In this document: one piece after another, positions 1 to 64,000 of the stretch
Numbering within the stretch: position 1 is the first letter of the stretch
How the letters are laid out: every line of letters starts with the position of its first letter
Source: Mycoplana azooxidifex
Lineage (GTDB): Bacteria; Pseudomonadota; Alphaproteobacteria; Rhizobiales; Rhizobiaceae
NCBI RefSeq assembly: GCF_014196765.1
Contig: NZ_JACIEE010000006.1
Coordinates: 62,001-126,000, forward strand
Direction of reading: 5' to 3'
Length of the DNA: 64,000 nucleotides
Notes under the pieces: generated by a model
The model's input: only the letters and a program-made list of their open reading frames with translations
The model's database searches: none
What the model was told of the DNA's origin: nothing
Program-made: the position numbers and the translations under genes

Positions 1-428
1 TAGTCGACGAAGCCCTCGCCCTTCGCCTTCGCCACGTCGGCGAACTCGCGGAAGATGAACTTTCCGGTCGGATCCTTCATCCCGGACTGATCGGTATCGT
101 CGAGTTCCGGCTTGATCGGATGCATGACGATGCGGGCATCGAGGTCGTTGATCCAGAAGTAGCCGCTATCCTCGTAGCGCAACGCCCGGACGGCGTCCTT
201 GGCGCGCGCCTGCGCCTCCTCCCGCGTCAGCGCCCCCGACGCCTCCTGGCCGTGATAGAATTCGAACAGCTTCACCATGTTCTGGTCCAACGCGCGCAGC
301 TTCGACTTGCGCTCGACGACCATCGCGTCCTGATAGTGAAACAGCGCGTAGACCGAAACGGCCGAAAAGACGGCGAGCGCCAGCCCCACGAGCAGATACA
401 GTCTGGCGGATATCTTCAACTTGCTCAC
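1..428 (-). CDS. Methyl-accepting chemotaxis protein, N-terminal part (runs off window)
   Basis: The first 142 residues of a chemoreceptor. A GTG start follows an AGGGGGA ribosome site. Residues about 9-28 form a transmembrane helix. The periplasmic part contains the Cache-type stretch YFWINDLDARIVMHP, which in this family binds small ligands outside the cell. The HAMP and signalling domains lie beyond the window edge, so the chemoreceptor call rests on the Cache domain and topology. A Cache-domain sensor kinase or diguanylate cyclase is possible but less likely. Confidence 0.7.
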   Translation of the reverse strand, partial: MSKLKISARLYLLVGLALAVFSAVSVYALFHYQDAMVVERKSKLRALDQNMVKLFEFYHGQEASGALTREEAQARAKDAVRALRYEDSGYFWINDLDARIVMHPIKPELDDTDQSGMKDPTGKFIFREFADVAKAKGEGFVD

Positions 429-645
429 AATGATCCCCCTCAAATCCGGCAAATGGCGTTGCCGGCCCGGGCGCCGATCTTTGTCGCGATAGGTTAAATT
501 CGACTAAATTACGATGTACCAATTTTCCTGGCTTTTATGCTCTTCGCCGGCCCGCATCTTAACGCAAAACATGCATGGCGGCGTTGCGCACTGTTTCTTG
601 GAGCGCCTTTGGTCTAAATCGGATGCGTGCACGGAGTATCGATTC

Positions 646-1032
646 ATGACCGAGAACGCTTCACCTCTGGGGCAGCTGACGCTCCGAACGCTGGCGATGC
701 CCGCCGACGCCAATGCCGCCGGCGACATCTTCGGCGGCTGGGTCATGGCGCAGATGGACCTTGCAGCCGGCATCCGCGCCGCCGAGCGCGCGCATGGCCG
801 CGTCGTCACCCGCGCGGTGCGCGAGATGGCATTCGAACTGCCGGTCAAGATCGGCGACACCATCAACGTCTATACCGAGATCGTCGCCGTCGGCCGCACC
901 TCGATCACCTTGCTGGTGGAAGCCTGGGCGCGCCGCTACCTGACCGGACGTCTCGACAAGGTCACGGGCGCAACCTTCGTCATGGTCGCCCTCGACCGCG
1001 ACGGCCACCCGACGGCCGTTCCGGCAGAGTGA
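646..1032 (+). CDS. Acyl-CoA thioesterase, YciA/hot-dog family
   Basis: A 128-residue single hot-dog domain protein that should hydrolyse acyl-CoA thioesters in the cytoplasm. The family signature GDIFGGWVMAQMD lies at residues 26-38 and supplies the catalytic aspartate and helix. Length is typical of YciA proteins. I placed the start at the ATG at 646 because homologues begin just before the first strand; the open frame extends upstream to 514 without family resemblance. It is transcribed alone, followed by palindromic repeat DNA. Substrate chain length cannot be read from the sequence. Confidence 0.85.
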   Translation: MTENASPLGQLTLRTLAMPADANAAGDIFGGWVMAQMDLAAGIRAAERAHGRVVTRAVREMAFELPVKIGDTINVYTEIVAVGRTSITLLVEAWARRYLTGRLDKVTGATFVMVALDRDGHPTAVPAE

Positions 1033-1340
1033 TCGCCCCAGGGCAATCGCATATGAAAAAGCCCCTCCCCACCCTCCCCACGAGGGGGATGGCTTAACCG
1101 GGCCGCGCCGCTGAAATTCACTTGGGGCAGACGGATGCGGCGGGTCCTCTCCCCCCTTGTGGGGGAGATGGCCGGCAGGCCAGAGGGGGACTTGCCATAG
1201 GCGATTGCCCAGGTGAACGCCCGCTCGACCATGGACCTGCCGGCATCCACCTGCCATCCTGCGCCCGCCTGAACCGGCCGAATCGGTCACAAGGATGAAC
1301 CGGCGGATCCGTGCGATCAGCCACGACCGGGAAAATTCCG
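1033..1340. repeat. Intergenic stretch built mostly of GC-rich palindromic repeat DNA
   Basis: No gene is supported here. Positions about 1050-1105 hold a C-run/G-run element (CCCCTCCCC paired with GAGGGGG). Positions 1133-1195 hold a second element with CTCCCCC...GGGGGAGATGGCCGGC and a closing CAGAGGGGG. Nearly the same sequence recurs at 9125-9186, including the upstream GCGGCGGGTCCTCTCC. Elements of this shape are common, dispersed palindromic repeats in Hyphomicrobiales. Confidence 0.75.
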
Positions 1341-1931
1341 ATGGAGCACACAGCCCCCGATCCGGCCCTCTTCACCCATGTGCGGATCGTCATCGGCATG
1401 GTCGTCAGCCTGTCGCTCGCCCGGCTTCTCACCGGCCTCGCCTCCTTCGTCCAGCATCCCGGAAAGACGCGCGTCTACTGGGTCCATCTCGGCTGGGTGC
1501 TGTCGATGCTGCTGTTCCTGCTGCATTTCTGGTGGTGGGAATTCCGGCTGCAGGCGCTGACCTTCCTCGATTTCGGCGTCTACCTGTTCCTGATAGGCTT
1601 CGCCTGCCTGTTCTTCTTCCTCTGCGTGCTGCTCTTTCCCGTGTCGATGGAGGAGTATAGCGGCTACGAGGACTACTTCATGTCGCGCAAGGGCTGGTTC
1701 TTTGGCTTCCTGGCGCTGGCCTATGCGGTCGACCTCGCCGATACGGCCATCAAGGGGCGGCCGTATTTCGAATCCTTCGGCTACGAGTATCCTGTGCGGA
1801 ACGTCGTCTACATCGTCCTCTGCGGTATCGCGGCGTTCACCGCCAGCAGACGCTTCCATGCCACCTTCGTCTCGCTTGGCCTGCTCTACCAGCTGAGCTG
1901 GATCTTCCGGGCCTTCGACATCATCGACTGA
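1341..1931 (+). CDS. Hypothetical integral membrane protein
   Basis: A 196-residue protein with about five or six hydrophobic helices, rich in Phe and Trp (for example LLFLLHFWWWEFRL). I do not recognise a named family. The ATG at 1341 is preferred over an in-frame GTG at 1311. It converges with the DUF1501 gene, ending 7 bases from that gene's stop codon, so the two share no operon. Function unknown. Confidence 0.75.
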   Translation: MEHTAPDPALFTHVRIVIGMVVSLSLARLLTGLASFVQHPGKTRVYWVHLGWVLSMLLFLLHFWWWEFRLQALTFLDFGVYLFLIGFACLFFFLCVLLFPVSMEEYSGYEDYFMSRKGWFFGFLALAYAVDLADTAIKGRPYFESFGYEYPVRNVVYIVLCGIAAFTASRRFHATFVSLGLLYQLSWIFRAFDIID

Positions 1932-1937
1932 TTGTGC

Positions 1938-3107
1938 TCAGGCGCGCAGGTAGCCGGCGCTGCGGTCGAACGACAATCCCGGAAAGATCGCATTGTCGAT
2001 GGCGCTGACTGAGACGTCGAACTGCCGGTAGAGCATGGCGGCGGCCAGCTGGCGCAGGTCCGTGGTCGGCATCAGGTCCCGGTCGTCCAGCAGCGCCGTT
2101 TCGGCAAGCCCGGGCCACGTTCCGTAGACCCTGCCGCCCGCCACCGCGCCGCCGGCGATGATCGCCAGGCCGCCGGTGCCGTGGTCGGTCCCGCCGGAGC
2201 CGTTCTCCCGCGCCGTGCGGCCGAATTCGGTGATCGCCAGGATCGCCGTCTTCCGCCAGACCTGCGGCGACAGGTTGGCCTTCAGCGTCAGGATCGCGGT
2301 GCAGAGATCGGTGACCGGCCGCTTGAAGGTGCGCTCCTGGCCAACATGGGTGTCCCAGCCGTTGATGGTGAAGCTCGCAATGCGGTGCTCGCCGGACAGC
2401 ATGCCGGCGGCGAGTCTTGCGACCGCGGCGACGCCCGCGTTCCGCCGTTCGTCGCCGTAGATGCGGTCGGAAAACATGTCCGTGTCCATGGCGTCGCCCA
2501 TCGCCGCGGCGAAGACGGGATCGTTGCGATAGAGCCGCACGAACGCCATCTGCTCGTCCTCGGCCATGTCGAGATCGGCGCGGGTCGACCAGACGTCGAC
2601 CGGGTTGGGGCCCGACAGGATGAGTTCGGACGTCGTGGTGACGTCGATCGCCTTGCGCTCGGCACTGCGGGGGATGCTGGCGATGGCGCGGTTGAGCCAT
2701 CCCGTGCGCTCGTCGTTCAGGGCCGCACCGCCGCTTTCAAGCATGTCCTGACCGTCGAAATGGCTGCGCCCGGACCGGTATGGCGTCGAAATCGCATGCA
2801 CGAAGCCGAGTTCGCGCGACCGCCACAGTGGTATCAGCGCCTCGGCCAACGGATTCAGGCCGAAAAAGCCGTCGAGGTCCAGCAGTCCCTGCTCCGGCGC
2901 CAGTGCGAGCTTGGGCCTCAGAAGCGGCAGCGCCGGATCACCGTAAGGCTGCACCAGCGCAAGCCCGTCCATGGCGCCGCGCAGCACGATCGTCACAAGC
3001 CGGTTGTCGCCGGGGACCGCGGCGAAGCTCACCGGCGTCACCACCGGCGAGGCGGCCAGGCAGCAGGCTGCGCCGAGCAGGGTGCGCCGGCTGATTTCGT
3101 TCGTCAT
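1938..3107 (-). CDS. DUF1501 family protein, Tat-exported
   Basis: A 389-residue protein with the twin-arginine signal SRRTLLG at residues 5-11 followed by a hydrophobic stretch, so it is probably exported folded to the periplasm. The rest matches the DUF1501 family, with a sulfatase-like core (FGRTARENGSGGTDHGTGG is typical). A GGAG ribosome site precedes the ATG. It lies 90 bases downstream of a DUF1800 gene on the same strand. That pairing is widely conserved in bacteria, suggesting the two act together, but their biochemical role is not established. Confidence 0.88.
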   Translation of the reverse strand: MTNEISRRTLLGAACCLAASPVVTPVSFAAVPGDNRLVTIVLRGAMDGLALVQPYGDPALPLLRPKLALAPEQGLLDLDGFFGLNPLAEALIPLWRSRELGFVHAISTPYRSGRSHFDGQDMLESGGAALNDERTGWLNRAIASIPRSAERKAIDVTTTSELILSGPNPVDVWSTRADLDMAEDEQMAFVRLYRNDPVFAAAMGDAMDTDMFSDRIYGDERRNAGVAAVARLAAGMLSGEHRIASFTINGWDTHVGQERTFKRPVTDLCTAILTLKANLSPQVWRKTAILAITEFGRTARENGSGGTDHGTGGLAIIAGGAVAGGRVYGTWPGLAETALLDDRDLMPTTDLRQLAAAMLYRQFDVSVSAIDNAIFPGLSFDRSAGYLRA

Positions 3108-3197
3108 CGCTCGGTCTCCTCGGCATCTCGCCCGGCAGCAATCGCCGGACGCGTATGCCCTCTTAAATCCTAGTCGCGCCGGGTTCTCGGATGGCCC

Positions 3198-4766
3198 CTA
3201 GCGCCTGTTGAATTCCGGCGAGGCCAGCGTGAGCACCAGTCCCGCCTCCCGGCTCGACGCCTGCGACACGACCTGGATGGTATCGTCGCGGGCGGCATCG
3301 CCCAGCACGGCCTTTACGAACCGGCGCGGATCGCGATCGTCGCCGAAGCGCGCCACGAGGTCGCGCGCCCAGTCGATCCGCTGCGTCAGCTGCGCGGCCG
3401 TGATCCAGACGGAAAGCTCCTCGTCCCAGCCGGCAGGGCTCGGCGGGCGCCAGAGCGGCTGGCCGAGCCGCTGCAGCGCGCCGACGGAAAGCGGATTGGC
3501 GCGGATCGGCACCCGTCCGTCGGCAGTCGGTGCGGCCAGGACGGTGACTGTCGCCGCGTTGGCGCCGCCGGCCGACATCTCGACGGCCGCATCCTCCGTT
3601 CCCGCTTCGTCCGCCGCCATCATGGACATTTCGGGCGTCCCATCCTGCGGCATCGCCATCGCCGCCCGCTCGGGCCGCCTCGGCGTCACGGCAGGCGGAG
3701 CCAGCGCCTCCGCCGGCACGTCCAGCGCGCGCAGGCCGGCCACCACGAAGTCGAACGGCTGGCGGGCCTTCTGCCCGTCCTGTTCCCAACTGCGCGGATG
3801 CTCCAGCATCGCGCGGTAGACCTCGATCAACTCGCCGTCGGTGCGCGACCATGCCGCCACCATGGCGTCGACAATCTCGGGCGGCGGCTCGTCGGCGATG
3901 AAATGCACCACCAGCTTGCGGCAGATGTGCCGGCGCGTCGCTTCCTGCGCGGCGAGATCGGCCAAGAGCGCCTCGACGTCGGCGAGGCTCCGCTTCGGGC
4001 CGCCATAGTCGCGGCCGAGGACGCGGTGGATGCCTGGCTCCGCCCAGGCGACGCGATAGACCGTCTCGAACGCGCCGCCGTCATGATCCAGCCCGGTCAG
4101 CACGTATGCGGCCGCCCGGACGTCGTCCTGCGTATAGCCGCCGTCAGCGCCGAGCGTGTGCAGTTCGATCAGTTCGCGGGCGAGGTTCTCGTTGAGCCCC
4201 CGCCCCCGCTTCCGCCCGACCGGCGAATTGGGGCCGACCGATTTCGGCTGGTCGAGATAGGCGAGCATCGCCGAATGCAGGATCGCCGCCTGTAGCAACG
4301 ACGCGAACCGGCCGGCCAGGTTCGGCCGCAATGCCTCGGCCTCGTACAGGCCGACGAGGATGCGTATGCTGGACGACTTGCCGACGTTGACGGCGAAGTG
4401 GTCGCACCAGAAGGCGGCGAGCCGCTCGAAAAATCCGTTCGGCGACTGCACCGCATGGCTGATCTTCAGGTGCTGGTCGCGGAGCAAGGCCGTGTTTAGC
4501 GCGATCTGGAACGGGTTGACGAGGCGGTCGCCCACCTTGCGCACGGTACCGTTCTCGCGCTGCTCCCGATAGCTCTGATACAGCGACCGGAATGCGGGGA
4601 AGCTGGCGCGGCGACCAGAAATGCCGTCGTAGGGAAAGGGACAGGTTTCAGCCACGCCACGCGTCACCTGCGCGAGCAGGGCATCGACCGTGCCGGCGGG
4701 CAGCTCGCCCGGGCGCGGACCGGTGCCGAAACGATGCGCGGCGATGGTGCCGATGGAGTTCGTCAT
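3198..4766 (-). CDS. DUF1800 family protein
   Basis: A 522-residue member of the DUF1800 family, partner of the downstream DUF1501 protein. Typical features are the N-terminal AAHRFGTGPRPGEL, the central WCDHFAVN and the ARELIELHTLGADGGYTQDDV block. Residues about 360-430 are an Ala/Glu/Met-rich variable region. I chose the ATG at 4766, which has AGGA just upstream, over the ATG at 4784. No clear signal peptide is visible. Molecular function is unknown. Confidence 0.87.
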   Translation of the reverse strand: MTNSIGTIAAHRFGTGPRPGELPAGTVDALLAQVTRGVAETCPFPYDGISGRRASFPAFRSLYQSYREQRENGTVRKVGDRLVNPFQIALNTALLRDQHLKISHAVQSPNGFFERLAAFWCDHFAVNVGKSSSIRILVGLYEAEALRPNLAGRFASLLQAAILHSAMLAYLDQPKSVGPNSPVGRKRGRGLNENLARELIELHTLGADGGYTQDDVRAAAYVLTGLDHDGGAFETVYRVAWAEPGIHRVLGRDYGGPKRSLADVEALLADLAAQEATRRHICRKLVVHFIADEPPPEIVDAMVAAWSRTDGELIEVYRAMLEHPRSWEQDGQKARQPFDFVVAGLRALDVPAEALAPPAVTPRRPERAAMAMPQDGTPEMSMMAADEAGTEDAAVEMSAGGANAATVTVLAAPTADGRVPIRANPLSVGALQRLGQPLWRPPSPAGWDEELSVWITAAQLTQRIDWARDLVARFGDDRDPRRFVKAVLGDAARDDTIQVVSQASSREAGLVLTLASPEFNRR

Positions 4767-4826
4767 GAAGCCATTCCTGTCCATGCACGCTGTCCGGAGA
4801 TTGCGGCTTTTTTATCGGCCGCGCCC

Positions 4827-5180
4827 TCACCCCTTGAAGACGAAGGCGGCGCCGGCGGCGATCAGGGCGAAGCCGACCAGGTGGTTCCAGGTCAGGCTCT
4901 CCTTGAGGAAGAACACCGAGAAGCCGGCGAAGATGACCAGCGTGATCACCTCCTGGATCGTCTTCAGCTGTGCGGCCGAATAGACCTGGTGGCCGATACG
5001 GTTGGCGGGGACGGCGAGGCAGTATTCGAAGAAGGCGATCGCCCAGCTCGCCAGGATGACCAGATAAAGCGGCGCTGCCTTGACCTTGAGATGGCCGTAC
5101 CAGGCAAAGGTCATGAACACGTTGGAAAGGCAGAGCAGCACGATCGGCCAGACGGCCGCGGGGTTGAGGGCGAAGGGCAT
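4827..5180 (-). CDS. DUF486 small multidrug-like membrane protein
   Basis: A 117-residue protein of the DUF486 (DMT superfamily) type with four hydrophobic helices. The family-typical FMTFAWYGHLK lies near the N-terminus and EYCLAVPANRIGH follows in the middle. Proteins of this family are related to small EamA/SMR transporters, but no substrate is known. It is divergent from uvrB, with about 200 bases between the two starts serving as promoter region. Confidence 0.87.
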   Translation of the reverse strand: MPFALNPAAVWPIVLLCLSNVFMTFAWYGHLKVKAAPLYLVILASWAIAFFEYCLAVPANRIGHQVYSAAQLKTIQEVITLVIFAGFSVFFLKESLTWNHLVGFALIAAGAAFVFKG

Positions 5181-5381
5181 GGACGGTTCCGGTTCCTGAG
5201 GGGATTGTGCAAGTCATAGACGATTCGCGCACGGCGGGCGAAAGCTGTTCGCAGCGCCTCAGCGAAACGACAGAAGCATGGCGGCTTGATGGCGATTTGC
5301 GCCGGCGCGACGTCTGATCCGTTTCCCTTTTGTACTCTCTCCCCCTTCCCTTTCCGCCGGACTCTCTCCATATTCCGGACC

Positions 5382-8663
<3,282 letters not shown>

Positions 8664-8760
8664 GGCTCGGCGCTCTTCGCGTCATACCAAGCTTGAGGTT
8701 ATCACGCCGAAGGTCTACCAATTCAGACATAAAGCGCCTTGTATAGCTTCTTAGAAATGG

Positions 8761-9050
8761 TTGAGCGAAGCGCATCTGTCCATCTTCGAACAACAGAAAC
8801 TCCGCGCCCTGCACGAAGCGCTGCAGGACGCGGCGGTGGCGGTCGTCCGCGCCATGCTGCCGTGCGGCAGCCCGCTGCAGGCGCGTATCCGCGCCTGGTG
8901 CCGCGCCCGCGACGGCGTGACGGCCCCGCCCTATGGGGGCCGGGACCTGCCCGTCTCCGCGACTTCCTGCGCTACATCAGCGCCAAGCGGATCGCGCCGG
9001 AGGTGACGGGCGAGATTCCCGCCCCGCGTTTCGGCCCGGCAGGCCGGTGA
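8761..9050 (+). pseudogene. Possible small gene broken by a one-base frameshift
   Basis: From 8761 one frame encodes an Ala/Arg-rich helical sequence starting LSEAHLSIFEQQKLRALHEA. After a G5 run at 8935-8939 a protein-like sequence continues in another frame (PARLRDFLRYISAKRIAPEV) and ends at a TGA at 9048-9050. Each frame alone becomes implausible on the other side of the G-run. This suggests a roughly 95-residue gene with a single-base deletion, or programmed slippage. No family is recognised and codon evidence is thin. Confidence 0.3.
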
Positions 9051-9124
9051 AGCCGGAATGCGCGCACCGGCTCCCCCGCGGCGCGGACCGGGCTTGCTCC
9101 GCGGGAATTCCCTCCGGGCAGAAG

Positions 9125-9186
9125 GGTGCGGCGGGTCCTCTCCCCCTTGTGGGGGGAGATGGCCGGCAGGCCAGAGGGGGGCTTGC
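9125..9186 (+). repeat. Palindromic repeat element upstream of luxR-type gene
   Basis: GTGCGGCGGGTCCTCTCCC, TTGTGGGGGGAGATGGCCGGC and CAGAGGGGGG closely match the copy at 1133-1195. Together with the preceding possible pseudogene it accounts for most of the 670-base gap between uvrB and the regulator. Nothing else is evident there except the regulator's ribosome site near 9322. Confidence 0.78.
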
Positions 9187-9333
9187 GACAAACGACTGCC
9201 GCAGCCGTCCCGCAGCCCTGCCCTGCCCCGCGCTTGACCCGCCGCGCCGCCCATTGCAATCTGGGGTCGGTCCGTGCGCATCCGGATCGATCGGCATTTG
9301 CGGGCGAGGCAGGGTTCAGGCAGGGGAAGACGT

Positions 9334-10437
9334 TTGAGGAGCGCGGACGAACGGGCGGACGAGCTGACGGCGGCGATCTACGCGGCCCTTCTGGGAGAGA
9401 CCGGCTGGCAGGACTTTCTCGACAGGCTGAACGGCTTCACGCCCGGCGCGCTGTCGACGCTGTTCTTTCACGACCTGCGCGCCAGGGCCGGCGCCGTCGC
9501 CTATGTGTCCGGCTCGGAAGGCCGGGAGAAGGCGCTGCAGGACTACGAGGGCTACTACAGCAACCTCAATCCCTGGATGAAAAAGGTCGCCGCCACCCCT
9601 GTCGGCCGCGGCATCATCGGCGAGGAGATCGTTCCGCGCGAGGTGTTCAACCGGAGCGAATACTACAACGACTACGTTCACCGGAACGGCCTCGAGACCG
9701 GCGTCGGCCTCACGCTCCACAGGGACAGGGGCTGCTATTTCCTGCTGAGTACGCTGACCGACGACCGGGATGTCGACCGGAACCTCGAACGCGCCCACGT
9801 CCTCACGCGGATCGCGCCGCACCTGAAACGCGTCTTCCGCTACTACCGCTCCGGTGACGCCCACGCTGCCGGGCTGGACCTCGGGGAAGGCATCGGCAAC
9901 GCCAGCAGGCTGGGCCTGATCGTCGTCAACGACGATCTCCGGGTGGTGAAGACATCGGTCGCGGGCGAACAGGTGCTCGCCATCGGGGACCCCGTCGGCC
10001 TCGACGCGATGGGGCGTATCCGGTTCAGCAGTTCCGAGCTGCAGGCTTCGTTGCAGACCATGCTGCAGCACGGATATTTCGGGCAGGCCACCAGGATCCT
10101 GGACGACCCGCAGACGGGCGTGCGGCTGATCCGCGTCGGCGGCGACCGGGCCACGGAATTCTTCGCCGGGACGACCATCGCTATCCTCGTCGGCGACCCG
10201 CAGGGCAACGTCAAGTCGCATCTGCTGGCGCTTGCGGCCGCGCAGGGGCTTTCCCCCGCCGAGACGCGCGTGTTCGCCGGGATCGTCGCCGGCCAGAGCC
10301 TGACGGAAATCGCCCTTGCCTCGGGCATCAAGCGGGAAACGGTCCGCTCCCAGCTGAAGTCGATCTTCGCCAAGACCGGGACGGGCAGCCAGGGAGACAT
10401 CGTCCGGCTCGCCACCGGCATCCTTCGCCCCAACTGA
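9334..10437 (+). CDS. LuxR-type HTH transcriptional regulator
   Basis: A DNA-binding regulator of about 367 residues. The C-terminal LuxR helix-turn-helix spans about 303-355 (LSPAETRVFAGIVAGQSL, then TEIALASGIKRETVRSQLKS, ending FAKTGTGSQGDIVRL). The N-terminal 300 residues are likely a sensory domain but match no family I can name, and it does not look like an acyl-homoserine-lactone domain. I prefer the TTG at 9334, preceded by AGGGGAAG, to an in-frame GTG at 9274. It lies 174 bases upstream of an RTX gene on the same strand and may control it; that link is inference from adjacency. Confidence 0.82.
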   Translation: MRSADERADELTAAIYAALLGETGWQDFLDRLNGFTPGALSTLFFHDLRARAGAVAYVSGSEGREKALQDYEGYYSNLNPWMKKVAATPVGRGIIGEEIVPREVFNRSEYYNDYVHRNGLETGVGLTLHRDRGCYFLLSTLTDDRDVDRNLERAHVLTRIAPHLKRVFRYYRSGDAHAAGLDLGEGIGNASRLGLIVVNDDLRVVKTSVAGEQVLAIGDPVGLDAMGRIRFSSSELQASLQTMLQHGYFGQATRILDDPQTGVRLIRVGGDRATEFFAGTTIAILVGDPQGNVKSHLLALAAAQGLSPAETRVFAGIVAGQSLTEIALASGIKRETVRSQLKSIFAKTGTGSQGDIVRLATGILRPN

Positions 10438-10611
10438 GGGCGGCGGCGGCCAGCCGATGATTCGCAACCGGGTTCCCCAACCACACCCGGGCCGACAGGA
10501 CATCCCCCGATCGGGGGATTATCCGTCATCGATGTCCGCGTAGCCTCGAACCCGCTTAACATGGCACCGGCAAGCCGGCGCCCGCGGTTCCACAGTTGAA
10601 AAGGCAGGCAT

Positions 10612-11934
10612 ATGGGGCAGATATCATCCAACATCAGCATCAACCTGAACGGCGCGTCGAGCGTTGCCGCCGGAAGCGACACCTATTCCTGGAGCGCCGA
10701 TCGCCACCTCCTGATGGTCGACATCTGGGTGCCGTGGGGCGCAACCGCGCGCACTGCGACCTTCACGCTCTCCGGCTCGGACTGGGGTGTCGCGGTACTG
10801 CGCGCTGCGGGCAACACGAAGGCGGTCATCAACGATTCCACCTCCGGCAGCGGAAGACATATCGAGCATATTTCCCTCAGCAGTGCGGGCGACAACACGG
10901 TCAAGCTCAACAATACGATCGTGGACGTCATCACAGGCGGCAACGGCAACGACAAGATCACCGTCGGCTCGACCCACGTCGGCGCCATGCTCCTCGGAGG
11001 CGGCAATGACAGCGTGACCACCGGCAACGGCTTCGTCGAAACCATCAACGTCGGACACGGCAACAATTCCGTCACGGTCGGAAAGGGCGGCTCAGGCGTC
11101 GTCTTCGCCGGCAAGGGCCGTGACACGATCACTGTCGCCGGGGATGTGGACAGCATTCTGGCCGGCCATGGCAACGACACCGTCAAGACCGGCAAAGGCT
11201 GGGTCGGCACGATCGACGCGGACCGGGGCAACGATACCGTCACCCTCGGCAGCGGCGGAGCCGGCTATGTCAGCCTCGGTCGCGACGCGGACACGATCAG
11301 GCTCAGCCGGCTCGACGACCCGACCATGACCGTCGTCATCGACGGCGGCTCCCGCGTCTCGAGCTCGGCCTTCAAGGATTCCGACACGATCGACTTCTCC
11401 GCCCTCTCGGCGAAGCTGTCGGTCTCCCTCTCCGGCCCCCATACGGTCACGTCCAGCCAGGGCAACTTCCTGATCAGGAACTTCGAGAATGCCGTCGGCG
11501 GACGGGGCAACGACACGCTCGCCGGCGACAGCGGCAACAATATTCTCAAGGGCGGCGCCGGAAACGACCGAATCGAGGGCGGGCTGGGCGCCGACAAGCT
11601 GTACGGTGGATCCGGCGCCGACACCTTCTTCTTCCGTTCCGTCAAGGATTCGACGGTTGCTGCATTCGGGCGCGATACGATCCATGACTTCAGCAAGTCG
11701 CAAAAGGACAAGATCGACATTTCCGCGATCGACGCGAACACCAAGGCCAGCGGCAACCAGGCGTTCGATTTCATCGGCACCAAGACATTCACAAAGACCG
11801 CCGGCGAATTGCGCAATAAAAAGAAGAACGGCGACATCTATGTCTATGGCGACGTCAATGGTGATGGAAAGGCCGACTTCTCGATCGTCCTTGACCTGAG
11901 CCTGACGATGAGCAAGTCGGACTTCATCCTCTGA
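10612..11934 (+). CDS. RTX-type calcium-binding secreted protein
   Basis: A 440-residue protein with no N-terminal signal peptide. Degenerate glycine-aspartate repeats (GGGNDSV, GHGNDTV) run from about residue 105 to 225. Canonical RTX nonapeptides (GGRGNDTLAGDSGNN, GGAGNDRIEGG, GGSGADTFFF) lie at about 297-345. The end resembles the C-terminal region of type I-secreted serralysin-like proteins. In that family the repeats fold on calcium outside the cell after export by an ABC/MFP/TolC channel. No transporter genes lie beside it; tolC at 57.8-59.2 kb could be the outer channel. Biological activity is not readable. Confidence 0.85.
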   Translation: MGQISSNISINLNGASSVAAGSDTYSWSADRHLLMVDIWVPWGATARTATFTLSGSDWGVAVLRAAGNTKAVINDSTSGSGRHIEHISLSSAGDNTVKLNNTIVDVITGGNGNDKITVGSTHVGAMLLGGGNDSVTTGNGFVETINVGHGNNSVTVGKGGSGVVFAGKGRDTITVAGDVDSILAGHGNDTVKTGKGWVGTIDADRGNDTVTLGSGGAGYVSLGRDADTIRLSRLDDPTMTVVIDGGSRVSSSAFKDSDTIDFSALSAKLSVSLSGPHTVTSSQGNFLIRNFENAVGGRGNDTLAGDSGNNILKGGAGNDRIEGGLGADKLYGGSGADTFFFRSVKDSTVAAFGRDTIHDFSKSQKDKIDISAIDANTKASGNQAFDFIGTKTFTKTAGELRNKKKNGDIYVYGDVNGDGKADFSIVLDLSLTMSKSDFIL

Positions 11935-11975
11935 CCCCGGGGCCGGCCATGGGGCCGACCCCTGGCCTGTGCGAC

Positions 11976-13088
11976 CTATTCCGCCGCCTGTCTCGGGGTC
12001 GAGGATTCCAGCACGGCGGCGAAGGCGGCTGCGATCACCTCCGGCCCGGCGCCCGGCCGGGTCGCATCAGTGGAGAGGATCTGGCGATAGCGGCGCGCGC
12101 CCGGATAGCCCTGGAACAGGCCTACCATGTGGCGGGTGACATGGTTCAGCCGACCGCCCCGCGCCATCACGCCCGCCGCATAGTCCATCATCGCGTCGCG
12201 CACGCCGGCCCACTCTGCCGCATCGCGCATGGCATCCTCTTCTCCCCCGCGGGGAGAAGGTGGCCCGAAGGGCCGGATGAGGGGGACGGCAGCCTCGGCG
12301 CTCGTGGCAAGTTCCGCGGGATGCGCAAAGGCCGCATCCACCGCCGCCAGCAATCCGCTGTCCTGGTAGGCGGCACGGCCGAGCATGGCGCCGTCCAGCT
12401 CTTCGCCCGGCCGGCCGATCTCGGCGATCGCCTGATCCAGCGCATGAAGGCCGCCGTTCAGGCCGATGAAAAGATCGGGGTTTTCCGCCTTCAGCCGCCG
12501 CACCAGGCCATAGTCGAGCGGTGGGATGTCGCGGTTTTCCTTCGGGCTCAGGCCCTGCAGCCAGGCTTTTCGCGCATGCACCCAGACCGCATCCACACCG
12601 GCCGCCTTCACGCGGGCGACGAGGTCACGCAGCGCCAGTTCCGGGTCCTGGTCGTCGACGCCGATGCGGCACTTCACCGTCACCGGAACCGCCACGGCCG
12701 CCTTCATCGCCGCGACGCAGTCGGCCACCAGCTGCGGCTCCTGCATCAGGCAGGCGCCGAAGGTGCCGGACTGCACGCGGTCGGAGGGGCAGCCGACGTT
12801 CATGTTGATCTCGTCATAGCCGAACTCGGCGCCGATCCGCGCGGCCTCGGCGAGCTTCGCCGGATCGTTGCCGCCGAGTTGCAGCGCCAGCGGATGCTCG
12901 ACCGCATCGAAGCCGAGCAGCCTGTCGCGGTTGCCGCGCAGGATCGCGTCGGCAACGATCATTTCGGTGTAGAGGACGGCGTTCCTCGTCAACTGGCGGG
13001 CGAAAAAGCGGTAATGGCGATCCGACCAGTCGATCATCGGCGCCGTGGCGAAGATCTTGGTCCCCGTCTTGAGTGCCTTCTGGTACAT
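11976..13088 (-). CDS. dusA: tRNA-dihydrouridine(20/20a) synthase with in-frame repeat insertion
   Basis: An FMN enzyme reducing uridine to dihydrouridine in the tRNA D-loop. The 370-residue protein has the DusA motifs TAPMIDWSDRHYRFF, the catalytic cysteine in NVGCPS (C100), VKCRIG near 140 and HARKAWLQGLSPKENRDIPP at 171-190. Residues about 269-287 are encoded by a dispersed palindromic repeat, between the TIM barrel and the C-terminal helical domain. I start at the ATG at 13088; the frame is open to 13241 but that part is not DusA-like. It is convergent with the RTX gene. Confidence 0.92.
   Translation of the reverse strand: MYQKALKTGTKIFATAPMIDWSDRHYRFFARQLTRNAVLYTEMIVADAILRGNRDRLLGFDAVEHPLALQLGGNDPAKLAEAARIGAEFGYDEINMNVGCPSDRVQSGTFGACLMQEPQLVADCVAAMKAAVAVPVTVKCRIGVDDQDPELALRDLVARVKAAGVDAVWVHARKAWLQGLSPKENRDIPPLDYGLVRRLKAENPDLFIGLNGGLHALDQAIAEIGRPGEELDGAMLGRAAYQDSGLLAAVDAAFAHPAELATSAEAAVPLIRPFGPPSPRGGEEDAMRDAAEWAGVRDAMMDYAAGVMARGGRLNHVTRHMVGLFQGYPGARRYRQILSTDATRPGAGPEVIAAAFAAVLESSTPRQAAE
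12237..12286 (-). repeat. Palindromic repeat element inside dusA
   Basis: CTTCTCCCCCGCGGGGAGAAG is a perfect hairpin, followed by the second hairpin GGCCCGAAGGGCC and GGATGAGGGGGA. This differs from the uvrB elements and is a second repeat family. On the dusA strand it is translated as LIRPFGPPSPRGGEEDA with no frame disruption. Confidence 0.8.
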
Positions 13089-13288
13089 GGTCGGTCCCTG
13101 TGGATGTCGTTGCCAATGCCGAGGCGGCCGTGCACAATCGCGCACCGGACGCCGCCCTGCCGGAAAAGATGGTTTCGCCGCGCTCATAGCGCAAGGTGGG
13201 CGAAAATGCCACCCTCGCCGCCCTGCCACTTGTTCCCGCATCGCCCCGCGATGGTAGACTGCGTCGACAGAATCGAAAAGAGAACGCC

Positions 13289-13975
13289 ATGCCGCTCGCC
13301 TTCCCTGCCCCCGAACCGGTGCTGCTTGCCATCGACGGCACCGACGACACCTTCCCCGTCCGCCGGGTCTATTGCGTCGGGCGCAACTATGCCGACCACG
13401 TGGTCGAGATGGGCGGCGACCCGGATCGCGAGTCGCCGTTCTTCTTCCAGAAGAACCCGGACAACCTCGTGGCCGCCGGCGACGGCTTCCCCTACCCGCC
13501 GCAGTCGCAGGACGTGCACCACGAGGTCGAGCTGGTCATCTTCCTGAAATCCGGCGGCAGCGACGTCGCGCCGTCCGATGCGCTGTCGCTCGTCTTCGGC
13601 TACGGCGTCGGCATCGATTTCACCCGCCGCGACCTGCAGGCGCTAGCAAAGAAGGCCGGCAAGCCGTGGACGGCCGCCAAGGCGTTCGAGCATTCCGCGC
13701 CGGTGTCGGCCGTCGTGCCGGCCTCGAGGACGGGACATCCCGCCTCCGGCCGGATCTGGCTCTCGGTCAACGACACGGTGCGCCAGGACGGTGATCTCGG
13801 GCAGATGAGCTGGAAGGTGCCGGAGATCATCGCCGAGCTGTCGAAGCTGTTTGCGCTCGCCCCCGGCGACGTCATCTTCACCGGCACGCCGGCCGGCGTC
13901 GGATCCGTGCAGCGCGGCGACCGCATCGCCTGCGGCGTCGACGGCGTCGCGTCGCTGACCCTTACGGTCGTCTGA
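13289..13975 (+). CDS. Fumarylacetoacetate hydrolase family protein
   Basis: A 228-residue single-domain FAH-family enzyme, cleaving C-C bonds of 2-oxo-acyl or related substrates or acting as an oxaloacetate decarboxylase/tautomerase. Recognisable motifs are the N-terminal VYCVGRNYADH, the metal-binding HHEVELVIFL and FGYGVGIDFTRRDLQ, and the C-terminal GDVIFTGTPAGVG. The ATG at 13289 was chosen for homologue length. It is immediately followed by a gamma carbonic anhydrase gene 11 bases on, a likely operon. Exact substrate is undetermined. Confidence 0.88.
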   Translation: MPLAFPAPEPVLLAIDGTDDTFPVRRVYCVGRNYADHVVEMGGDPDRESPFFFQKNPDNLVAAGDGFPYPPQSQDVHHEVELVIFLKSGGSDVAPSDALSLVFGYGVGIDFTRRDLQALAKKAGKPWTAAKAFEHSAPVSAVVPASRTGHPASGRIWLSVNDTVRQDGDLGQMSWKVPEIIAELSKLFALAPGDVIFTGTPAGVGSVQRGDRIACGVDGVASLTLTVV

Positions 13976-13986
13976 GGAGCCCGCCC

Positions 13987-14517
13987 ATGCCGCTCTATGC
14001 GCTAGGAGACCGCGTTCCGACCCTTCCCGCCGACGACCGCTGCTGGATCGCCCCGAATGCGCAGGTGATCGGCCGGGTGGAGATCGGCGCGGACGTCGGC
14101 ATCTGGTTCGGCGCGGTGCTTCGCGGCGACAACGAGCCGATCACGATCGGCGCCGGCACGAACATCCAGGAAAACACCGTCATCCACACCGACCCCGGCA
14201 AGCCGGTCATGATCGGCGAAGGCTGCACGATCGGCCACGGCGCCATCATCCACGGCTGCGCGATCGGCGACAATTCGCTGGTCGGCATGGGCGCCACGGT
14301 GCTGAACGGCGCGGTGATCGGCAGGAACTGCCTCGTCGGCGCCAATGCGCTGGTGACGGAGGGCAAGGTGTTCCCCGACAATTCGCTCATCGTCGGCGCG
14401 CCGGCCCGGGTCGTGCGCACGCTGGACGAGGCGGCGATCGCGGGACTGAAGGCATCCGCCGAGAGCTATGTCCGCAACTGGAAACGCTTCAAGGCGGAAC
14501 TGCGCCGGATCGATTGA
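13987..14517 (+). CDS. Gamma carbonic anhydrase-family hexapeptide-repeat protein
   Basis: A 176-residue left-handed beta-helix protein. The repeating hexads (VIGRVEIGADVGIWFGAV, IGAGTNIQENTVIHTD, IGHGAIIHGCAIGDNSLVGM) and the zinc-site histidines (HT, GHGAIIHG) match the gamma-CA/YrdA family. An AGGAG ribosome site precedes the ATG. Members can be zinc carbonic anhydrases or complex I accessory subunits. Enzymatic activity here is plausible because the metal ligands are present, but it is not certain. Confidence 0.88.
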   Translation: MPLYALGDRVPTLPADDRCWIAPNAQVIGRVEIGADVGIWFGAVLRGDNEPITIGAGTNIQENTVIHTDPGKPVMIGEGCTIGHGAIIHGCAIGDNSLVGMGATVLNGAVIGRNCLVGANALVTEGKVFPDNSLIVGAPARVVRTLDEAAIAGLKASAESYVRNWKRFKAELRRID

Positions 14518-14556
14518 ACAGCGCTGCAGGCCCGTGGCGGCTGCCGGGAGCCGTCC

Positions 14557-14952
14557 TCAGGCGCAGCCCGCGCAGTGGCCGCGGATCTCGATCGTGGTCT
14601 TGCCGGGCCGGAAGTTGCGGTCGCTTGCGAAGGCGGCGAGCCGCTCCTCGATCATGTGGTCGTGGAACTCGGTGACCTTGCCGCAGCTTTCACAGATGGT
14701 GAAGGCGGTCAGCCCGTGCGAGCAGCAATCCTCGTCGGGATGGGCGCAGGCAACGAATGCGTTGATGCTCTCCAGCCGGTGCACGAGGCCGAAATCCTGC
14801 AGCTTCTCCAGCGCGCGGTAGACCTGCAAGGGGGCGCGAAAGCCGTCGCCGCGCAGCTTGTCGAGGATGGTGTAGGCGCTGAGCGGCGCCTCAGCGGCGG
14901 ACAGCGCGTCGAGCACCAGCGCCTGGTTCCTGGTCAGTTGCTGCGCCGTCAT
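14557..14952 (-). CDS. zur: Zinc uptake regulator, Fur family
   Basis: A 131-residue Fur-superfamily repressor. The winged helix includes SAYTILDKLRGDG and LQVYRALEKLQDFGLVHRLE. The dimerisation domain has a structural zinc site, CESCGKV near residue 88, paired with CAGC at the C-terminus. Regulatory ligands lie in CAHPDEDCCSHG and EFHDHMIEE. It sits directly downstream of znuB and is surely the repressor of the adjacent zinc importer. With zinc bound it should sit on the palindromes at 16761-16798. Confidence 0.93.
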   Translation of the reverse strand: MTAQQLTRNQALVLDALSAAEAPLSAYTILDKLRGDGFRAPLQVYRALEKLQDFGLVHRLESINAFVACAHPDEDCCSHGLTAFTICESCGKVTEFHDHMIEERLAAFASDRNFRPGKTTIEIRGHCAGCA

Positions 14953-14963
14953 CGGCTGTCTCC

Positions 14964-15782
14964 TCAGGAATGGGCGTTTGCGATGGCGCCGTGGTCCCGC
15001 CTGCCGAGCGGCAGCAGGCTTGCAAGAAAGATCGCCAGTGCGGCGACGACGATCGAGGGACCGGAGGGCGTATCGAACTTCAGCGAGCCGAACAGGCCGC
15101 CGGCGACGGCGACGGCGCCGAGCAGCGAAGCCAGAACGGCCATGATCTCCGGGCTTGCGGAGAACCGCCGCGCCGTGGCGGCGGGGATGATCAAGAGCGA
15201 GGTGATCAGCAGGATGCCGACGATCTTCATGGAAATCGCGATCACCACCGCCATCAGCAGCATGAAAGCGAGCCGTGCGCGCTCCGGCTCCAGCCCTTCA
15301 GCGGCGGCCAGTTCCGGGTTGACGGTGGAGGCGATCAGCGGCCGCCAGAGGTAGACCATCGCCAGCAGCACGAGGATGCCGCCGCCCCAGACGAGGCTGA
15401 TGTCGGCCTCGGTGACGGCGAGAATGTCGCCGAACAGGAAGCCGACGAGATCGATGCGCACCCAGGTCATGAAGGAGACGATAACGAGGCCGGTGGCGAG
15501 CGTTGCATGCGAGAGAATGCCGAGCAGCGCATCCGTCGACAGCGTCCCGCGCTTCTGCAGCAAAAGCAGCGCCAGGGAGACGACCGCGGCGACGGCGAAG
15601 ACGCTGATGGTCAGGTTCATGTGGAGCAGCAGCGACAGCGCCACGCCGAGCAGGGCCGAATGCGCCATGGTGTCGCCGAAATAGGCCATGCGCCGCCAGA
15701 TGACGAAGCAGCCGAGCGGTCCGGTGGTCAGCGCCAGGCCGATGCCGGCGAGGAGCGCCCGGATGAAGAAATCGTCAAGCAT
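14964..15782 (-). CDS. znuB: Zinc ABC transporter permease
   Basis: The 272-residue inner-membrane subunit of the high-affinity zinc importer, ABC-3 permease family. It has about seven to eight helices, with the family-typical GPLGCFVIWRRMAYFGDTMA near the N-terminus and LLITSLLIIPAATARRFS in the later half. The start at 15782 follows a GGCGGAG site and overlaps the end of znuC by 8 bases, indicating translational coupling. The operon order is znuC-znuB-zur. Confidence 0.94.
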   Translation of the reverse strand: MLDDFFIRALLAGIGLALTTGPLGCFVIWRRMAYFGDTMAHSALLGVALSLLLHMNLTISVFAVAAVVSLALLLLQKRGTLSTDALLGILSHATLATGLVIVSFMTWVRIDLVGFLFGDILAVTEADISLVWGGGILVLLAMVYLWRPLIASTVNPELAAAEGLEPERARLAFMLLMAVVIAISMKIVGILLITSLLIIPAATARRFSASPEIMAVLASLLGAVAVAGGLFGSLKFDTPSGPSIVVAALAIFLASLLPLGRRDHGAIANAHS

Positions 15783-16719
15783 CGCGATTCTCCGCCGCGT
15801 TGTCCCCGCCAGTCGTGGCCGGGCTAGAATGATCCGCTCCGCAGCCGCAGTCCGGTCCGTGCGTATGCACGATCCGCATCGGCCCGGCGCGGCCGACGGG
15901 CAGGCCATCCTCATGATGGTGGCCGTCGTCGGGATGGCAATGGTCGGTGACGGAACCGTCGGCATGCAGCACGCGGCCGTCGGCAAGATGGGTATGGTCG
16001 TGATGGTGGTTGTAGATCGCGAGCGTCTGGCCCGCCCTGGCGCCGAAGAGGCGCTGATATTCGGGGCTGCGGCTGACGGCCTCGGGCGTGCCGCGGCAGC
16101 ATACGTGGCCGTTGAGGCAGATCACCGTGTCGGTCTCGGCCATGACCACGTGCAGGTCGTGGGAAATCAGCAGGATACCGCAGCCAGTGGAATTGCGGAT
16201 CGTCTTGATGAGATCGTAGAGCGCGATCTCGCCGGCGAAATCCACGCCCTGGACCGGCTCGTCCAGCACCAGCAGGTCCGGCTTGCGCGCGATCGCACGC
16301 GCCAGAAGCGCCCGCTGGAACTCGCCGCCGGAGAGATGCTGCACCTCGGCGCGGGCGAGATGACGGATGCCGGTCGCCTCCAGCGCGGCGTCGATCTCGC
16401 GTCCACGCAGCGGCGCGGTCAGCGTCATCAGCCGGTCCACCGTCAGCGGCATGGTCCAGTCGATCGAAAGCTTCTGCGGCACGTAGCCGACCTTCAGCCC
16501 GGCGATGCGATTCACCTGGCCCTCGTCGGGGCGGGTCACGCCGATCGCCATCTTCGCCGTGGTGGACTTTCCCGAGCCGTTGGGGCCGATCAGCGTGACG
16601 ATCTCGCCACGGGAAATGGAAAAGTCGACGCCGCGCACAAGCCAGCGCCCCTTCCTGTACAGTCCGGCGGCCGAAAGCGACACGAGCGTCGACCGGTCGG
16701 GAGCATTCGTCTGCAGCAT
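15775..16719 (-). CDS. znuC: Zinc ABC transporter ATP-binding protein with His-rich tail
   Basis: The 314-residue ATPase of the zinc importer. Walker A is GPNGSGKST, the signature LSGGEFQRALLARA and Walker B LLVLDEP, followed by ISHDLHVVM. Residues from about 250 on form a His/Asp-rich tail (YNHHHDHTHLADG, DDGHHHEDG, VHTHGPDCGCG) that may hold cytoplasmic zinc. The ATG at 16719 is chosen because the ABC core starts shortly after it. Expression is divergent from znuA across two palindromes. Confidence 0.94.
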   Translation of the reverse strand: MLQTNAPDRSTLVSLSAAGLYRKGRWLVRGVDFSISRGEIVTLIGPNGSGKSTTAKMAIGVTRPDEGQVNRIAGLKVGYVPQKLSIDWTMPLTVDRLMTLTAPLRGREIDAALEATGIRHLARAEVQHLSGGEFQRALLARAIARKPDLLVLDEPVQGVDFAGEIALYDLIKTIRNSTGCGILLISHDLHVVMAETDTVICLNGHVCCRGTPEAVSRSPEYQRLFGARAGQTLAIYNHHHDHTHLADGRVLHADGSVTDHCHPDDGHHHEDGLPVGRAGPMRIVHTHGPDCGCGADHSSPATTGGDNAAENRDA

Positions 16720-16760
16720 GAGAATTGTCCGAAACCTCGATTGCCTCTTGCTATGGCACA

Positions 16761-16798
16761 CGTTATAGCATAACGCAACTTATGTAATAACATTACAT
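16761..16798. promoter_or_regulatory. Two palindromic Zur-type operators between znuC and znuA
   Basis: CGTTATAGCATAACG at 16761-16775 is a perfect 6-3-6 palindrome. ATGTAATAACATTACAT at 16782-16798 is a perfect 7-3-7 palindrome. Both have the AT-rich GTTAT/ATAAC or GTAAT/ATTAC shape of alphaproteobacterial Zur boxes. They lie in the 103-base gap between the two divergent start codons, one suitably placed for each promoter. Repression by zinc-loaded Zur is inferred from shape and gene context. Confidence 0.82.
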
Positions 16799-16822
16799 TT
16801 AGATTCAATGCGGAGTTCCACG

Positions 16823-17881
16823 ATGAAGTTTGCCTCCCTCCTCCTTTCCACCGCCCTGCTCGCTGCGGCCTCGGGCACCGCACGGGCCGACGCACCGAAC
16901 GTGGTCGTCTCGATCAAGCCGATCCATTCGCTCGTCGCCGCCATCATGCAGGGCGTGGGCGAGCCCGCGCTGATCGTCGACGGCGCGGCATCCCCCCACA
17001 CCTACGCGCTCAAGCCATCCAATGCTGCGGCACTCCAGGATGCCGACCTGATCTTCTGGGTCGGGCATGGCCTGGAGGCCTTTCTCGAAAAGCCGCTCGA
17101 GGCGCTCGGAACCAAGGCGACGATCGTCGAACTGGAGGATGCGCCGGGTCTGGAGAAGCTGAAATTCCGCGAAGGCGGCGCGTTCGAGACGCACGATCAT
17201 GAGGCGGAGGGGCACGCCCATGAAGCCGAGGGCCACGACCATCAGGCGGAAGGCGGCGGACACGACCACGAGGCAAAAGCCGACCACGACCATGCCGGCG
17301 AAGACGGTCACGCGGCGGCCGGCGGGAAAGCGCACGGGCACGACCATGCGCACGAGGGCGGCTTCGACACGCATCTCTGGCTCGACCCGATGAACGCCAA
17401 GGCGATGGCGATGGCGATCGAGGCGGCCCTTGCCAAGGCGGATCCGGACAATGCCGCGGCCTATAAGGCCAACCTCGCCGCCCTCGACGCCAACATCTAC
17501 GCGCTCGACACCGAGATCGCCGCCACGCTCGCCCCGGTCAAGGACAAGCCGTTCGTCGTCTTCCACGACGCCTACCAGTACTTCGAGCATCGCTACGGCG
17601 TGCGGGTCATCGGCTCGATCACGGTGAGCCCGGAGACCATGCCGGGCGCCGAACGCGTATCCGAGATCCGCGGCAAGGTCGCCGAGCTCGGCGCGGCCTG
17701 CGTCTTCGCCGAACCGCAGTTCGAGCCGAAGATCGTCAACGTCGTGCTCGAGGGAACCGCCGCCAAAGCCGGCACGCTGGACCCGGAAGCCGGTACCCTT
17801 GCTGCAGGCCCGACGCTCTATTTCGACATGATGCGCGGCCTCGCCACCTCGATGAAGGATTGCCTGTCCCAGACCAACTGA
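16823..17881 (+). CDS. znuA: Periplasmic zinc-binding protein of the Znu importer
   Basis: The 352-residue solute-binding protein, cluster A-I family. A signal peptide is visible (KFASLLLSTALLAAASGTARA). Zinc ligands include the histidine in ASPHTYALKPS, the one in FDTHLWLDP and that in VVFHDAYQYFEHRYG. A long His/Asp/Glu-rich loop at about 120-180 is the hallmark of ZnuA and captures zinc for the site. I prefer the ATG at 16823, preceded by GGAG, over one at 16808. It is transcribed away from znuCB-zur under the shared operator region. Confidence 0.95.
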   Translation: MKFASLLLSTALLAAASGTARADAPNVVVSIKPIHSLVAAIMQGVGEPALIVDGAASPHTYALKPSNAAALQDADLIFWVGHGLEAFLEKPLEALGTKATIVELEDAPGLEKLKFREGGAFETHDHEAEGHAHEAEGHDHQAEGGGHDHEAKADHDHAGEDGHAAAGGKAHGHDHAHEGGFDTHLWLDPMNAKAMAMAIEAALAKADPDNAAAYKANLAALDANIYALDTEIAATLAPVKDKPFVVFHDAYQYFEHRYGVRVIGSITVSPETMPGAERVSEIRGKVAELGAACVFAEPQFEPKIVNVVLEGTAAKAGTLDPEAGTLAAGPTLYFDMMRGLATSMKDCLSQTN

Positions 17882-17943
17882 CGAGTGCCAGGCGAACCGC
17901 CGCCCCTTGCAACGGGGGCGCCGGAACAACGTCAACGCAACGA

Positions 17944-17972
17944 AAAGGGCCGCCCTTGCGGGGCGGCCCTTT
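17944..17972. terminator. Bidirectional terminator between znuA and tig
   Basis: AAAGGGCCGCCC (17944-17955) pairs perfectly with GGGCGGCCCTTT (17961-17972) around a 5-base loop, with A residues before and T residues after. It lies between the convergent ends of znuA and tig and can serve both. Confidence 0.85.
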
Positions 17973-17996
17973 CAAATTCGCATCGACAATCGAAGA

Positions 17997-19478
17997 TTAT
18001 TCGGCGCTGTCGTCCGCAGCCTTCTTCTTGGCCGGAGCCTTCTTCTTCGGAGCAGCGGCCTCTTCGCCTTCGGCAGCGTCTGCCTTGGCGGCGGCCTTCT
18101 TCTTCGGAGCGGCCTTCTTGCCTTCGGACTTGCCTTCCTCGGCTTCGTCGTCAGCCAGCAGTTCTTCCTTGGAGACGGTCTTGTCGGTGACGGCGACCTC
18201 GGTCAGCAGGTGATCGACGACCTTCTCCTCGAAGAGCGGCGCGCGCAGCGAAGCCGAAGCACCGGGCGTCTTGCGGAAGTAGTCGAGGATTTCCTTCTCC
18301 TGGCCGGGGAACTGGCGCAGCTGCTCGAACAGCGAACGCTGCATTTCCTCGTCCGAGACCTGGACGCCAGCCTTCTCGCCGATCGCGGAGAGGACGAGGC
18401 CGAGGCGAACGCGGCGCTCGGCGAGCTTGCGGTACTCCTCGCGGGCTTCCTCTTCGGTGGTGTCCTCGTCGGCAAAGGTCTTGCCGGCCTGCTGCAGGTC
18501 GGTGTTGACCTGGCGCCAGATGTTTTCGAACTCGGCATCGACCAGGCGCTGCGGCGTGTCGAACTTGTACATCTCGTCCAGTTGATCGAGGATCTGGCGC
18601 TTGACCTTCTGGCGGGTGACCGAGCCGTACTGGCTCTCGATCTGGCCGCGAACGACTTCGCGCAGGCGGTCGGCGGATTCGAGGCCGAGCTTGCTGGCGA
18701 GTTCGTCGTCGATCTTGACGTCGGCCGGGGCTGCGACGTCCTTGACCTTGATGTCGAAGGCGGCTTCCTTGCCGGCAAGGTGAGCGGCCGGATAGTCGGC
18801 CGGGAAGGTCACGGTGATGACCTTTTCGTCACCGGCCTTGACGCCGACGAGCTGGTCCTCGAAGCCGGGGATGAAGCGATTCGAGCCGATGACGAGCTCG
18901 GCGTCCTCGTCCTTGCCGCCGTCGAAGGCTTCGCCGTCGACCTTGCCGAGATAATCCAGGGTGACGCGGTCGCCGGTGGCGGCCTTGCCCTTCTTGGTCT
19001 CGTAGGAACGGGCGCTCTCGGCGATCTTGAGGATCTGCTCCTCGATTTCCTTGTCGTCGATGTCGACGACTTCGCGGGTGATCTTGATGCCGGAGACATC
19101 CTTCAGCGCGATGGCCGGGATGACTTCATAGGACAGGGTGAACTCGAAATCGGCCTGCGCTGCGAGGATCTTCTCGGCCTCGGCCTCGTCCTCGGTCATC
19201 GCGACTTCCGGCTGGGTCGCCGACTTCTCGCCGCGCTCGGAGAGAATCGTCGTCGGACGCTCGCGGATGATCTCGTTGACGAGATCGGCCATGATCGACT
19301 TGCCGTAGACCTTCTTGAGATGGGCGACCGGTACCTTGCCCGGACGGAACCCGTTGATGCGAACGCGGTCCTTTGCTTCGGCCAGGCGCTCGTTCATCTG
19401 AGCTTCCATGTCCTTCGCCGGGATGACGACCTTGAGTTCGCGCTTCAGCCCTTCAGCGAGCGTTTCGATAACCTGCAT
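17997..19478 (-). CDS. tig: Trigger factor, ribosome-associated chaperone
   Basis: A 493-residue chaperone and peptidyl-prolyl isomerase that binds nascent chains at the ribosome exit. The ribosome-binding signature GFRPGKVP is at residues 43-50. An FKBP-type domain follows ([19 protein letters not shown]), then the helical C-terminal domain. The last 60 residues are a Lys/Ala/Glu tail common in rhizobial trigger factors. The ATG at 19478 has AAAGG upstream; a TTG at 19484 is the alternative. Confidence 0.96.
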
Positions 19479-19753
19479 GTTCAAACCTTTATTTCGATCT
19501 GGCGGTGCCCCGGCCGGAAACCGGCTCTGTCGGCGGGCACCCCTCCGGGTCCATTTGCCGGGAGTGGCTTTACTGTCATCGGTGGCCTTTTGGCAAGCAA
19601 AATGGCGCTACGGCGCCTGTTCCGTTCCATCGAAAAGTATCGATCGAACTCCAGGCGCCCATTCCAGGCCCGTGCCGCGCCCTCACCTCGGAGGGTCCCG
19701 CCGGCAGGGCGGCATGTCACCGGTCGTGGCCAGCGTGCCAGCCTTCCGGTTTC

Positions 19754-19838
<85 letters not shown>

Positions 19839-19975
19839 GTTCAGAAAGCCACGTGGCGGCTTGTCAACCCGGCGCCGCAAACGGCGCGCTTCCCGAGCGC
19901 GCGTCTCTATATCACCCGTTTCCCGGGGGTCAAAGGGAAATGTGGCATCCGCTGGTGCACTGCCGGCGCGCCCCG

Positions 19976-20566
19976 TCAGTAGAGCGGCTCGCCATAGGCC
20001 GGGACGCCGTCGACGAGGATCTCGCCGATCTGCATCCGGCCCGCAGGCGAGACGCGCGCAACGATCTGCACCCCCTGGCGGTTGCGGGCGGTTTCCAGCG
20101 CCCTGCCCTCGCCCTCCGGCACATAGTAGCGCTCGATGCCGTAGGAAACGGACATCAGCTCCGACGCGGCTCCATCGGGGCCGGGATAGTATTCGAACGG
20201 CAGCGTACGCACGACGACACTGCCGGGTTTCGCTGGCAGATCGGCGAAGGAGGCTTCGGTCGCAGCCCAAAGGCCGTCCGTCGCGGGTTCGAGGCGCACG
20301 GCCAGCGAGTGGCGGCCGACCGATTGCGGCGCATCGCCCGTGAGGATCGCCCTGTCGATCGTGGAGATCCCGTAGCTCAGCACCACATAGTCGCCGCGCA
20401 GGAAATCGCGGGGATCCACAGGGACGGTCAACAGGCGAACCTCCGCCCCGCTTCGCAGGATCGAGGCGCGGCTCTCGACCATGTAGCCGAGGATGGCGGT
20501 CTGGATCACTGCGGCCAGGATCGCCGCCACATAGGGCCGAACTCCAGGACGTTCGCCGTTCATCAT
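19976..20566 (-). CDS. GDYXXLXY-domain membrane-anchored protein
   Basis: A 196-residue protein with one N-terminal transmembrane helix (about 12-30) and the eponymous motif RGDYVVLSY at about 57-65. The rest should lie outside the inner membrane. It starts within the stop of the upstream DUF2157 gene (ATGA overlap), so the two are translationally coupled. These two families are frequent neighbours, but their role is unknown. Confidence 0.83.
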   Translation of the reverse strand: MMNGERPGVRPYVAAILAAVIQTAILGYMVESRASILRSGAEVRLLTVPVDPRDFLRGDYVVLSYGISTIDRAILTGDAPQSVGRHSLAVRLEPATDGLWAATEASFADLPAKPGSVVVRTLPFEYYPGPDGAASELMSVSYGIERYYVPEGEGRALETARNRQGVQIVARVSPAGRMQIGEILVDGVPAYGEPLY

Positions 20567-21669
20567 CTTTCCTCCGACAACGTGCTTGCGCCCGAGAACC
20601 GCCGCTCCAGGCGAATGACGAACCAGGCGATCGCCGCCACCACGAGGCCGGAAATGAGAAAGAAGCCCGACGTGCCGAGGATCGTCCCCAGCGTTTCCGA
20701 GGCAAGGTAGAGTGTTTCCGCCGCAAAGACCGCATAGCCGAGATAGCGCACCGCGCCGTTGTCCCGGCCCGACAGCGCGACGGCGGTGATCGCGGAGGCG
20801 AGCGTGACGACGCCGAGCAGCAGCCGTTGGCCGACACCCTCGCTCTCTCCATGAAGAATGCCGAGGCCGACGAGGAGAAGAAGGAAGGCGTAGAAGGCGG
20901 GCGCAGCACCCGCTTCGCGCGCCAGTTGCCGCGCCGGCGAGGCGGGAAGTGCTGCCAGCAGGTAGCAGACCGCGCCGGCCCCGGCGATGGCAAGGGCGGT
21001 CACCGGATACTCGAACTCGCCATACAGAATCACGACCCAGCCGATCATGAGCAGATAGGCCAGGTGACGGGCCCGCCCCGCATCCGTATAGCGCACGAGC
21101 GCGATCACGACCGCCGCCATCGCCGGCATCAGCCAGAGCAGCAGACGGTCCCGCGCACCGAAACTCTCCGACCATTCCGCGAAGAAGACGACGAAGCCGA
21201 GGAAACCGGTGACGGTGACTGCCGCGGGAGAGCGGAACAGGGCAGCGGTGACTGCTGCGGCGGCAAACCAGACGAGCGCTGCCTCGGTCGAATCGCCGGA
21301 GAGGTGATACATCTGGCCAACCAGCGCGATCGCGCCGCCGAAGCTGACGACGCCTCCGACGAGCAACGCCTCGGAAAGGCCCTTAGAACCGCGCAGGCGA
21401 AAGAAGGCGGCCAGCAGATAGGCCGCCCATATCAGCGCCACGATGCCGACCAGCCGCACGAGCCGCGGGATCAGGTCCCAATTGGCGGCAACGAGCATCA
21501 GCACGGCACCGGCGAGCAGCAGGGCCGCAATCACCATCAGCACCCGCCCCAGGCTGAACGCGCCTTCGCGCTGGTCGAACTCCGCCAGAAGCCGCCCGAC
21601 GGTGGCCCGATCGATCAGCCCCTTCGCCGCCCAGCCATCGAGATCCCGCTGCAGGCGTGCCCGATACAT
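20563..21669 (-). CDS. DUF2157 multi-pass membrane protein
   Basis: A 368-residue protein. A cytoplasmic N-terminal segment (LQRDLDGWAAKGLIDRATVG) typical of DUF2157 precedes about ten hydrophobic helices. The ATG at 21669 has a strong GGAGG five bases before it; the frame is open to 21741. It overlaps the GDYXXLXY gene by four bases. Function unknown. Confidence 0.85.
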   Translation of the reverse strand: MYRARLQRDLDGWAAKGLIDRATVGRLLAEFDQREGAFSLGRVLMVIAALLLAGAVLMLVAANWDLIPRLVRLVGIVALIWAAYLLAAFFRLRGSKGLSEALLVGGVVSFGGAIALVGQMYHLSGDSTEAALVWFAAAAVTAALFRSPAAVTVTGFLGFVVFFAEWSESFGARDRLLLWLMPAMAAVVIALVRYTDAGRARHLAYLLMIGWVVILYGEFEYPVTALAIAGAGAVCYLLAALPASPARQLAREAGAAPAFYAFLLLLVGLGILHGESEGVGQRLLLGVVTLASAITAVALSGRDNGAVRYLGYAVFAAETLYLASETLGTILGTSGFFLISGLVVAAIAWFVIRLERRFSGASTLSEER

Positions 21670-22202
21670 CGCATCCTCCCCGTTGCCTGCCGGCAGCATG
21701 ATGCCGCACATGTGATTCACGCAAGCCTTTGTCGGTCCCATGCCAATTCCGGGCAGGTTATGGCGCGCAACTCGCCATTCCAGCCTGCCGCATGGCCGAT
21801 TCCCGCCCTGTCAACAGATGCGAAGACGCATGGCGGACGCGACGGTGAAAAGCCGAAATGGCACAAAATCTCATTTGTCTGATGATATTTCCGCGATTGA
21901 CCGACATTTACCCTTGAAAAGCGGTTTCCGAGAGGGCAAATGCGGGCGGATCATCGTCGGATCTCACGTCAGGCGATCGATCGGACGGGCATGCAGGCAG
22001 CGCATATCATCCATGCTTATATTGCACTGCACAAAACCGATTTGTCGGACTATATTGTGAACATCGGATCGGGAATGATCGAGAACAAAGAGACTAGGGC
22101 GCAGACATCTTCTGCTGACCGGCTCTTGAAAAAGTGGAAGCGGCCAACCACCTGAACCCTGGTTCAGAAAAGGCCCGGCAGTCGAAAGACCGCTGACAGA
22201 AT
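21670..22202. other. Non-coding region upstream of the sRNA pair
   Basis: No gene is supported. It is more AT-rich than its surroundings between about 21850 and 22130. A perfect palindrome CTGAACCCTGGTTCAG lies at 22152-22167, about 45 bases before the first RNA hairpin, and could be an operator or a 5' RNA hairpin. ATTGCACTGCAC at 22021-22032 resembles sequences upstream of the second DUF1127 gene. Confidence 0.5.
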
Positions 22203-22325
22203 TCGGACCGGCGCACTCCTCCTCCCAGCGCTTGTCCGATACGATTGGCAACAACTCCTCCTCCCAGTTGCCAATCATCCCAAATGACGCCCGCCGGACC
22301 TCCTCCCCTGGCGGGCGTTATTGCG
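22203..22325 (+). ncRNA. CCTCCTCCC-loop small RNA, copy 1 (alpha-r14/CcsR-like)
   Basis: Three consecutive hairpins each expose an anti-Shine-Dalgarno loop. Hairpin 1 pairs CGGAC/GTCCG and GCGC/GCGC around ACTCCTCCTCCCA (22204-22238). Hairpin 2 is a perfect 10-bp stem GATTGGCAAC/GTTGCCAATC (22243-22276) with CTCCTCCTCCC in the loop. Hairpin 3 is a GC-rich stem ACGCCCGCC/GGCGGGCGT (22287-22318) with CCTCCTCCCC in the loop, followed by a T-rich tail, so it doubles as terminator. This architecture matches known rhizobial and Rhodobacter trans-acting sRNAs that mask ribosome sites of mRNAs. Transcript ends are estimated. Confidence 0.82.
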
Positions 22326-22484
22326 TTTACGGACCAACTCCCAAGTCCCATCACGGCAATACCGCAAGAAATCAACGTCCTAGTCGGCGCTCTTTGCGTA
22401 ATTATTATGCATCTGCACAGGCGCGCCGCCCGTCGTTTGGGCAAGCCATCCGCTTCTTGCATGCGTGATATTCAGCATGGGCGC

Positions 22485-22513
22485 TTCACCGCGATCAGGA
22501 CCGGCGCTATAAG
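22485..22513 (+). promoter_or_regulatory. Possible promoter of the second sRNA
   Basis: TATAAG at 22508-22513 is a reasonable -10 hexamer placed about 10 bases before the second RNA. An 18-base spacer separates it from CTTCAC at 22484-22489, a weak -35. The weak -35 suggests activator dependence or an alternative sigma factor. Tentative. Confidence 0.35.
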
Positions 22514-22520
22514 TTCAACA

Positions 22521-22645
22521 TCAATCGGGTGCGGCACTCCTCCTCCCAGCCAGCCCCGATGCGATTGGCAGCACTCCTCCTCCCAAGTTGCCAATCTGGA
22601 TCGACGCCCGCCGGACCTCCTCCCCCGGCGGGCGTTGTATTTTCC
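22521..22645 (+). ncRNA. CCTCCTCCC-loop small RNA, copy 2 (alpha-r14/CcsR-like)
   Basis: A diverged duplicate of the RNA at 22203-22325, with the same three-hairpin plan. Hairpin 1: ATCGGG/CCCGAT plus GGC/GCC around ACTCCTCCTCCCA. Hairpin 2: GATTGGCA/TGCCAATC (22563-22596) around ACTCCTCCTCCCA. Hairpin 3: ACGCCCGCCGG/CCGGCGGGCGT (22604-22635) around ACCTCCTCCC, then TGTATTTT as a terminator tail. Stem bases differ from copy 1 with compensatory changes while all three loops are kept, which is strong evidence of selection on structure. Confidence 0.85.
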
Positions 22646-22727
22646 CTTCCCCTCGACATGGCTGCAATCCGAACGAAGCACAAATCTGGTGCTCAATTCG
22701 TAGCCAGTCCCTGCATGAGATTTTCGC

Positions 22728-22757
22728 TTGACATGCGCATATTGCATAACTGCCATT
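22728..22757 (+). promoter_or_regulatory. Candidate promoter/activator region of first DUF1127 gene
   Basis: A consensus -35 TTGACA lies at 22728-22733, but no good -10 follows at 16-18 bases. Directly downstream is ATTGCATAACTGCCATT (22741-22757), which resembles ATTGCATAGCAGCTGCATT upstream of the second DUF1127 gene. A shared activator site is a reasonable reading; it is not proven. Confidence 0.4.
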
Positions 22758-22862
22758 CGGCTTTATCTCTGTAATGCAGGCCCTCGGCATCGTATATTCC
22801 GGTCATCAGATGAACGCCGGCGCTGATTGGTAATGCCGGCCCCACCACGAAGGGTAACGGAC

Positions 22863-23006
22863 ATGAACATCTCTCGCTCGTTCAACACCTGGCGCAAGTA
22901 TCGTCAGACCATCACCGAACTCGGCCGCATGAGCGACCGCGAACTGCACGACCTCGGCATCGGCCGCTCGGACATCCGCCGCGTTGCCCGCGACGCCGTC
23001 CGGTAA
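22863..23006 (+). CDS. DUF1127 small protein, copy 1
   Basis: A 47-residue Arg-rich basic protein with the DUF1127 core LGRMSDRELHDLGIGRSDI at about residues 20-38. Related proteins elsewhere in alphaproteobacteria affect sRNA maturation, RNA turnover and phosphate metabolism; some bind RNA. An AGGGTAACGG stretch precedes the ATG. It is followed closely by a strong terminator, so it forms a single-gene unit 218 bases after the second sRNA. It is too short for most ORF filters. Confidence 0.9.
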   Translation: MNISRSFNTWRKYRQTITELGRMSDRELHDLGIGRSDIRRVARDAVR

Positions 23007-23031
23007 TACGCCGACCCCGTCAGGTCCGGCC

Positions 23032-23069
23032 AAACGCCTTCCGGAGAAATCCGGAGGGCGTTTCTTTTT
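23032..23069 (+). terminator. Terminator of first DUF1127 gene
   Basis: AAACGCC-TTCCGG pairs with CCGGA-GGGCGTTT around a short A-rich loop, followed by a run TTTCTTTTT. A classic intrinsic terminator. Confidence 0.85.
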
Positions 23070-23357
23070 GTGGCCTTGTCTTTTTGTGGTCTCGGGATCC
23101 GAGACGCCCTCCGCCTCTGCAGCCCGAAAGAGCCGTCACACAGCATGCGTCCAGCCGTGAAATGCGGCCGCCGCTGCCGCTTCGTAAGTGCTCGTTTTCA
23201 GGCATTGCGCGGGAATGCACACTATTTGTCCATCTAATTGCACAATTGCATAGCAGCTGCATTTTCTTTGCACTGCACCATAACCGGGAGAAGGAGTACA
23301 AGGGTCTCAACAAACGAGGACGACGCCGTCCCGTCAAACTCACCCAGGAGACCTGCC
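23070..23357. promoter_or_regulatory. Leader and promoter region of second DUF1127 gene
   Basis: No gene is supported. From 23220 to 23285 it is AT-rich with several TTGCA words: ATTGCACAATTGCATAGCAG at 23237-23256 and TTTGCACTGCAC at 23267-23278. The block ATTGCATAGCAGCTGCATT (23245-23263) is shared in part with the first DUF1127 promoter. A CAGGAG ribosome site lies at 23345-23350. Confidence 0.45.
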
Positions 23358-23501
23358 ATGAACCCGATCCGCATTGCCAAGAACTGGCTCAGCTACCGCC
23401 GTACCCTCAACGAGCTCGGCAACCTCTCCACCCACACGCTGTCCGACATCGGCCTGACCCGCTACGACATCCGCGGCATCGCTGCCCGTTCCTTCCGCTA
23501 A
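23358..23501 (+). CDS. DUF1127 small protein, copy 2
   Basis: A 47-residue protein, the same length as copy 1, with the core LGNLSTHTLSDIGLTRYDI aligned to that of copy 1. Only part of the sequence is shared, so the duplication is old. The start ATG follows CAGGAG. It has its own terminator at 23557-23583. Role as for copy 1: a probable small RNA- or protein-binding regulator. Confidence 0.9.
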   Translation: MNPIRIAKNWLSYRRTLNELGNLSTHTLSDIGLTRYDIRGIAARSFR

Positions 23502-23556
23502 GCGCAGGCGCGCCGGATAGGGCGCGACTTCGATAAGCAACCGCGACAGACGCTTC

Positions 23557-23583
23557 GAACGGCACCATTCGGTGCCGTTTTCG
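23557..23583 (+). terminator. Terminator of second DUF1127 gene
   Basis: AACGGCACC pairs with GGTGCCGTT around ATTC and is followed by TTC. Located 56 bases after the stop codon. Confidence 0.75.
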
Positions 23584-23629
23584 ATTCCGGCGATTGGAAG
23601 CGTCGGTCCTGCATGATATGCACCCGCCC

Positions 23630-25045
23630 ATGACGAACAAGACCTCCCCTTCCCCCATCCATATCATCGGCGGCGGACTTGCCGGCAGCGAAGCTGCCTG
23701 GCAGATCGCCGAGCGCGGCATCCCGGTCGTACTGCACGAGATGCGCGGCGTGCGCGGGACGGATGCGCACAAGACCGACGGGCTCGCCGAGCTCGTCTGC
23801 TCGAACTCCTTCCGCTCGGACGACGCCACCAGCAACGCCGTCGGCGTGCTCCATGCCGAGATGCGGCTTGCCGGCTCGCTGATCATGCGCGCCGCCGACG
23901 CCAACCAGGTTCCGGCCGGCGGTGCGCTGGCGGTGGACCGGGAGGGCTTCTCGGCCGCCGTGACCGCCGCGATCGAGAGCCACCCGCTGATTACGGTGGT
24001 CCGCGAGGAGATCAGGGGCCTGCCGCCCGAGGAATGGGACCAGGCGATCATCGCCACCGGCCCGCTGACCGCACCGGACCTGGCCGCCGCGATCCAGGAG
24101 CGCACCGGCGCCGACGCGCTCGCCTTCTTCGACGCCATCGCGCCGATCGTGCACACCCATTCGATCGACATGGATATCTGCTGGTACCAGTCCCGCTACG
24201 ACAAGGTCGGGCCGGGCGGCACGGGCAAGGACTATATCAACTGCCCGATGGACGAGGCGCAGTACAATGCCTTCGTCGATGCGCTCATTGGCGCCGATAC
24301 CACCGGTTTCAAGGAATGGGAGGGCACGCCCTATTTCGACGGCTGCCTGCCGATCGAGGTGATGGCGGAGCGAGGGCGCGAGACCCTGCGCCATGGCCCG
24401 ATGAAGCCGATGGGACTGACCAACGCGCACAATCCGACCGTCAAGGCCTATGCCGTCGTGCAACTGCGCCAGGACAATGCGCTCGGCTCGCTCTACAACA
24501 TGGTCGGTTTCCAGACGAAGCTGAAATACGGCGCGCAGGGCGACGTGTTTCGCATGATCCCAGGCCTCGAGAATGCGGAGTTCGCGCGGCTCGGTGGGCT
24601 GCATCGCAACACCTACCTGCAATCGCCTGCCCTGCTCGATCCGTCGCTGACGCTGAAGGGCCGGCCGGGCCTGCGGTTCGCCGGGCAGATCACCGGTTGC
24701 GAGGGCTATGTCGAGAGCGCCAGCATCGGTCTTCTCGCCGGCAGGTTCGCCGCTGCCGAACGGCGCGGAGAAACGCCGGCGCTGCCGCCCGCCACGACGG
24801 CCTTCGGCGCCTTGCTCAGCCACATCACCGGCGGGCACATCCTGTCCGACGACGAGCCGGGCAAGCGCTCCTTCCAGCCGATGAACATCAATTTCGGCCT
24901 GTTTCCCGACCTCGCGCCGGGCTCAATCGTCAAGCCCGAGGGCGTCAAGCGCTTCCGGGGCAAGGACAAGGCGCTGGCCAAGAAGCAGGCGGTCTCGGCG
25001 CGTGCGCTGGAGGACTGCCGCCAGTGGCTGGCATCGGACCGCTGA
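23630..25045 (+). CDS. trmFO: Folate/FAD-dependent tRNA m5U54 methyltransferase
   Basis: A 471-residue flavoprotein that methylates U54 in the tRNA T-loop using methylene-tetrahydrofolate. The FAD fold is [13 protein letters not shown] near the N-terminus. The TrmFO/GidA features [20 protein letters not shown] and the C-terminal [20 protein letters not shown] are clear. The start could be 23618 or 23630; neither has a strong ribosome site. It is monocistronic and convergent with the next gene. Confidence 0.95.
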
Positions 25046-25052
25046 TGAGGGC

Positions 25053-25508
25053 TCAGCTATCGCGCTGAAGCGTGCGGGGCGCTTCCTCGATGCCGGCGGC
25101 GGGCAGCAGGCTGCCGAGCAGCCAGAGCGAGACTTCGGCGGCCTCCCCGCTGGTGCTGAACTCGAAGCTTCCGTTCTCGCGCGGATTGTCATGGAACTCG
25201 ATGGCGAGCCCCTTGCCGCTCGGGCTGTTGTGCACGAGCACGCCGCCGGGTTCGATCAGAAGGCAGGTGAAGCGCGTTCCGCGCGCGCGCATGCAGCCGA
25301 CCTTGCCGTCGTGCAGCCGCAGGAACACGCCGTCGCCGCCGGCGGTGCTGATGACCTCCCGGATCGCCTCGTTCGGGAAGACCCGGCCGAACTCGACGAT
25401 GGCCAGACCGGTGTCGTCCGCGCCGCTCGTCCGATCGCTGCGGCGCTGCGCCCGCAAATAGACGTAGGCCGCCAGGACAAGGCAGGCGATCACGACAGTC
25501 CATATCAT
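25053..25508 (-). CDS. Hypothetical membrane-anchored protein
   Basis: A 151-residue protein with one N-terminal transmembrane helix (about 2-19, ending in RAQRRSDR) and a soluble domain of about 125 residues of no family I recognise (for example EFGRVFPNEAIREVISTAGG). Its gene begins opposite the 3' end of the phytoene-synthase-like gene, with which it shares strand and direction. Function unknown. Confidence 0.7.
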   Translation of the reverse strand: MIWTVVIACLVLAAYVYLRAQRRSDRTSGADDTGLAIVEFGRVFPNEAIREVISTAGGDGVFLRLHDGKVGCMRARGTRFTCLLIEPGGVLVHNSPSGKGLAIEFHDNPRENGSFEFSTSGEAAEVSLWLLGSLLPAAGIEEAPRTLQRDS

Positions 25509-25657
25509 TGCAGGTCCTCCGCGGGCCGTTGAGTCCGCCCTGTCTAGACCGCGTAGCTTGCGCCAGTTTTACGCGATGGTCGGTCGTGCCTTCGGTCGAC
25601 GGCTTCAAGCTGCCGGGAGGCGATCGGTGCCAGACGTCGTCCAGTCCGGGACCGGCG

Positions 25658-26551
25658 TCAGAACCGGCCAGTGCGCAACGTCTTCCACATCCACCATTGC
25701 CGCCGCCACTGCGCCGGCAGGAGCGTATGCTCCAGCGCATCGGCGCCGGCCCGTTCCGCGCGGGCGAAGACATGGCGCGCCAGCGCCACCGGCAGGAAGG
25801 CGGCGCGGTTTGCCGGAGCGATGCCGCCGGCCGCTTCCGCCTTCTTCAGGTGCTCGCGGCCAAGGCCGGCAAAGGCCTCCACGGCGCGGGACGTCCGCTC
25901 GCGGTCACGGCCCGCGATCAGCGCCGCCGCGTCCAGGCCGGTGGCGGCCAGGAGGTCGCCGGGAATATAGACCTGGCCGCGCCGCCGGTGGATCGGCAGA
26001 AGCAGCAGCATGCCCGCGATCGCTTGCGCAACGCCGGCATGGCCGGCCGTGGTCGCCGATTGCGCAGCCCCTTGCGGATCGAGGACGAGGCTCGCAAGCT
26101 GGATCAGCGCCGATGCAGTCTCGCCGGCATAGCCCTCGAGCGCCGCCCGGTCCGGCATCGGATCGTCATAGAGGTCGAAGATCCGCGCCTCGATCATGTC
26201 CGTCAGCACGGCGACGGGCAGCCTGTGCTCGGCGATGCATCGCAGCAGGCCGGCTGCGAGCGGATTGGCGCCCGCCTCGCCCGCAGCCGCATTGCCCTCG
26301 AGCGTATCGCGCCACCATTGCAGTCGGATCTCGCCCGGAAGCGGCTCGTGCACCACGTCGCGAACGCGGGCGATCTCGGCGTTGAAGGCATAGAGGGCGG
26401 CCAGCGCGCCGCGCTTTTCGGCGGGCGCCAGGAGGCAGGCGAGATAGCGGTCGCGATCGGTTTCGCGCAACGCCGCGAGGCATTGGGCATAGATCTCGGC
26501 AGCGGCAGCCTCGGGTGCGCGCCCTGCTGCCGTGGCTTCTTTCGGGTGCAT
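25658..26551 (-). CDS. Squalene/phytoene synthase-fold protein, NDUFAF6-like
   Basis: A 297-residue protein of the squalene/phytoene synthase fold. The Asp-rich catalytic motifs of true synthases are not seen: the first site reads AFNAEIARVRD and the second region reads LLLLPIHRRRGQVYIPGD, without the DxxxD pairs. This matches the pseudo-enzyme branch that includes the mitochondrial complex I assembly factor NDUFAF6. The ATG at 26551 follows GGAAGG. It sits just downstream of an Mth938/NDUFAF3-like gene in the secDF operon. A carotenoid or hopanoid role is therefore less likely. Confidence 0.83.
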   Translation of the reverse strand: MHPKEATAAGRAPEAAAAEIYAQCLAALRETDRDRYLACLLAPAEKRGALAALYAFNAEIARVRDVVHEPLPGEIRLQWWRDTLEGNAAAGEAGANPLAAGLLRCIAEHRLPVAVLTDMIEARIFDLYDDPMPDRAALEGYAGETASALIQLASLVLDPQGAAQSATTAGHAGVAQAIAGMLLLLPIHRRRGQVYIPGDLLAATGLDAAALIAGRDRERTSRAVEAFAGLGREHLKKAEAAGGIAPANRAAFLPVALARHVFARAERAGADALEHTLLPAQWRRQWWMWKTLRTGRF

Positions 26552-26604
26552 CGGACCTTCCGGACTGGCATTAGCTGAATTGGGCATTGGCTGAAGGCTG
26601 TGGG

Positions 26605-26997
26605 TCAGACCGCGATGAGGGCCGCGGCGACGGCACGCGATTCGGCCAGCAAGACATTGAAGGTGCGCACGGCGGCACCCGTGGACATCGGGTCGGAGCG
26701 GACCTGGCGTTCGCGCAGGGCAGCGCGCAATTCCGCCGAAAGCGGACGGATCTCGGCGCCGGTGCCGACCAGCAGCACCTCGATCTGTTCCGCCTCCGCC
26801 AGCACGCGGGCAAGGTCGTCCACCGACAGGTCGCTCGCGTCGGCCTTGTCCCAGCCGTAGATGCCGGACGGCAGGCACAGGACGGAACCGCGGTGCGACA
26901 TGTCGGCGAAGCGGAAGCCGCCGTTGCCATAGGCGTCGATCGGGGCCCTGCCCGGGAAATGCGCCTGCCGTATCTCTATGCCTTTGGCCATCTTCAT
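26605..26997 (-). CDS. Mth938-like domain protein, NDUFAF3-like
   Basis: A 130-residue protein of the Mth938-like (DUF498) family, which includes the mitochondrial complex I assembly factor NDUFAF3. Typical segments are IDAYGNGGFRF and VLLVGTGAEIRPLSAELRAAL. Its start overlaps the secDF stop by four bases (ATGA), so it is translationally coupled to secDF. The neighbouring downstream gene is NDUFAF6-like. Confidence 0.87.
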   Translation of the reverse strand: MKMAKGIEIRQAHFPGRAPIDAYGNGGFRFADMSHRGSVLCLPSGIYGWDKADASDLSVDDLARVLAEAEQIEVLLVGTGAEIRPLSAELRAALRERQVRSDPMSTGAAVRTFNVLLAESRAVAAALIAV

Positions 26998-29501
26998 GCC
27001 TTCGCAGCCGGGCTGCCGCGTCCCTTGAGACGATAGCGATCCGGCCTCAGCCGGAACAGGATGAGGACCGGGCCGGCAATATAGATAGAAGAGAACGTGC
27101 CCACGGCAATGCCGAAGAGCATCGTCACCGCGAAGGCGCGGATGGCCTCGCCGCCGAAGATCGCCAGCGCCAGGAGCGCGATCAGCGTGGTCGCGGCTGT
27201 CAGCACGGTGCGCGACAGCGCCTGGCTGATCGAGGCGTCGATCAGAAGCGGTAGCGGCATCTGACGGAACTGCCGCAGATTCTCGCGGATCCGGTCGTAG
27301 ACGACGATCGTGTCGTTCAGCGAGTATCCGACGATCGTCAGCAGCGCCGCGATGCTGCCGATGTTGAACTCCATGCGGGTCACCGCGAACAGACCGATGG
27401 TCAGGAGAAGGTCATGGGCGGTGGCGATCACAGCACCGATCGCGAACTGCCACTCGAAACGGATCCAGATATAGCCGATCAGCGCCAAAAGCGCGAACGC
27501 CATGCCGACCGTCGCAGCCGAAATCAGGTCGCCCGAGACGGAGGGGCCGACGACCTCGACCCGGCGGATGTCGAAATCGGACTCGAGCTCGCCGCGCGCG
27601 ACCAATGCGGAGGTCTGCTCGGCATTTTCGCCGCCGCCCTGCGGCGGAATGCGGACCGTGGCGGTGGCGGGATCACGGCCCGAACGGACGGCGACGTCGC
27701 CGAGGTTGGCTTCCTCGAGGCGCGCTGCGATCGCTCCTGTGTCGGCGGCGCCCTGCCGACTCTGGACCTGCAGCAGCGCGCCGCCGGTGAAGTCGATGCC
27801 GAGATTGAGGCCGTTCAACGCCACCAGCAGGGCAACGGCGAGCGAAATGACCGCCGTGCCGGCAAAGGTGTAGTTGCGGATCGCCATGAAGGGCAGGTGC
27901 AGGCTGGCGAACAGGCCAGTGCGGACGCTGCGCGGCAGATGGGTGATCCGCCGCAGGCGCACCCAGCGCCAGGCGAGCCAGCGGGTCAGCGTGAAGGCCA
28001 CGAAAAGCGTGGTGACGATGCCGATTGCGACGGTCACGGCGAAACCGCGCATCGGCATCGAGCCGAGGAAATAGAGGACGAGGACGGCGATCATCGTGGT
28101 GACGCCCGCATCGGTGACCGTCGAGAAGGCGCGTGTGAAGCCCGCAGCCAGCGCCTCGGGGAGCGGCTTGCCGCCGGCCGCCTCCTCGCGCATGCGCTCG
28201 TAGATCAGGACGTTCGAATCGACCGCCATGCCGATGATCAGCACCAGGCCGGCTATGCCCGGAAGGGTGACGGCGGTTCCGGTGAGGACGAGGACCGCAA
28301 CGATCAGCATCAGGTTGAACAGCAGGGCGATGATCGCGATCGCGCCGAAGGCGCCGTACCAGAAGATCATGAACAGGGCGACGGCGATCCCGGCTGCCAC
28401 GACGGCGGTGAGTGCTGAGCGTGCCGAGGCACTGCCGAGCGCAGGCTCGATGGAGCGCTCCTCGACCACGGTCAGGGATGCCGGCAGGGCGCCGCTGCGG
28501 AGCACGACGGCGAGATTCTCGGCGCCGGCCGCGTCGAAATCGCCGGAGATCTCGCCGCGGCCGTCCACCAGCGGGCCGGCGACGATGAAGGCGGCCAGCA
28601 CCTGGTCGTCGAGCAGGAGCGCCAGCGTGCGGCCGACATTGGCTGCCGTCGCCTCGGCCAGCCGCCGCGTGGCATCCGGGCCGAGCTGGTAGACGACGGT
28701 CGCGCTCTGTCCGCCGTTGTCGGAAAGCACTTCGGCCGAGACGACGTCACGCGACGTGAAGATGCTGGCGCGGCGGACGAGGTAGCCGATCGGCGGCTCG
28801 CCCAGCGTATAGACGACCTGCGTGCCCGGCGGCGGCCCCTGCTCCAGCGCCTGCTGGAGGGAGACGCCGGTTTCGACCAGGCTGGCCGAGAACCGGCCGC
28901 GCTGGTCCAGAACGTCCTTCAGCCGCTGGGGATCGTCATAACCCGGAACCTGCAGGGCGATGCGGCCGGGGCCGGCATGCTCGACGATCGCGTCCACACC
29001 GCCTGCACCGGCGACGCGCTGCCGGACGACCTCGACCGCAGAGGCTGTGGCTTCGGCCTCGGCCGTGGCAACCGATTCGGCCGTAATCTCGAGGCGGATC
29101 GCACCTCCTGTTTCCGGCGCGCCCACGCGCGTTCCGGCGATCGCGGCAAGGGCTGCGCGCGCATCTTCCACGCGGGCGCCATCGGTCACCCGCACGGCGA
29201 CGTTCCGCCCGGTCCCGGACAGGCCCGTATAGGGGATCTGGGCGTTTCTGAGCGTCTGCCCGACCTCGTTCACGACGGCCAGCAGCCGGTCGCTCTCCAC
29301 GTCGGCGCGCTCGATCTTGAGCACGAGCCCGGCGCCGCCGCTGAGATCCAGGCCGGACGTCAGCCGCAGCGACGAGAGCCAGCCAGGCAGGGCCGACCTC
29401 TGCGCATCCGTCAGAACGGTGGGTAACAGAACAAGAAGGCCCGCCACGACGGCGAGCCAGGCAAGCGAGGTTTTCCAACGGGCGGGTTGCAGCATAGCCA
29501 T
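26994..29501 (-). CDS. secDF: Fused SecD-SecF protein-export membrane protein
   Basis: An 835-residue fusion of SecD and SecF, which use the proton gradient to pull proteins through SecYEG. SecD half: TM1, then GLDLSGG at 50-56, a large periplasmic domain, then five helices with VDSNVLIYERMREE. SecF half: GIDFTGGALL near 570 and five more helices with YSLNDTIVVYDRIREN. Fusion is usual in many Hyphomicrobiales. YajC is encoded directly upstream. Confidence 0.96.
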   Translation of the reverse strand: MAMLQPARWKTSLAWLAVVAGLLVLLPTVLTDAQRSALPGWLSSLRLTSGLDLSGGAGLVLKIERADVESDRLLAVVNEVGQTLRNAQIPYTGLSGTGRNVAVRVTDGARVEDARAALAAIAGTRVGAPETGGAIRLEITAESVATAEAEATASAVEVVRQRVAGAGGVDAIVEHAGPGRIALQVPGYDDPQRLKDVLDQRGRFSASLVETGVSLQQALEQGPPPGTQVVYTLGEPPIGYLVRRASIFTSRDVVSAEVLSDNGGQSATVVYQLGPDATRRLAEATAANVGRTLALLLDDQVLAAFIVAGPLVDGRGEISGDFDAAGAENLAVVLRSGALPASLTVVEERSIEPALGSASARSALTAVVAAGIAVALFMIFWYGAFGAIAIIALLFNLMLIVAVLVLTGTAVTLPGIAGLVLIIGMAVDSNVLIYERMREEAAGGKPLPEALAAGFTRAFSTVTDAGVTTMIAVLVLYFLGSMPMRGFAVTVAIGIVTTLFVAFTLTRWLAWRWVRLRRITHLPRSVRTGLFASLHLPFMAIRNYTFAGTAVISLAVALLVALNGLNLGIDFTGGALLQVQSRQGAADTGAIAARLEEANLGDVAVRSGRDPATATVRIPPQGGGENAEQTSALVARGELESDFDIRRVEVVGPSVSGDLISAATVGMAFALLALIGYIWIRFEWQFAIGAVIATAHDLLLTIGLFAVTRMEFNIGSIAALLTIVGYSLNDTIVVYDRIRENLRQFRQMPLPLLIDASISQALSRTVLTAATTLIALLALAIFGGEAIRAFAVTMLFGIAVGTFSSIYIAGPVLILFRLRPDRYRLKGRGSPAAKA

Positions 29502-29585
29502 CTCGAAATGCCCGGCACGCTGCCGGTGGATATCCCAGGCGCCGTCCGGCGGGGGCCAAAAGGCCCGCCGGACGGCAGGACCATA

Positions 29586-29921
29586 CTATTCCTTGACCGG
29601 TTCGCCCTTGACGCGGACCTCGGTGACGCCGCTGCGCACGACGCGGACCTTGATGCCTTCGGCAATCTCGACCTCGAGTTCCTTGTCGTCGATCACCTTC
29701 GTCACCTTGCCGATGACGCCGCCGCCGGTGACGACCTGGTCGCCGCGGCGGATATTCTTCAGGAGCTCCTCGCGGCGCTTCATGGCGGCGCGCTGGGGAC
29801 GGATGATGAGGAAATACATCACCACGAAGATCAGCAGGAACGGCAGGACGGACATCAGAAGATCCGTACCGCCCGGGGAAGCAGCCGGCGCCGTCTGGGC
29901 GAAAGCCTCGGTAATCAACAT
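29586..29921 (-). CDS. yajC: Preprotein translocase accessory subunit YajC
   Basis: A 111-residue inner-membrane protein with one helix at about 22-42 followed by the family signature MYFLIIRPQRAAMKRREEL and a small soluble beta domain (RRGDQVVTGGGVIGKV). It forms part of the SecDF-YajC complex. A GAGGAG ribosome site is present. It is the first gene of the yajC-secDF-NDUFAF3-like unit. Confidence 0.95.
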   Translation of the reverse strand: MLITEAFAQTAPAASPGGTDLLMSVLPFLLIFVVMYFLIIRPQRAAMKRREELLKNIRRGDQVVTGGGVIGKVTKVIDDKELEVEIAEGIKVRVVRSGVTEVRVKGEPVKE

Positions 29922-30113
29922 TCAAAAACTCCTCGAAACTGGACGCCGGGGGATGCATTTCCACCCGCAGCAGTGGGCGCGACTATAGGCAAGACCGGCC
30001 TGAATGCAACAATCGAGCCCAGATTCTGCCGGAAATTCAGGGTTTTCTCTCTTTCCCGCCAGACCTCTCCATGCTACCGCCCGAGGGGCTGGAAAAAGGG
30101 ATGGAGCAGGCAC

Positions 30114-30983
30114 GTGCAGGACGAACAGATTCAGTCGCTGTTGAACGAAATCACCGGGCTTCGGGCCGCGATCGAACGGCTCGCGGGCCCGGCGCCGGCC
30201 GAGAACGACTGGAACGCCGCCGATTGCTTCGTATGGGCCCCGGCGCGGCACTATCTCCAGCCGGTGCCCCGGCCCAACCGCGTCGACATCGACCTCATCG
30301 TCGGCGTGGACCACGTCCGCGACATCCTCCTGGACAACACGCTCCGCTTTGCCAGGGGCCTGCCGGCGAACAACGTGCTGCTCTGGGGCGCCCGCGGAAT
30401 GGGGAAATCATCGCTCGTGAAGGCCGTCCATGCCAGTGCGGCGGCGACCACCGAGACGGCGCTGAAGCTCGTCGAGGTGCACCGCGAAGACATCTCGACC
30501 CTCCCGGCACTGATGGAGATCCTCAAGGAGGCGCCCGCGTCTGTCATCGTCTTCTGCGACGACCTCTCCTTCGACCACGACGATACCTCCTACAAGTCGC
30601 TGAAGGCGGCGCTTGACGGGGGCGTGGAGGGCCGGCCGGACAATGTGATCCTCTACGCCACGTCGAACCGGCGCCACCTGCTTCCCCGCGACATGATGGA
30701 AAACGAACAGTCCACCGCCATCAATCCCTCCGAAGCGGTCGAGGAAAAGGTCTCGCTGTCCGACCGATTCGGCCTGTGGCTGGGCTTCTACAAATGCAGC
30801 CAGGTCGACTATCTCGCGATGATCGACAGCTATGCCGACCATTTCGGCCTCGAAGGAGACCGCAGCGCGATCCATTCCGACGCCCTCGAATGGGCGACGA
30901 CGCGCGGATCCCGCTCCGGCCGAGTTGCCTGGCAGTTCATCCAGGATCTCGCCGGCCGCGTCGGCAAGAGGCTCGCCCAATAG
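30114..30983 (+). CDS. DUF815 family AAA-type ATPase
   Basis: A 289-residue P-loop protein of the DUF815 family. Walker A is GARGMGKS at 92-99, Walker B VIVFCDDLSF, then an arginine-containing ATSNRRHLLPRD segment. Start is a GTG at 30114 with GGAGCAGG upstream; the frame is open far upstream but unrelated. It diverges from yajC. Role is unknown, though its position beside the sec genes is conserved in rhizobia. Confidence 0.87.
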   Translation: MQDEQIQSLLNEITGLRAAIERLAGPAPAENDWNAADCFVWAPARHYLQPVPRPNRVDIDLIVGVDHVRDILLDNTLRFARGLPANNVLLWGARGMGKSSLVKAVHASAAATTETALKLVEVHREDISTLPALMEILKEAPASVIVFCDDLSFDHDDTSYKSLKAALDGGVEGRPDNVILYATSNRRHLLPRDMMENEQSTAINPSEAVEEKVSLSDRFGLWLGFYKCSQVDYLAMIDSYADHFGLEGDRSAIHSDALEWATTRGSRSGRVAWQFIQDLAGRVGKRLAQ

Positions 30984-31026
30984 CCGGCGCAATACCCCTT
31001 CCTCGCGAGCACGGCAGGTCGAAAAC

Positions 31027-31065
31027 AAAGACAAGCCGCCCCGTTTCCGGTGCGGCTTGTCTTTT
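31027..31065. terminator. Bidirectional terminator between DUF815 and nlpD-like genes
   Basis: AAAGACAAGCCGC pairs perfectly with GCGGCTTGTCTTT over 13 bp, with A- and T-rich flanks. It separates two convergent genes. Confidence 0.87.
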
Positions 31066-31088
31066 GCGTTCGATGGTCCGCCGCCCGG

Positions 31089-32612
31089 CTATTCGAGGAA
31101 CGTCATCGGATTGACGGCGGAGGCGTTCTTGCGGACTTCGAAGTGCAGCTTCGGACGGGTGGCGTTGCCGCTCATGCCGGAGGCTGCGAGCGTCTGGCCG
31201 CGCTGCACCTTCTGGCCGCGCTGGACGTTGAGGCTCGAAGCGTGGCCATAGACGGTCACGGTGCCGTCGTCGTGGCGCACCAGGACAGCGTTTCCGAGTT
31301 CCTTCAGGCTGCTGCCCGAGTAGATAACGACGCCGTTTTCGGCGGACTTCACAGGGGTGCCCTCCGGAACGGAGATATCGATGCCGTCGTTGCGGCTGCC
31401 TTCGACATTCGCGCCGTAGCCCGCGATCACCGCGCCGCGGACCGGCCAGCGATACTTGCCGATGCCGGTCGACTCGGGCGCTTCCTCGGTGACATCGGTC
31501 TTGTTTTCGATTTCGCTCAGCGTCTGCTTCTTCTCGACGGGCGCATAGGCTTCGGCCTTTTCCGTAACGGGTGCGGTGGCCTTCTTGGCGTCGGGAAGCG
31601 AGGCGGTCATCGTGCCGTCGGTGGCAGGCCTGGAGGCGGCTGGGATGTGCAGCTTCTGGCCGACACGGATCGAGGCACCGTCCAGACCGTTCGCCTGCTT
31701 CAGCGCGTCGACCGAAACACCGTTCTTTGCGGCGATCCTGGCGAGCGAATCGCCCGGCTGGACCTCGTAGCCGCCCTCCGGCTTGCCGTCGCCGCCGGCT
31801 GCGATCTTGCCCTTGCCGGCCTCGCCGGCCGCCTTGTCGCGCCCCTTGGCGGAGTTCGGGAGAATGGCGACTTCGGCGCCGGTATCCTGCTTGTTGCCCG
31901 GCTGCTTGCCGTTCGGATCCAGAGCCGTGTCGATCGACGCCTTGGCGGCGCTGCGCGCGGTGCCGAAGACAGGGATGGTGATCCTCTGGCCCGGCTCGGC
32001 AGCGGCGGCGTTCTTCAGCCCATTGGCCTTCAGGATTTCCTTCTCCGGCACGCCATAGCGGCTCGACAGCGTCTTGACGCTCTCGCCCGGCCGCAACATC
32101 ACGACCGGCGCATTGGCGGTCGACCAACCGTCTCCCCGCTTAGGCGCAGGGGCCGCGGCACGGGCCTGCGGCTCGACCGCATCCGAGAGCGTTGGCGCCG
32201 CATTGTTCGGCATCGGCTGGGCCATGGCGACTTCACGCCCGGGGGAAGCCGGCGCTGCAGAGGGATCCGACAGCGTGTTACGCTGGACCGTCATCGGCGT
32301 GCTGGCACGGCGCACACCGGAGTTGTCCGCAGTCTCCATGGCCATGGGCGCATCGGAAACGGCGCCCTGGGACGCGTAGCCCTGATTGGAGGCGACAACG
32401 CCTCCGGCGCTGCTGACATCGCCGCGCGGGACATAGCCGACATTTCCCGCCCTGCGCGGGATGGAGCCTGTCGTCATGTCGTCGGAAGAGGAGAACAATC
32501 CACCGAAGCGGGTGGCGTCGGAACTGCAGCCGGTTGCCACACCGGCCAGCAACACCGCCACGAGGACCCGTGGAGCGGTTCTAGCAAAACGCGGCGATAC
32601 ACTCTTACGCAT
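31089..32612 (-). CDS. NlpD/DipM-like lipoprotein with LysM and degenerate M23 domain
   Basis: A 507-residue envelope protein. A lipobox (VAVLLAGVATGC) gives outer-membrane anchoring. Two LysM peptidoglycan-binding domains lie at about 165-215 and 277-323, and a LytM/M23 domain at about 384-505. The zinc ligands of active M23 enzymes are altered: NDGIDI where HxxxD is expected, and PKLHFEV where HLHFEV is expected. As in E. coli NlpD, this suggests an amidase activator rather than a hydrolase. It lies beyond pcm and surE, the same set as E. coli surE-pcm-nlpD. Confidence 0.88.
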   Translation of the reverse strand: MRKSVSPRFARTAPRVLVAVLLAGVATGCSSDATRFGGLFSSSDDMTTGSIPRRAGNVGYVPRGDVSSAGGVVASNQGYASQGAVSDAPMAMETADNSGVRRASTPMTVQRNTLSDPSAAPASPGREVAMAQPMPNNAAPTLSDAVEPQARAAAPAPKRGDGWSTANAPVVMLRPGESVKTLSSRYGVPEKEILKANGLKNAAAAEPGQRITIPVFGTARSAAKASIDTALDPNGKQPGNKQDTGAEVAILPNSAKGRDKAAGEAGKGKIAAGGDGKPEGGYEVQPGDSLARIAAKNGVSVDALKQANGLDGASIRVGQKLHIPAASRPATDGTMTASLPDAKKATAPVTEKAEAYAPVEKKQTLSEIENKTDVTEEAPESTGIGKYRWPVRGAVIAGYGANVEGSRNDGIDISVPEGTPVKSAENGVVIYSGSSLKELGNAVLVRHDDGTVTVYGHASSLNVQRGQKVQRGQTLAASGMSGNATRPKLHFEVRKNASAVNPMTFLE

Positions 32613-32791
32613 GTCAAACTACCCAATCGAAACACAACCAACTGCCGTGCAATGATTAAAGCGCGTTAGAGTTACCGCCCGGTTAAGACCGCTCCCGCCG
32701 ATGCTTATTCTTGAGATGTTGATAACCATGCGACGCCCGCCCGGATGCAATGGCGAGGTTCGTGCAAGGCTAGATTGTGCGTGGATAAGCT

Positions 32792-33409
32792 TTAGAAGCT
32801 GCCCAGATACATCGAGGTGGCACGCGAGACGCCGACCGCGTGGAAGGCTTCTGCCCCCGTGAGGCCTGCTGTCACCGCGGCCATCTGCGGCACGTCGCGG
32901 CGCACGGTATCCACGCCCGCAAGGATCGTGTCGATCACCGCCGGAGCCTCGCCGACCGCGTCGTCCATCGCCTTTTCGGCATAGGCCAGCGAGCGAAGGG
33001 CGGAGACGGCAATCTGTCGGCTCCCGGCATAGCGCGGGCTCGACTGGTCCTGCGGCTGGAGCTTGTCGTAGTATTCGATGTAGGCGCGATAGTAGCTCTT
33101 CATGTCGCCTTCCTGGCGGAAGTGGCGGAAGGCCGCGTATTCGCGTTCCTCGAGGGTGTGCGATACGACGTTGTTGCGCTCGTCTTCCGACAGGGCGGGA
33201 AGGCTCTGGGTGTCACGGGATGCGCTGAGGACGAACAGGGCCTCGACGGAGAGCGACACGCGATCGGATGGATCGTGATTGCCTGCCGTGAAAGCGCTCG
33301 GGCGCGGTGCTTCGACCGTCTCCTCGCTGGTCCGCCCGGCGGCGCGGGCTGCGAGGTTGGCGAGGCTGTCCTGTGTCGCCGTCCCGGCGATCCTGTTCGA
33401 GATTTGCAT
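32792..33409 (-). CDS. Hypothetical protein
   Basis: A 205-residue, largely helical protein with no signal peptide or membrane helix. The middle (EEREYAAFRHFRQEGDMKSYYRAYIEYYDKL region) is rich in aromatic and charged residues. I recognise no family. The ATG at 33409 is preferred because GGGAG lies six bases upstream; 33415 is the alternative. It is flanked by nlpD-like and pcm genes on the same strand. Confidence 0.7.
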   Translation of the reverse strand: MQISNRIAGTATQDSLANLAARAAGRTSEETVEAPRPSAFTAGNHDPSDRVSLSVEALFVLSASRDTQSLPALSEDERNNVVSHTLEEREYAAFRHFRQEGDMKSYYRAYIEYYDKLQPQDQSSPRYAGSRQIAVSALRSLAYAEKAMDDAVGEAPAVIDTILAGVDTVRRDVPQMAAVTAGLTGAEAFHAVGVSRATSMYLGSF

Positions 33410-33701
33410 GCCCATCTCCCTCAGCGGCGAGATTGCCCAAAGATGCCGTGCGTTGACGTGGATATCGTCTAGACCAACGAAGTATGGCGCGAAGCTTGCG
33501 CGAAGCTGACCATGGTTAACGATTTGTTAACCATTTGGGCGCGAGCAGCGCAGTTTCCTCCTGCGGCCCGCCCAGGTGCCCCTTGGCGGCTGCGACCGTT
33601 GGCGTCGATAGCAAGCGTGCAGGGGCGATCGACGGGCGCGAAGGCGCGCCGCACCGGTGCCGTGGCCCGTGCGGGAAAGTGATTCTCACGTGTCTAAGGT
33701 T

Positions 33702-34358
33702 TCAGAGCGCCTGCGCCAGATGCGGCACGATCGGCAGGTAGGGAACCTCGAACAGGTCTTCCCGATCGAAGCGGCTGCCGGTCTTGACCAGCTTCAGCAT
33801 GCGGCATTCGGTGTCGCTCACCATCACCGGGGCCAGCAGCATGCCGCCGGAGACGAGTTGCTCGGCAAAGAGCCGCGGCATGGCGGGAAAGGCGGTGGTG
33901 ACGAGGATGCGGTCGAAGGTCCCCTCGCCCGGCATGCCGTTGCTGCCGTCGGCCTGGCGGACGACGACGTTGCGGATACCGGCCTTCTCGATGCCCTGCT
34001 GCGCGCCGCTCACCAGCGTGCGGTAGCGGTCGACGGTGAGCACGCGCTCGGTCAGGCGCCCCATGACGGCGGCGGTGAAGCCGCTGCCGGTGCCGATTTC
34101 CAGTACCCGCTGGCCGGACTTGAGGTTCAGGAGATGCAGGAGCCGCACGGCCAGATCGACCCCTTCGACGAAGGCGCCACAATCGATCGGCAGCAGGCGG
34201 CTGGAATATGCGTCGCCGGCAAATTGCGGCGGCACGAACAGGGTGCGCGGCGTCTGCTCCACGGCCGTCAGGAGTTCGATGTCCTTGATGCCCTGGCCGC
34301 GCAGGCGAAGCGCCAGCGCGGCGAAACCTTCCTTTTCAACCATCCGTGCCGTGCTCAA
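33702..34358 (-). CDS. pcm: Protein-L-isoaspartate O-methyltransferase-like protein, copy 1
   Basis: A 218-residue SAM-dependent methyltransferase of the PIMT family, which starts repair of isoaspartyl residues. SAM motif I is VLEIGTGSGFTAA. The region that normally carries ISxP substrate contacts reads LPIDCGAFVEGVDLA instead, so activity is not assured. The start is probably the TTG at 34358 with AGAGGTGG upstream; an ATG lies at 34343. It is separated by 10 bases from surE, a conserved pairing. Confidence 0.88.
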   Translation of the reverse strand: MSTARMVEKEGFAALALRLRGQGIKDIELLTAVEQTPRTLFVPPQFAGDAYSSRLLPIDCGAFVEGVDLAVRLLHLLNLKSGQRVLEIGTGSGFTAAVMGRLTERVLTVDRYRTLVSGAQQGIEKAGIRNVVVRQADGSNGMPGEGTFDRILVTTAFPAMPRLFAEQLVSGGMLLAPVMVSDTECRMLKLVKTGSRFDREDLFEVPYLPIVPHLAQAL

Positions 34359-34368
34359 TCGCCACCTC

Positions 34369-35127
34369 TCACTCAGCCAATGCGCGCTGGACGCGGTCCA
34401 GAACCGTATAGTCCGTCAGGTCGAGCTTCAGCGGCGTGACGGAGATCGCGTTTTCCCGCAGCGCATGAATGTCGGTGCCGGCACGGAAGTCGCCGCGCCG
34501 GTCGCCGAAGCGCAGCCAGAAATAGGGAAAGCCACGTCCGTCCTTGCGCTCCTCGATGGTGATGCCGAAATCGAGCTTGCCCTGCGAGGTGACCTCGATG
34601 CCGCTGACCGCATCGGCCGGGCAATTGGGGAAATTCAGGTTGAAAAAGGTGCCGTCCGGCAGCTCGACGTCCACCAGGCGGCGGATCAGGTCCGGCGCGT
34701 GTCGCTCCACCACCTCCCACGGCACGGTGTGGCCGTCGGTGTAGCGGAACGCCTGGCTGATCGCGATGGAGCGGATGCCCTGCAGCGTGCCTTCGATCGC
34801 GCCGGCGATCGTTCCCGAATAGGTGACGTCGTCGGCCATGTTGGCGCCGGCGTTGACGCCCGAGAGCACCAGGTCGGCGGGACCGGGAAGGATTTCGCGC
34901 ACGGCCATGATGACGCAGTCGGTCGGGGTTCCGCGCAGCGCGAAGCGCTTGTCGCCGACCTTGCGCAGCCGCAGCGGCTCGGACAGCGTCAGCGAATGCG
35001 CAAGCCCGCTCTGGTCCGTCTCCGGCGCCACGACCCAGACGTCGTCGGACAGGGACCGGGCGATCCGTTCCAGGACCGCGAGCCCTTCGGCATGGACGCC
35101 GTCGTCATTGGTCAGCAGGATGCGCAT
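34369..35127 (-). CDS. surE: 5'/3'-nucleotidase SurE
   Basis: A 252-residue metal-dependent nucleotidase or polyphosphatase associated with stationary-phase survival. The N-terminal [16 protein letters not shown] holds the metal-binding Asp pair, and [18 protein letters not shown] supplies the conserved Ser/Asn site. It lies between serS and pcm, the usual order in this group. Confidence 0.96.
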
Positions 35128-35143
35128 GGGCGCCGTCTTCCCT

Positions 35144-36610
35144 TCAGTTCGCTTTTTCGATCTTCTTCAGTCCGCCCATGTAGGGCAAGAGCACATCGGG
35201 GATCGTCACCGATCCGTCTTCGTTCAGGTAGTTCTCCAGGACGGCGATCAGCGCGCGGCCGACGGCGATGCCGGAGCCGTTCAGCGTATGGACGAACTTC
35301 GGGGTCTTGTCGTCCTTGCCGCGGTAGCGCGCATTCATGCGCCGGCCCTGGAAGTCGCCGCAGACCGAGCAGGAGGAGATCTCGCGATAGGTGTCCTGTC
35401 CCGGCAGCCAGACCTCGATGTCATAGGTCTTGCGCGCGCCGAAACCCATGTCGCCAGTGCACAGCGTGACGACGCGGTAGTGCAGGCCGAGGCGCTTGAG
35501 GACCTCCTCGGCGCAGGCGGTCATCCGCTCGTGCTCTTCGATCGAGCTTTCGGCATCGGTGATCGAGACGAGCTCGCACTTCATGAACTGGTGCTGGCGC
35601 AGCATGCCGCGCGTGTCGCGGCCGGCGGATCCGGCCTCGGAGCGGAAGCACGGTGTCAGTGCGGTGAAGCGCAGCGGCAGCTTTTCCTGGGCCAGGATCT
35701 CCTCGCGCACGAGGTTGGTCAGCGGCACCTCGGCGGTCGGGATCAGCCAAAGCCGCTTGCCAACAAACGCGCCCTCAACTTCCTCTTGACGCTTGAGATC
35801 GTTAGGCCAGATCTGTCTAATCAACCCCCTTATTCTCTCCGGATCACCACGCTTGATAAACAAATCGGCCAGTTCATTTACCTTGGCGTGATCGAGACCC
35901 GGGCCTGAAATGTTGACTATGAACTCGTAGTCCGGGATTGTGACCGCGCTGAACAAGTCGCTTCTAAACTTCGGCAACTGTCCAGTACCGTACATAGCGT
36001 CATCGCGCACAAGCAGTGGCGGCTGGATTTCTGTGTAGCCGTGTTCCCCCGTGTGGGTATCGAGCATGAACTGGCCGAGCGCGCGTTCCAGGCGGGCGAG
36101 TTGCCCCTTCAGGATGGTGAAGCGGGCGCCGGCGATCTTGGCTGCGCCCTCGAAGTCCATCCAGCCGAGCGCCTCGCCGATCTCATAGTGCTCGAGCGGC
36201 TTGTGGTTCCAGGCGGGCTTGGCGCCCCACTTGTGCTTTTCGACGTTTTCCTTCTCGTCGCTGCCGACCGGGACGTCGTCGAGGGGAATATTGGGAATGC
36301 GCGACAGCGCGTCGGTAAGCTCGGCGGTGACCCGGCGCTCCTCCTCCTCGGCGGCGGGAAGCCCGGTCTTGATCCCGGCGACCTCCGCCTTCAGCTTCTC
36401 GGCGAGGGCCATATCCTTCTGCGCCATCGCGGCGCCGATCTCCTTGGAGGCGGCATTGCGGCGTGACTGCATGTCCTGCGCTGTCTGGATGAGCGTGCGG
36501 CGGGTCTCGTCGAGCGCGATCAGGCTTGCCGACAGCGGCTCGGCGCCCCGCTTGGCGAGGGCGGCATCGAGTGCCTCGGCGTTGTCGCGGATCCATTTGA
36601 TGTCAAGCAT
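35144..36610 (-). CDS. serS: Seryl-tRNA synthetase with unusual internal insertion
   Basis: A class II synthetase charging tRNA-Ser. The N-terminal coiled-coil arm spans about 30-100. Motif 2 ([21 protein letters not shown]) and motif 3 ([18 protein letters not shown]) are intact. It has 488 residues where about 427 are usual. The extra ~60 residues (about 222-284) lie between LPKFRSDLF and [12 protein letters not shown]. The DNA there, 35761-36000, is about 50 % GC by my count, against well above 60 % on either side. A ribosome site GGAG precedes the ATG. The gene is one open frame. Confidence 0.94.
35753..35950 (-). other. Insertion segment within serS
   Basis: Encodes roughly SerRS residues 221-286, a segment absent from typical bacterial SerRS. 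It has helical-looking content ([19 protein letters not shown] and [16 protein letters not shown]). Rare codons such as AGA and AGG appear, and GC is about 50 %. No protein splicing motifs or nuclease motif are visible, so it is not an intein. Position corresponds to a surface loop region before motif 2. Confidence 0.7.
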
Positions 36611-36679
36611 TGTCGCTCCAGGCGTCGCAGGGTTTCGCCCTCTCCGCCCGACAGCGTCCGCCAGAAGCCGTCGACCGCT

Positions 36680-37525
36680 TTAAGCCTTGTCGGCTTCCTG
36701 CGATGTCGGCGCCTGCGCCGTATCCTCCTCGTCGGAGTCCGCTTGCGCGGCGGCGCGCGCCCGCTGCCGTTCTATGAGTCGGGCCGTGTAGATGGCAATC
36801 TCGTAGAGAAGGATGGTCGGCAGTGCAAGACCGATCTGGGAGACCGGGTCCGGCGGCGTCAGGACGGCCGCGGCGACAAAGGCGATCACGATCGCGTACT
36901 TGCGCTTCTCGACCAGGGTCTGCGCGGTGATGAAGCCGGCGCGCACCAGAAGCGACGAGACCACCGGAAGCTGGAAGACCAGGCCGAAGGCGAAGATCAG
37001 CGACATGATCAGCCCGAGATACTCGGAAACCTTCGGCAGCAGCTGGATCGAGACCTCGCCCTCGCCGCCGCCCTGCTCCATCGACAGGAAGAACCACATG
37101 ACCATGGGCGTGAAGAAGAAATAGACGAGGGCCGCGCCGATGAGAAACAGGATCGGGGACGCAACGAGGAACGGCAGGAACGCCGCGCGCTCGTTCTTGT
37201 AGAGGCCCGGTGCGACGAACTTGTAGATCTGCTGGGCAATGATCGGGAAGGCGATCACCAGCGCGCTGAACATCGCCACCTTGATCTGGGTGAAGAAGAA
37301 TTCCTGCGGCGCGGTGTAGATGAGCTCGACGTTGCGGTGGGACAGTCCCGCCCACTCGACCGACCACTTGAACGGCTGCACCAGGATGTTGAACAGGGCC
37401 TTGGCAAAGTAGAAGCAGACTAGGAAGGCGACGAAGAACGCGCCCACGGCCCACATCAGCCTCCGGCGCAGTTCGATCAGGTGTTCGATCAGCGGCTGGG
37501 GCTTGTCCTCGTACTCGCCGCTCAT
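36680..37525 (-). CDS. tatC: Twin-arginine translocase subunit TatC
   Basis: A 281-residue six-helix inner-membrane receptor for twin-arginine signal peptides. The cytoplasmic N-terminus HLIELRRRLMWA and the loop FLPFLVASPILFLIGAAL are typical. Its ATG overlaps the tatB stop by four bases. A charged Gln/Glu-rich tail follows the last helix. Likely clients in this window include the DUF1501 protein. Confidence 0.96.
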   Translation of the reverse strand: MSGEYEDKPQPLIEHLIELRRRLMWAVGAFFVAFLVCFYFAKALFNILVQPFKWSVEWAGLSHRNVELIYTAPQEFFFTQIKVAMFSALVIAFPIIAQQIYKFVAPGLYKNERAAFLPFLVASPILFLIGAALVYFFFTPMVMWFFLSMEQGGGEGEVSIQLLPKVSEYLGLIMSLIFAFGLVFQLPVVSSLLVRAGFITAQTLVEKRKYAIVIAFVAAAVLTPPDPVSQIGLALPTILLYEIAIYTARLIERQRARAAAQADSDEEDTAQAPTSQEADKA

Positions 37526-38244
37526 GCCTGATCCTTCTTGGGCTTGCGTGTGGTGGCCTTTTTAGCCGGTGCGGCTGCGGGCGTAGACGCCGTCTTTGCC
37601 TTGGGCGCCGCCTTGGCGGGCGCCTCGGCCCTGGCCGCAGCCTTCCGTGGTGCCGCCTTCGGCTTGGCGGCCGGGGCCTTGTTAGTCGCAGCCTTCCGCG
37701 GCGCCTTGGCCACGGCAGTCTTTGCTCCAGACGCCGCGGGCTTGACCGGCTCGACCGGCGCTGCCGTCACCGACTGCACGGGGGCGGCGGGAAGCGGGTC
37801 TGCCGTCGTTGCCGAAACCGCAGCCGCCGGGGCCGCTGCAGCCGCGGCAGAGACGACGGGAGGCGGCGGGACGGGGGCGGCATCCGAGGTTTCGGATGCG
37901 CTGTCGGCTGCGGCTGTGGACGTCGAGGAGGCCGGTTGCGAGGACGTGACCTTCGACAGGTCGGCCTTGATCTCGTCGCCCATCTGCCGCAGCGGATTGA
38001 CCGCCTCGCGGATGGCGTTCATCGGGTTCAGCTTCTGCGCATCGCCGATGGTCTTGCGAACGTCGTCGAGGTCGGCCTCGCGTAGCGCCTCGTCGAACTG
38101 CTGGCGGAAATCGCCCGCCATGGAGCGCAGCCGCGTGACCATGCGGCCGAACGTCCTGAGCATCTGCGGCAGGTCCTTTGGACCGACCACCAGGATCAGA
38201 ACGATGGCGATGACGAGAATTTCGCTCCAGCCGACTTCAAGCAT
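37522..38244 (-). CDS. tatB: Twin-arginine translocase subunit TatB
   Basis: A 240-residue protein with one N-terminal helix and the amphipathic hinge VGPKDLPQMLRTFG. From about residue 100 it carries a long Ala/Pro/Lys-rich tail, as in other rhizobial TatB proteins. It lies between tatA (48-base gap) and tatC (overlap). Confidence 0.94.
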   Translation of the reverse strand: MLEVGWSEILVIAIVLILVVGPKDLPQMLRTFGRMVTRLRSMAGDFRQQFDEALREADLDDVRKTIGDAQKLNPMNAIREAVNPLRQMGDEIKADLSKVTSSQPASSTSTAAADSASETSDAAPVPPPPVVSAAAAAAPAAAVSATTADPLPAAPVQSVTAAPVEPVKPAASGAKTAVAKAPRKAATNKAPAAKPKAAPRKAAARAEAPAKAAPKAKTASTPAAAPAKKATTRKPKKDQA

Positions 38245-38292
38245 AAGGCAATGTCCTTGCGGGATCGCGACCGTGCGTCGCGTCCAGACCGA

Positions 38293-38493
38293 TCACTTGG
38301 TCTCGTCAGCCTTGTGCTCGACGGTCTTCGACTTGTCGGCCGCGGCGGCGGCCTCGTCGTCCGACATGCCCTTCTTGAAGTTCTTGATGCCCTTTGCGAC
38401 ATCGCCCATCAGTTCGGGAATCTTGCCGCGGCCAAACAGCAGCAGCACCACCGCCAGAACGATCAGCCAATGCCAGATGCTGAATGAACCCAT
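38293..38493 (-). CDS. tatA: Twin-arginine translocase subunit TatA
   Basis: A 66-residue pore-forming subunit with one helix ([16 protein letters not shown]) followed by the amphipathic helix beginning [25 protein letters not shown] precedes the ATG. First of the tatABC operon. Confidence 0.96.
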
Positions 38494-38536
38494 GTTATTT
38501 TACTCCCTCTAGGATTTCGTACCCGATGTAAGGTGT

Positions 38537-39640
38537 TCAGGTGTCTTTTTCAAACACTAGTATGTCGCGCTCGTTAGCCGAAAGCGTGACGTCGCGCAAT
38601 CCACCGGGAAGTTGCCCGGCCCTGATTCGCGCACGGACGGATTGGTCGGTCCCCGGTATGGCCAGTTCCAGCAGTTCGACGACGCCGAGAAACCGTCGCG
38701 ACAGGACCCGGGCGGGGATCGATCCCTCCGCCTCGGAGATGGCGATACCCGACAGACGCACGGCAATCCGCACCTTTGCGCCATCCGCGAGGGGGCCTGC
38801 CGGAACGTTTCCGAGCGGCGTCTCCACCCGCCCCGACCGCACGTGGCCGGGAAAGACGTTGATCTCGGAAAAGAACCCGGCCGCAAACAGATCGGCAGGC
38901 CTCAGATAGAGTTCCTCCGCGGTGCCCACCTGCACCAGCCGGCCATCACGCAAAAGTGCGATGCGGTCGCCCATCCGCATCGCCTCCTCGGCGTCATGGG
39001 TGACGACGATGGCGGTTGCGCGACTATGCCGCAGGATCGCCAGCGTATCCGCGCGGATGGAATCCTTCAGCCGCGAATCCAGGCCGGAGAACGGTTCGTC
39101 CATCAGAAGAACCGCCGGGCGCGGCGCAAGCGCACGGGCAAGGGCCACGCGTTGCTGCTCGCCGCCGGACAGCGCGTGCGGGAACTTCTCGGCATAGTGC
39201 GAAAGGCCCACGCGCTCCAGGGCCAGGTGCGCCTCGGCGATGGCTCCGGCCTTCGGGATCGCCGTCAGGCCGAAGCGGACGTTGTCCAGCACGGACATAT
39301 GCGGAAAGAGCGCGAAATCCTGGAACATCAGGCCGACGCCGCGCCGCTCGGGCGGCAGGAACACCTTCGGCCCGGCGATCTCCTGGTCGTTCAGGAGCAC
39401 GCGGCCGCCGGCCTGCGCCTCGATGCCGGCGGCGATGCGCAGAAGCGTCGTCTTGCCGGACCCCGACGGCCCGAGCAGGCAGAGAACCTCGCCCGGCTGG
39501 GCAGACATGGAAATGCCGCGGATCGTCTCCTTGCCGTGATAGCTGTGATGGATGTCCTCGAAGGAGAGCTTTGCCGCGAAGGTCACCGCGGACGCGGTCA
39601 GCGCCTCGATCCCGTTCAGATTCGACGAATCCGAAGCCAT
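38537..39640 (-). CDS. ABC transporter ATP-binding protein, FbpC/PotA-like
   Basis: A 367-residue importer ATPase. Walker A is GPSGSGKTT, the signature LSGGEQQRVALARAL and Walker B VLLMDEPFSG, then VVTHDAEEAM and a C-terminal regulatory (TOBE-like) domain. The type resembles iron(III) or polyamine importers. No permease or binding-protein gene is beside it, so it is an orphan ATPase inserted between scpB and tatA. Substrate cannot be assigned. Confidence 0.87.
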   Translation of the reverse strand: MASDSSNLNGIEALTASAVTFAAKLSFEDIHHSYHGKETIRGISMSAQPGEVLCLLGPSGSGKTTLLRIAAGIEAQAGGRVLLNDQEIAGPKVFLPPERRGVGLMFQDFALFPHMSVLDNVRFGLTAIPKAGAIAEAHLALERVGLSHYAEKFPHALSGGEQQRVALARALAPRPAVLLMDEPFSGLDSRLKDSIRADTLAILRHSRATAIVVTHDAEEAMRMGDRIALLRDGRLVQVGTAEELYLRPADLFAAGFFSEINVFPGHVRSGRVETPLGNVPAGPLADGAKVRIAVRLSGIAISEAEGSIPARVLSRRFLGVVELLELAIPGTDQSVRARIRAGQLPGGLRDVTLSANERDILVFEKDT

Positions 39641-39757
39641 TCCCTGCCAATCCCCGAGTTCGCACCGGGCACATGCTGCCCCGGCGCTTCTGCCGACACG
39701 CCGTGAACAGCGGCGGCAATTCAGGGCGCGGCAATTCAGGGCGACGATAAGCTTCCG

Positions 39758-40480
39758 CTATTCGTCTTCTTTTCCGCCCGGTGTCAAGAGGCCGAGTTCC
39801 TCGAGGTCCATCTGCGTGATCGGATCCTCGTCGTCGGCCAGTTCGTCCTCGCCTAGCGGCAGGGGGATCTGAAAATTGGACGGAATGCGGCCGGACAGAA
39901 GCCCGGCACCCTTCAACTCCTCGAGCCCCGGGAGATCGCGCAGTTCTTCCAGGCCGAAATGGTCGAGGAAATCCTTCGTCGTGCCGAAGGTCACGGGCCG
40001 GCCCGGCGTGCGCCTGCGGCCGCGGAACCGCACCCACCCGGCCTCGAGCAGAACGTCCAGCGTTCCCTTCGACGTCTGCACGCCGCGGATATCCTCGATT
40101 TCCGCCCGCGTCACCGGCTGGTGGTAGGCGATGATCGAAAGCACCTCGAGGGCTGCGCGCGACAGCTTGCGCACCTCGCCCTCGTCGCTGCGGACGACGA
40201 AGGACAGGTCCGGTGCGGTCCGGAACGCCCAGTGGTCGGCGACCTGGACGAGGTTGACACCGCGCCCGGCATAGAGCGCCCTCAGCTGGCGCATGACGTG
40301 GCCGACATCGACGCCGGCCGGCAGGCGGTCGGCGATATAGCCTTCCGGAACGGGACCGGCGGAGGCGAAGACCAGCGCCTCGGCAATCCGCGCGGCCTCA
40401 TGCAGCCGGCGCGGGTCGACGACGGTGGCAACCTCATCGGCGGCGGGAGCGGCATCCTGCGGCCCGTCGACCTCAGACAT
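39758..40480 (-). CDS. scpB: Chromosome segregation and condensation protein ScpB
   Basis: A 240-residue winged-helix partner of ScpA in the SMC-ScpAB condensin. The WH signature LSIIAYHQPVTRAEIEDIRG and the second domain FGTTKDFLDHFGLEELRDLP are evident. It overlaps the end of scpA by eight bases. The acidic C-terminal tail is variable. Confidence 0.95.
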   Translation of the reverse strand: MSEVDGPQDAAPAADEVATVVDPRRLHEAARIAEALVFASAGPVPEGYIADRLPAGVDVGHVMRQLRALYAGRGVNLVQVADHWAFRTAPDLSFVVRSDEGEVRKLSRAALEVLSIIAYHQPVTRAEIEDIRGVQTSKGTLDVLLEAGWVRFRGRRRTPGRPVTFGTTKDFLDHFGLEELRDLPGLEELKGAGLLSGRIPSNFQIPLPLGEDELADDEDPITQMDLEELGLLTPGGKEDE

Positions 40481-41333
40481 GATCGTCGTCCCCCTGCTCG
40501 CCCCGCTGCGCCTGCGCGCCGCGGCGCAGGAAGATCGGCTGGAACACGCCGTCCTGCCGGATCTCCAGCTGCCCCTCGCGCACCATTTCCAGCGTGGCGG
40601 CGAAAGCGCTCGCCATCGCCGTCCTGCGCTCGGAGGGTTCGGTGAGATAGCGCAGGAGAAAATGATCGAGCGCCGTCCAGTCTTCGACCTCGCCCATCAG
40701 CCTGTGCAGGATCTCGCGCGCATCGGCGAGCGACCAGACGGTGCGCTTCTCGATCGTCACCTGGGTGATGGCGTGACGCTGGCGCAGCGACGCATAGGCG
40801 TTGAGCAGATCGTAGAGCGAGGCATCGAAGGCGGAACGCCGCTGGATCGGGATATGTTCGGGCGCGCCACGGGCGAAGAAATCGCGACCCAGGCGGTTGC
40901 GGTTGACCAGTCGCGTCGCCGCATCGCGCATCGCCTCCAGCCGCTTCAGCCGGAAGGCCAGCGTCGCCGCCATCTCCTCGCCGCTCGGTCCGTCGTCCTT
41001 GGGCTGCTGGGGGATGAGAAGGCGTGATTTCAGGTAGGCCAGCCAGGCGGCCATGACCAGATAATCGGCCGCAAGTTCTATCCGGATCTGCCGGGCGCGC
41101 TCGATGAAGGCCAGGTACTGCTCGACCAGCGCCAGCACGGAGAGGCGGGAAAGGTCGACCTTCTGCGTGCGCGCCAGATGCAGGAGCAGGTCGAGCGGGC
41201 CCTCGAAGCCGGCGATATCGACGACGAGGCCCTCTTCATGCAGCCCGCGGTCGCGGTCATCCTGCCACAGCTCCTCCAGCGGCGCTGCGCCCGATGCTTC
41301 CGTCTTCTGCGGCTTGAACCTCGATCCGTACAC
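40473..41333 (-). CDS. scpA: Chromosome segregation and condensation protein ScpA
   Basis: A 286-residue kleisin bridging SMC heads. The N-terminal SMC-neck-binding part contains FEGPLDLLLHLARTQKVDL, and AADYLVMAAWLAYLKSRLLI is typical of ScpA. The start is taken as the GTG at 41333 with GGAG five bases upstream; a GTG at 41339 is also possible. It follows nagZ and precedes scpB in one operon. Confidence 0.94.
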   Translation of the reverse strand: MYGSRFKPQKTEASGAAPLEELWQDDRDRGLHEEGLVVDIAGFEGPLDLLLHLARTQKVDLSRLSVLALVEQYLAFIERARQIRIELAADYLVMAAWLAYLKSRLLIPQQPKDDGPSGEEMAATLAFRLKRLEAMRDAATRLVNRNRLGRDFFARGAPEHIPIQRRSAFDASLYDLLNAYASLRQRHAITQVTIEKRTVWSLADAREILHRLMGEVEDWTALDHFLLRYLTEPSERRTAMASAFAATLEMVREGQLEIRQDGVFQPIFLRRGAQAQRGEQGDDDHV

Positions 41334-41375
41334 CTGCACTCCAAGAACGGCCTGCCGACGCGGCGCGAGATGTCC

Positions 41376-42395
41376 TCAGGCGACCGCGATCAGCGCATTG
41401 AATTCTTCCCGCAAGGCTAGCTCGTCGGCTCCGTCGGCCATGGGAAAACCGGCCTTCACCGCTTCCGCGCGCCGCCGGCCTTCTCCTACCAGCGGTGGCA
41501 CGTTCTCGGCAACCGCAATCATTTCCTCCATGATCCCGTGGCAATGCAAGACCAAATCGAGGCCGGCGGCAATGATCCCGCGCGCACGGGTTGCAATGTC
41601 GCCCTTCAGCGCGTTCATCGAGACGTCGTCCGACATCAGGAGCCCGTCGAAGCCGATGTGGCCGCGGATGATCTCGCGGACCACCTTCGGCGAGGTTGTG
41701 GCAGGATTGTCGGCGTCGAGTTCGGTGAAGACGATATGGGCAGACATCGCCATAAGCTCGTCGCGCAGGTGCTGGAAGGGCAGAAAGTCGATCGCCTGCA
41801 ACTGCTCCAGCGGCGCATGGACCACCGGCAGGTCGTGATGGGAATCCACCATCGTGCGGCCGTGCCCCGGCATGTGCTTCATCACCGGCAACAGGCCGCC
41901 GGCCTTCAGGCCCTCGGCGGCAGCCTTACCCATGGCGGAGACGATGCTAGGCTCCTGGCCATAGGCGCGGTTGCCGATCACGTCGTGCACGCCCGGAACG
42001 GCCACGTCCAGGACCGGAAGGCAGTCGACATTGACGCCGAGGCGGGACAGATCGAAGGCAAACAGCCGCGACATCAGCCAGGCTGCGCGCAATCCCTTTT
42101 CCTCGTCCTGTCGATAGATGGCGCCGAGTGCTGCGGCATTCGGATACTGAGGTACATGCGGCGGCTTGATCCGCTGCACGCGCCCGCCTTCCTGGTCGAT
42201 CAGCACGGGAATCGCCGGGTCGCCGCCCACCGTCTCGCGCAGCGCGGCCGAAAGGTCGGCCACCTGGGACGGCTCGCCGATGTTGCGCCCGAACAGGATG
42301 AAGCCCCAGGGGCGCTCGTCCCTGAAGAAGGCCTTCTCGTCATCGGTGAGGACAAGGCCCTTGCAGCCGGAGATGAAAGATTTCGATTCGCTCAT
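41376..42395 (-). CDS. nagZ: Beta-N-acetylhexosaminidase NagZ
   Basis: A 339-residue GH3-family enzyme removing GlcNAc from anhydromuropeptides during cell-wall recycling. The substrate site KHMPGHGRTMVDSHHDLP with its catalytic His and the nucleophile Asp in LLMSDDVSMNAL are present, as is VLIDQEGGRVQR. The ATG at 42395 is chosen over 42407. It lies between the SPOR gene and scpA. Confidence 0.95.
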   Translation of the reverse strand: MSESKSFISGCKGLVLTDDEKAFFRDERPWGFILFGRNIGEPSQVADLSAALRETVGGDPAIPVLIDQEGGRVQRIKPPHVPQYPNAAALGAIYRQDEEKGLRAAWLMSRLFAFDLSRLGVNVDCLPVLDVAVPGVHDVIGNRAYGQEPSIVSAMGKAAAEGLKAGGLLPVMKHMPGHGRTMVDSHHDLPVVHAPLEQLQAIDFLPFQHLRDELMAMSAHIVFTELDADNPATTSPKVVREIIRGHIGFDGLLMSDDVSMNALKGDIATRARGIIAAGLDLVLHCHGIMEEMIAVAENVPPLVGEGRRRAEAVKAGFPMADGADELALREEFNALIAVA

Positions 42396-42481
42396 GCGAC
42401 GAATCATAGGCTTTAAGCGGCGAAAGGCGAGAGAGCCGGGCGATTTCTTTCACAGGAAACCCGCAGCAACCGCTGCCGCCG

Positions 42482-42516
42482 AACGAAAAATGGCGCGTCC
42501 GGGACGCGCCATTTCA
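42482..42516 (-). terminator. Terminator of the SPOR-protein gene
   Basis: AAATGGCGCGTCC pairs with GGACGCGCCATTT over 13 bp. On the minus strand it is followed by TTTTTC. It separates the SPOR gene from nagZ, so nagZ likely has its own promoter. Confidence 0.82.
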
Positions 42517-42539
42517 TTATTTCACGTTCCTCGCGCCCC

Positions 42540-45500
42540 TCAGCGGGTGACGAGGCAGCTGCCGCCGGCGGCCTTGTACTTGGCGCAAAGGGCGTTGGCC
42601 TCCTCGCGCGAGCCGGCCGGGATGCGGACGCGGTAATAGGTGCCCTTGTTGGCAATCTCGGCGCGCTTGATATCGACGCCGCGGCCGCCGATGACGCTGC
42701 CGAACCTCGACGACAGGCTGTTGTAGGACGACTGCGCCTCGGCCTCCGAAGGAAGCGACGCGATCTGGATCACGTAGCCGCCCGGATTGGCCGCGGCCGG
42801 CTGTGCGGCTGCCAGGGCCTCCGCCTGTGCCGGAGCAGCCGCGGCGGGCTGCGCGACCGGTTCGCTGGCGAGCGCCGCCGTTTCGGTCGGAGCCGTTCCG
42901 GTTACGCGGCCGCGCTCGGTCACTGTGCCGACCACGTCGACGGGCTGCTCGGCCGGGCGCGATACCGGTACCGGCGTGCCGACCATTACCTCACCCTGCG
43001 GCACCTCTCCCTGCGGCGCCGGTGCTGCGGCGGCATCGGGAGCGGTGAGACCTGTTGCGGCGACACTGGTCGCGGCGACCGGGGTCGTCGTCACCGTCCG
43101 CACGGGTGCCGTCTCTTCGACGGCCGCGCCGGCGAGTTCCTGCAATGCCCGCTCGTCGCCATCCTGCGAAGCCGGAGCGCCGTCCGATGGCTGAGCCCGC
43201 AGGCCGGCATCGGCGGATACGGTTGGCGCACCTGCAGCCGGCTGCGTGGCTTCCGCCAGGGCCGGTGCGGTTTCCGCAGGCGCTACGGGCTCTTCGCGGG
43301 CGACCAGCGTTCCATCCGGCTTGACGATCATCGTCCTGACCTTGCGCGGCGAGACGACCGGACCGTTGCCCTCGCCTGCGTCCTGCTCGGCGGCCTGATC
43401 GTCGACGCCGGGCAGCAGCCGTTCGTCGTCGGCAGCGGCGTTTTCGGCGGTGGCTGCCGGATCGTCCTCGATCGGGCCGTCATAGGGTAGCGATTCCGGC
43501 GTCAGCGTGCGCTGGACGACATCGACGGGTTCCTCGGTCGAGGTGACGAGTTGCTCCTGCTGCGGGCCGCTGTCGGACTTGCCGGCGACACGGTCGTAGA
43601 CGGCCTTGTCCTGATTGGGGACGCTCTGGCCGCCGCGCTCGTCGGGAACGATCTTGACGGGCGCCTTGTCGGCGGCAATGACGCGCGGCTCCCCGGAGCC
43701 GGTGCCGACTGCGCCGGTGCCTGCCAGGAACGCGTAGACGCCGGCGCCGCCGAGAACGACGACGGTTGCGGCGGCCGCGGCGAGCATCAGGCCACGCCCG
43801 CGGCGGGCCGGTTCGTCGTAGCCGTCACCGACATAATCGTCGTCGTCGACCTGCTGGGCGTCGAGCGGGATGGCATGGCGCTCGGGCTGCGACAGCGAGC
43901 GCCGCAGATCTTCCTCGAGCGCCTTGTCGAATTCCTCCGCATCGCCCGTCGCGGGCTTGAACGGCACCACATTGGCGGCGGCGCCAACCGCAGCGGCGCG
44001 GCTGGACGCCGGTGCGGCCGCAGGCTCGCCGAACAACTGCGCCATCTCGGCATCGATGTCGAGATCGTAATCCGGCTGATGGACCGGCGGCTTGTCCTTG
44101 TCGACCGCGGGAAGATGCGGGACGTCGAGTTCGCCAACAGGCGCGACGCCGACATCGGTGTCGGCGATGAGCGACGGATCGAAGGGCAGAACGAAATCCA
44201 GCTCCTGCTGCTCCGTCTCGCCGACCGGTGAGACAGTGCGCGAAACCGGCGCGGACGCCTGTTCGGCGTGCGGGACAACCGGGACCACCGCTACGACCGG
44301 GGCATCGGCCGGCGCGGCGACGACAGGAGCAGGTGCTACGGATGTCTGGGCTACAGGTGTCGGTGCCGGCGGCTGCGCCGGCACGGCAGGTTCCGCCTCC
44401 GTCACAGCAGGCGCGGCGAGCGATGTTGCGGGGACCACCGTTGCCGCTGCCATGGCGGCGATCGCCGGCGCCGAAGGCGGCTCGGGCGGTACGGACGGCA
44501 TCAGCTCGGAAGCGTCCAGATCGAATTCGATGTCCGACAGGTCGAGCTCGAAATTCGCAAACGGGTCATCGATATCCGCAGCGGCGCTCTCGACGGCCGG
44601 CGCGACAGAAGCAGCGGGCGCGGCAAAGTCGTCGTCCAGCGCGAAAGGAACAGGGACGTCAACGACCGGCTCGACGGCAAGCGGTTCGGCCGCTGCAGGT
44701 TCGGCGAAGGCTGTCTCGGGGATCGCGACGGGTTCAGGGGCTGCAACGGACTGGCGGGCCATTGCCACCGGGGTCGCACGACCGAACTTCACGTTCGAGA
44801 AGCCCTCGAGCATGCCGGGGCGCGGGCGCGGAGCCTCCAGGGAGGCCGCCTGGGGAGCCGCAAGCGGCGGGCGGTTTTCGGGAACGGGGTAGCGTTCGAC
44901 TTCCGCCAGCAGTTCGTCCATGTCGAAGCCGTCGGCGGCGCGTGCCGGCGGGGCGACCTCATAGGAATGCGGGGGCTCGAAGACCGCCGCATCCAGGGCT
45001 TCGGCAGCATGGGGAGACAGGGCCTCCTCGGCCGCAGCGAACGCCGCATCGGCATGCGGGTCGGAGACCCAGTCCGGGACGAAATCGACCGAGCCGATCT
45101 CAACCGGCAGTTCCTCGGCCTCGAAGTGTGCGCCCTCGCCGAGGGACGGCGTCACCGGAACCGGATCGGCATAGGTCGGGGCGGATGCAAACGCGGCTTC
45201 CGCAGCACCCTGCAGCGCGACGACAGACAGGGCCTCGACAAAGGTTTCCTGCACCATACCGGCATGAGCGTCGCCGGTATCGACGACGGCATAGCCGGCC
45301 GCGGCCGGATCATAGGCGTGAACGTCGTGATGCGCGTGGCTCTCGACGGGCGGCCACGCGTGCGCCGGGGCGGCCTCTTCCTGCGGTTCGACGACCGAAG
45401 GCTCGGAAGTTTCGGCAAAGGCCTCGCCCAGCGAAAGCTCGAGCTCCTGGTCCAGATCAAGCGCGACGGGCTCATCGAAAGACGCAGAATAGTCCGCCGG

Positions 45501-46142
45501 CTGGAGGCCGAGGAACGTCGGACCTGCGGGGCCGTCATCGTATTCTGCGGCAGCCTGAGTCACGGGTGCGTCGGCCTGCGGCGCCTCGTAGGCGACCTCC
45601 TCCGAATATTCGACCGGATACTCGACCGCGGGCACAGCCTGCTCACCTTCATAGGCCGGCTGGACGTCCAAACCGGACTGCAGTGCGACGTCTACCTCGG
45701 ATTCGGCATACGCTGGCTCATCCTGCCAATCGGAACCAGCGACAGATACGGGTTCTTCCGCATAGATCGATGCAGTTTCTTCCTCGTAGGAAGGCTCGAC
45801 CAGGTCGGGCAAATGCGTCTCAACCACCTCGACGGCGGGTATCACCTCACCGAAGGTCTCTTCGAGCGTTTCATCCCGATGGACGGACACCGGCTCTGGC
45901 ACACTCTCGAACTCGCCTGCCGGATCGAGCGCGGGCGCGTCGTAGAGCGCGAATTCGCGCAGAAGTTCATCCTCGAGATCGAAGACGGGTTCCTGGAGAG
46001 GCTCGGGCGGCACCGGACGGGAAGCCGTGGGCACATTGCGAGGCTCGAAGCCGACAATGCGTGCGAGTTCCGCCAAAGGATCATCGTCCGACAGAAGGTC
46101 GGCATCGGCGGGGCCGCTTCGCGCGAGATTCTTGTCTGCCAT
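42540..46142 (-). CDS. Large SPOR-domain membrane protein
   Basis: A 1200-residue envelope protein. Residues 1-770 are cytoplasmic, acidic and low in complexity (Glu/Pro/Ala/Val). One transmembrane helix lies at about 785-810. A Pro/Ala/Gln-rich periplasmic linker follows. The last 85 residues form a SPOR domain (YVIQIASLPSEAEAQSSYNS to CAKYKAAGGSCLV) that binds denuded septal glycan. Position between argS and nagZ is conserved in rhizobia. A division or septal wall role is inferred from the SPOR domain. Confidence 0.9.
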   Translation of the reverse strand: MADKNLARSGPADADLLSDDDPLAELARIVGFEPRNVPTASRPVPPEPLQEPVFDLEDELLREFALYDAPALDPAGEFESVPEPVSVHRDETLEETFGEVIPAVEVVETHLPDLVEPSYEEETASIYAEEPVSVAGSDWQDEPAYAESEVDVALQSGLDVQPAYEGEQAVPAVEYPVEYSEEVAYEAPQADAPVTQAAAEYDDGPAGPTFLGLQPADYSASFDEPVALDLDQELELSLGEAFAETSEPSVVEPQEEAAPAHAWPPVESHAHHDVHAYDPAAAGYAVVDTGDAHAGMVQETFVEALSVVALQGAAEAAFASAPTYADPVPVTPSLGEGAHFEAEELPVEIGSVDFVPDWVSDPHADAAFAAAEEALSPHAAEALDAAVFEPPHSYEVAPPARAADGFDMDELLAEVERYPVPENRPPLAAPQAASLEAPRPRPGMLEGFSNVKFGRATPVAMARQSVAAPEPVAIPETAFAEPAAAEPLAVEPVVDVPVPFALDDDFAAPAASVAPAVESAAADIDDPFANFELDLSDIEFDLDASELMPSVPPEPPSAPAIAAMAAATVVPATSLAAPAVTEAEPAVPAQPPAPTPVAQTSVAPAPVVAAPADAPVVAVVPVVPHAEQASAPVSRTVSPVGETEQQELDFVLPFDPSLIADTDVGVAPVGELDVPHLPAVDKDKPPVHQPDYDLDIDAEMAQLFGEPAAAPASSRAAAVGAAANVVPFKPATGDAEEFDKALEEDLRRSLSQPERHAIPLDAQQVDDDDYVGDGYDEPARRGRGLMLAAAAATVVVLGGAGVYAFLAGTGAVGTGSGEPRVIAADKAPVKIVPDERGGQSVPNQDKAVYDRVAGKSDSGPQQEQLVTSTEEPVDVVQRTLTPESLPYDGPIEDDPAATAENAAADDERLLPGVDDQAAEQDAGEGNGPVVSPRKVRTMIVKPDGTLVAREEPVAPAETAPALAEATQPAAGAPTVSADAGLRAQPSDGAPASQDGDERALQELAGAAVEETAPVRTVTTTPVAATSVAATGLTAPDAAAAPAPQGEVPQGEVMVGTPVPVSRPAEQPVDVVGTVTERGRVTGTAPTETAALASEPVAQPAAAAPAQAEALAAAQPAAANPGGYVIQIASLPSEAEAQSSYNSLSSRFGSVIGGRGVDIKRAEIANKGTYYRVRIPAGSREEANALCAKYKAAGGSCLVTR

Positions 46143-46203
46143 ACTGCTCCACTCACAAGCTTCAAAATCGCGTTTGCCAGCTTATTGTGGGCAAATGGTG
46201 ACG

Positions 46204-47964
46204 CTATCGCATCTCGTCCGGGGCGGCCGTACCTGTAATGGCAAGGCCCGATTTGAGAACGGATGCAACAGCAAACACCAGCCCTAGTCTGGCTATACTC
46301 AATTGTCGGTTCTTATCATTAACAAAACGTAAGTCCGGCTGATCCTTGCCCTTGTTCCAATGCGCATGGAAGGCACTGGCCAGATCGTACAGGTAAAAAG
46401 CGATGCGGTGGGGCTCGTGTGCCAGTGCGGCAGACTCGACGATTCGGGGATACTCTGCAAGCTTGGCAAGCAACTGCAGTTCGGCCAGGTCGGTTATGCT
46501 GCCCTCGACTGCAGCGGCAAGGTCGACAGCATTGAGATCGACGCCGGGAAACGCTTCCCGTGCCTGCCGGAATACGGACATGCAGCGCGCATGCGCATAC
46601 TGCACGTAGAAGACCGGATTGTCCTTCGACTGTTCCGTCACCTTGGCAAAATCGAAGTCGAGCGGCTCGGAGCTCTTGCGGTAGAGCATCATGAAGCGCA
46701 CGGGGTCGCGGCCGACCTCGTCGACCACCTCGCGCAGGGTGACGAAATCGCCGGAGCGCTTCGACATCTTCACCGGCTCGCCGTCGCGGAACAGCTTGAC
46801 GAGTTGGCAGAGCAGCACCGTCAACTTGGCGTTGCCTTCCGAGATCGCCCGGCAGACCGCCTCCAGCCGCTTGACGTAGCCGCCATGGTCGGCGCCGAGG
46901 ATGTAGATCATCTCGTCGAAGCCGCGGTCGAACTTGTCCTTGAAGTAGGCGACGTCGGCAGCGAAGTAGGTGTAGCTGCCGTCCGACTTGATCAGCGGCC
47001 GGTCGATGTCGTCGCCGACCTCGGTGGAGCGGAACAGCGTCTGCTCGCGGTCTTCCCAGTCTTCCGGCAGTTGCCCCTTCGGCGGCGGCAGCACGCCCTT
47101 GTAGACGTGGCCCTTGAAGGTCAGGTCGTTGATCGCCGTGCGGATCGGCGCGCCGCCGTTCGCATGCAGGGTCCGCTCGGAGTAGAAGACGTCGTGATGG
47201 ACGTTCAGCGCGTCGAGATCGGCGCGGATCATCGCCATCATGGCATCGATGGTCTTGTCCTTGACGATCGGCAGCCACTTCTCCTCCGGCATCAGCCGCA
47301 GGCTCGAGCCGTATTCGGCCGCCAGCGCCTCGCCGACGGGGACGAGATAGTCGCCGGGATAGAGCCCGGGCGGGATCTCGCCGATCTTCTCGCCGAGCGC
47401 CTGGCGATAGCGCAGGAAGGCGGAGCGCGCGAGCACGTCCACCTGCGAGCCGGCGTCGTTGATGTAGTATTCCTTCGTCACCGCGTAGCCGGTGAAGGCC
47501 AGGAGGTTCGCGAGCGCGTCGCCGACGACGGCGCCGCGGCAATGGCCGACATGCATCGGTCCGGTCGGATTGGCGGAGACGTATTCGACATTGACCTTGC
47601 GCCCGGAACCGGCGTCGCTGCGGCCGAAATCGGTGCCGCTACGGATCATGTCGGCGAGCACCTTCTGCCAGTAGCCGACCGACAGGCGCACGTTGATGAA
47701 GCCGGGGCCGGCGACGGTGACCTCGGCCACTTCCGGATCCTGGCGCAGCTTTTCCACGATCAGTTCGGCCAGCGCGCGCGGATTGGTGCCGAGCGGCTTG
47801 GCCAACACCATGGCGGCGTTGGTGGCCACGTCGCCATGGCTGGAATCGCGGGGCGGCTCGACGCCGACGCGGCCGAAATCGAGGTCGGCGCGCTTTTCAC
47901 GCACGACATCAATTTCTTCCAATACGCTTTTGATCCTGCGCTCGAAATCGGTAAAGACGTTCAT
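46204..47964 (-). CDS. argS: Arginyl-tRNA synthetase
   Basis: A 586-residue class I synthetase charging tRNA-Arg. The HIGH motif is in [14 protein letters not shown], the KMSK equivalent is [10 protein letters not shown], and the C-terminal DALR-type anticodon-binding domain ends [23 protein letters not shown] at 47964 matches the usual N-terminus ([11 protein letters not shown]); 47973 is an alternative. The last ~180 bases of the gene have visibly lower GC (about half) than the rest. Confidence 0.96.
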
Positions 47965-48033
47965 TTCCACCATCCGCGCGCCGGAAGCGGCGCAAAGGCG
48001 CCCAAAGCGCTGAATTTCCAGTCGGCCGGGTGA

Positions 48034-49251
48034 CTATCGCAATTCCGGGGTGTGGTCAAACAGCCGCCTGTGGGTATCGATCGCGTAGTTGTCCGTCATG
48101 CCGGCGAGATAGTCGCCGACGTGGCGCGCCCTGGCGGCCTGCGGCATCTCGCGGATATGATCCACCCAATAGTGCCCCTTCATCAGCTGCGGATCGTCCA
48201 TATAGGCCTTGAACAGGTCGGTGACGATGGAGGCGGCGTTGGCGCGCACGCGCATGACGTCGGGATGGCGATAGATCCGCGAAAACAGCATCTTCTTGAT
48301 CTGCCGGTCGGTGACCAGCATCTCGTCGGAAAAAGTGGCCATGACCCGGCCGGCCTGGCGCACGTCGTCGGCGCTCTTCGGCCGGACGGCGCGCAACGAC
48401 GCCTGCGCGTAGGCAATGACGTCCTCGACCATCGCGGTGATCTGGCGGCGCATGATCTCGTGGGTGAAGCGCGCGGGCTCGAGGTTCGGATAGAGCTGCC
48501 GGACCTCCGTCATCAGGCCGGCCAGGAATGGGATCTCCTCCAGCATGTCGAAGGAGAGATAGCCCGAGCGCAGTCCGTCGTCTATGTCATGGGTGTTGTA
48601 GGCGATGTCGTCGGCAATGGCTGCGACCTGGGCCTCGAGGCTGGCATAGCTCGCAAGCTCGAGGTCGTGCAGGGCGCAGTAGTCGAGGATCGGCTGCGGC
48701 ACGGGGCCGCGCGTGCCCTCGCCTTCGGGCGTCAGCAGCGGGCCGTTGTGCTTGACGAGGCCCTCCAGCGTCTCCCAGGTCAGGTTCAGCCCGTCGAACT
48801 CGGCATAGCGCCGCTCCAGCTTGGTGACGATGCGCAGCGACTGGGCATTGTGGTCGAAGCCACCATAGGGGGCCAGCGCCTCGTGCAGCGCGTCCTCGCC
48901 GGTGTGGCCGAAGGGCGTGTGGCCGAAATCGTGCACCAGCGCCACGCCCTCGGCGAGATCCTCGTCCAGACGCAGCGCGCGGGCCAGCGCGCGGGCGACC
49001 TGGGCGACCTCGATCGTATGGGTCAGCCGCGTGCGGTAGTGGTCGCCGTCGGCGGCGATGAAGACCTGGGTCTTGTGCTTCAGGCGGCGGAAGGCGGTCG
49101 TATGGACGATCCGGTCCCGGTCACGCTGGAAATCCGAACGGGTCGGGCTCTTGCCCTCCTCGAAAAGACGGCCACGGCTCGTCCAGGGATCGGCCGCATA
49201 GATCGCCCGCTGGCCTGCGCCGAAGCCGAGGGCATGTCTGTCCAGTGTCAT
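48034..49251 (-). CDS. dgt: Deoxyguanosinetriphosphate triphosphohydrolase-like protein
   Basis: A 405-residue HD-domain dNTPase splitting dNTPs to nucleoside and triphosphate. The HD residues are visible in [12 protein letters not shown] and [15 protein letters not shown], with [17 protein letters not shown] after them. AGGTGA precedes the ATG. It lies upstream of argS on the same strand and diverges from erpA; that pairing is normal in rhizobia. Confidence 0.95.
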
Positions 49252-49465
49252 AGCTCACCTGCATTCGGGCCGCCCATTGACGCGGCCCCGATGCCTTCAT
49301 ACCTATAGTGTGCACAGCGTAAAGCCGCATCGCAAGCGCAATGGCTGTTTACCAGCAATATCACGCGGTTGCGGAACGTGTTACGATGCAGCGCAATGCC
49401 GGGGACGGAAGCGACCGGCAAGGAATCGATTCTCGGCGGACCTTGAACCCGCCCGGAGGAACTTG

Positions 49466-49798
49466 ATGAACGACAAGAACGTGACCCTTTCCGATGCGGC
49501 TGCAAAGCGGATTGCCAGCATCCTGAGCACCGACCCGGCCAAGAAGGCCATGCGCGTCTCGGTCGAAGGCGGCGGCTGTTCGGGCTTTTCCTACAAGTTC
49601 GACCTCGTCGATGCCCCCGCCGATGACGACATCGTGCTGGAGAAGGGGGAGGCCCGCGTCCTGATCGACCAGCTCTCGCTCGTCTACATGGAAGGCTCGG
49701 AGATCGATTTCATCGACAACCTGATGGGCCAGTCGTTCCAGATCAAGAACCCCAACGCCGTGGCGAGCTGCGGCTGCGGCACCAGCTTCTCCATCTGA
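49466..49798 (+). CDS. erpA: Iron-sulfur cluster insertion protein ErpA
   Basis: A 110-residue A-type carrier delivering Fe-S clusters to apoproteins. The three cluster cysteines are C38 (GGGCSGF), C102 and C104 (SCGCGTSF). The ATG at 49466 has CGGAGGA upstream; the frame is open to 49277 but unrelated there. Divergent from dgt. Confidence 0.94.
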   Translation: MNDKNVTLSDAAAKRIASILSTDPAKKAMRVSVEGGGCSGFSYKFDLVDAPADDDIVLEKGEARVLIDQLSLVYMEGSEIDFIDNLMGQSFQIKNPNAVASCGCGTSFSI

Positions 49799-50040
49799 CC
49801 TGCTGGGGTAACGAGGCAGCGACGTTTTCGCCGCCTCCCTCTCGAATCATTGTGTCCCGATGGCCGCCATCCTCACGGCGGCAGGCTTTGTGCTGCGCTC
49901 GTCACGGGCCGTGTCGTGGAAGAGCGCTGCAAGCCTCGCGCAACGGACGGCTCGGGCGAGCGATCCGGTTTGTCAAAGGAAACGCGAGCGGCTAGAAAGG
50001 CGACGGCCCGGCCGGGCCCAGCATGAATCGGAGACTGTCG

Positions 50041-50826
50041 ATGAAGATCGCGACCTGGAACATCAACGGCGTGCGCGCGCGCATCGACAACCTGCTCGCC
50101 TGGCTCAAGGAATCGCAGCCCGACATCGTCGCCCTGCAGGAGATCAAATGCCAGGACGAGGCGTTCCCGCGCCTGGAGATCGAGGGGCTCGGCTATCACG
50201 TGGAAACGCACGGGCAGAAGGGCTTCAACGGCGTGGCGCTCCTGTCGAAGATCCGGCCCGACGAGATCAATCGCGGGCTGCCGGGCGACGACGGTGACGA
50301 GCAGTCGCGCTTCATCGAAGGCGTGTTCTCCGTGAAGGGCCGCGTGGTGCGGGTCTGTTCGATCTACCTTCCGAACGGCAATCCGCCGGAGGATCCGGTG
50401 AAATACCCCTACAAGCTCGCCTGGATGGAACGGCTGGCCCTGTTCGCGCAGGACCGCCTGGCGCTCGAGGAGCCGATCGTGCTGGCCGGCGACTACAATG
50501 TCATCCCGGAGCCGCACGACTGCTGGGACGTGAAAGTGTGGGAGAACGACGCACTCTACCTGCCGCCGACCCGGCAGGCTTTTCGCCGGCTGGAGAACCT
50601 CGGCTTCACCGATGCCGTCCGCGCCTCGACCGACGCCACCCCGCTCTACACCTTCTGGGACTACCAGGGCGGATGCTGGCCGAAGAACTTCGGCATCCGC
50701 ATCGACCACCTGATGCTGTCGCCCGAAGCCGCCGACCGGCTGGTCAGCGCGCAGGTGGAAAAGCACGTCCGCAATTGGGAAAAACCGTCCGACCACGTCC
50801 CCGTCGTCGCGCATCTGGCGGTCTGA
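50041..50826 (+). CDS. xthA: Exodeoxyribonuclease III (AP endonuclease)
   Basis: A 261-residue base-excision repair nuclease. Metal and catalytic residues are visible: E34 in LQEIKCQ, AGDYNVIPEPHD, FGIRIDHLMLS and the C-terminal SDHVPVVAHL. The ATG at 50041 follows GGAG and starts the standard KIATWNINGVRAR. It converges with exoR. Confidence 0.95.
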   Translation: MKIATWNINGVRARIDNLLAWLKESQPDIVALQEIKCQDEAFPRLEIEGLGYHVETHGQKGFNGVALLSKIRPDEINRGLPGDDGDEQSRFIEGVFSVKGRVVRVCSIYLPNGNPPEDPVKYPYKLAWMERLALFAQDRLALEEPIVLAGDYNVIPEPHDCWDVKVWENDALYLPPTRQAFRRLENLGFTDAVRASTDATPLYTFWDYQGGCWPKNFGIRIDHLMLSPEAADRLVSAQVEKHVRNWEKPSDHVPVVAHLAV

Positions 50827-50871
50827 CCGGGCGATCTGACCGAAAATTGGGATCACAGCGATCCCGCGGGA

Positions 50872-51675
50872 TCAGTTGACGCCGGCCTTGGCCTCCTCGG
50901 CCATTGCGATCGCCTTGCGGCGGTCCTTCTCGCTTGCCAGCGAAAACGCCTGTTCCTGCATCTCCTGCAGCCAGGGGCGGTCCTTCGGGCTGCAACGGTC
51001 GAGCGCCGTCGTCATCATCGCCAGGCCGCGGGCACCCTGCCCCTCCTGGAACATGATGTTGCCGAGCAGGCCCATCGCGCCGGCATGGCCGTTCTTCTGC
51101 GCCCGGTTCAGCCATTTCTTGGCCTGGTGGATGTTGGCCGAACCGCCCTCGCCCGACAGCATCATCCGGGCCAGTTCATACTGGGCCTCCGGCACGCCGA
51201 AGGTGGAGGCGGCCTGGAAATAGAGTTGGCGCGCCTGGGCGAGGTCGAGATGCACCGGGCTGTCGGGGATGCCGCGGCTGTAGTAGCCGGCAAGGGAGAT
51301 CAGGGCATTGACGAAGAAGCCCGTGTCCTCCGATCCCGGTTCCACGCCCTGGCTCGCGATCTCGCTATAGATCTTGAACGCCTCGAGGTCGTTTTCCGGA
51401 ACGCCGTCGCCATCGGCATACATGTTGGCGAGCGCCCAGCGCGACCCGGTGTGACCCTTCTCGGCCGCATAGCGGTAGGCCTCGATCGCGTCTTCCTTGC
51501 GGCCTTCCTTGTAGGAGAAGAAGCCGAACTTGAAGAGGTCGAACGGGCGGCTCTCCTTGCTAACGCCGGCAGCCGGATCGAAGGCAAGCGCGCGCGCCGC
51601 CAGCATGCCCTGGCCGAAAGAAAGACAAAGGCCGACGGCGAGACATTTTAGAGAAAGTGACTCAGGCTTGTACAT
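50872..51675 (-). CDS. exoR: Periplasmic exopolysaccharide regulator ExoR, Sel1-repeat protein
   Basis: A 267-residue protein with a signal peptide (ending near MLAARALAFD) and tandem Sel1-like repeats (YRYAAEKGHTGSRWALANMY, YYSRGIP, QYELARMMLSGEGG, GAMGLLGNIMFQEGQGARG). Sequence and length closely resemble ExoR of Sinorhizobium, which inhibits the ExoS sensor kinase in the periplasm and so controls succinoglycan, motility and acid response through ChvI. I chose the ATG at 51675; a GTG at 51696 is possible. exoS/chvI are not in this window. Confidence 0.88.
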   Translation of the reverse strand: MYKPESLSLKCLAVGLCLSFGQGMLAARALAFDPAAGVSKESRPFDLFKFGFFSYKEGRKEDAIEAYRYAAEKGHTGSRWALANMYADGDGVPENDLEAFKIYSEIASQGVEPGSEDTGFFVNALISLAGYYSRGIPDSPVHLDLAQARQLYFQAASTFGVPEAQYELARMMLSGEGGSANIHQAKKWLNRAQKNGHAGAMGLLGNIMFQEGQGARGLAMMTTALDRCSPKDRPWLQEMQEQAFSLASEKDRRKAIAMAEEAKAGVN

Positions 51676-52070
51676 CGTTACAGCTATCTTCCGCACCGAA
51701 CCGCGCCTTGCGGTATGCGGATTTCCAGAGTTGGAACAAGGACTTGAACAAGGTCATCCATGTTCCGACTGTGCGCCACGCTGCTCTTGGAAACGGCGGT
51801 TGCCGACGCCTGATCGAAGCGTCCTGGTGGCAGTCCCGTCACGTATGGCGTCACTCGGTTCATCGGTTCCTTCGGCGCTCGTCCACAAGCGCGCTCTCGA
51901 GCCCATCGCTGCTCCCCGTTTGTGGCGGGAAATGGACAAGACGGCTCCTCACTCCTGTGTAGCAAACTATCGCAAAGAATGTGTTGCCAATTCGGCACAT
52001 GCGCCAAAGGAGAAGAGTTCTCGTCAACCATATCCCCAAGGAGTAATTCTGCTTTGATCCACTATTGACG
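51676..52070. other. Non-coding region upstream of exoR
   Basis: About 395 bases without a supportable gene. Open frames here on both strands have no family resemblance and poor codon use. The exoR promoter and its likely ChvI control region should lie here, but I cannot point to a site. Confidence 0.45.
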
Positions 52071-52101
52071 ATAAAAAAGGCCCGGGTATGACCCGGGCCT
52101 T
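52071..52101 (-). terminator. Terminator of the FadL-like gene
   Basis: AAGGCCCGGGT pairs with ACCCGGGCCTT around ATG. On the minus strand it runs into TTTTTTAT, a strong intrinsic terminator 23 bases after the stop codon. Confidence 0.88.
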
Positions 52102-52123
52102 CACCTTTTCGCCACAAGGTCAA

Positions 52124-53440
52124 TCAGAATTTAACTCTGAACTCCCCGGAGAGCGCGGAGACGAAATCGGTTCCGTACTCGTAGCTCGTCGTCGTCAGGT
52201 TGACGGGGTTTGATTCCCCGCTCGTCAGGATGCCGAGCGCGCCGGCAAGGCGGAGCTCGACGTTCTCGGTCGGCGCATAGGCCGTGCCGAGGCCGACGGT
52301 CCAACTGTCGGACTGCGAGCCGGTGACGGTGCTGGTGCCGCGATCCCAGGTCAGGCTGACGCCGCCGCTCCACTGTTCGTTGAACTTGTGACCGACACCG
52401 CCGGTGACCGTCCAGCCGTCGCGATAGTAGAGGTCGAGCGAGGTCAGGGGTTGCCCTGCCGCGTTGCCACAGAAGGCTGCGCTGCCGTCGCAGGTGAATT
52501 CCACACTCTGCAGGAGGCTCCAGTTGGTCCACTTGATCGAACCGAAGGCCAACCAGTCGGGCGCGATGCCCGACTGGAGCTTCAGTTCGAGCGAATCCGG
52601 AAGCGTCGCCGAGCCGGTGACAGGCGTGCTGGTGCCGAAGATGCGCGAATAGAGCGCCTGCCTCATCGGATCCAGTTCGAGCAGGGCGGCCGCAGCCGGC
52701 ACGCCGGTCAGGTCCAGCGTGCCGTCGATGTTGTCGTACTTCACACGGCTGTTGTAGACGAGGCTCGCGCGCATGGCGTATTCGGGGATCTCGTAGCCGA
52801 TCCCGAGCCGCCAGCCGCCGCTGCTGTCCTTCATGCCGTCGAGGCGGCCGAGGCCGCTGTATCCGGAGAAGTCCTGCCCGAGGATCGCGCCCATGCCGGG
52901 CAGGAGCTCTGGAGCGAAGACAACAGCCTCCTTGTGGCCGCCGATTTCCTGGTAGAATCCGCCGCCGATGACGCGGAACTGGCCCGGGCCTGCATCGAAC
53001 TTGTAGGAACAGGTGCCGCCGTAGTTGCGGCTGTAGACATCGATCTCGGACATGTCCTTGGCGCCCGCCCAGTGCCGGCCGGGATTGGAGCTTGCGCCCC
53101 ACGGTTCGGAGTAGTCCACCATGCAGTCGATGGAATCGCCGATCGCAGCCTTTCCGCCGGCATAGGGATCGGCGTAGTTCTCGTACTCGTCCGCCGTCGT
53201 CGAATAGCCCAGGTTGTTCAGGTTGGTCGGATCCGTGTCCGGAACGCTGTGATCGCGCGCATTCTTGAGCTTCCGGTTCGGCATGACATAGGTCACCGAA
53301 CCGTCGAAGAAGAACGGCGAGCTCTCGAACAGAAGGTCCACGTCGTAGCCGTGCCGCTCGAGGCCGCCGGCCAGCGCCGACGTGGACACAGCGAGAGCCG
53401 CAAGTCCCGCAATCCCCGACGTCAATGTCATTCTTCTCAT
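52124..53440 (-). CDS. Outer-membrane beta-barrel protein, FadL/OmpP1-like
   Basis: A 438-residue porin-like protein with a signal peptide (TLTSGIAGLAALAVSTSALAG) and a terminal phenylalanine (GEFRVKF), the outer-membrane assembly signal. Asp/Gly-rich alternating strands and the N-terminal GGLERHGYDVDLLF resemble the FadL/TodX hydrophobic-substrate channel family. A GGGGGGA site precedes the ATG at 53440. Fatty acid or other hydrophobic compound import is likely but the substrate is not assigned. Confidence 0.82.
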   Translation of the reverse strand: MRRMTLTSGIAGLAALAVSTSALAGGLERHGYDVDLLFESSPFFFDGSVTYVMPNRKLKNARDHSVPDTDPTNLNNLGYSTTADEYENYADPYAGGKAAIGDSIDCMVDYSEPWGASSNPGRHWAGAKDMSEIDVYSRNYGGTCSYKFDAGPGQFRVIGGGFYQEIGGHKEAVVFAPELLPGMGAILGQDFSGYSGLGRLDGMKDSSGGWRLGIGYEIPEYAMRASLVYNSRVKYDNIDGTLDLTGVPAAAALLELDPMRQALYSRIFGTSTPVTGSATLPDSLELKLQSGIAPDWLAFGSIKWTNWSLLQSVEFTCDGSAAFCGNAAGQPLTSLDLYYRDGWTVTGGVGHKFNEQWSGGVSLTWDRGTSTVTGSQSDSWTVGLGTAYAPTENVELRLAGALGILTSGESNPVNLTTTSYEYGTDFVSALSGEFRVKF

Positions 53441-53730
53441 AAATCCCCCCAGGTATTCTTCGCAGCGGCCCGGTTTTCGTGGATCCGCCGTGGTCGCCAA
53501 GAGTATCAGAGAGCCTCGAACGCTTTGCAAACGTCAGTTCGCGGCATCGTCGGTGACATGCGGTACCCTGAATTACGTAAATTCGCGTCGAACTCGCCCA
53601 AGATCCGGCCGAGTTAGATCAATTTTTCTCCAATAGCCGAAAACCCTTAAATTTTAGAGTATCGTTTTCCAGTGAAATGACAGTGTGTCACATTTGGACC
53701 ACATTGGACGAAATGGTCCGCACGGCAAAG
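53441..53730. promoter_or_regulatory. FadL-like gene promoter region with two palindromes
   Basis: No gene. An AT-rich block spans 53610-53670. Near it are TGACAGTGTGTCA (53678-53690, 5-3-5 palindrome) and GGACCA...TGGTCC (about 53696-53719). They lie upstream of the porin start on the minus strand and just after valS, and could bind a regulator. Confidence 0.4.
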
Positions 53731-53758
53731 GAAAACCGCGCCGCGGGTGCGGCGCGGT
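53731..53758 (-). terminator. Terminator of valS
   Basis: ACCGCGCCGC pairs perfectly with GCGGCGCGGT around GGGT; on the minus strand it is followed by TTTTC. It lies 38 bases after the valS stop. Confidence 0.83.
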
Positions 53759-53795
53759 GTGGAATTTCCGCTGAAACGGACGGCGCAAAATCGAC

Positions 53796-56648
53796 TCAGC
53801 CGGCCTCGACCACGCGAGCGAGCGCAATGCCGAGGGTCGCCAACTGCTGGTCGAGCTCCGCCAGCCGCTCCCGCTCCGCCTCGACGACATCCGGCTTGGC
53901 GTTGGCGACGAACTTCTCGTTGGCGAGCTTGCCGCGGATGCGGTCGGCCTCGCCGTTCGCCTTGGCGATCGCCTTCTCCAGCCTTGCGGCCTCGACCTTG
54001 AGGTCGATGAGACTGCCGAGCGGCAGGCAGGCCGTGACCTCGCCGACGACGATCTGCGCCGAGCCCTTCGGCGCGTCGTCGGCCAGCACGATCTCATCCA
54101 CGCGGGCGAGCCTGCGAATGGCTGGCTCATGGCGCTCCAGCCGGGTGCGCGTCTGCGCATTGGCACCGACGATGACGAGCGGGGCCACGGCGCCGGGCGG
54201 CACGTTCATCTCGGAACGGACCGAACGGATGCCGGAGACGAGATCGACCAGCCAGTTGGTCTCGTCTGCCGCGGTCTCGTCCGCATAGGCGGGCGTCGGC
54301 CATTCGGCGTGGCAGATCAGCCCCTGCCGCTCCGTGCCCTCGCCGGCCGTATGCGCCCACAACTCCTCGGTCATGAACGGCATGAAGGGATGCAGGAGCT
54401 TGTAGGTCTCCTCCAGCACGTAGGCCGCGCAGGCCTGGGACTCGGCCTTGGCACCCTCGTCCTCGCCGTTGAAGACCGGCTTCAGCAGTTCGAGATACCA
54501 GTCGCAGAACTGGTTCCAGACGAACCGGTAGAGCGTGCTTGCCGCGTCGTTGAAGCGGTAGGTCTCGATCGCCTCGGTGACGTCGCGCGCGGTGCGGGCG
54601 AGTTCGGTCAGGATCCAGCGGTTGATCGTCAGCGACGCCGCCTCGGGCACGAACTGCGGATCGAGCTTGACGCCGTTCATCTCGGCAAAGCGCGTGGCGT
54701 TCCAGAGCTTGGTGCCGAAATTGCGGTAGCCGGCGACGCGGGCCGGATCGAGCTTCACGTCGCGCCCCTGCGCCGCCATGATCGCCAGCGTGAAGCGCAG
54801 CGCATCGGCGCCGTACTCGTCGATCAGGTCGAGCGGGTCGATGACGTTGCCCTTCGACTTCGACATCTTCTGCCCGTTCTTGTCGCGAACGAGAGCATGA
54901 ATATAGACGGTGTGGAAGGGCTCCACCGGATTGCCGGCCTCATCCTTCATAAAATGCAGGCCCATCTGCATCATGCGAACGACCCAGAACGGGATGATGT
55001 CGAACCCGGTTACGAGCACGTTGGTCGGATAATAGCGGTCGAGCTCCGGCGTCTCCTTCGGCCAGCCGAGCGTGGAGAACGGCCACAGCGCGGACGAGAA
55101 CCAGGTGTCGAGCACGTCCTCGTCGCGGGTCAGGATCTCGCCGGGCTCGAAGTTTTCCAGCTTCTCCTCGACCCAGGCCTTCCACGGGCCCTCGTGGGAG
55201 ATGTAGTGCTGGATGGCGGCGTGCAGCGCCTCCTCCTCGGTCTTCTCGACGAAGACCTGTCCGTCCGGGCCGTACCAGGCGGGGATCTGGTGTCCCCACC
55301 ACAGCTGCCGCGAGATGCACCAGGGCTGGATGTTCTCCATCCACTGAAAGTATGTGTTCTCCCAGTTCTTCGGAACAAACTTGGTACGGCCCTCGCGAAC
55401 GGAGGCGATCGCTGGTTTGGCAAGCGTCTTGTTGTCCACCCACCATTGCTCGGTCAGGCGCGGCTCGATCGGCACACCGCCACGATCGCCATGCGGAACC
55501 GCGTGCGTGTGTGGCTCGATCTTGTCGAGCAGGCCGGCTTCCTCGAATATCTCGACGATGATCTTTCGCGCAGTAAAACGATCCTGGCCTTCCAACCGAT
55601 CCCAGGCGCCATGCAAGGCGGCGGGATGGTCGAGGCCCTCCAGGAAGTCCTCGTTTTCCTTGATGGTCACCGTACCATCTATGTTGAGTACGTTGATCTG
55701 GCGAAGGCCGGCGCGCTTGCCGACCTCGAAGTCGTTGAAGTCATGCGCGGGCGTGATCTTGACCGCGCCCGTGCCGGCCGTCGGGTCGGCATAGTCGTCG
55801 GCGACGATCGGGATCTTGCGGCCGACGATCGGCAGGATGACATGCTTGCCGACGATCGCCTTGTAGCGCTCGTCTTTCGGGTTAACCGCAATGCCGGTAT
55901 CGCCAAGCATGGTCTCGGGCCGGGTCGTCGCAACGACCAGATAATCGCGCGTTTCGAATTCGGTGGCCTTGCCCTCTTCATCGAAGGCGATCGGGTGCTG
56001 ATAGCTGACGCCTTCTTCGAGCGGATAGCGCAGGTGCCAGAGATTGCCTTTGATCTCGATCTGCTCGACTTCCATGTCCGAGATCGCCGTCAGCAGCTTC
56101 GGGTCCCAGTTCACAAGGCGCATGTCCTTGTAGATGAGCCCTTCCTTGTAAAGGCTTACGAAGACTTCGAGAACGGCCTCCGAGAGGCCCTCGTCCATGG
56201 TGAAGCGCTCGCGCGACCAGTCGGCCGATGCGCCGAGGCGGCGCAGCTGGTTGAAGATCAGGCCGCCGGATTCGGCCTTCCACTCCCAGACCTTCTCGAT
56301 GAAGGCGTCGCGGCCCATCTCGCGACGGTGCTGCTGCTGCTCCATCAGCTTGCGCTCGACGACCATCTGGGTGGCGATGCCGGCATGATCCATGCCCGGC
56401 TGCCAGAGCACGTCCTTGCCGCGCATGCGCTCGAAGCGGACCATGATGTCCTGCAGCGTGTTGTTGAGCGCGTGCCCCATGTGCAGCGAACCGGTCACGT
56501 TCGGCGGCGGAATCACGATCGAGAAGGTCTCGGCGCCGGGCTTGGCGCCTGCGCCGGCGCGAAACGCGTCCGCCTCCTCCCAGATTTTCGCAATTCTCGG
56601 TTCTACGGCCGCGGAGTCATAGGTCTTCTCAAGCATCTTACTGGCCAT
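53796..56648 (-). CDS. valS: Valyl-tRNA synthetase
   Basis: A 950-residue class I synthetase with an editing domain. The HIGH motif is in PPNVTGSLHMGHAL and KMSKS in GQKMSKSKGNVIDP. WWGHQIPAWYG and the C-terminal coiled coil (LEKAIAKANGEADRIRGKLA) are typical. The ATG at 56648 is preferred; the TTG at 56654 is in frame. It follows a PopZ-like gene, separated by a terminator. Confidence 0.97.
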   Translation of the reverse strand: MASKMLEKTYDSAAVEPRIAKIWEEADAFRAGAGAKPGAETFSIVIPPPNVTGSLHMGHALNNTLQDIMVRFERMRGKDVLWQPGMDHAGIATQMVVERKLMEQQQHRREMGRDAFIEKVWEWKAESGGLIFNQLRRLGASADWSRERFTMDEGLSEAVLEVFVSLYKEGLIYKDMRLVNWDPKLLTAISDMEVEQIEIKGNLWHLRYPLEEGVSYQHPIAFDEEGKATEFETRDYLVVATTRPETMLGDTGIAVNPKDERYKAIVGKHVILPIVGRKIPIVADDYADPTAGTGAVKITPAHDFNDFEVGKRAGLRQINVLNIDGTVTIKENEDFLEGLDHPAALHGAWDRLEGQDRFTARKIIVEIFEEAGLLDKIEPHTHAVPHGDRGGVPIEPRLTEQWWVDNKTLAKPAIASVREGRTKFVPKNWENTYFQWMENIQPWCISRQLWWGHQIPAWYGPDGQVFVEKTEEEALHAAIQHYISHEGPWKAWVEEKLENFEPGEILTRDEDVLDTWFSSALWPFSTLGWPKETPELDRYYPTNVLVTGFDIIPFWVVRMMQMGLHFMKDEAGNPVEPFHTVYIHALVRDKNGQKMSKSKGNVIDPLDLIDEYGADALRFTLAIMAAQGRDVKLDPARVAGYRNFGTKLWNATRFAEMNGVKLDPQFVPEAASLTINRWILTELARTARDVTEAIETYRFNDAASTLYRFVWNQFCDWYLELLKPVFNGEDEGAKAESQACAAYVLEETYKLLHPFMPFMTEELWAHTAGEGTERQGLICHAEWPTPAYADETAADETNWLVDLVSGIRSVRSEMNVPPGAVAPLVIVGANAQTRTRLERHEPAIRRLARVDEIVLADDAPKGSAQIVVGEVTACLPLGSLIDLKVEAARLEKAIAKANGEADRIRGKLANEKFVANAKPDVVEAERERLAELDQQLATLGIALARVVEAG

Positions 56649-56707
56649 ATCCAACAGTTTCGGTCACCGGTTCTAAACCGGATGCCTAGATTGAAGTCAA
56701 CATCCAC

Positions 56708-56738
56708 AAAAGAAAAGCCGCGCCCGTTCCGGCGCGGC
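56708..56738 (-). terminator. Terminator of the PopZ-like gene
   Basis: GCCGCGCC pairs with GGCGCGGC around CGTTCC; on the minus strand it ends in TTTTCTTTTG. Located 27 bases after the stop codon. Confidence 0.8.
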
Positions 56739-56764
56739 CCATCGCAGCAGAGAAACAGGTCTAT

Positions 56765-57571
56765 TTAACGGCGCGGTCCGCGCGCCACGCGCTCGATCTC
56801 CTCGCGCACGAGGCGCTCGACCAGCGTCGGCAGGTTGTCGTCCAGCCATTCCTGCAACATCGGCCGCAGCATTTCCTCGGCAATCTCGTCGAAGGAGCGG
56901 CGCGGGCCGGCCTCGACAGCTTCCGCCAATGCGCCGAAGGAATGGGCGACCTTGGCGCCGATGTCGGGCGAGATCAGCGAACCGCGCGACGCAGCATCCG
57001 CGGACGATACGGGCTGCAGCGGCCGTTGCTGCTGTGCAGGCTCCACGATCGAAAGGGGGGACGGGGCCGGCTCACGGGCGACCTCAGTTGCAGCGGGCGA
57101 AGCAGCGGCAGGCGACACAGCGAACGGGTTCCCCGTTTGCGGCATTTCCGGCTCGGCCTCGGGAGCTGGACGGCCGGCCTGCTCGCGCAGGAGCATTCCG
57201 TTGCGCTCGGAGGCGGCCCGCACGCGGGCTGCGACATCGGCGAGCGACATGGCCGGCTGGGCGGTGCGGGTTTCCGGTTCGATCGCCGGCGGCTGTGCCG
57301 GCGCGGCTTCCACGGGACGGTCGATGGGGGAGCGATTGAAGAAGGCACGGTCAAAGGGGGAACGGTCGAAGGACGGGCGATCCGCCGAAAGATCGGCGAC
57401 GATCACGTCCGCGTCGAAGCTGTCGTCGCCGGCATCAGCGTCGTCCTCGGGCGCGATCGGGGCGAATGCGGCCGGGCCGCCGGCCAGCGGCTCGTTGCTT
57501 TCGATGATCCGGCGGATCGACGCCAGTATCTCGTCCATCGACGGTTCGCGCGCTACATTCGGCTGAGCCAT
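56765..57571 (-). CDS. DUF2497 family protein, PopZ-like polar organiser
   Basis: A 268-residue protein. The N-terminal helix AREPSMDEILASIRRIIESN and the C-terminal helices EEMLRPMLQEWLDDNLPTLV and REEIERVAR match the DUF2497/PopZ family. The middle is Pro/Ala/Glu-rich and disordered, as in PopZ. In alphaproteobacteria these proteins self-assemble at cell poles and anchor chromosome origins. ATG at 57571 follows GGGGA. A PopZ role is inferred from architecture. Confidence 0.85.
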   Translation of the reverse strand: MAQPNVAREPSMDEILASIRRIIESNEPLAGGPAAFAPIAPEDDADAGDDSFDADVIVADLSADRPSFDRSPFDRAFFNRSPIDRPVEAAPAQPPAIEPETRTAQPAMSLADVAARVRAASERNGMLLREQAGRPAPEAEPEMPQTGNPFAVSPAAASPAATEVAREPAPSPLSIVEPAQQQRPLQPVSSADAASRGSLISPDIGAKVAHSFGALAEAVEAGPRRSFDEIAEEMLRPMLQEWLDDNLPTLVERLVREEIERVARGPRR

Positions 57572-57760
57572 TTTCATCCCCATTCACTGCGCCGCCCGAC
57601 CTTTCCGGACACGCTTTGGCAGCGTGCAGGCGGTGCGGATGGGCAAGACCATAGGTCACTCGCGAGGGCAAAAAAATCGTCGCGAATCAACTCTTAACAG
57701 TGATGCACAGATTTGTGGGCGATGCCAATGGCGGGCATAGGGCCGGCGCCGGGACAGGCT

Positions 57761-59155
57761 TCAGCGCCCGTCGACGGTGCGCAGGCCGAACCACTTGTCC
57801 TTGACCGCCTCGTAGTGCTCCTCGGCGCGGTACTCGGCCACCTTCAGGTTCTGGTCCCTGACCGTCAGGCGCGCGATCGAGGCCAGCAGCGAATAGCTGG
57901 CGACGACTTCGACCCGGCGCGAAAGCACGAGGCTTTCCTGCGCGTCGAGAACGGTCTGCTGGGCGATGAGCACGTCGAGCGTGGTGCGCTGGCCGACGTT
58001 GCGCTCCTCGATGACGCCCTTGAGCGCCATGTCGGCGGCCTCGATCTCGGCGAGGTTGGCCTGGATCGCCGCGCGGGCGGCTTCCAGCTGGGTATGGGCC
58101 GAGATGATCGTCTGCTGGATCTCGAGCCGAGCCGAATCGACGAGGATGCGCTGCTGGCCGAGCCGTTCCTTCGCCTGGCGGATCTGGCCGTATTCGGCGC
58201 CGCCCTGGTAGATCGGCACGGTGACGCGGGCGGAGATGCTGCCTTCGACGTTGTCGTTGGTGCTGCCGGTGCCGTTGACCGACTTGAAGACGTCGCCCTG
58301 GAGCGAGACGCCGGGCAGCATGGTGCCCTCGGCGGCCTTGACGTTGTAGCCGGCGGCATCGACGCTGCGCTCGGCCGACAGGACGGTGGGATGCTCCCGC
58401 ATGCCGATCGCAACCGCCTGTTCCAGCGTCGGCGGAATCCCGCGCGTCGCCGGTCCCGGCTGCTTGATGTTTCTCGGCACGTCGCCGACGATCTGGTAAT
58501 AGACCGCCTCGCTCGTCTTCAGCGCCGCCTCGGCGGACACCAGCAGCGCCTGCGCCTCGGCAAGCTGCGATTCGGACAGGCTGACGTCGGTCTGCGTGCC
58601 CTCGCCCACCTCCAGTCGCGCCCGGGAGGCGTTCAACTGCTCGCGCAGGAAGGCCAGGTTCTGCTTGCGGATGCCGACGATCGCCTGGTCGCGGGCGATG
58701 TTGGCGTATGCCTCTACGGCCGCGAGGAGAATGCTGATCTCCTGGGCGCGAAGAGCCTCGCGGTTGGCGAGCACGTTGGCCTCGGCGGAGCGGACATTGT
58801 TCAGTGTTTGGAAGCCGTCGAAAATCTGCTGCGTGATGGTGATGCCATAGGCGGAGGTGAAGGTGTCGGTTCGTCTCGACGCCGGGCCGAACAGGCCGGC
58901 CGGCGCCTTGTCGTAAAGGCGCCGCGTCGCGTTCGCCTCTGCCACGCCGTTGATCTGCGGGCGCATGGTCGACTTGGCGATCGTCACGTTCTCGTCGATG
59001 GCGCGTAGCGCGGCGCGGGCGGCGTTCAGGTCCGGATTGTTGGCGTAGGCCTTGGCCATGGCCCCTGCCACGGTCTCTGCGGAAACCGGCAGCGTCGTTG
59101 CCAGAAGTGCTTGAACGAGTACCGCGGCGAGCGCGGACTTTCGCAAGATGGACAC
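57761..59155 (-). CDS. tolC: TolC-family outer-membrane channel
   Basis: A 464-residue outer-membrane factor with signal peptide (ending PVSAETVAGAM). Two internally similar halves carry the coiled-coil hairpins, with family features SAYGITITQQIFDGFQTLNN and RQAKERLGQQRILVDSARL. Start is a GTG at 59155 with GGAG seven bases upstream. It serves as exit duct for type I secretion and efflux pumps; the RTX protein at 10.6 kb is a candidate client. No pump gene is adjacent. Confidence 0.92.
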   Translation of the reverse strand: MSILRKSALAAVLVQALLATTLPVSAETVAGAMAKAYANNPDLNAARAALRAIDENVTIAKSTMRPQINGVAEANATRRLYDKAPAGLFGPASRRTDTFTSAYGITITQQIFDGFQTLNNVRSAEANVLANREALRAQEISILLAAVEAYANIARDQAIVGIRKQNLAFLREQLNASRARLEVGEGTQTDVSLSESQLAEAQALLVSAEAALKTSEAVYYQIVGDVPRNIKQPGPATRGIPPTLEQAVAIGMREHPTVLSAERSVDAAGYNVKAAEGTMLPGVSLQGDVFKSVNGTGSTNDNVEGSISARVTVPIYQGGAEYGQIRQAKERLGQQRILVDSARLEIQQTIISAHTQLEAARAAIQANLAEIEAADMALKGVIEERNVGQRTTLDVLIAQQTVLDAQESLVLSRRVEVVASYSLLASIARLTVRDQNLKVAEYRAEEHYEAVKDKWFGLRTVDGR

Positions 59156-59484
59156 CTATGAACTCCAGACTGGACCGGCGGACCGACCCCCTCGGCGGTA
59201 CAGCGCCGTCTTCACGTGCGCTGCGCCGCATGTTTCCTGCGAACAGGGCGGATTTTCGCCGCCGTATTCCGTGCCATGCGCCGACTTGTGAATGTTCCCC
59301 GTCGTCAGCATTGCTGCCGAAGCATCATGGTTTCCACCCCTCCATCCGAAACCGCCCACCGGGTTCGAATGCGTTGCAATCGCCCCGTCCCCACGTCGCG
59401 ATCCCGATGCGCCTGACTCGCCGCATATGCGATCTTGCGCATAAAACCCTGTCGAAATCGACTCGGATTTTACTAAAAGGTTAA
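59156..59484. other. Non-coding region upstream of tolC
   Basis: About 330 bases with no supportable gene. It contains the promoter of tolC on the minus strand and the 3' flank of the second PIMT-like gene. No convincing terminator or operator was seen. Confidence 0.45.
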
Positions 59485-60138
59485 TCAGAACACGAACTCG
59501 GCGGCCTTGCGGAAGCCCGGCAGCGGCTTCACCGCCGTGTTGAAGGCGCTGCGCTCCGAGGCGATGCCGCGTTCCTTGATGTAGAGGCGAGCCTGCGAGG
59601 CATTGCCGTAGCCCTCGACGACCACCAGGCGACCGCCGTCGCGCAACTGGGCGAAAAAGGCTTCCGGAACCACTTCCACCGCGCCGTGGACGAAGATGGC
59701 GTCATAGGGCGCCTCGGCCGCATAGCCCTTCTCGAGCTCGCCGGTGACGACGGCGACGTTATCGTAGCCGAGTTCGGAGAGCGTTTCGGAGGCCGTGGCC
59801 GCGAGCGTCTCGTCGGTCTCCAGGGCGACCACGGAGCCTGCGAGCTTCGACAGGACCGCCGAGGCATAGCCGGTGTTGCAGCCGACCTCGAGGACGACGT
59901 CTTCCCTGGTGACGACGGCGAGCTGGACGAGCTTTGCCAGCGGCGACGGCTCCATCAGGTAGCGGCCGGGTGCGACCTCGATATCGTTGTCGATATAGGC
60001 CAGCGGTTTCAGTTGGGCGGGAACGAAGGCCTCGCGGGGAACGGTCAGGAACGCTTCGAGGACCGAATGCGATGTCACGTCCGTCGTCCGGATCTGGTTG
60101 TCGACCATTTTGATGCGCGCTGCGGTGTAGTCCATCAT
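59485..60138 (-). CDS. Protein-L-isoaspartate O-methyltransferase-like protein, copy 2
   Basis: A 217-residue SAM-dependent methyltransferase of the PIMT family and paralogue of the pcm at 33.7 kb. Motif I is VLEVGCNTGYASAVL. The region normally holding ISxP reads PGRYLMEPSPLAKL. The ATG at 60138 follows AGGACGGC; the frame is open to 60501 but unrelated there. The order PIMT-tolC-PopZ-like-valS is conserved in rhizobia. The true substrate is uncertain. Confidence 0.85.
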   Translation of the reverse strand: MMDYTAARIKMVDNQIRTTDVTSHSVLEAFLTVPREAFVPAQLKPLAYIDNDIEVAPGRYLMEPSPLAKLVQLAVVTREDVVLEVGCNTGYASAVLSKLAGSVVALETDETLAATASETLSELGYDNVAVVTGELEKGYAAEAPYDAIFVHGAVEVVPEAFFAQLRDGGRLVVVEGYGNASQARLYIKERGIASERSAFNTAVKPLPGFRKAAEFVF

Positions 60139-60273
60139 TGCCGTCCTGATTGCTGCCGTGCCGGCGGCGTAAAAATCCAGCTGTGTCTTAATGCCCTTTC
60201 GGCACGGGTGTCCATATGTCGAACAGCCTGCAACGCGCAAAAAAGTGAAGGGGAGCGGAGCGTCCCCCGCAAA

Positions 60274-60298
60274 TATCATGACAAACCCAGTCATGATA
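60274..60298 (+). promoter_or_regulatory. Perfect palindrome with IRO (TGA-N9-TCA) upstream of exbB
   Basis: TATCATGAC (60274-60282) and GTCATGATA (60290-60298) are perfect inverted repeats separated by seven bases. Inside sits TGA-N9-TCA, the core of the iron-responsive operator bound by RirA in rhizobia. It lies 39 bases before the exbB start codon. Iron repression of exbBD through this site is an inference. Confidence 0.65.
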
Positions 60299-60337
60299 AC
60301 GTTGCCCCCGCGCGCATAATTGTTGTAAGGGACGCTC

Positions 60338-61495
60338 ATGATTAAGCACAACCGGAGTGCGGCGCTGGCTCGCGCCTTGCTCCCTTGGCGCAACGACCAG
60401 AGGATCCGGACTTTGCTGACACGGCCCCGAATGGCCGCGGCTCTCGCCGCAATCGGCCTTACACTCTCCATTCCCGCAGCGCTTGCGCAGGAAAATACCA
60501 CGACTCAGACCCAGGAGCGGCCAGCCGCCACTTCCGAAGCCGCGCCCGCTACCAGCTCGCCGGCGTCGGGACAGGGCGACAATTCCCAGCAGGACGCCGC
60601 ATCGCAAGCAGGCGCACCTGCAGGGGCGGCTCCTTCGGCCATTGCAGCACCTTCCGTCGATGGCCAGACCTCACCCGCTGAAACAGTCGACGGCGCCATC
60701 TTGCCCGACGAAGACGCGGTGCTGGTGGAAGCGAGCGAAGAGCGGCAGGCGGGCCTGCCGCACAACCTTTCGCCCTGGGGCATGTTCATGGCGGCCGACC
60801 TGGTGGTGAAGGGCGTGATGATCGGTCTCGCCTTTGCTTCCTTCGTGACGTGGACCGTGCTGATCGCCAAGATCATCGAGCTCGGCGCCGTGCAGCGCGC
60901 CGTTCGCCGCGCCGTGCACAGCCTGACCGACGCGCAGGGCCTTGCCGCCGCGGAGGAGATGTTTGCCAGCCGTCGCAGCGTCCCTGCCCGCATGGTGCAT
61001 GCGGCGCGTCAGGAGATGAACAGCTCGGACGCCGTTCTGGACTATGTCTCCGATTCCGGCGTGAAGGAACGCGTCGCCTCGCGCCTGCAGCGCGCCGAGG
61101 TCCGGGCCGGACGGCAGATCGCCAAGGGAACCGGCATTCTTGCCACGATCGGCTCGACCGCGCCGTTCGTCGGCCTGTTCGGCACCGTCTGGGGCATCAT
61201 GAACTCCTTCATCGGCATATCCGAGGCGCAGACCACCAATCTCGCGATCGTCGCACCCGGCATCGCCGAGGCCCTGCTCGCAACCGCCATCGGCCTCGTC
61301 GCCGCCATTCCGGCGGTCGTCTTCTACAACTTCCTCGCCCGCGCCATCACCGCCTACCGGCAGGGCCTGAGCGACACGTCGGCGGCGATCGAACGGCTCG
61401 TCAGCCGCGATCTCGACGTGCGCCGCGCCGGGCTCGCCGCCAACCGTGCGGCAGGCACCGGCCGGACCGATCCCGCACGCGTCAGGATGGGCTGA
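60338..61495 (+). CDS. exbB: Biopolymer transport protein ExbB
   Basis: A 385-residue proton-channel subunit of the TonB energising complex. It has an N-terminal signal-like hydrophobic segment and a Gln/Ala/Pro-rich periplasmic stretch to about 135. Three transmembrane helices follow, with the MotA/TolQ/ExbB signature [16 protein letters not shown] and [26 protein letters not shown] lies six bases before the ATG. It is followed by exbD after three bases. The long N-terminus is typical of rhizobial ExbB. Confidence 0.94.
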
Positions 61496-61498
61496 ACC

Positions 61499-61924
61499 AT
61501 GGCAGGCAAGATCAGGGAAGGCGGCGGCGACGACCTGGAGGAAAACAGCGAGATCAACGTCACGCCGTTCATCGACGTGATGCTGGTGCTGCTGATCATC
61601 TTCATGGTGGCCGCTCCGCTGGCGACCGTCGACATCAACGTCGACCTCCCCTCCTCCGTCGCCCGGCCCGCGCCACGCGAGGACAAGCCGGTGTTCGTGA
61701 CCTTGAAGCAGGACCTGACGCTGTCGCTCGGCAACGGCACCGTCGCCCGCGATGCCTTCGGCAGCGAACTCGACACGATCACCAGCGGCAACAAGCAGAC
61801 GCGCATCCTCCTGAGGGCCGACAAGGCGGTCGGCTACGGCGACGTGATGGACGTGATGAACCTGCTGCGCACCGCCGGCTACCCCAAGATCGCTCTCGTC
61901 GGGCTCGAGGGCGCGCCCGGCTGA
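61499..61924 (+). CDS. exbD: Biopolymer transport protein ExbD
   Basis: A 141-residue single-helix partner of ExbB. The signature [18 protein letters not shown] includes the proton-coupling Asp, followed by a periplasmic domain ([20 protein letters not shown]). A tonB gene normally follows in related operons but none is seen downstream. Confidence 0.95.
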
Positions 61925-61979
61925 GGCGCGGGCTGCGAGCGGCCGGCCGGCCCGGTGCCGGTCACCTGTCCTCGATCGA

Positions 61980-62005
61980 AGCGGCGCCCGACGGGCGCCG
62001 CTTTC
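61980..62005 (+). terminator. Terminator of exbBD
   Basis: AGCGGCGCCC pairs with GGGCGCCGCT around three bases, followed by TTTCG. It closes the exbBD operon 55 bases after exbD. Confidence 0.75.
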
Positions 62006-62143
62006 GCAAGAGCCCTTCTACCGGGGGATGCAAACCGCAGGGCAAGCGGCCCGCCGGCACCGCTTTTTCCCGCAGCAGTCGAGTTCCCCTTGCAAACGGC
62101 TGAAAACCGTAGATAAATTGCATCTGCCGCATTCTGCGGCCAG

Positions 62144-62257
62144 AAGCCCGTCGCGATCCTAAAGATCCGCTCCCGCGCTTTGGACCTTTGATTTTGCGCA
62201 TGTCGTCTTCGCAAATCCGCTGCATACTTTTGCGCGACATGCCTTTGGAGGAACGCC
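62144..62257 (+). repeat. Dispersed repeat, copy 1, ending at lipoprotein start codon
   Basis: Starts AGCCCGTCGCGATCCT and contains GCATGTCG...CGACATGC as inverted arms with TTTTGCG inside. It ends TTTGGAGGAACGCC, which directly supplies the ribosome site of the small gene at 62258. The same unit recurs at 62423-62535. Confidence 0.8.
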
Positions 62258-62422
62258 ATGAGACATACTGCATCCTTGATCGCGTTTTTCCTTTCGCTCC
62301 TGGTGGTTACCGGGTGCACGACCTCCAGCGCGGACAACACGACCTATTCGCAATACCAGGGTCCGTCGCCCGACTCCGAGATGGTCGGCATGCGCACCGG
62401 AACGCAGAACGCGAACTACTAA
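62258..62422 (+). CDS. Small lipoprotein
   Basis: A 54-residue protein with a hydrophobic signal and lipobox (LSLLVVTGC), followed by a Ser/Thr/Asn/Gln-rich 34-residue mature part (TTSSADNTTYSQYQGPSPDS). GGAGGA lies upstream in the end of the repeat element, and the next repeat copy begins at the base after the stop codon. No family is recognised. Lipid anchoring is clear from the motif; role unknown. Confidence 0.75.
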   Translation: MRHTASLIAFFLSLLVVTGCTTSSADNTTYSQYQGPSPDSEMVGMRTGTQNANY

Positions 62423-62535
62423 AGCCCGTCGCGATCCTTCGGATTCGCTCCCGTGCTTTAGGCCTTTGATTTTACGCATGTCGTCGTCGCAAAACCGCTG
62501 CGCACTTTTGCGCGACATGCTTTGGGGCGAAACGC
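62423..62535 (+). repeat. Dispersed repeat, copy 2, starting after lipoprotein stop codon
   Basis: A 113-base direct repeat of 62144-62257: AGCCCGTCGCGATCCTTCGG..., GCATGTCGTCGTCGCAAA and TTTTGCGCGACATGCTTTGG. The remaining 190 bases to the ArsR operators hold no supportable gene. Confidence 0.8.
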
Positions 62536-62679
62536 CCGACCTCCCGTCAGGACGCACCGAGTCGCGGGCACGCCTGCGGCTGTCTTTGCGTCGGCCACCG
62601 GCCGCCTCCCGCGCTTGAACATATCCACCGCATGGCACCGGCACTGCTCGGGCCAGCCCCTCATGTGTTTCGAAATATA

Positions 62680-62699
62680 ATTCAACAAAACGGTTGAAT
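62680..62699 (+). promoter_or_regulatory. Upstream palindromic operator of the ArsR gene
   Basis: ATTCAAC-N6-GTTGAAT is a perfect inverted repeat. It is centred 40 bases upstream of a near-identical palindrome that overlaps the start codon. It is probably bound by the adjacent ArsR repressor. Confidence 0.65.
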
Positions 62700-62719
62700 A
62701 TCGATCCGCACGAGTCTAT

Positions 62720-62739
62720 ATTCAACCTCATGGTTGAAT
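62720..62739 (+). promoter_or_regulatory. ArsR operator overlapping its own start codon
   Basis: ATTCAACCTCATGGTTGAAT is a perfect 8-4-8 palindrome; the ATG start codon of the ArsR gene lies at its centre (62730-62732). This placement suggests autorepression. Confidence 0.7.
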
Positions 62740-63098
62740 TAGAAACATCCCGACTCGATACCGTCTTCCACGCCCTCGGCGACGCCACGCGGCGCAAGAT
62801 GCTGCGTGAGCTGGCGGACGGAGAACGAACGGTCAGCCAGCTGGCCGAGCCCTTCTCGATCTCGCTGGCAGCGGCGTCGAAGCACATCAAGGCGCTGGAG
62901 AATGCCGGGCTGCTCCGCCGCGAGGTGCGCGGCCGCACCCATCTCTGCCGCCTCGCCCCCGGTCCGCTCGCCAGCGCCCATTCCTGGCTCAGTTTCTACG
63001 AGCGGTTCTGGATCGAACGGCTCGACGTTCTCGAACGCCTTCTGCGCGAGGAGGACGCAAAGCAATCCCGCAAACCCAACAAAGGAGAAGATAGATGA
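62730..63098 (+). CDS. ArsR-family transcriptional repressor
   Basis: A 122-residue winged-helix repressor. FHALGDATRRKMLRELADG opens it and SISLAAASKHIKALENAGLL is the recognition helix. No Cys-rich metal site is visible, so it belongs to the non-metal subgroup often paired with SRPBCC proteins. The ATG at 62730 matches homologue length; a TTG at 62694 is in frame. It overlaps the next gene by four bases. Confidence 0.92.
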   Translation: MVELETSRLDTVFHALGDATRRKMLRELADGERTVSQLAEPFSISLAAASKHIKALENAGLLRREVRGRTHLCRLAPGPLASAHSWLSFYERFWIERLDVLERLLREEDAKQSRKPNKGEDR

Positions 63099-63628
63099 CG
63101 GAAGTTCTGACACTCGACGCCTACGGCTCTGTGACCGAGCCGGCCACCCTGACGATGCAGCGGCTCCTGCCCGGTCCGATCGAACGGGTCTGGACCTATC
63201 TGACGGAAAGCGAACTGCGCCGGAAATGGCTGGCGGCGGGCGACATGGAGCTGAAGGTCGGCGCGCCGTTCGAATTCGTCTGGCGCAACGACGAACTCAG
63301 CGACCCGCCCGGCACGCGCCCGGAGGGCTTTTCCGAGGAGATGCGGATGCAGAGCCGGATCACCGAACTGGACCCGCCGCGCAGGATCGCCTTTTCCTGG
63401 AGCCGCAGTGGCGACGTCTCGATCGATCTCGAGCCGAAGGGGAGCGAGGTTCTGCTGACGCTCGTCCATCGCCGCCTGCCCGACCGGTCGACCATGGAAA
63501 TGGTGGGAGCGGGATGGCACACCCATCTCGACGTTCTCGTCGAGCGCGTCTCGGGCAAGGACCCTGAAGCGTTCTGGCCCCGCTGGAGCCGGCTGCGCGC
63601 CGAGTACGCCCGCAGGCTCTCCGCCTGA
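63095..63628 (+). CDS. SRPBCC (AHSA1-like) ligand-binding protein
   Basis: A 177-residue START/Bet v1-fold protein: N-terminal LPGPIERVWTYLTESELRRKW, then PPRRIAFSW and a C-terminal helix GWHTHLDVLVERVSG. Such proteins bind hydrophobic ligands. Start overlaps the ArsR stop by four bases, so both are coregulated. A ligand-sensing detoxification pair is plausible; ligand unknown. Confidence 0.88.
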   Translation: MTEVLTLDAYGSVTEPATLTMQRLLPGPIERVWTYLTESELRRKWLAAGDMELKVGAPFEFVWRNDELSDPPGTRPEGFSEEMRMQSRITELDPPRRIAFSWSRSGDVSIDLEPKGSEVLLTLVHRRLPDRSTMEMVGAGWHTHLDVLVERVSGKDPEAFWPRWSRLRAEYARRLSA

Positions 63629-63804
63629 GATAACCCTGCGACCGCCGGCTTCGCCCCTTGCCCGGGGCGGGGCTGGCCGGCCGGCTATACGGCCCGCCGC
63701 AACGCTGGCAACGAGGAAAACCGCCCGCGGGCGTCGAATGCCTCTTGCACCGATTTTCAATTCGTTCTAAACGCCCGGCACCACTCGCTTTTAAGCAGAC
63801 GGAT

Positions 63805-63878
63805 GGCCTCGTGGCGGAGTGGTTACGCAGAGGACTGCAAATCCTTGCACCCCGGTTCGATTCCGGGCGAGGCCTCCA
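63805..63878 (+). tRNA. tRNA-Cys (anticodon GCA)
   Basis: The acceptor GGCCTCG pairs with CGAGGCC. The D-arm GGCGGAGTGGTTA, anticodon loop CTGCAAA (anticodon GCA at 63837-63839), T-loop TTCGATT, discriminator T and an encoded CCA all fit tRNA-Cys. The 122 bases after it are AT-rich with no visible gene. Confidence 0.96.
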
Positions 63879-64000
63879 CTTACTTTCAGTAATGAAATCA
63901 ATACGATAGAAGCGACTATGGGCGGCAAATATGCCGCTCCATGTTGCAACTGAATTCCCTTGATTTTCAATAGTTCTCCGTCACACTCGGCAAATCCACG

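Follow-up and report, generated by a model that had tools for sequence, protein, structure and literature searches.

Why do short DUF1127 proteins and RNAs with anti-Shine-Dalgarno (aSD) loops remain neighbours across the alphaproteobacteria? The association of short DUF1127 genes with CcsR-like small RNAs (sRNAs) is already described as the CIN1 locus, and the name was reportedly given by Reinkensmeier and Giegerich in 2015. The linkage of DUF1127 genes to CUCCUCCC-type RNAs, to which the first-pass annotation of the DNA analysed here drew attention, is thus not novel. The annotation had also drawn a parallel to Rhodobacter, and correctly, since in R. sphaeroides the CcsR1-4/CcaF1 operon is reported to combine likewise an array of CUCCUCCC-type sRNAs with a small DUF1127 gene (PMC10253847). 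Whether DUF1127 proteins bind RNA or protein is disputed (PMC12501420). A shared LsrB-type site offers a simple, testable alternative to a physical partnership, namely co-regulation.

Here we analysed a stretch of 64,000 nucleotides (the window) from the 5.88 Mb genome of Mycoplana azooxidifex, in which two ar14 RNAs (RNA1 and RNA2) precede two short DUF1127 genes. This locus is probably a CIN1-type cluster in which two ar14 sRNAs and two short DUF1127 genes are each transcribed on their own, for the most part under the LysR-type regulator LsrB/VtlR; LsrB binding, transcript ends, separate transcription, targets and the role of the proteins are predicted from the sequence. It represents a convenient test bed, as its promoter blocks are kept in an alignment of eight genomes, its own among them, and two abcR copies can serve as positive and negative control.

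Table 1. Positions of the RNAs, genes and predicted elements in the window.
Feature	Positions	Strand	Basis
RNA1, ar14 core	22198..22323	+	Rfam ar14; three hairpins, aSD loops 22219, 22258, 22300
RNA2, ar14	22520..22640	+	Rfam ar14; three hairpins, aSD loops 22540, 22577, 22617
First short DUF1127 gene, 47 aa	22863..23006	+	ORF and PF06568 match
Second short DUF1127 gene, 47 aa	23358..23501	+	ORF and PF06568 match
LsrB/VtlR-like composite site before RNA1	21992..22014	+	TGCA-N6-GCAT exact; 9/11 composite positions
GCAT-N16-TTGCACTGCA element before RNA1	22002..22031	+	exact match
Promoter-like hexamers of RNA1, TGCACA-17-TATATT	22028..22056	+	conserved in congeners
Predicted RNA1 5' leader	22065..22197	+	start assumed; own fold z -1.06
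LsrB/VtlR-like site before RNA2	22449..22471	+	GCAT-N3-TG-N3-T exact; 9/11
-10-like CTATAA of RNA2	22507..22512	+	7 bases 5' of ar14 core
LsrB/VtlR-like site before first DUF1127 gene	22734..22756	+	10/11
Intrinsic-terminator-like stem-loop 3' of first DUF1127 gene	23032..23063	+	terminator scan
GCAT-N16-TTGCACTGCA element, second exact copy, before second DUF1127 gene	23248..23277	+	exact match

Two full-length ar14 RNAs in tandem

RNA1 and RNA2 were found to be full-length members of the Rfam family ar14 (RF02344), with 109.6 bits for RNA1 and 103.7 bits for RNA2, where the gathering score is 58.8, and both covering positions 1-123 of the 123 in the model, which bears out the ar14/NfeR1 membership proposed for them. 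Each RNA folded into three hairpins with three open CUCCUCCC loops, which were 0.95-1.00 unpaired in the ensemble, as had been claimed for all three hairpins of both RNAs, and the CCUCCUCCC motif was unpaired in each hairpin, as in ar14. The fold z scores were -9.10 for RNA1 and -5.45 for RNA2, and none of 200 shuffles folded equally well for either RNA. The stems differ between the two copies and retain pairing in both, in agreement with the first-pass annotation. Six CTCCTCCC matches lie in the two RNAs, at the loop positions of Table 1; over the whole window there were 8 against 3.4 expected, a count that is weak by itself because 4 of 100 shuffles reach 8, and it was dropped as proof.

The covariance check suggested at first pass was carried out, and comparison with relatives supported all three stems, so that the refuting outcome named there did not occur. 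When 40 ar14 sequences were aligned (38 of the relatives' 60 matches and the two window copies), 19 of the 29 predicted pairs showed a double compensatory change with the pair kept in at least one sequence, and compensatory changes were present in every stem. Support was weakest in the upper part of the first stem, where one pair was broken or gapped in 10 of the 40 sequences and another in 13. The further suggestion that the third hairpin acts as a terminator is plausible only: its U-run is weak, and the terminator scan left it unflagged, its loop exceeding the 3-8 nt that the scan permits.

The two RNAs share with NfeR1 of Sinorhizobium meliloti (ar14; Smr14C2, SmelC397; "cuckoo RNAs") the same three hairpins with three identical open CCUCCUCCC loops, hypervariable yet pairing stems, several copies per genome and an LsrB-type site. 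Unlike NfeR1, the window copies stand in tandem, 322 nt apart from start to start (about 315 bases had been estimated), RNA1 has a promoter-like block about 140 nt 5' of its core, and the locus has no NtrC-like site. RNA3, a third ar14 copy, lies elsewhere in the genome. In S. meliloti, northern blots are reported to have reliably detected only one of six ar14 copies.

DUF1127 genes and their linkage to ar14

Both DUF1127 genes lie on the same strand as the RNAs, as annotated, and trmFO is the next gene after the second. They matched PF06568 with 57.2 (first) and 53.4 bits (second) against a cut-off of 23.3, and the 47 aa of both proteins fall in the length range of the Agrobacterium SDP type (47-48 aa). 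Three further DUF1127 genes, one of them on C7, lie in the genome outside this pair. The proteins may bind RNA, as CcaF1 does, or other proteins, as the short DUF1127 proteins of Agrobacterium do, the sequence being compatible with both.

Of the 61 genomes searched, 45 had ar14 matches, which exceeded the cut-off in 37 genomes, and 56 had DUF1127 matches. At least 67 of the 103 ar14 copies over the cut-off lay within 1 kb of a DUF1127 match, where random placement expects 0.16, and at least 33 of the 37 genomes held one or more such pairs; these numbers are lower bounds because the set of DUF1127 matches is incomplete. The remaining 36 copies had no DUF1127 match within 1 kb among the matches listed. 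Of the linked copies (at least 67), 38 follow a DUF1127 match on their own strand, 26 precede one and 3 have it on the opposite strand. The RNAs-first order, pointed out at first pass, is thus one of several, as relatives have DUF1127 both upstream and downstream of ar14. In 18 of the 37 genomes the distance between two ar14 copies was below 700 nt, and therefore tandem copies as such are not rare.

Such linkage, read at first pass as hinting at an RNA/protein regulatory cassette, invites the explanation that RNAs and proteins form one ribonucleoprotein system as in Rhodobacter, in which the DUF1127 proteins would bind ar14 and guide its maturation, for example with RNase E removing the RNA1 leader. 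CcaF1 is reported to bind RNA and to promote CcsR maturation (PMC10253847), and the recurrence of ar14-DUF1127 pairs in at least 33 of 37 genomes agrees with a partnership. Furthermore, for at least 22 ar14 copies, from 17 genomes, a same-strand DUF1127 domain match ends no more than 120 nt before the RNA, which is compatible with a shared transcript. However, the short DUF1127 proteins of Agrobacterium tumefaciens are reported to act by binding PhoR, Salmonella YjiS showed no RNA binding, and CcaF1 complemented a PhoR-related defect (PMC12501420). In gene order, the protein gene is first in the CcsR-CcaF1 operon and co-transcribed from an RpoHI/RpoHII promoter (PMC10253847), whereas the RNAs come first in the window and have LsrB-type sites of their own.

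A second set of loci spoke against the same explanation. Searching with the window's DUF1127 proteins and those of relatives gave 548 loci, of which the best 80 were analysed (named genomes, some contributing two). An ar14 at or above the gathering score stood beside 55 of these 80 loci, with 60 matches, all on the same strand and upstream of DUF1127. More than one ar14 was present in 3 of the best 80, all from the window's genus (L074, L084 and L088). In the other 25 of the 80 loci, six of them named Agrobacterium, no ar14 over the gathering score was found in flanks of up to 3 kb; the protein can therefore persist without a neighbouring RNA. Taken with the PhoR reports, this makes a single ribonucleoprotein system rather unlikely here. 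The window locus, with a short DUF1127 gene linked to a CcsR-like sRNA, is an instance of CIN1, one with apparently separate units and with two RNA and two protein genes.

LsrB/VtlR-like sites at the locus and among relatives

In S. meliloti, LsrB is reported to bind TGCA-N6-GCAT in the nfeR1 promoter (PMC10746234) and to activate NfeR1 and AbcR1 (PMC10746234; PMC8844928). VtlR is described as LsrB under another name; the box GCAT-N3-TG-N3-T is reported for it, and in A. tumefaciens it is reported to activate abcR1 and the short protein gene atu1667 (PMC7486931). In Brucella, AbcR2 is reported to be activated by VtlR together with three DUF1127 genes, including orthologues of atu1667 (PMC12595884). 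We found that the two motifs overlap and can be written as a single composite, TGCA-N6-GCAT-N3-TG-N3-T, with 11 defined positions. The composite was scored for the ar14 copies and, among the genome's DUF1127 genes, for the two of the window. It reached 9 of 11 before RNA1, RNA2 and RNA3 and 10 of 11 before the first DUF1127 gene (scored stretches 160-230 nt), whereas only 1.3% of 180-nt stretches drawn at random from the window attain 9 or more. No composite site was found before the second DUF1127 gene, whose score of 7 of 11 is at background level.

The two abcR (ar15) copies in the genome provided an internal control. A LysR gene that is lsrB-like (Pfam LysR_substrate and HTH_1) lies directly before one copy, and a putative ArsR-like frame, recognised by reading, lies beyond the other. 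This order of LysR gene, two abcR copies and ArsR-like frame is that reported for S. meliloti, where lsrB is followed by abcR1/2 and SMc01226 (PMC8844928). The composite site scored 10 of 11 at the abcR adjoining the LysR gene and 7 of 11 at the other; a site at the LysR-adjacent copy only agrees with expectation from S. meliloti and A. tumefaciens.

LsrB-type sites recur across the Rhizobiaceae. Among the best 80 of 548 loci, 32 of 60 ar14 copies had the LsrB motif upstream (shuffle mean 0.62, maximum 4), as did 41 of 80 DUF1127 genes (shuffle mean 1.09, maximum 4), and 71 of the 80 DUF1127 genes were preceded by the VtlR box (shuffle mean 2.11, maximum 6), counts that are not probabilities because related species are not independent. 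Before ar14, the VtlR box alone was only weakly enriched in this set of the best 80 of 548 loci: 5 of 60 copies had one, and shuffles gave 1.27 on average and 5 at most. Here, too, the composite at 9 or more of 11 positions was present upstream of all 80 DUF1127 genes and of 44 of the 60 ar14 copies, and in 5 of 79 equally long stretches downstream of DUF1127. Among 14 loci of relatives, in most of which DUF1127 comes before ar14, the DUF1127 gene was preceded by an exact match to the LsrB or the VtlR motif in only 7.

These sites raise the possibility that the linkage reflects shared regulation or ancestry only, the RNAs and proteins being co-induced and having unrelated targets. Common LsrB-type sites would be a sufficient reason for the neighbourhood, and of the 25 DUF1127 genes beside which no ar14 was detected (best 80 of 548 loci), 24 keep the VtlR box. 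The order and distance of the two genes, however, vary by clade, as counted above, while the linkage persists, perhaps beyond what shared regulation by itself would call for. We consider the chances of this explanation to be evenly balanced; within the CIN1-type cluster favoured here, LsrB co-regulation could explain why ar14 and DUF1127 genes are neighbours.

The published LsrB/VtlR regulon (AbcR1 or AbcR2, NfeR1, Atu1667 and the Brucella DUF1127 genes) has the motifs that the window's sites resemble and likewise combines an sRNA with a short DUF1127 gene. The window differs in that the putative targets of both kinds stand side by side and that the two published motifs fit one overlapping site. 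Already in print are ar14, its aSD loops, LsrB control of NfeR1, joint VtlR control of DUF1127 genes and an AbcR sRNA, and the CIN1 association. The accessible parts of the literature on DUF1127 with LsrB contain no mention of ar14/NfeR1, and a search that covered mostly open literature found nothing joining DUF1127 and NfeR1. The structured leader described below and a joint control by LsrB of ar14 and DUF1127 neighbours are thus possibly unreported so far.

Predicted transcription units

A promoter alignment of eight loci, the window's own with those of six congeners and a near neighbour, was examined for conserved elements. Upstream of RNA1, a block made up of TGC-N7-GCAT, TTGCACTGCACA and the -10 element TATATT (22051-22056) was kept in all eight, and with small changes in two more distant loci of the same alignment. 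RNA2 was preceded in all eight by TGCAT-N3-TG-N2-ATTC and by a CTATA element a few bases 5' of the core, and before the first DUF1127 gene GCAT-N3-TG-CCATTC or close variants were kept in the aligned loci. For the second DUF1127 gene the alignment was read for rows L038, L039, L041 and L042 only. With RNA1, RNA2 and the first DUF1127 gene each having a conserved upstream site, we infer that they are separate units, as first proposed.

NfeR1 is described with an LsrB-dependent sigma-70 promoter; the window has a candidate site with promoter-like hexamers for RNA1 and a candidate site with a -10-like element for RNA2. The consensus promoter scan found 1 promoter-like site against 0.7 expected and is therefore no evidence alone. 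The terminator scan found none after RNA1, RNA2 or the second DUF1127 gene and supported only the first DUF1127 gene, so that separate transcription rests on the conserved sites. Exact genome matches to GCAT-N16-TTGCACTGCA occur only before RNA1 and the second DUF1127 gene, and those to TTGCAT-N3-TG-N2-ATTC only before RNA2 and the first DUF1127 gene; both are suggestive only, because each pattern was derived from its own two matches. The likeness of the RNA2 and first DUF1127 sites (12 of 17 positions) was discarded as standalone evidence: by a rough estimate about one such match is expected by chance between two 100-nt stretches, and the argument for a shared site rests on the published motifs and conservation. 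The NtrC site TGC-N11-GCA of S. meliloti nfeR1 had no match at 21880-22200 of the window; the S. meliloti study reports that this site is confined to plant symbionts (PMC10746234).

In the mechanism that we propose, a composite site upstream of each promoter would let LsrB activate RNA1, RNA2 and the first DUF1127 gene. The three equivalent unpaired CUCCUCCC loops of each RNA would then pair with purine-rich ribosome-binding sites and block translation, by the S. meliloti example on ABC-transporter and ntrB mRNAs. The DUF1127 proteins would act in parallel, through RNA binding as CcaF1 or protein binding as the short DUF1127 proteins of Agrobacterium.

Pairing with candidate targets

In S. meliloti, ar14 RNAs are reported to silence mRNAs by pairing of their redundant aSD loops with translation starts, and ntrB was identified as a target by reporter assays (PMC10746234); NfeR1 is described as acting independently of Hfq. 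Pairing was compared here with a background of 49 start regions of the window's mechanical ORFs, as distinct from annotated genes. The ntrB pairing reached -12.2 kcal/mol and was equalled by 7 of the 49, so ntrB is weak as a specific target and no target is claimed. The start regions of the adjacent DUF1127 genes were unremarkable as targets of the loops, with 26 of 49 and 30 of 49 background regions pairing equally.

A predicted structured leader before RNA1

The RNA1 core begins 142 nt past its conserved -10, which gives a leader of about 133 nt if transcription starts about 7 nt past the -10, as we assumed. RNA1 would then be made as a transcript of about 260 nt, with its 5' part forming an additional folded domain. 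Such a long leader might need trimming, a point in favour of maturation guided by DUF1127 proteins. Alternatively, RNA1 might have an unrecognised promoter beside its core, and the block at 22028-22056 would drive another product, such as a small leader peptide. In favour of this, several congeners have a similarly placed ATG from which a short frame runs, of 26 aa in the window; the frames, however, are not retained across the eight aligned genomes, by which a conserved small ORF was rejected, and no -10-like element was seen directly 5' of the core by eye or scan. A separate core promoter therefore appears improbable.

NfeR1 is reported as 123 nt (PMC10746234) or 115 nt (PMC8844928) long, and the 5' part of RNA1 would therefore be clade-specific or removed by processing. 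Leaders of 20-133 nt (median 57; starts assumed) were predicted in the 51 of 61 upstream stretches with the promoter motif. The 44 distinct leaders had a mean fold z of -2.69, compared with 0.19 for equally long controls upstream of the site and -0.09 for those downstream of the RNA, revealing an excess of structure. A hairpin of at least four pairs ending within 6 nt of the core was present in all 44, and in 27 of 27 after thinning, while shuffled leaders had one in a mean of 18.8 of 27 (maximum 25). If the leader is transcribed, the RNA of many species would extend beyond what the ar14 model covers.

A broader reading, which we put forward tentatively and at somewhat less than even chances, joins these observations to the composite site. 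Many Rhizobiaceae ar14 RNAs may be longer than 115-123 nt, with a structured, fast-evolving 5' domain that varies from 20 to 133 nt and closes with a hairpin directly ahead of the core, and the RNA and the adjacent DUF1127 gene may be fired together via one composite LsrB site. A redox-sensing LysR regulator would thereby launch a paired RNA/protein response meeting on nutrient uptake.

The window's own RNA1 leader was among the weaker folders, slightly better than its shuffles (Table 1), and congener leaders had fold z scores of -2.35 (GN54), -4.03 (R. subbaraonis) and -4.35 (R. rhizolycopersici). Within the window's genus, a few leader pairs showed compensatory changes, and a few were broken in one or two of the eight sequences.

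Variation of ar14 copy number and genomic setting

When flanks of up to 3 kb were searched at the best 80 of 548 DUF1127 loci, 25 were found to have kept the DUF1127 gene with no ar14 above the gathering score; six of these came from Agrobacterium-named records, and the set includes L087, L090, L096, L098, L100, L102, L103, L105, L144 and L148. Two congeners (G004:C47, locus L041, and G005:C6, locus L042) carried three tandem ar14 copies at the locus matching the window's, indicating that copy number changes within the genus.

We also found arrays of ar14-like units in two relatives, G033 and G026, which resemble the Rhodobacter CcsR operon in likewise lying closely 3′ of a DUF1127 gene.

Coordinates of ar14 and 6S RNA features
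Feature	Location	Strand	Remark
Four ar14-like units	G033:C45:28034-28528		Closely after DUF1127 gene
Four ar14-like units	G026:C23:266663-267184		Closely after DUF1127 gene; one unit just below cut-off
Third ar14 of G000 (L054)	C7:145255-145380	-	Extra aSD hairpin
6S RNA	L106:2403-2561		≤3 kb from short DUF1127 gene, Rhizobium
6S RNA	L147:194-352		≤3 kb from short DUF1127 gene, Rhizobium

In the third ar14 of the window's own genome (G000), a fourth anti-Shine-Dalgarno (aSD) hairpin precedes the three-hairpin core, and a DUF1127 match faces the RNA from 457 nt away. Four aSD motifs were also present at this position in L055, L056 and L057, where they are preceded by an exact VtlR box. The 6S RNA neighbours were seen in two Rhizobium genomes.
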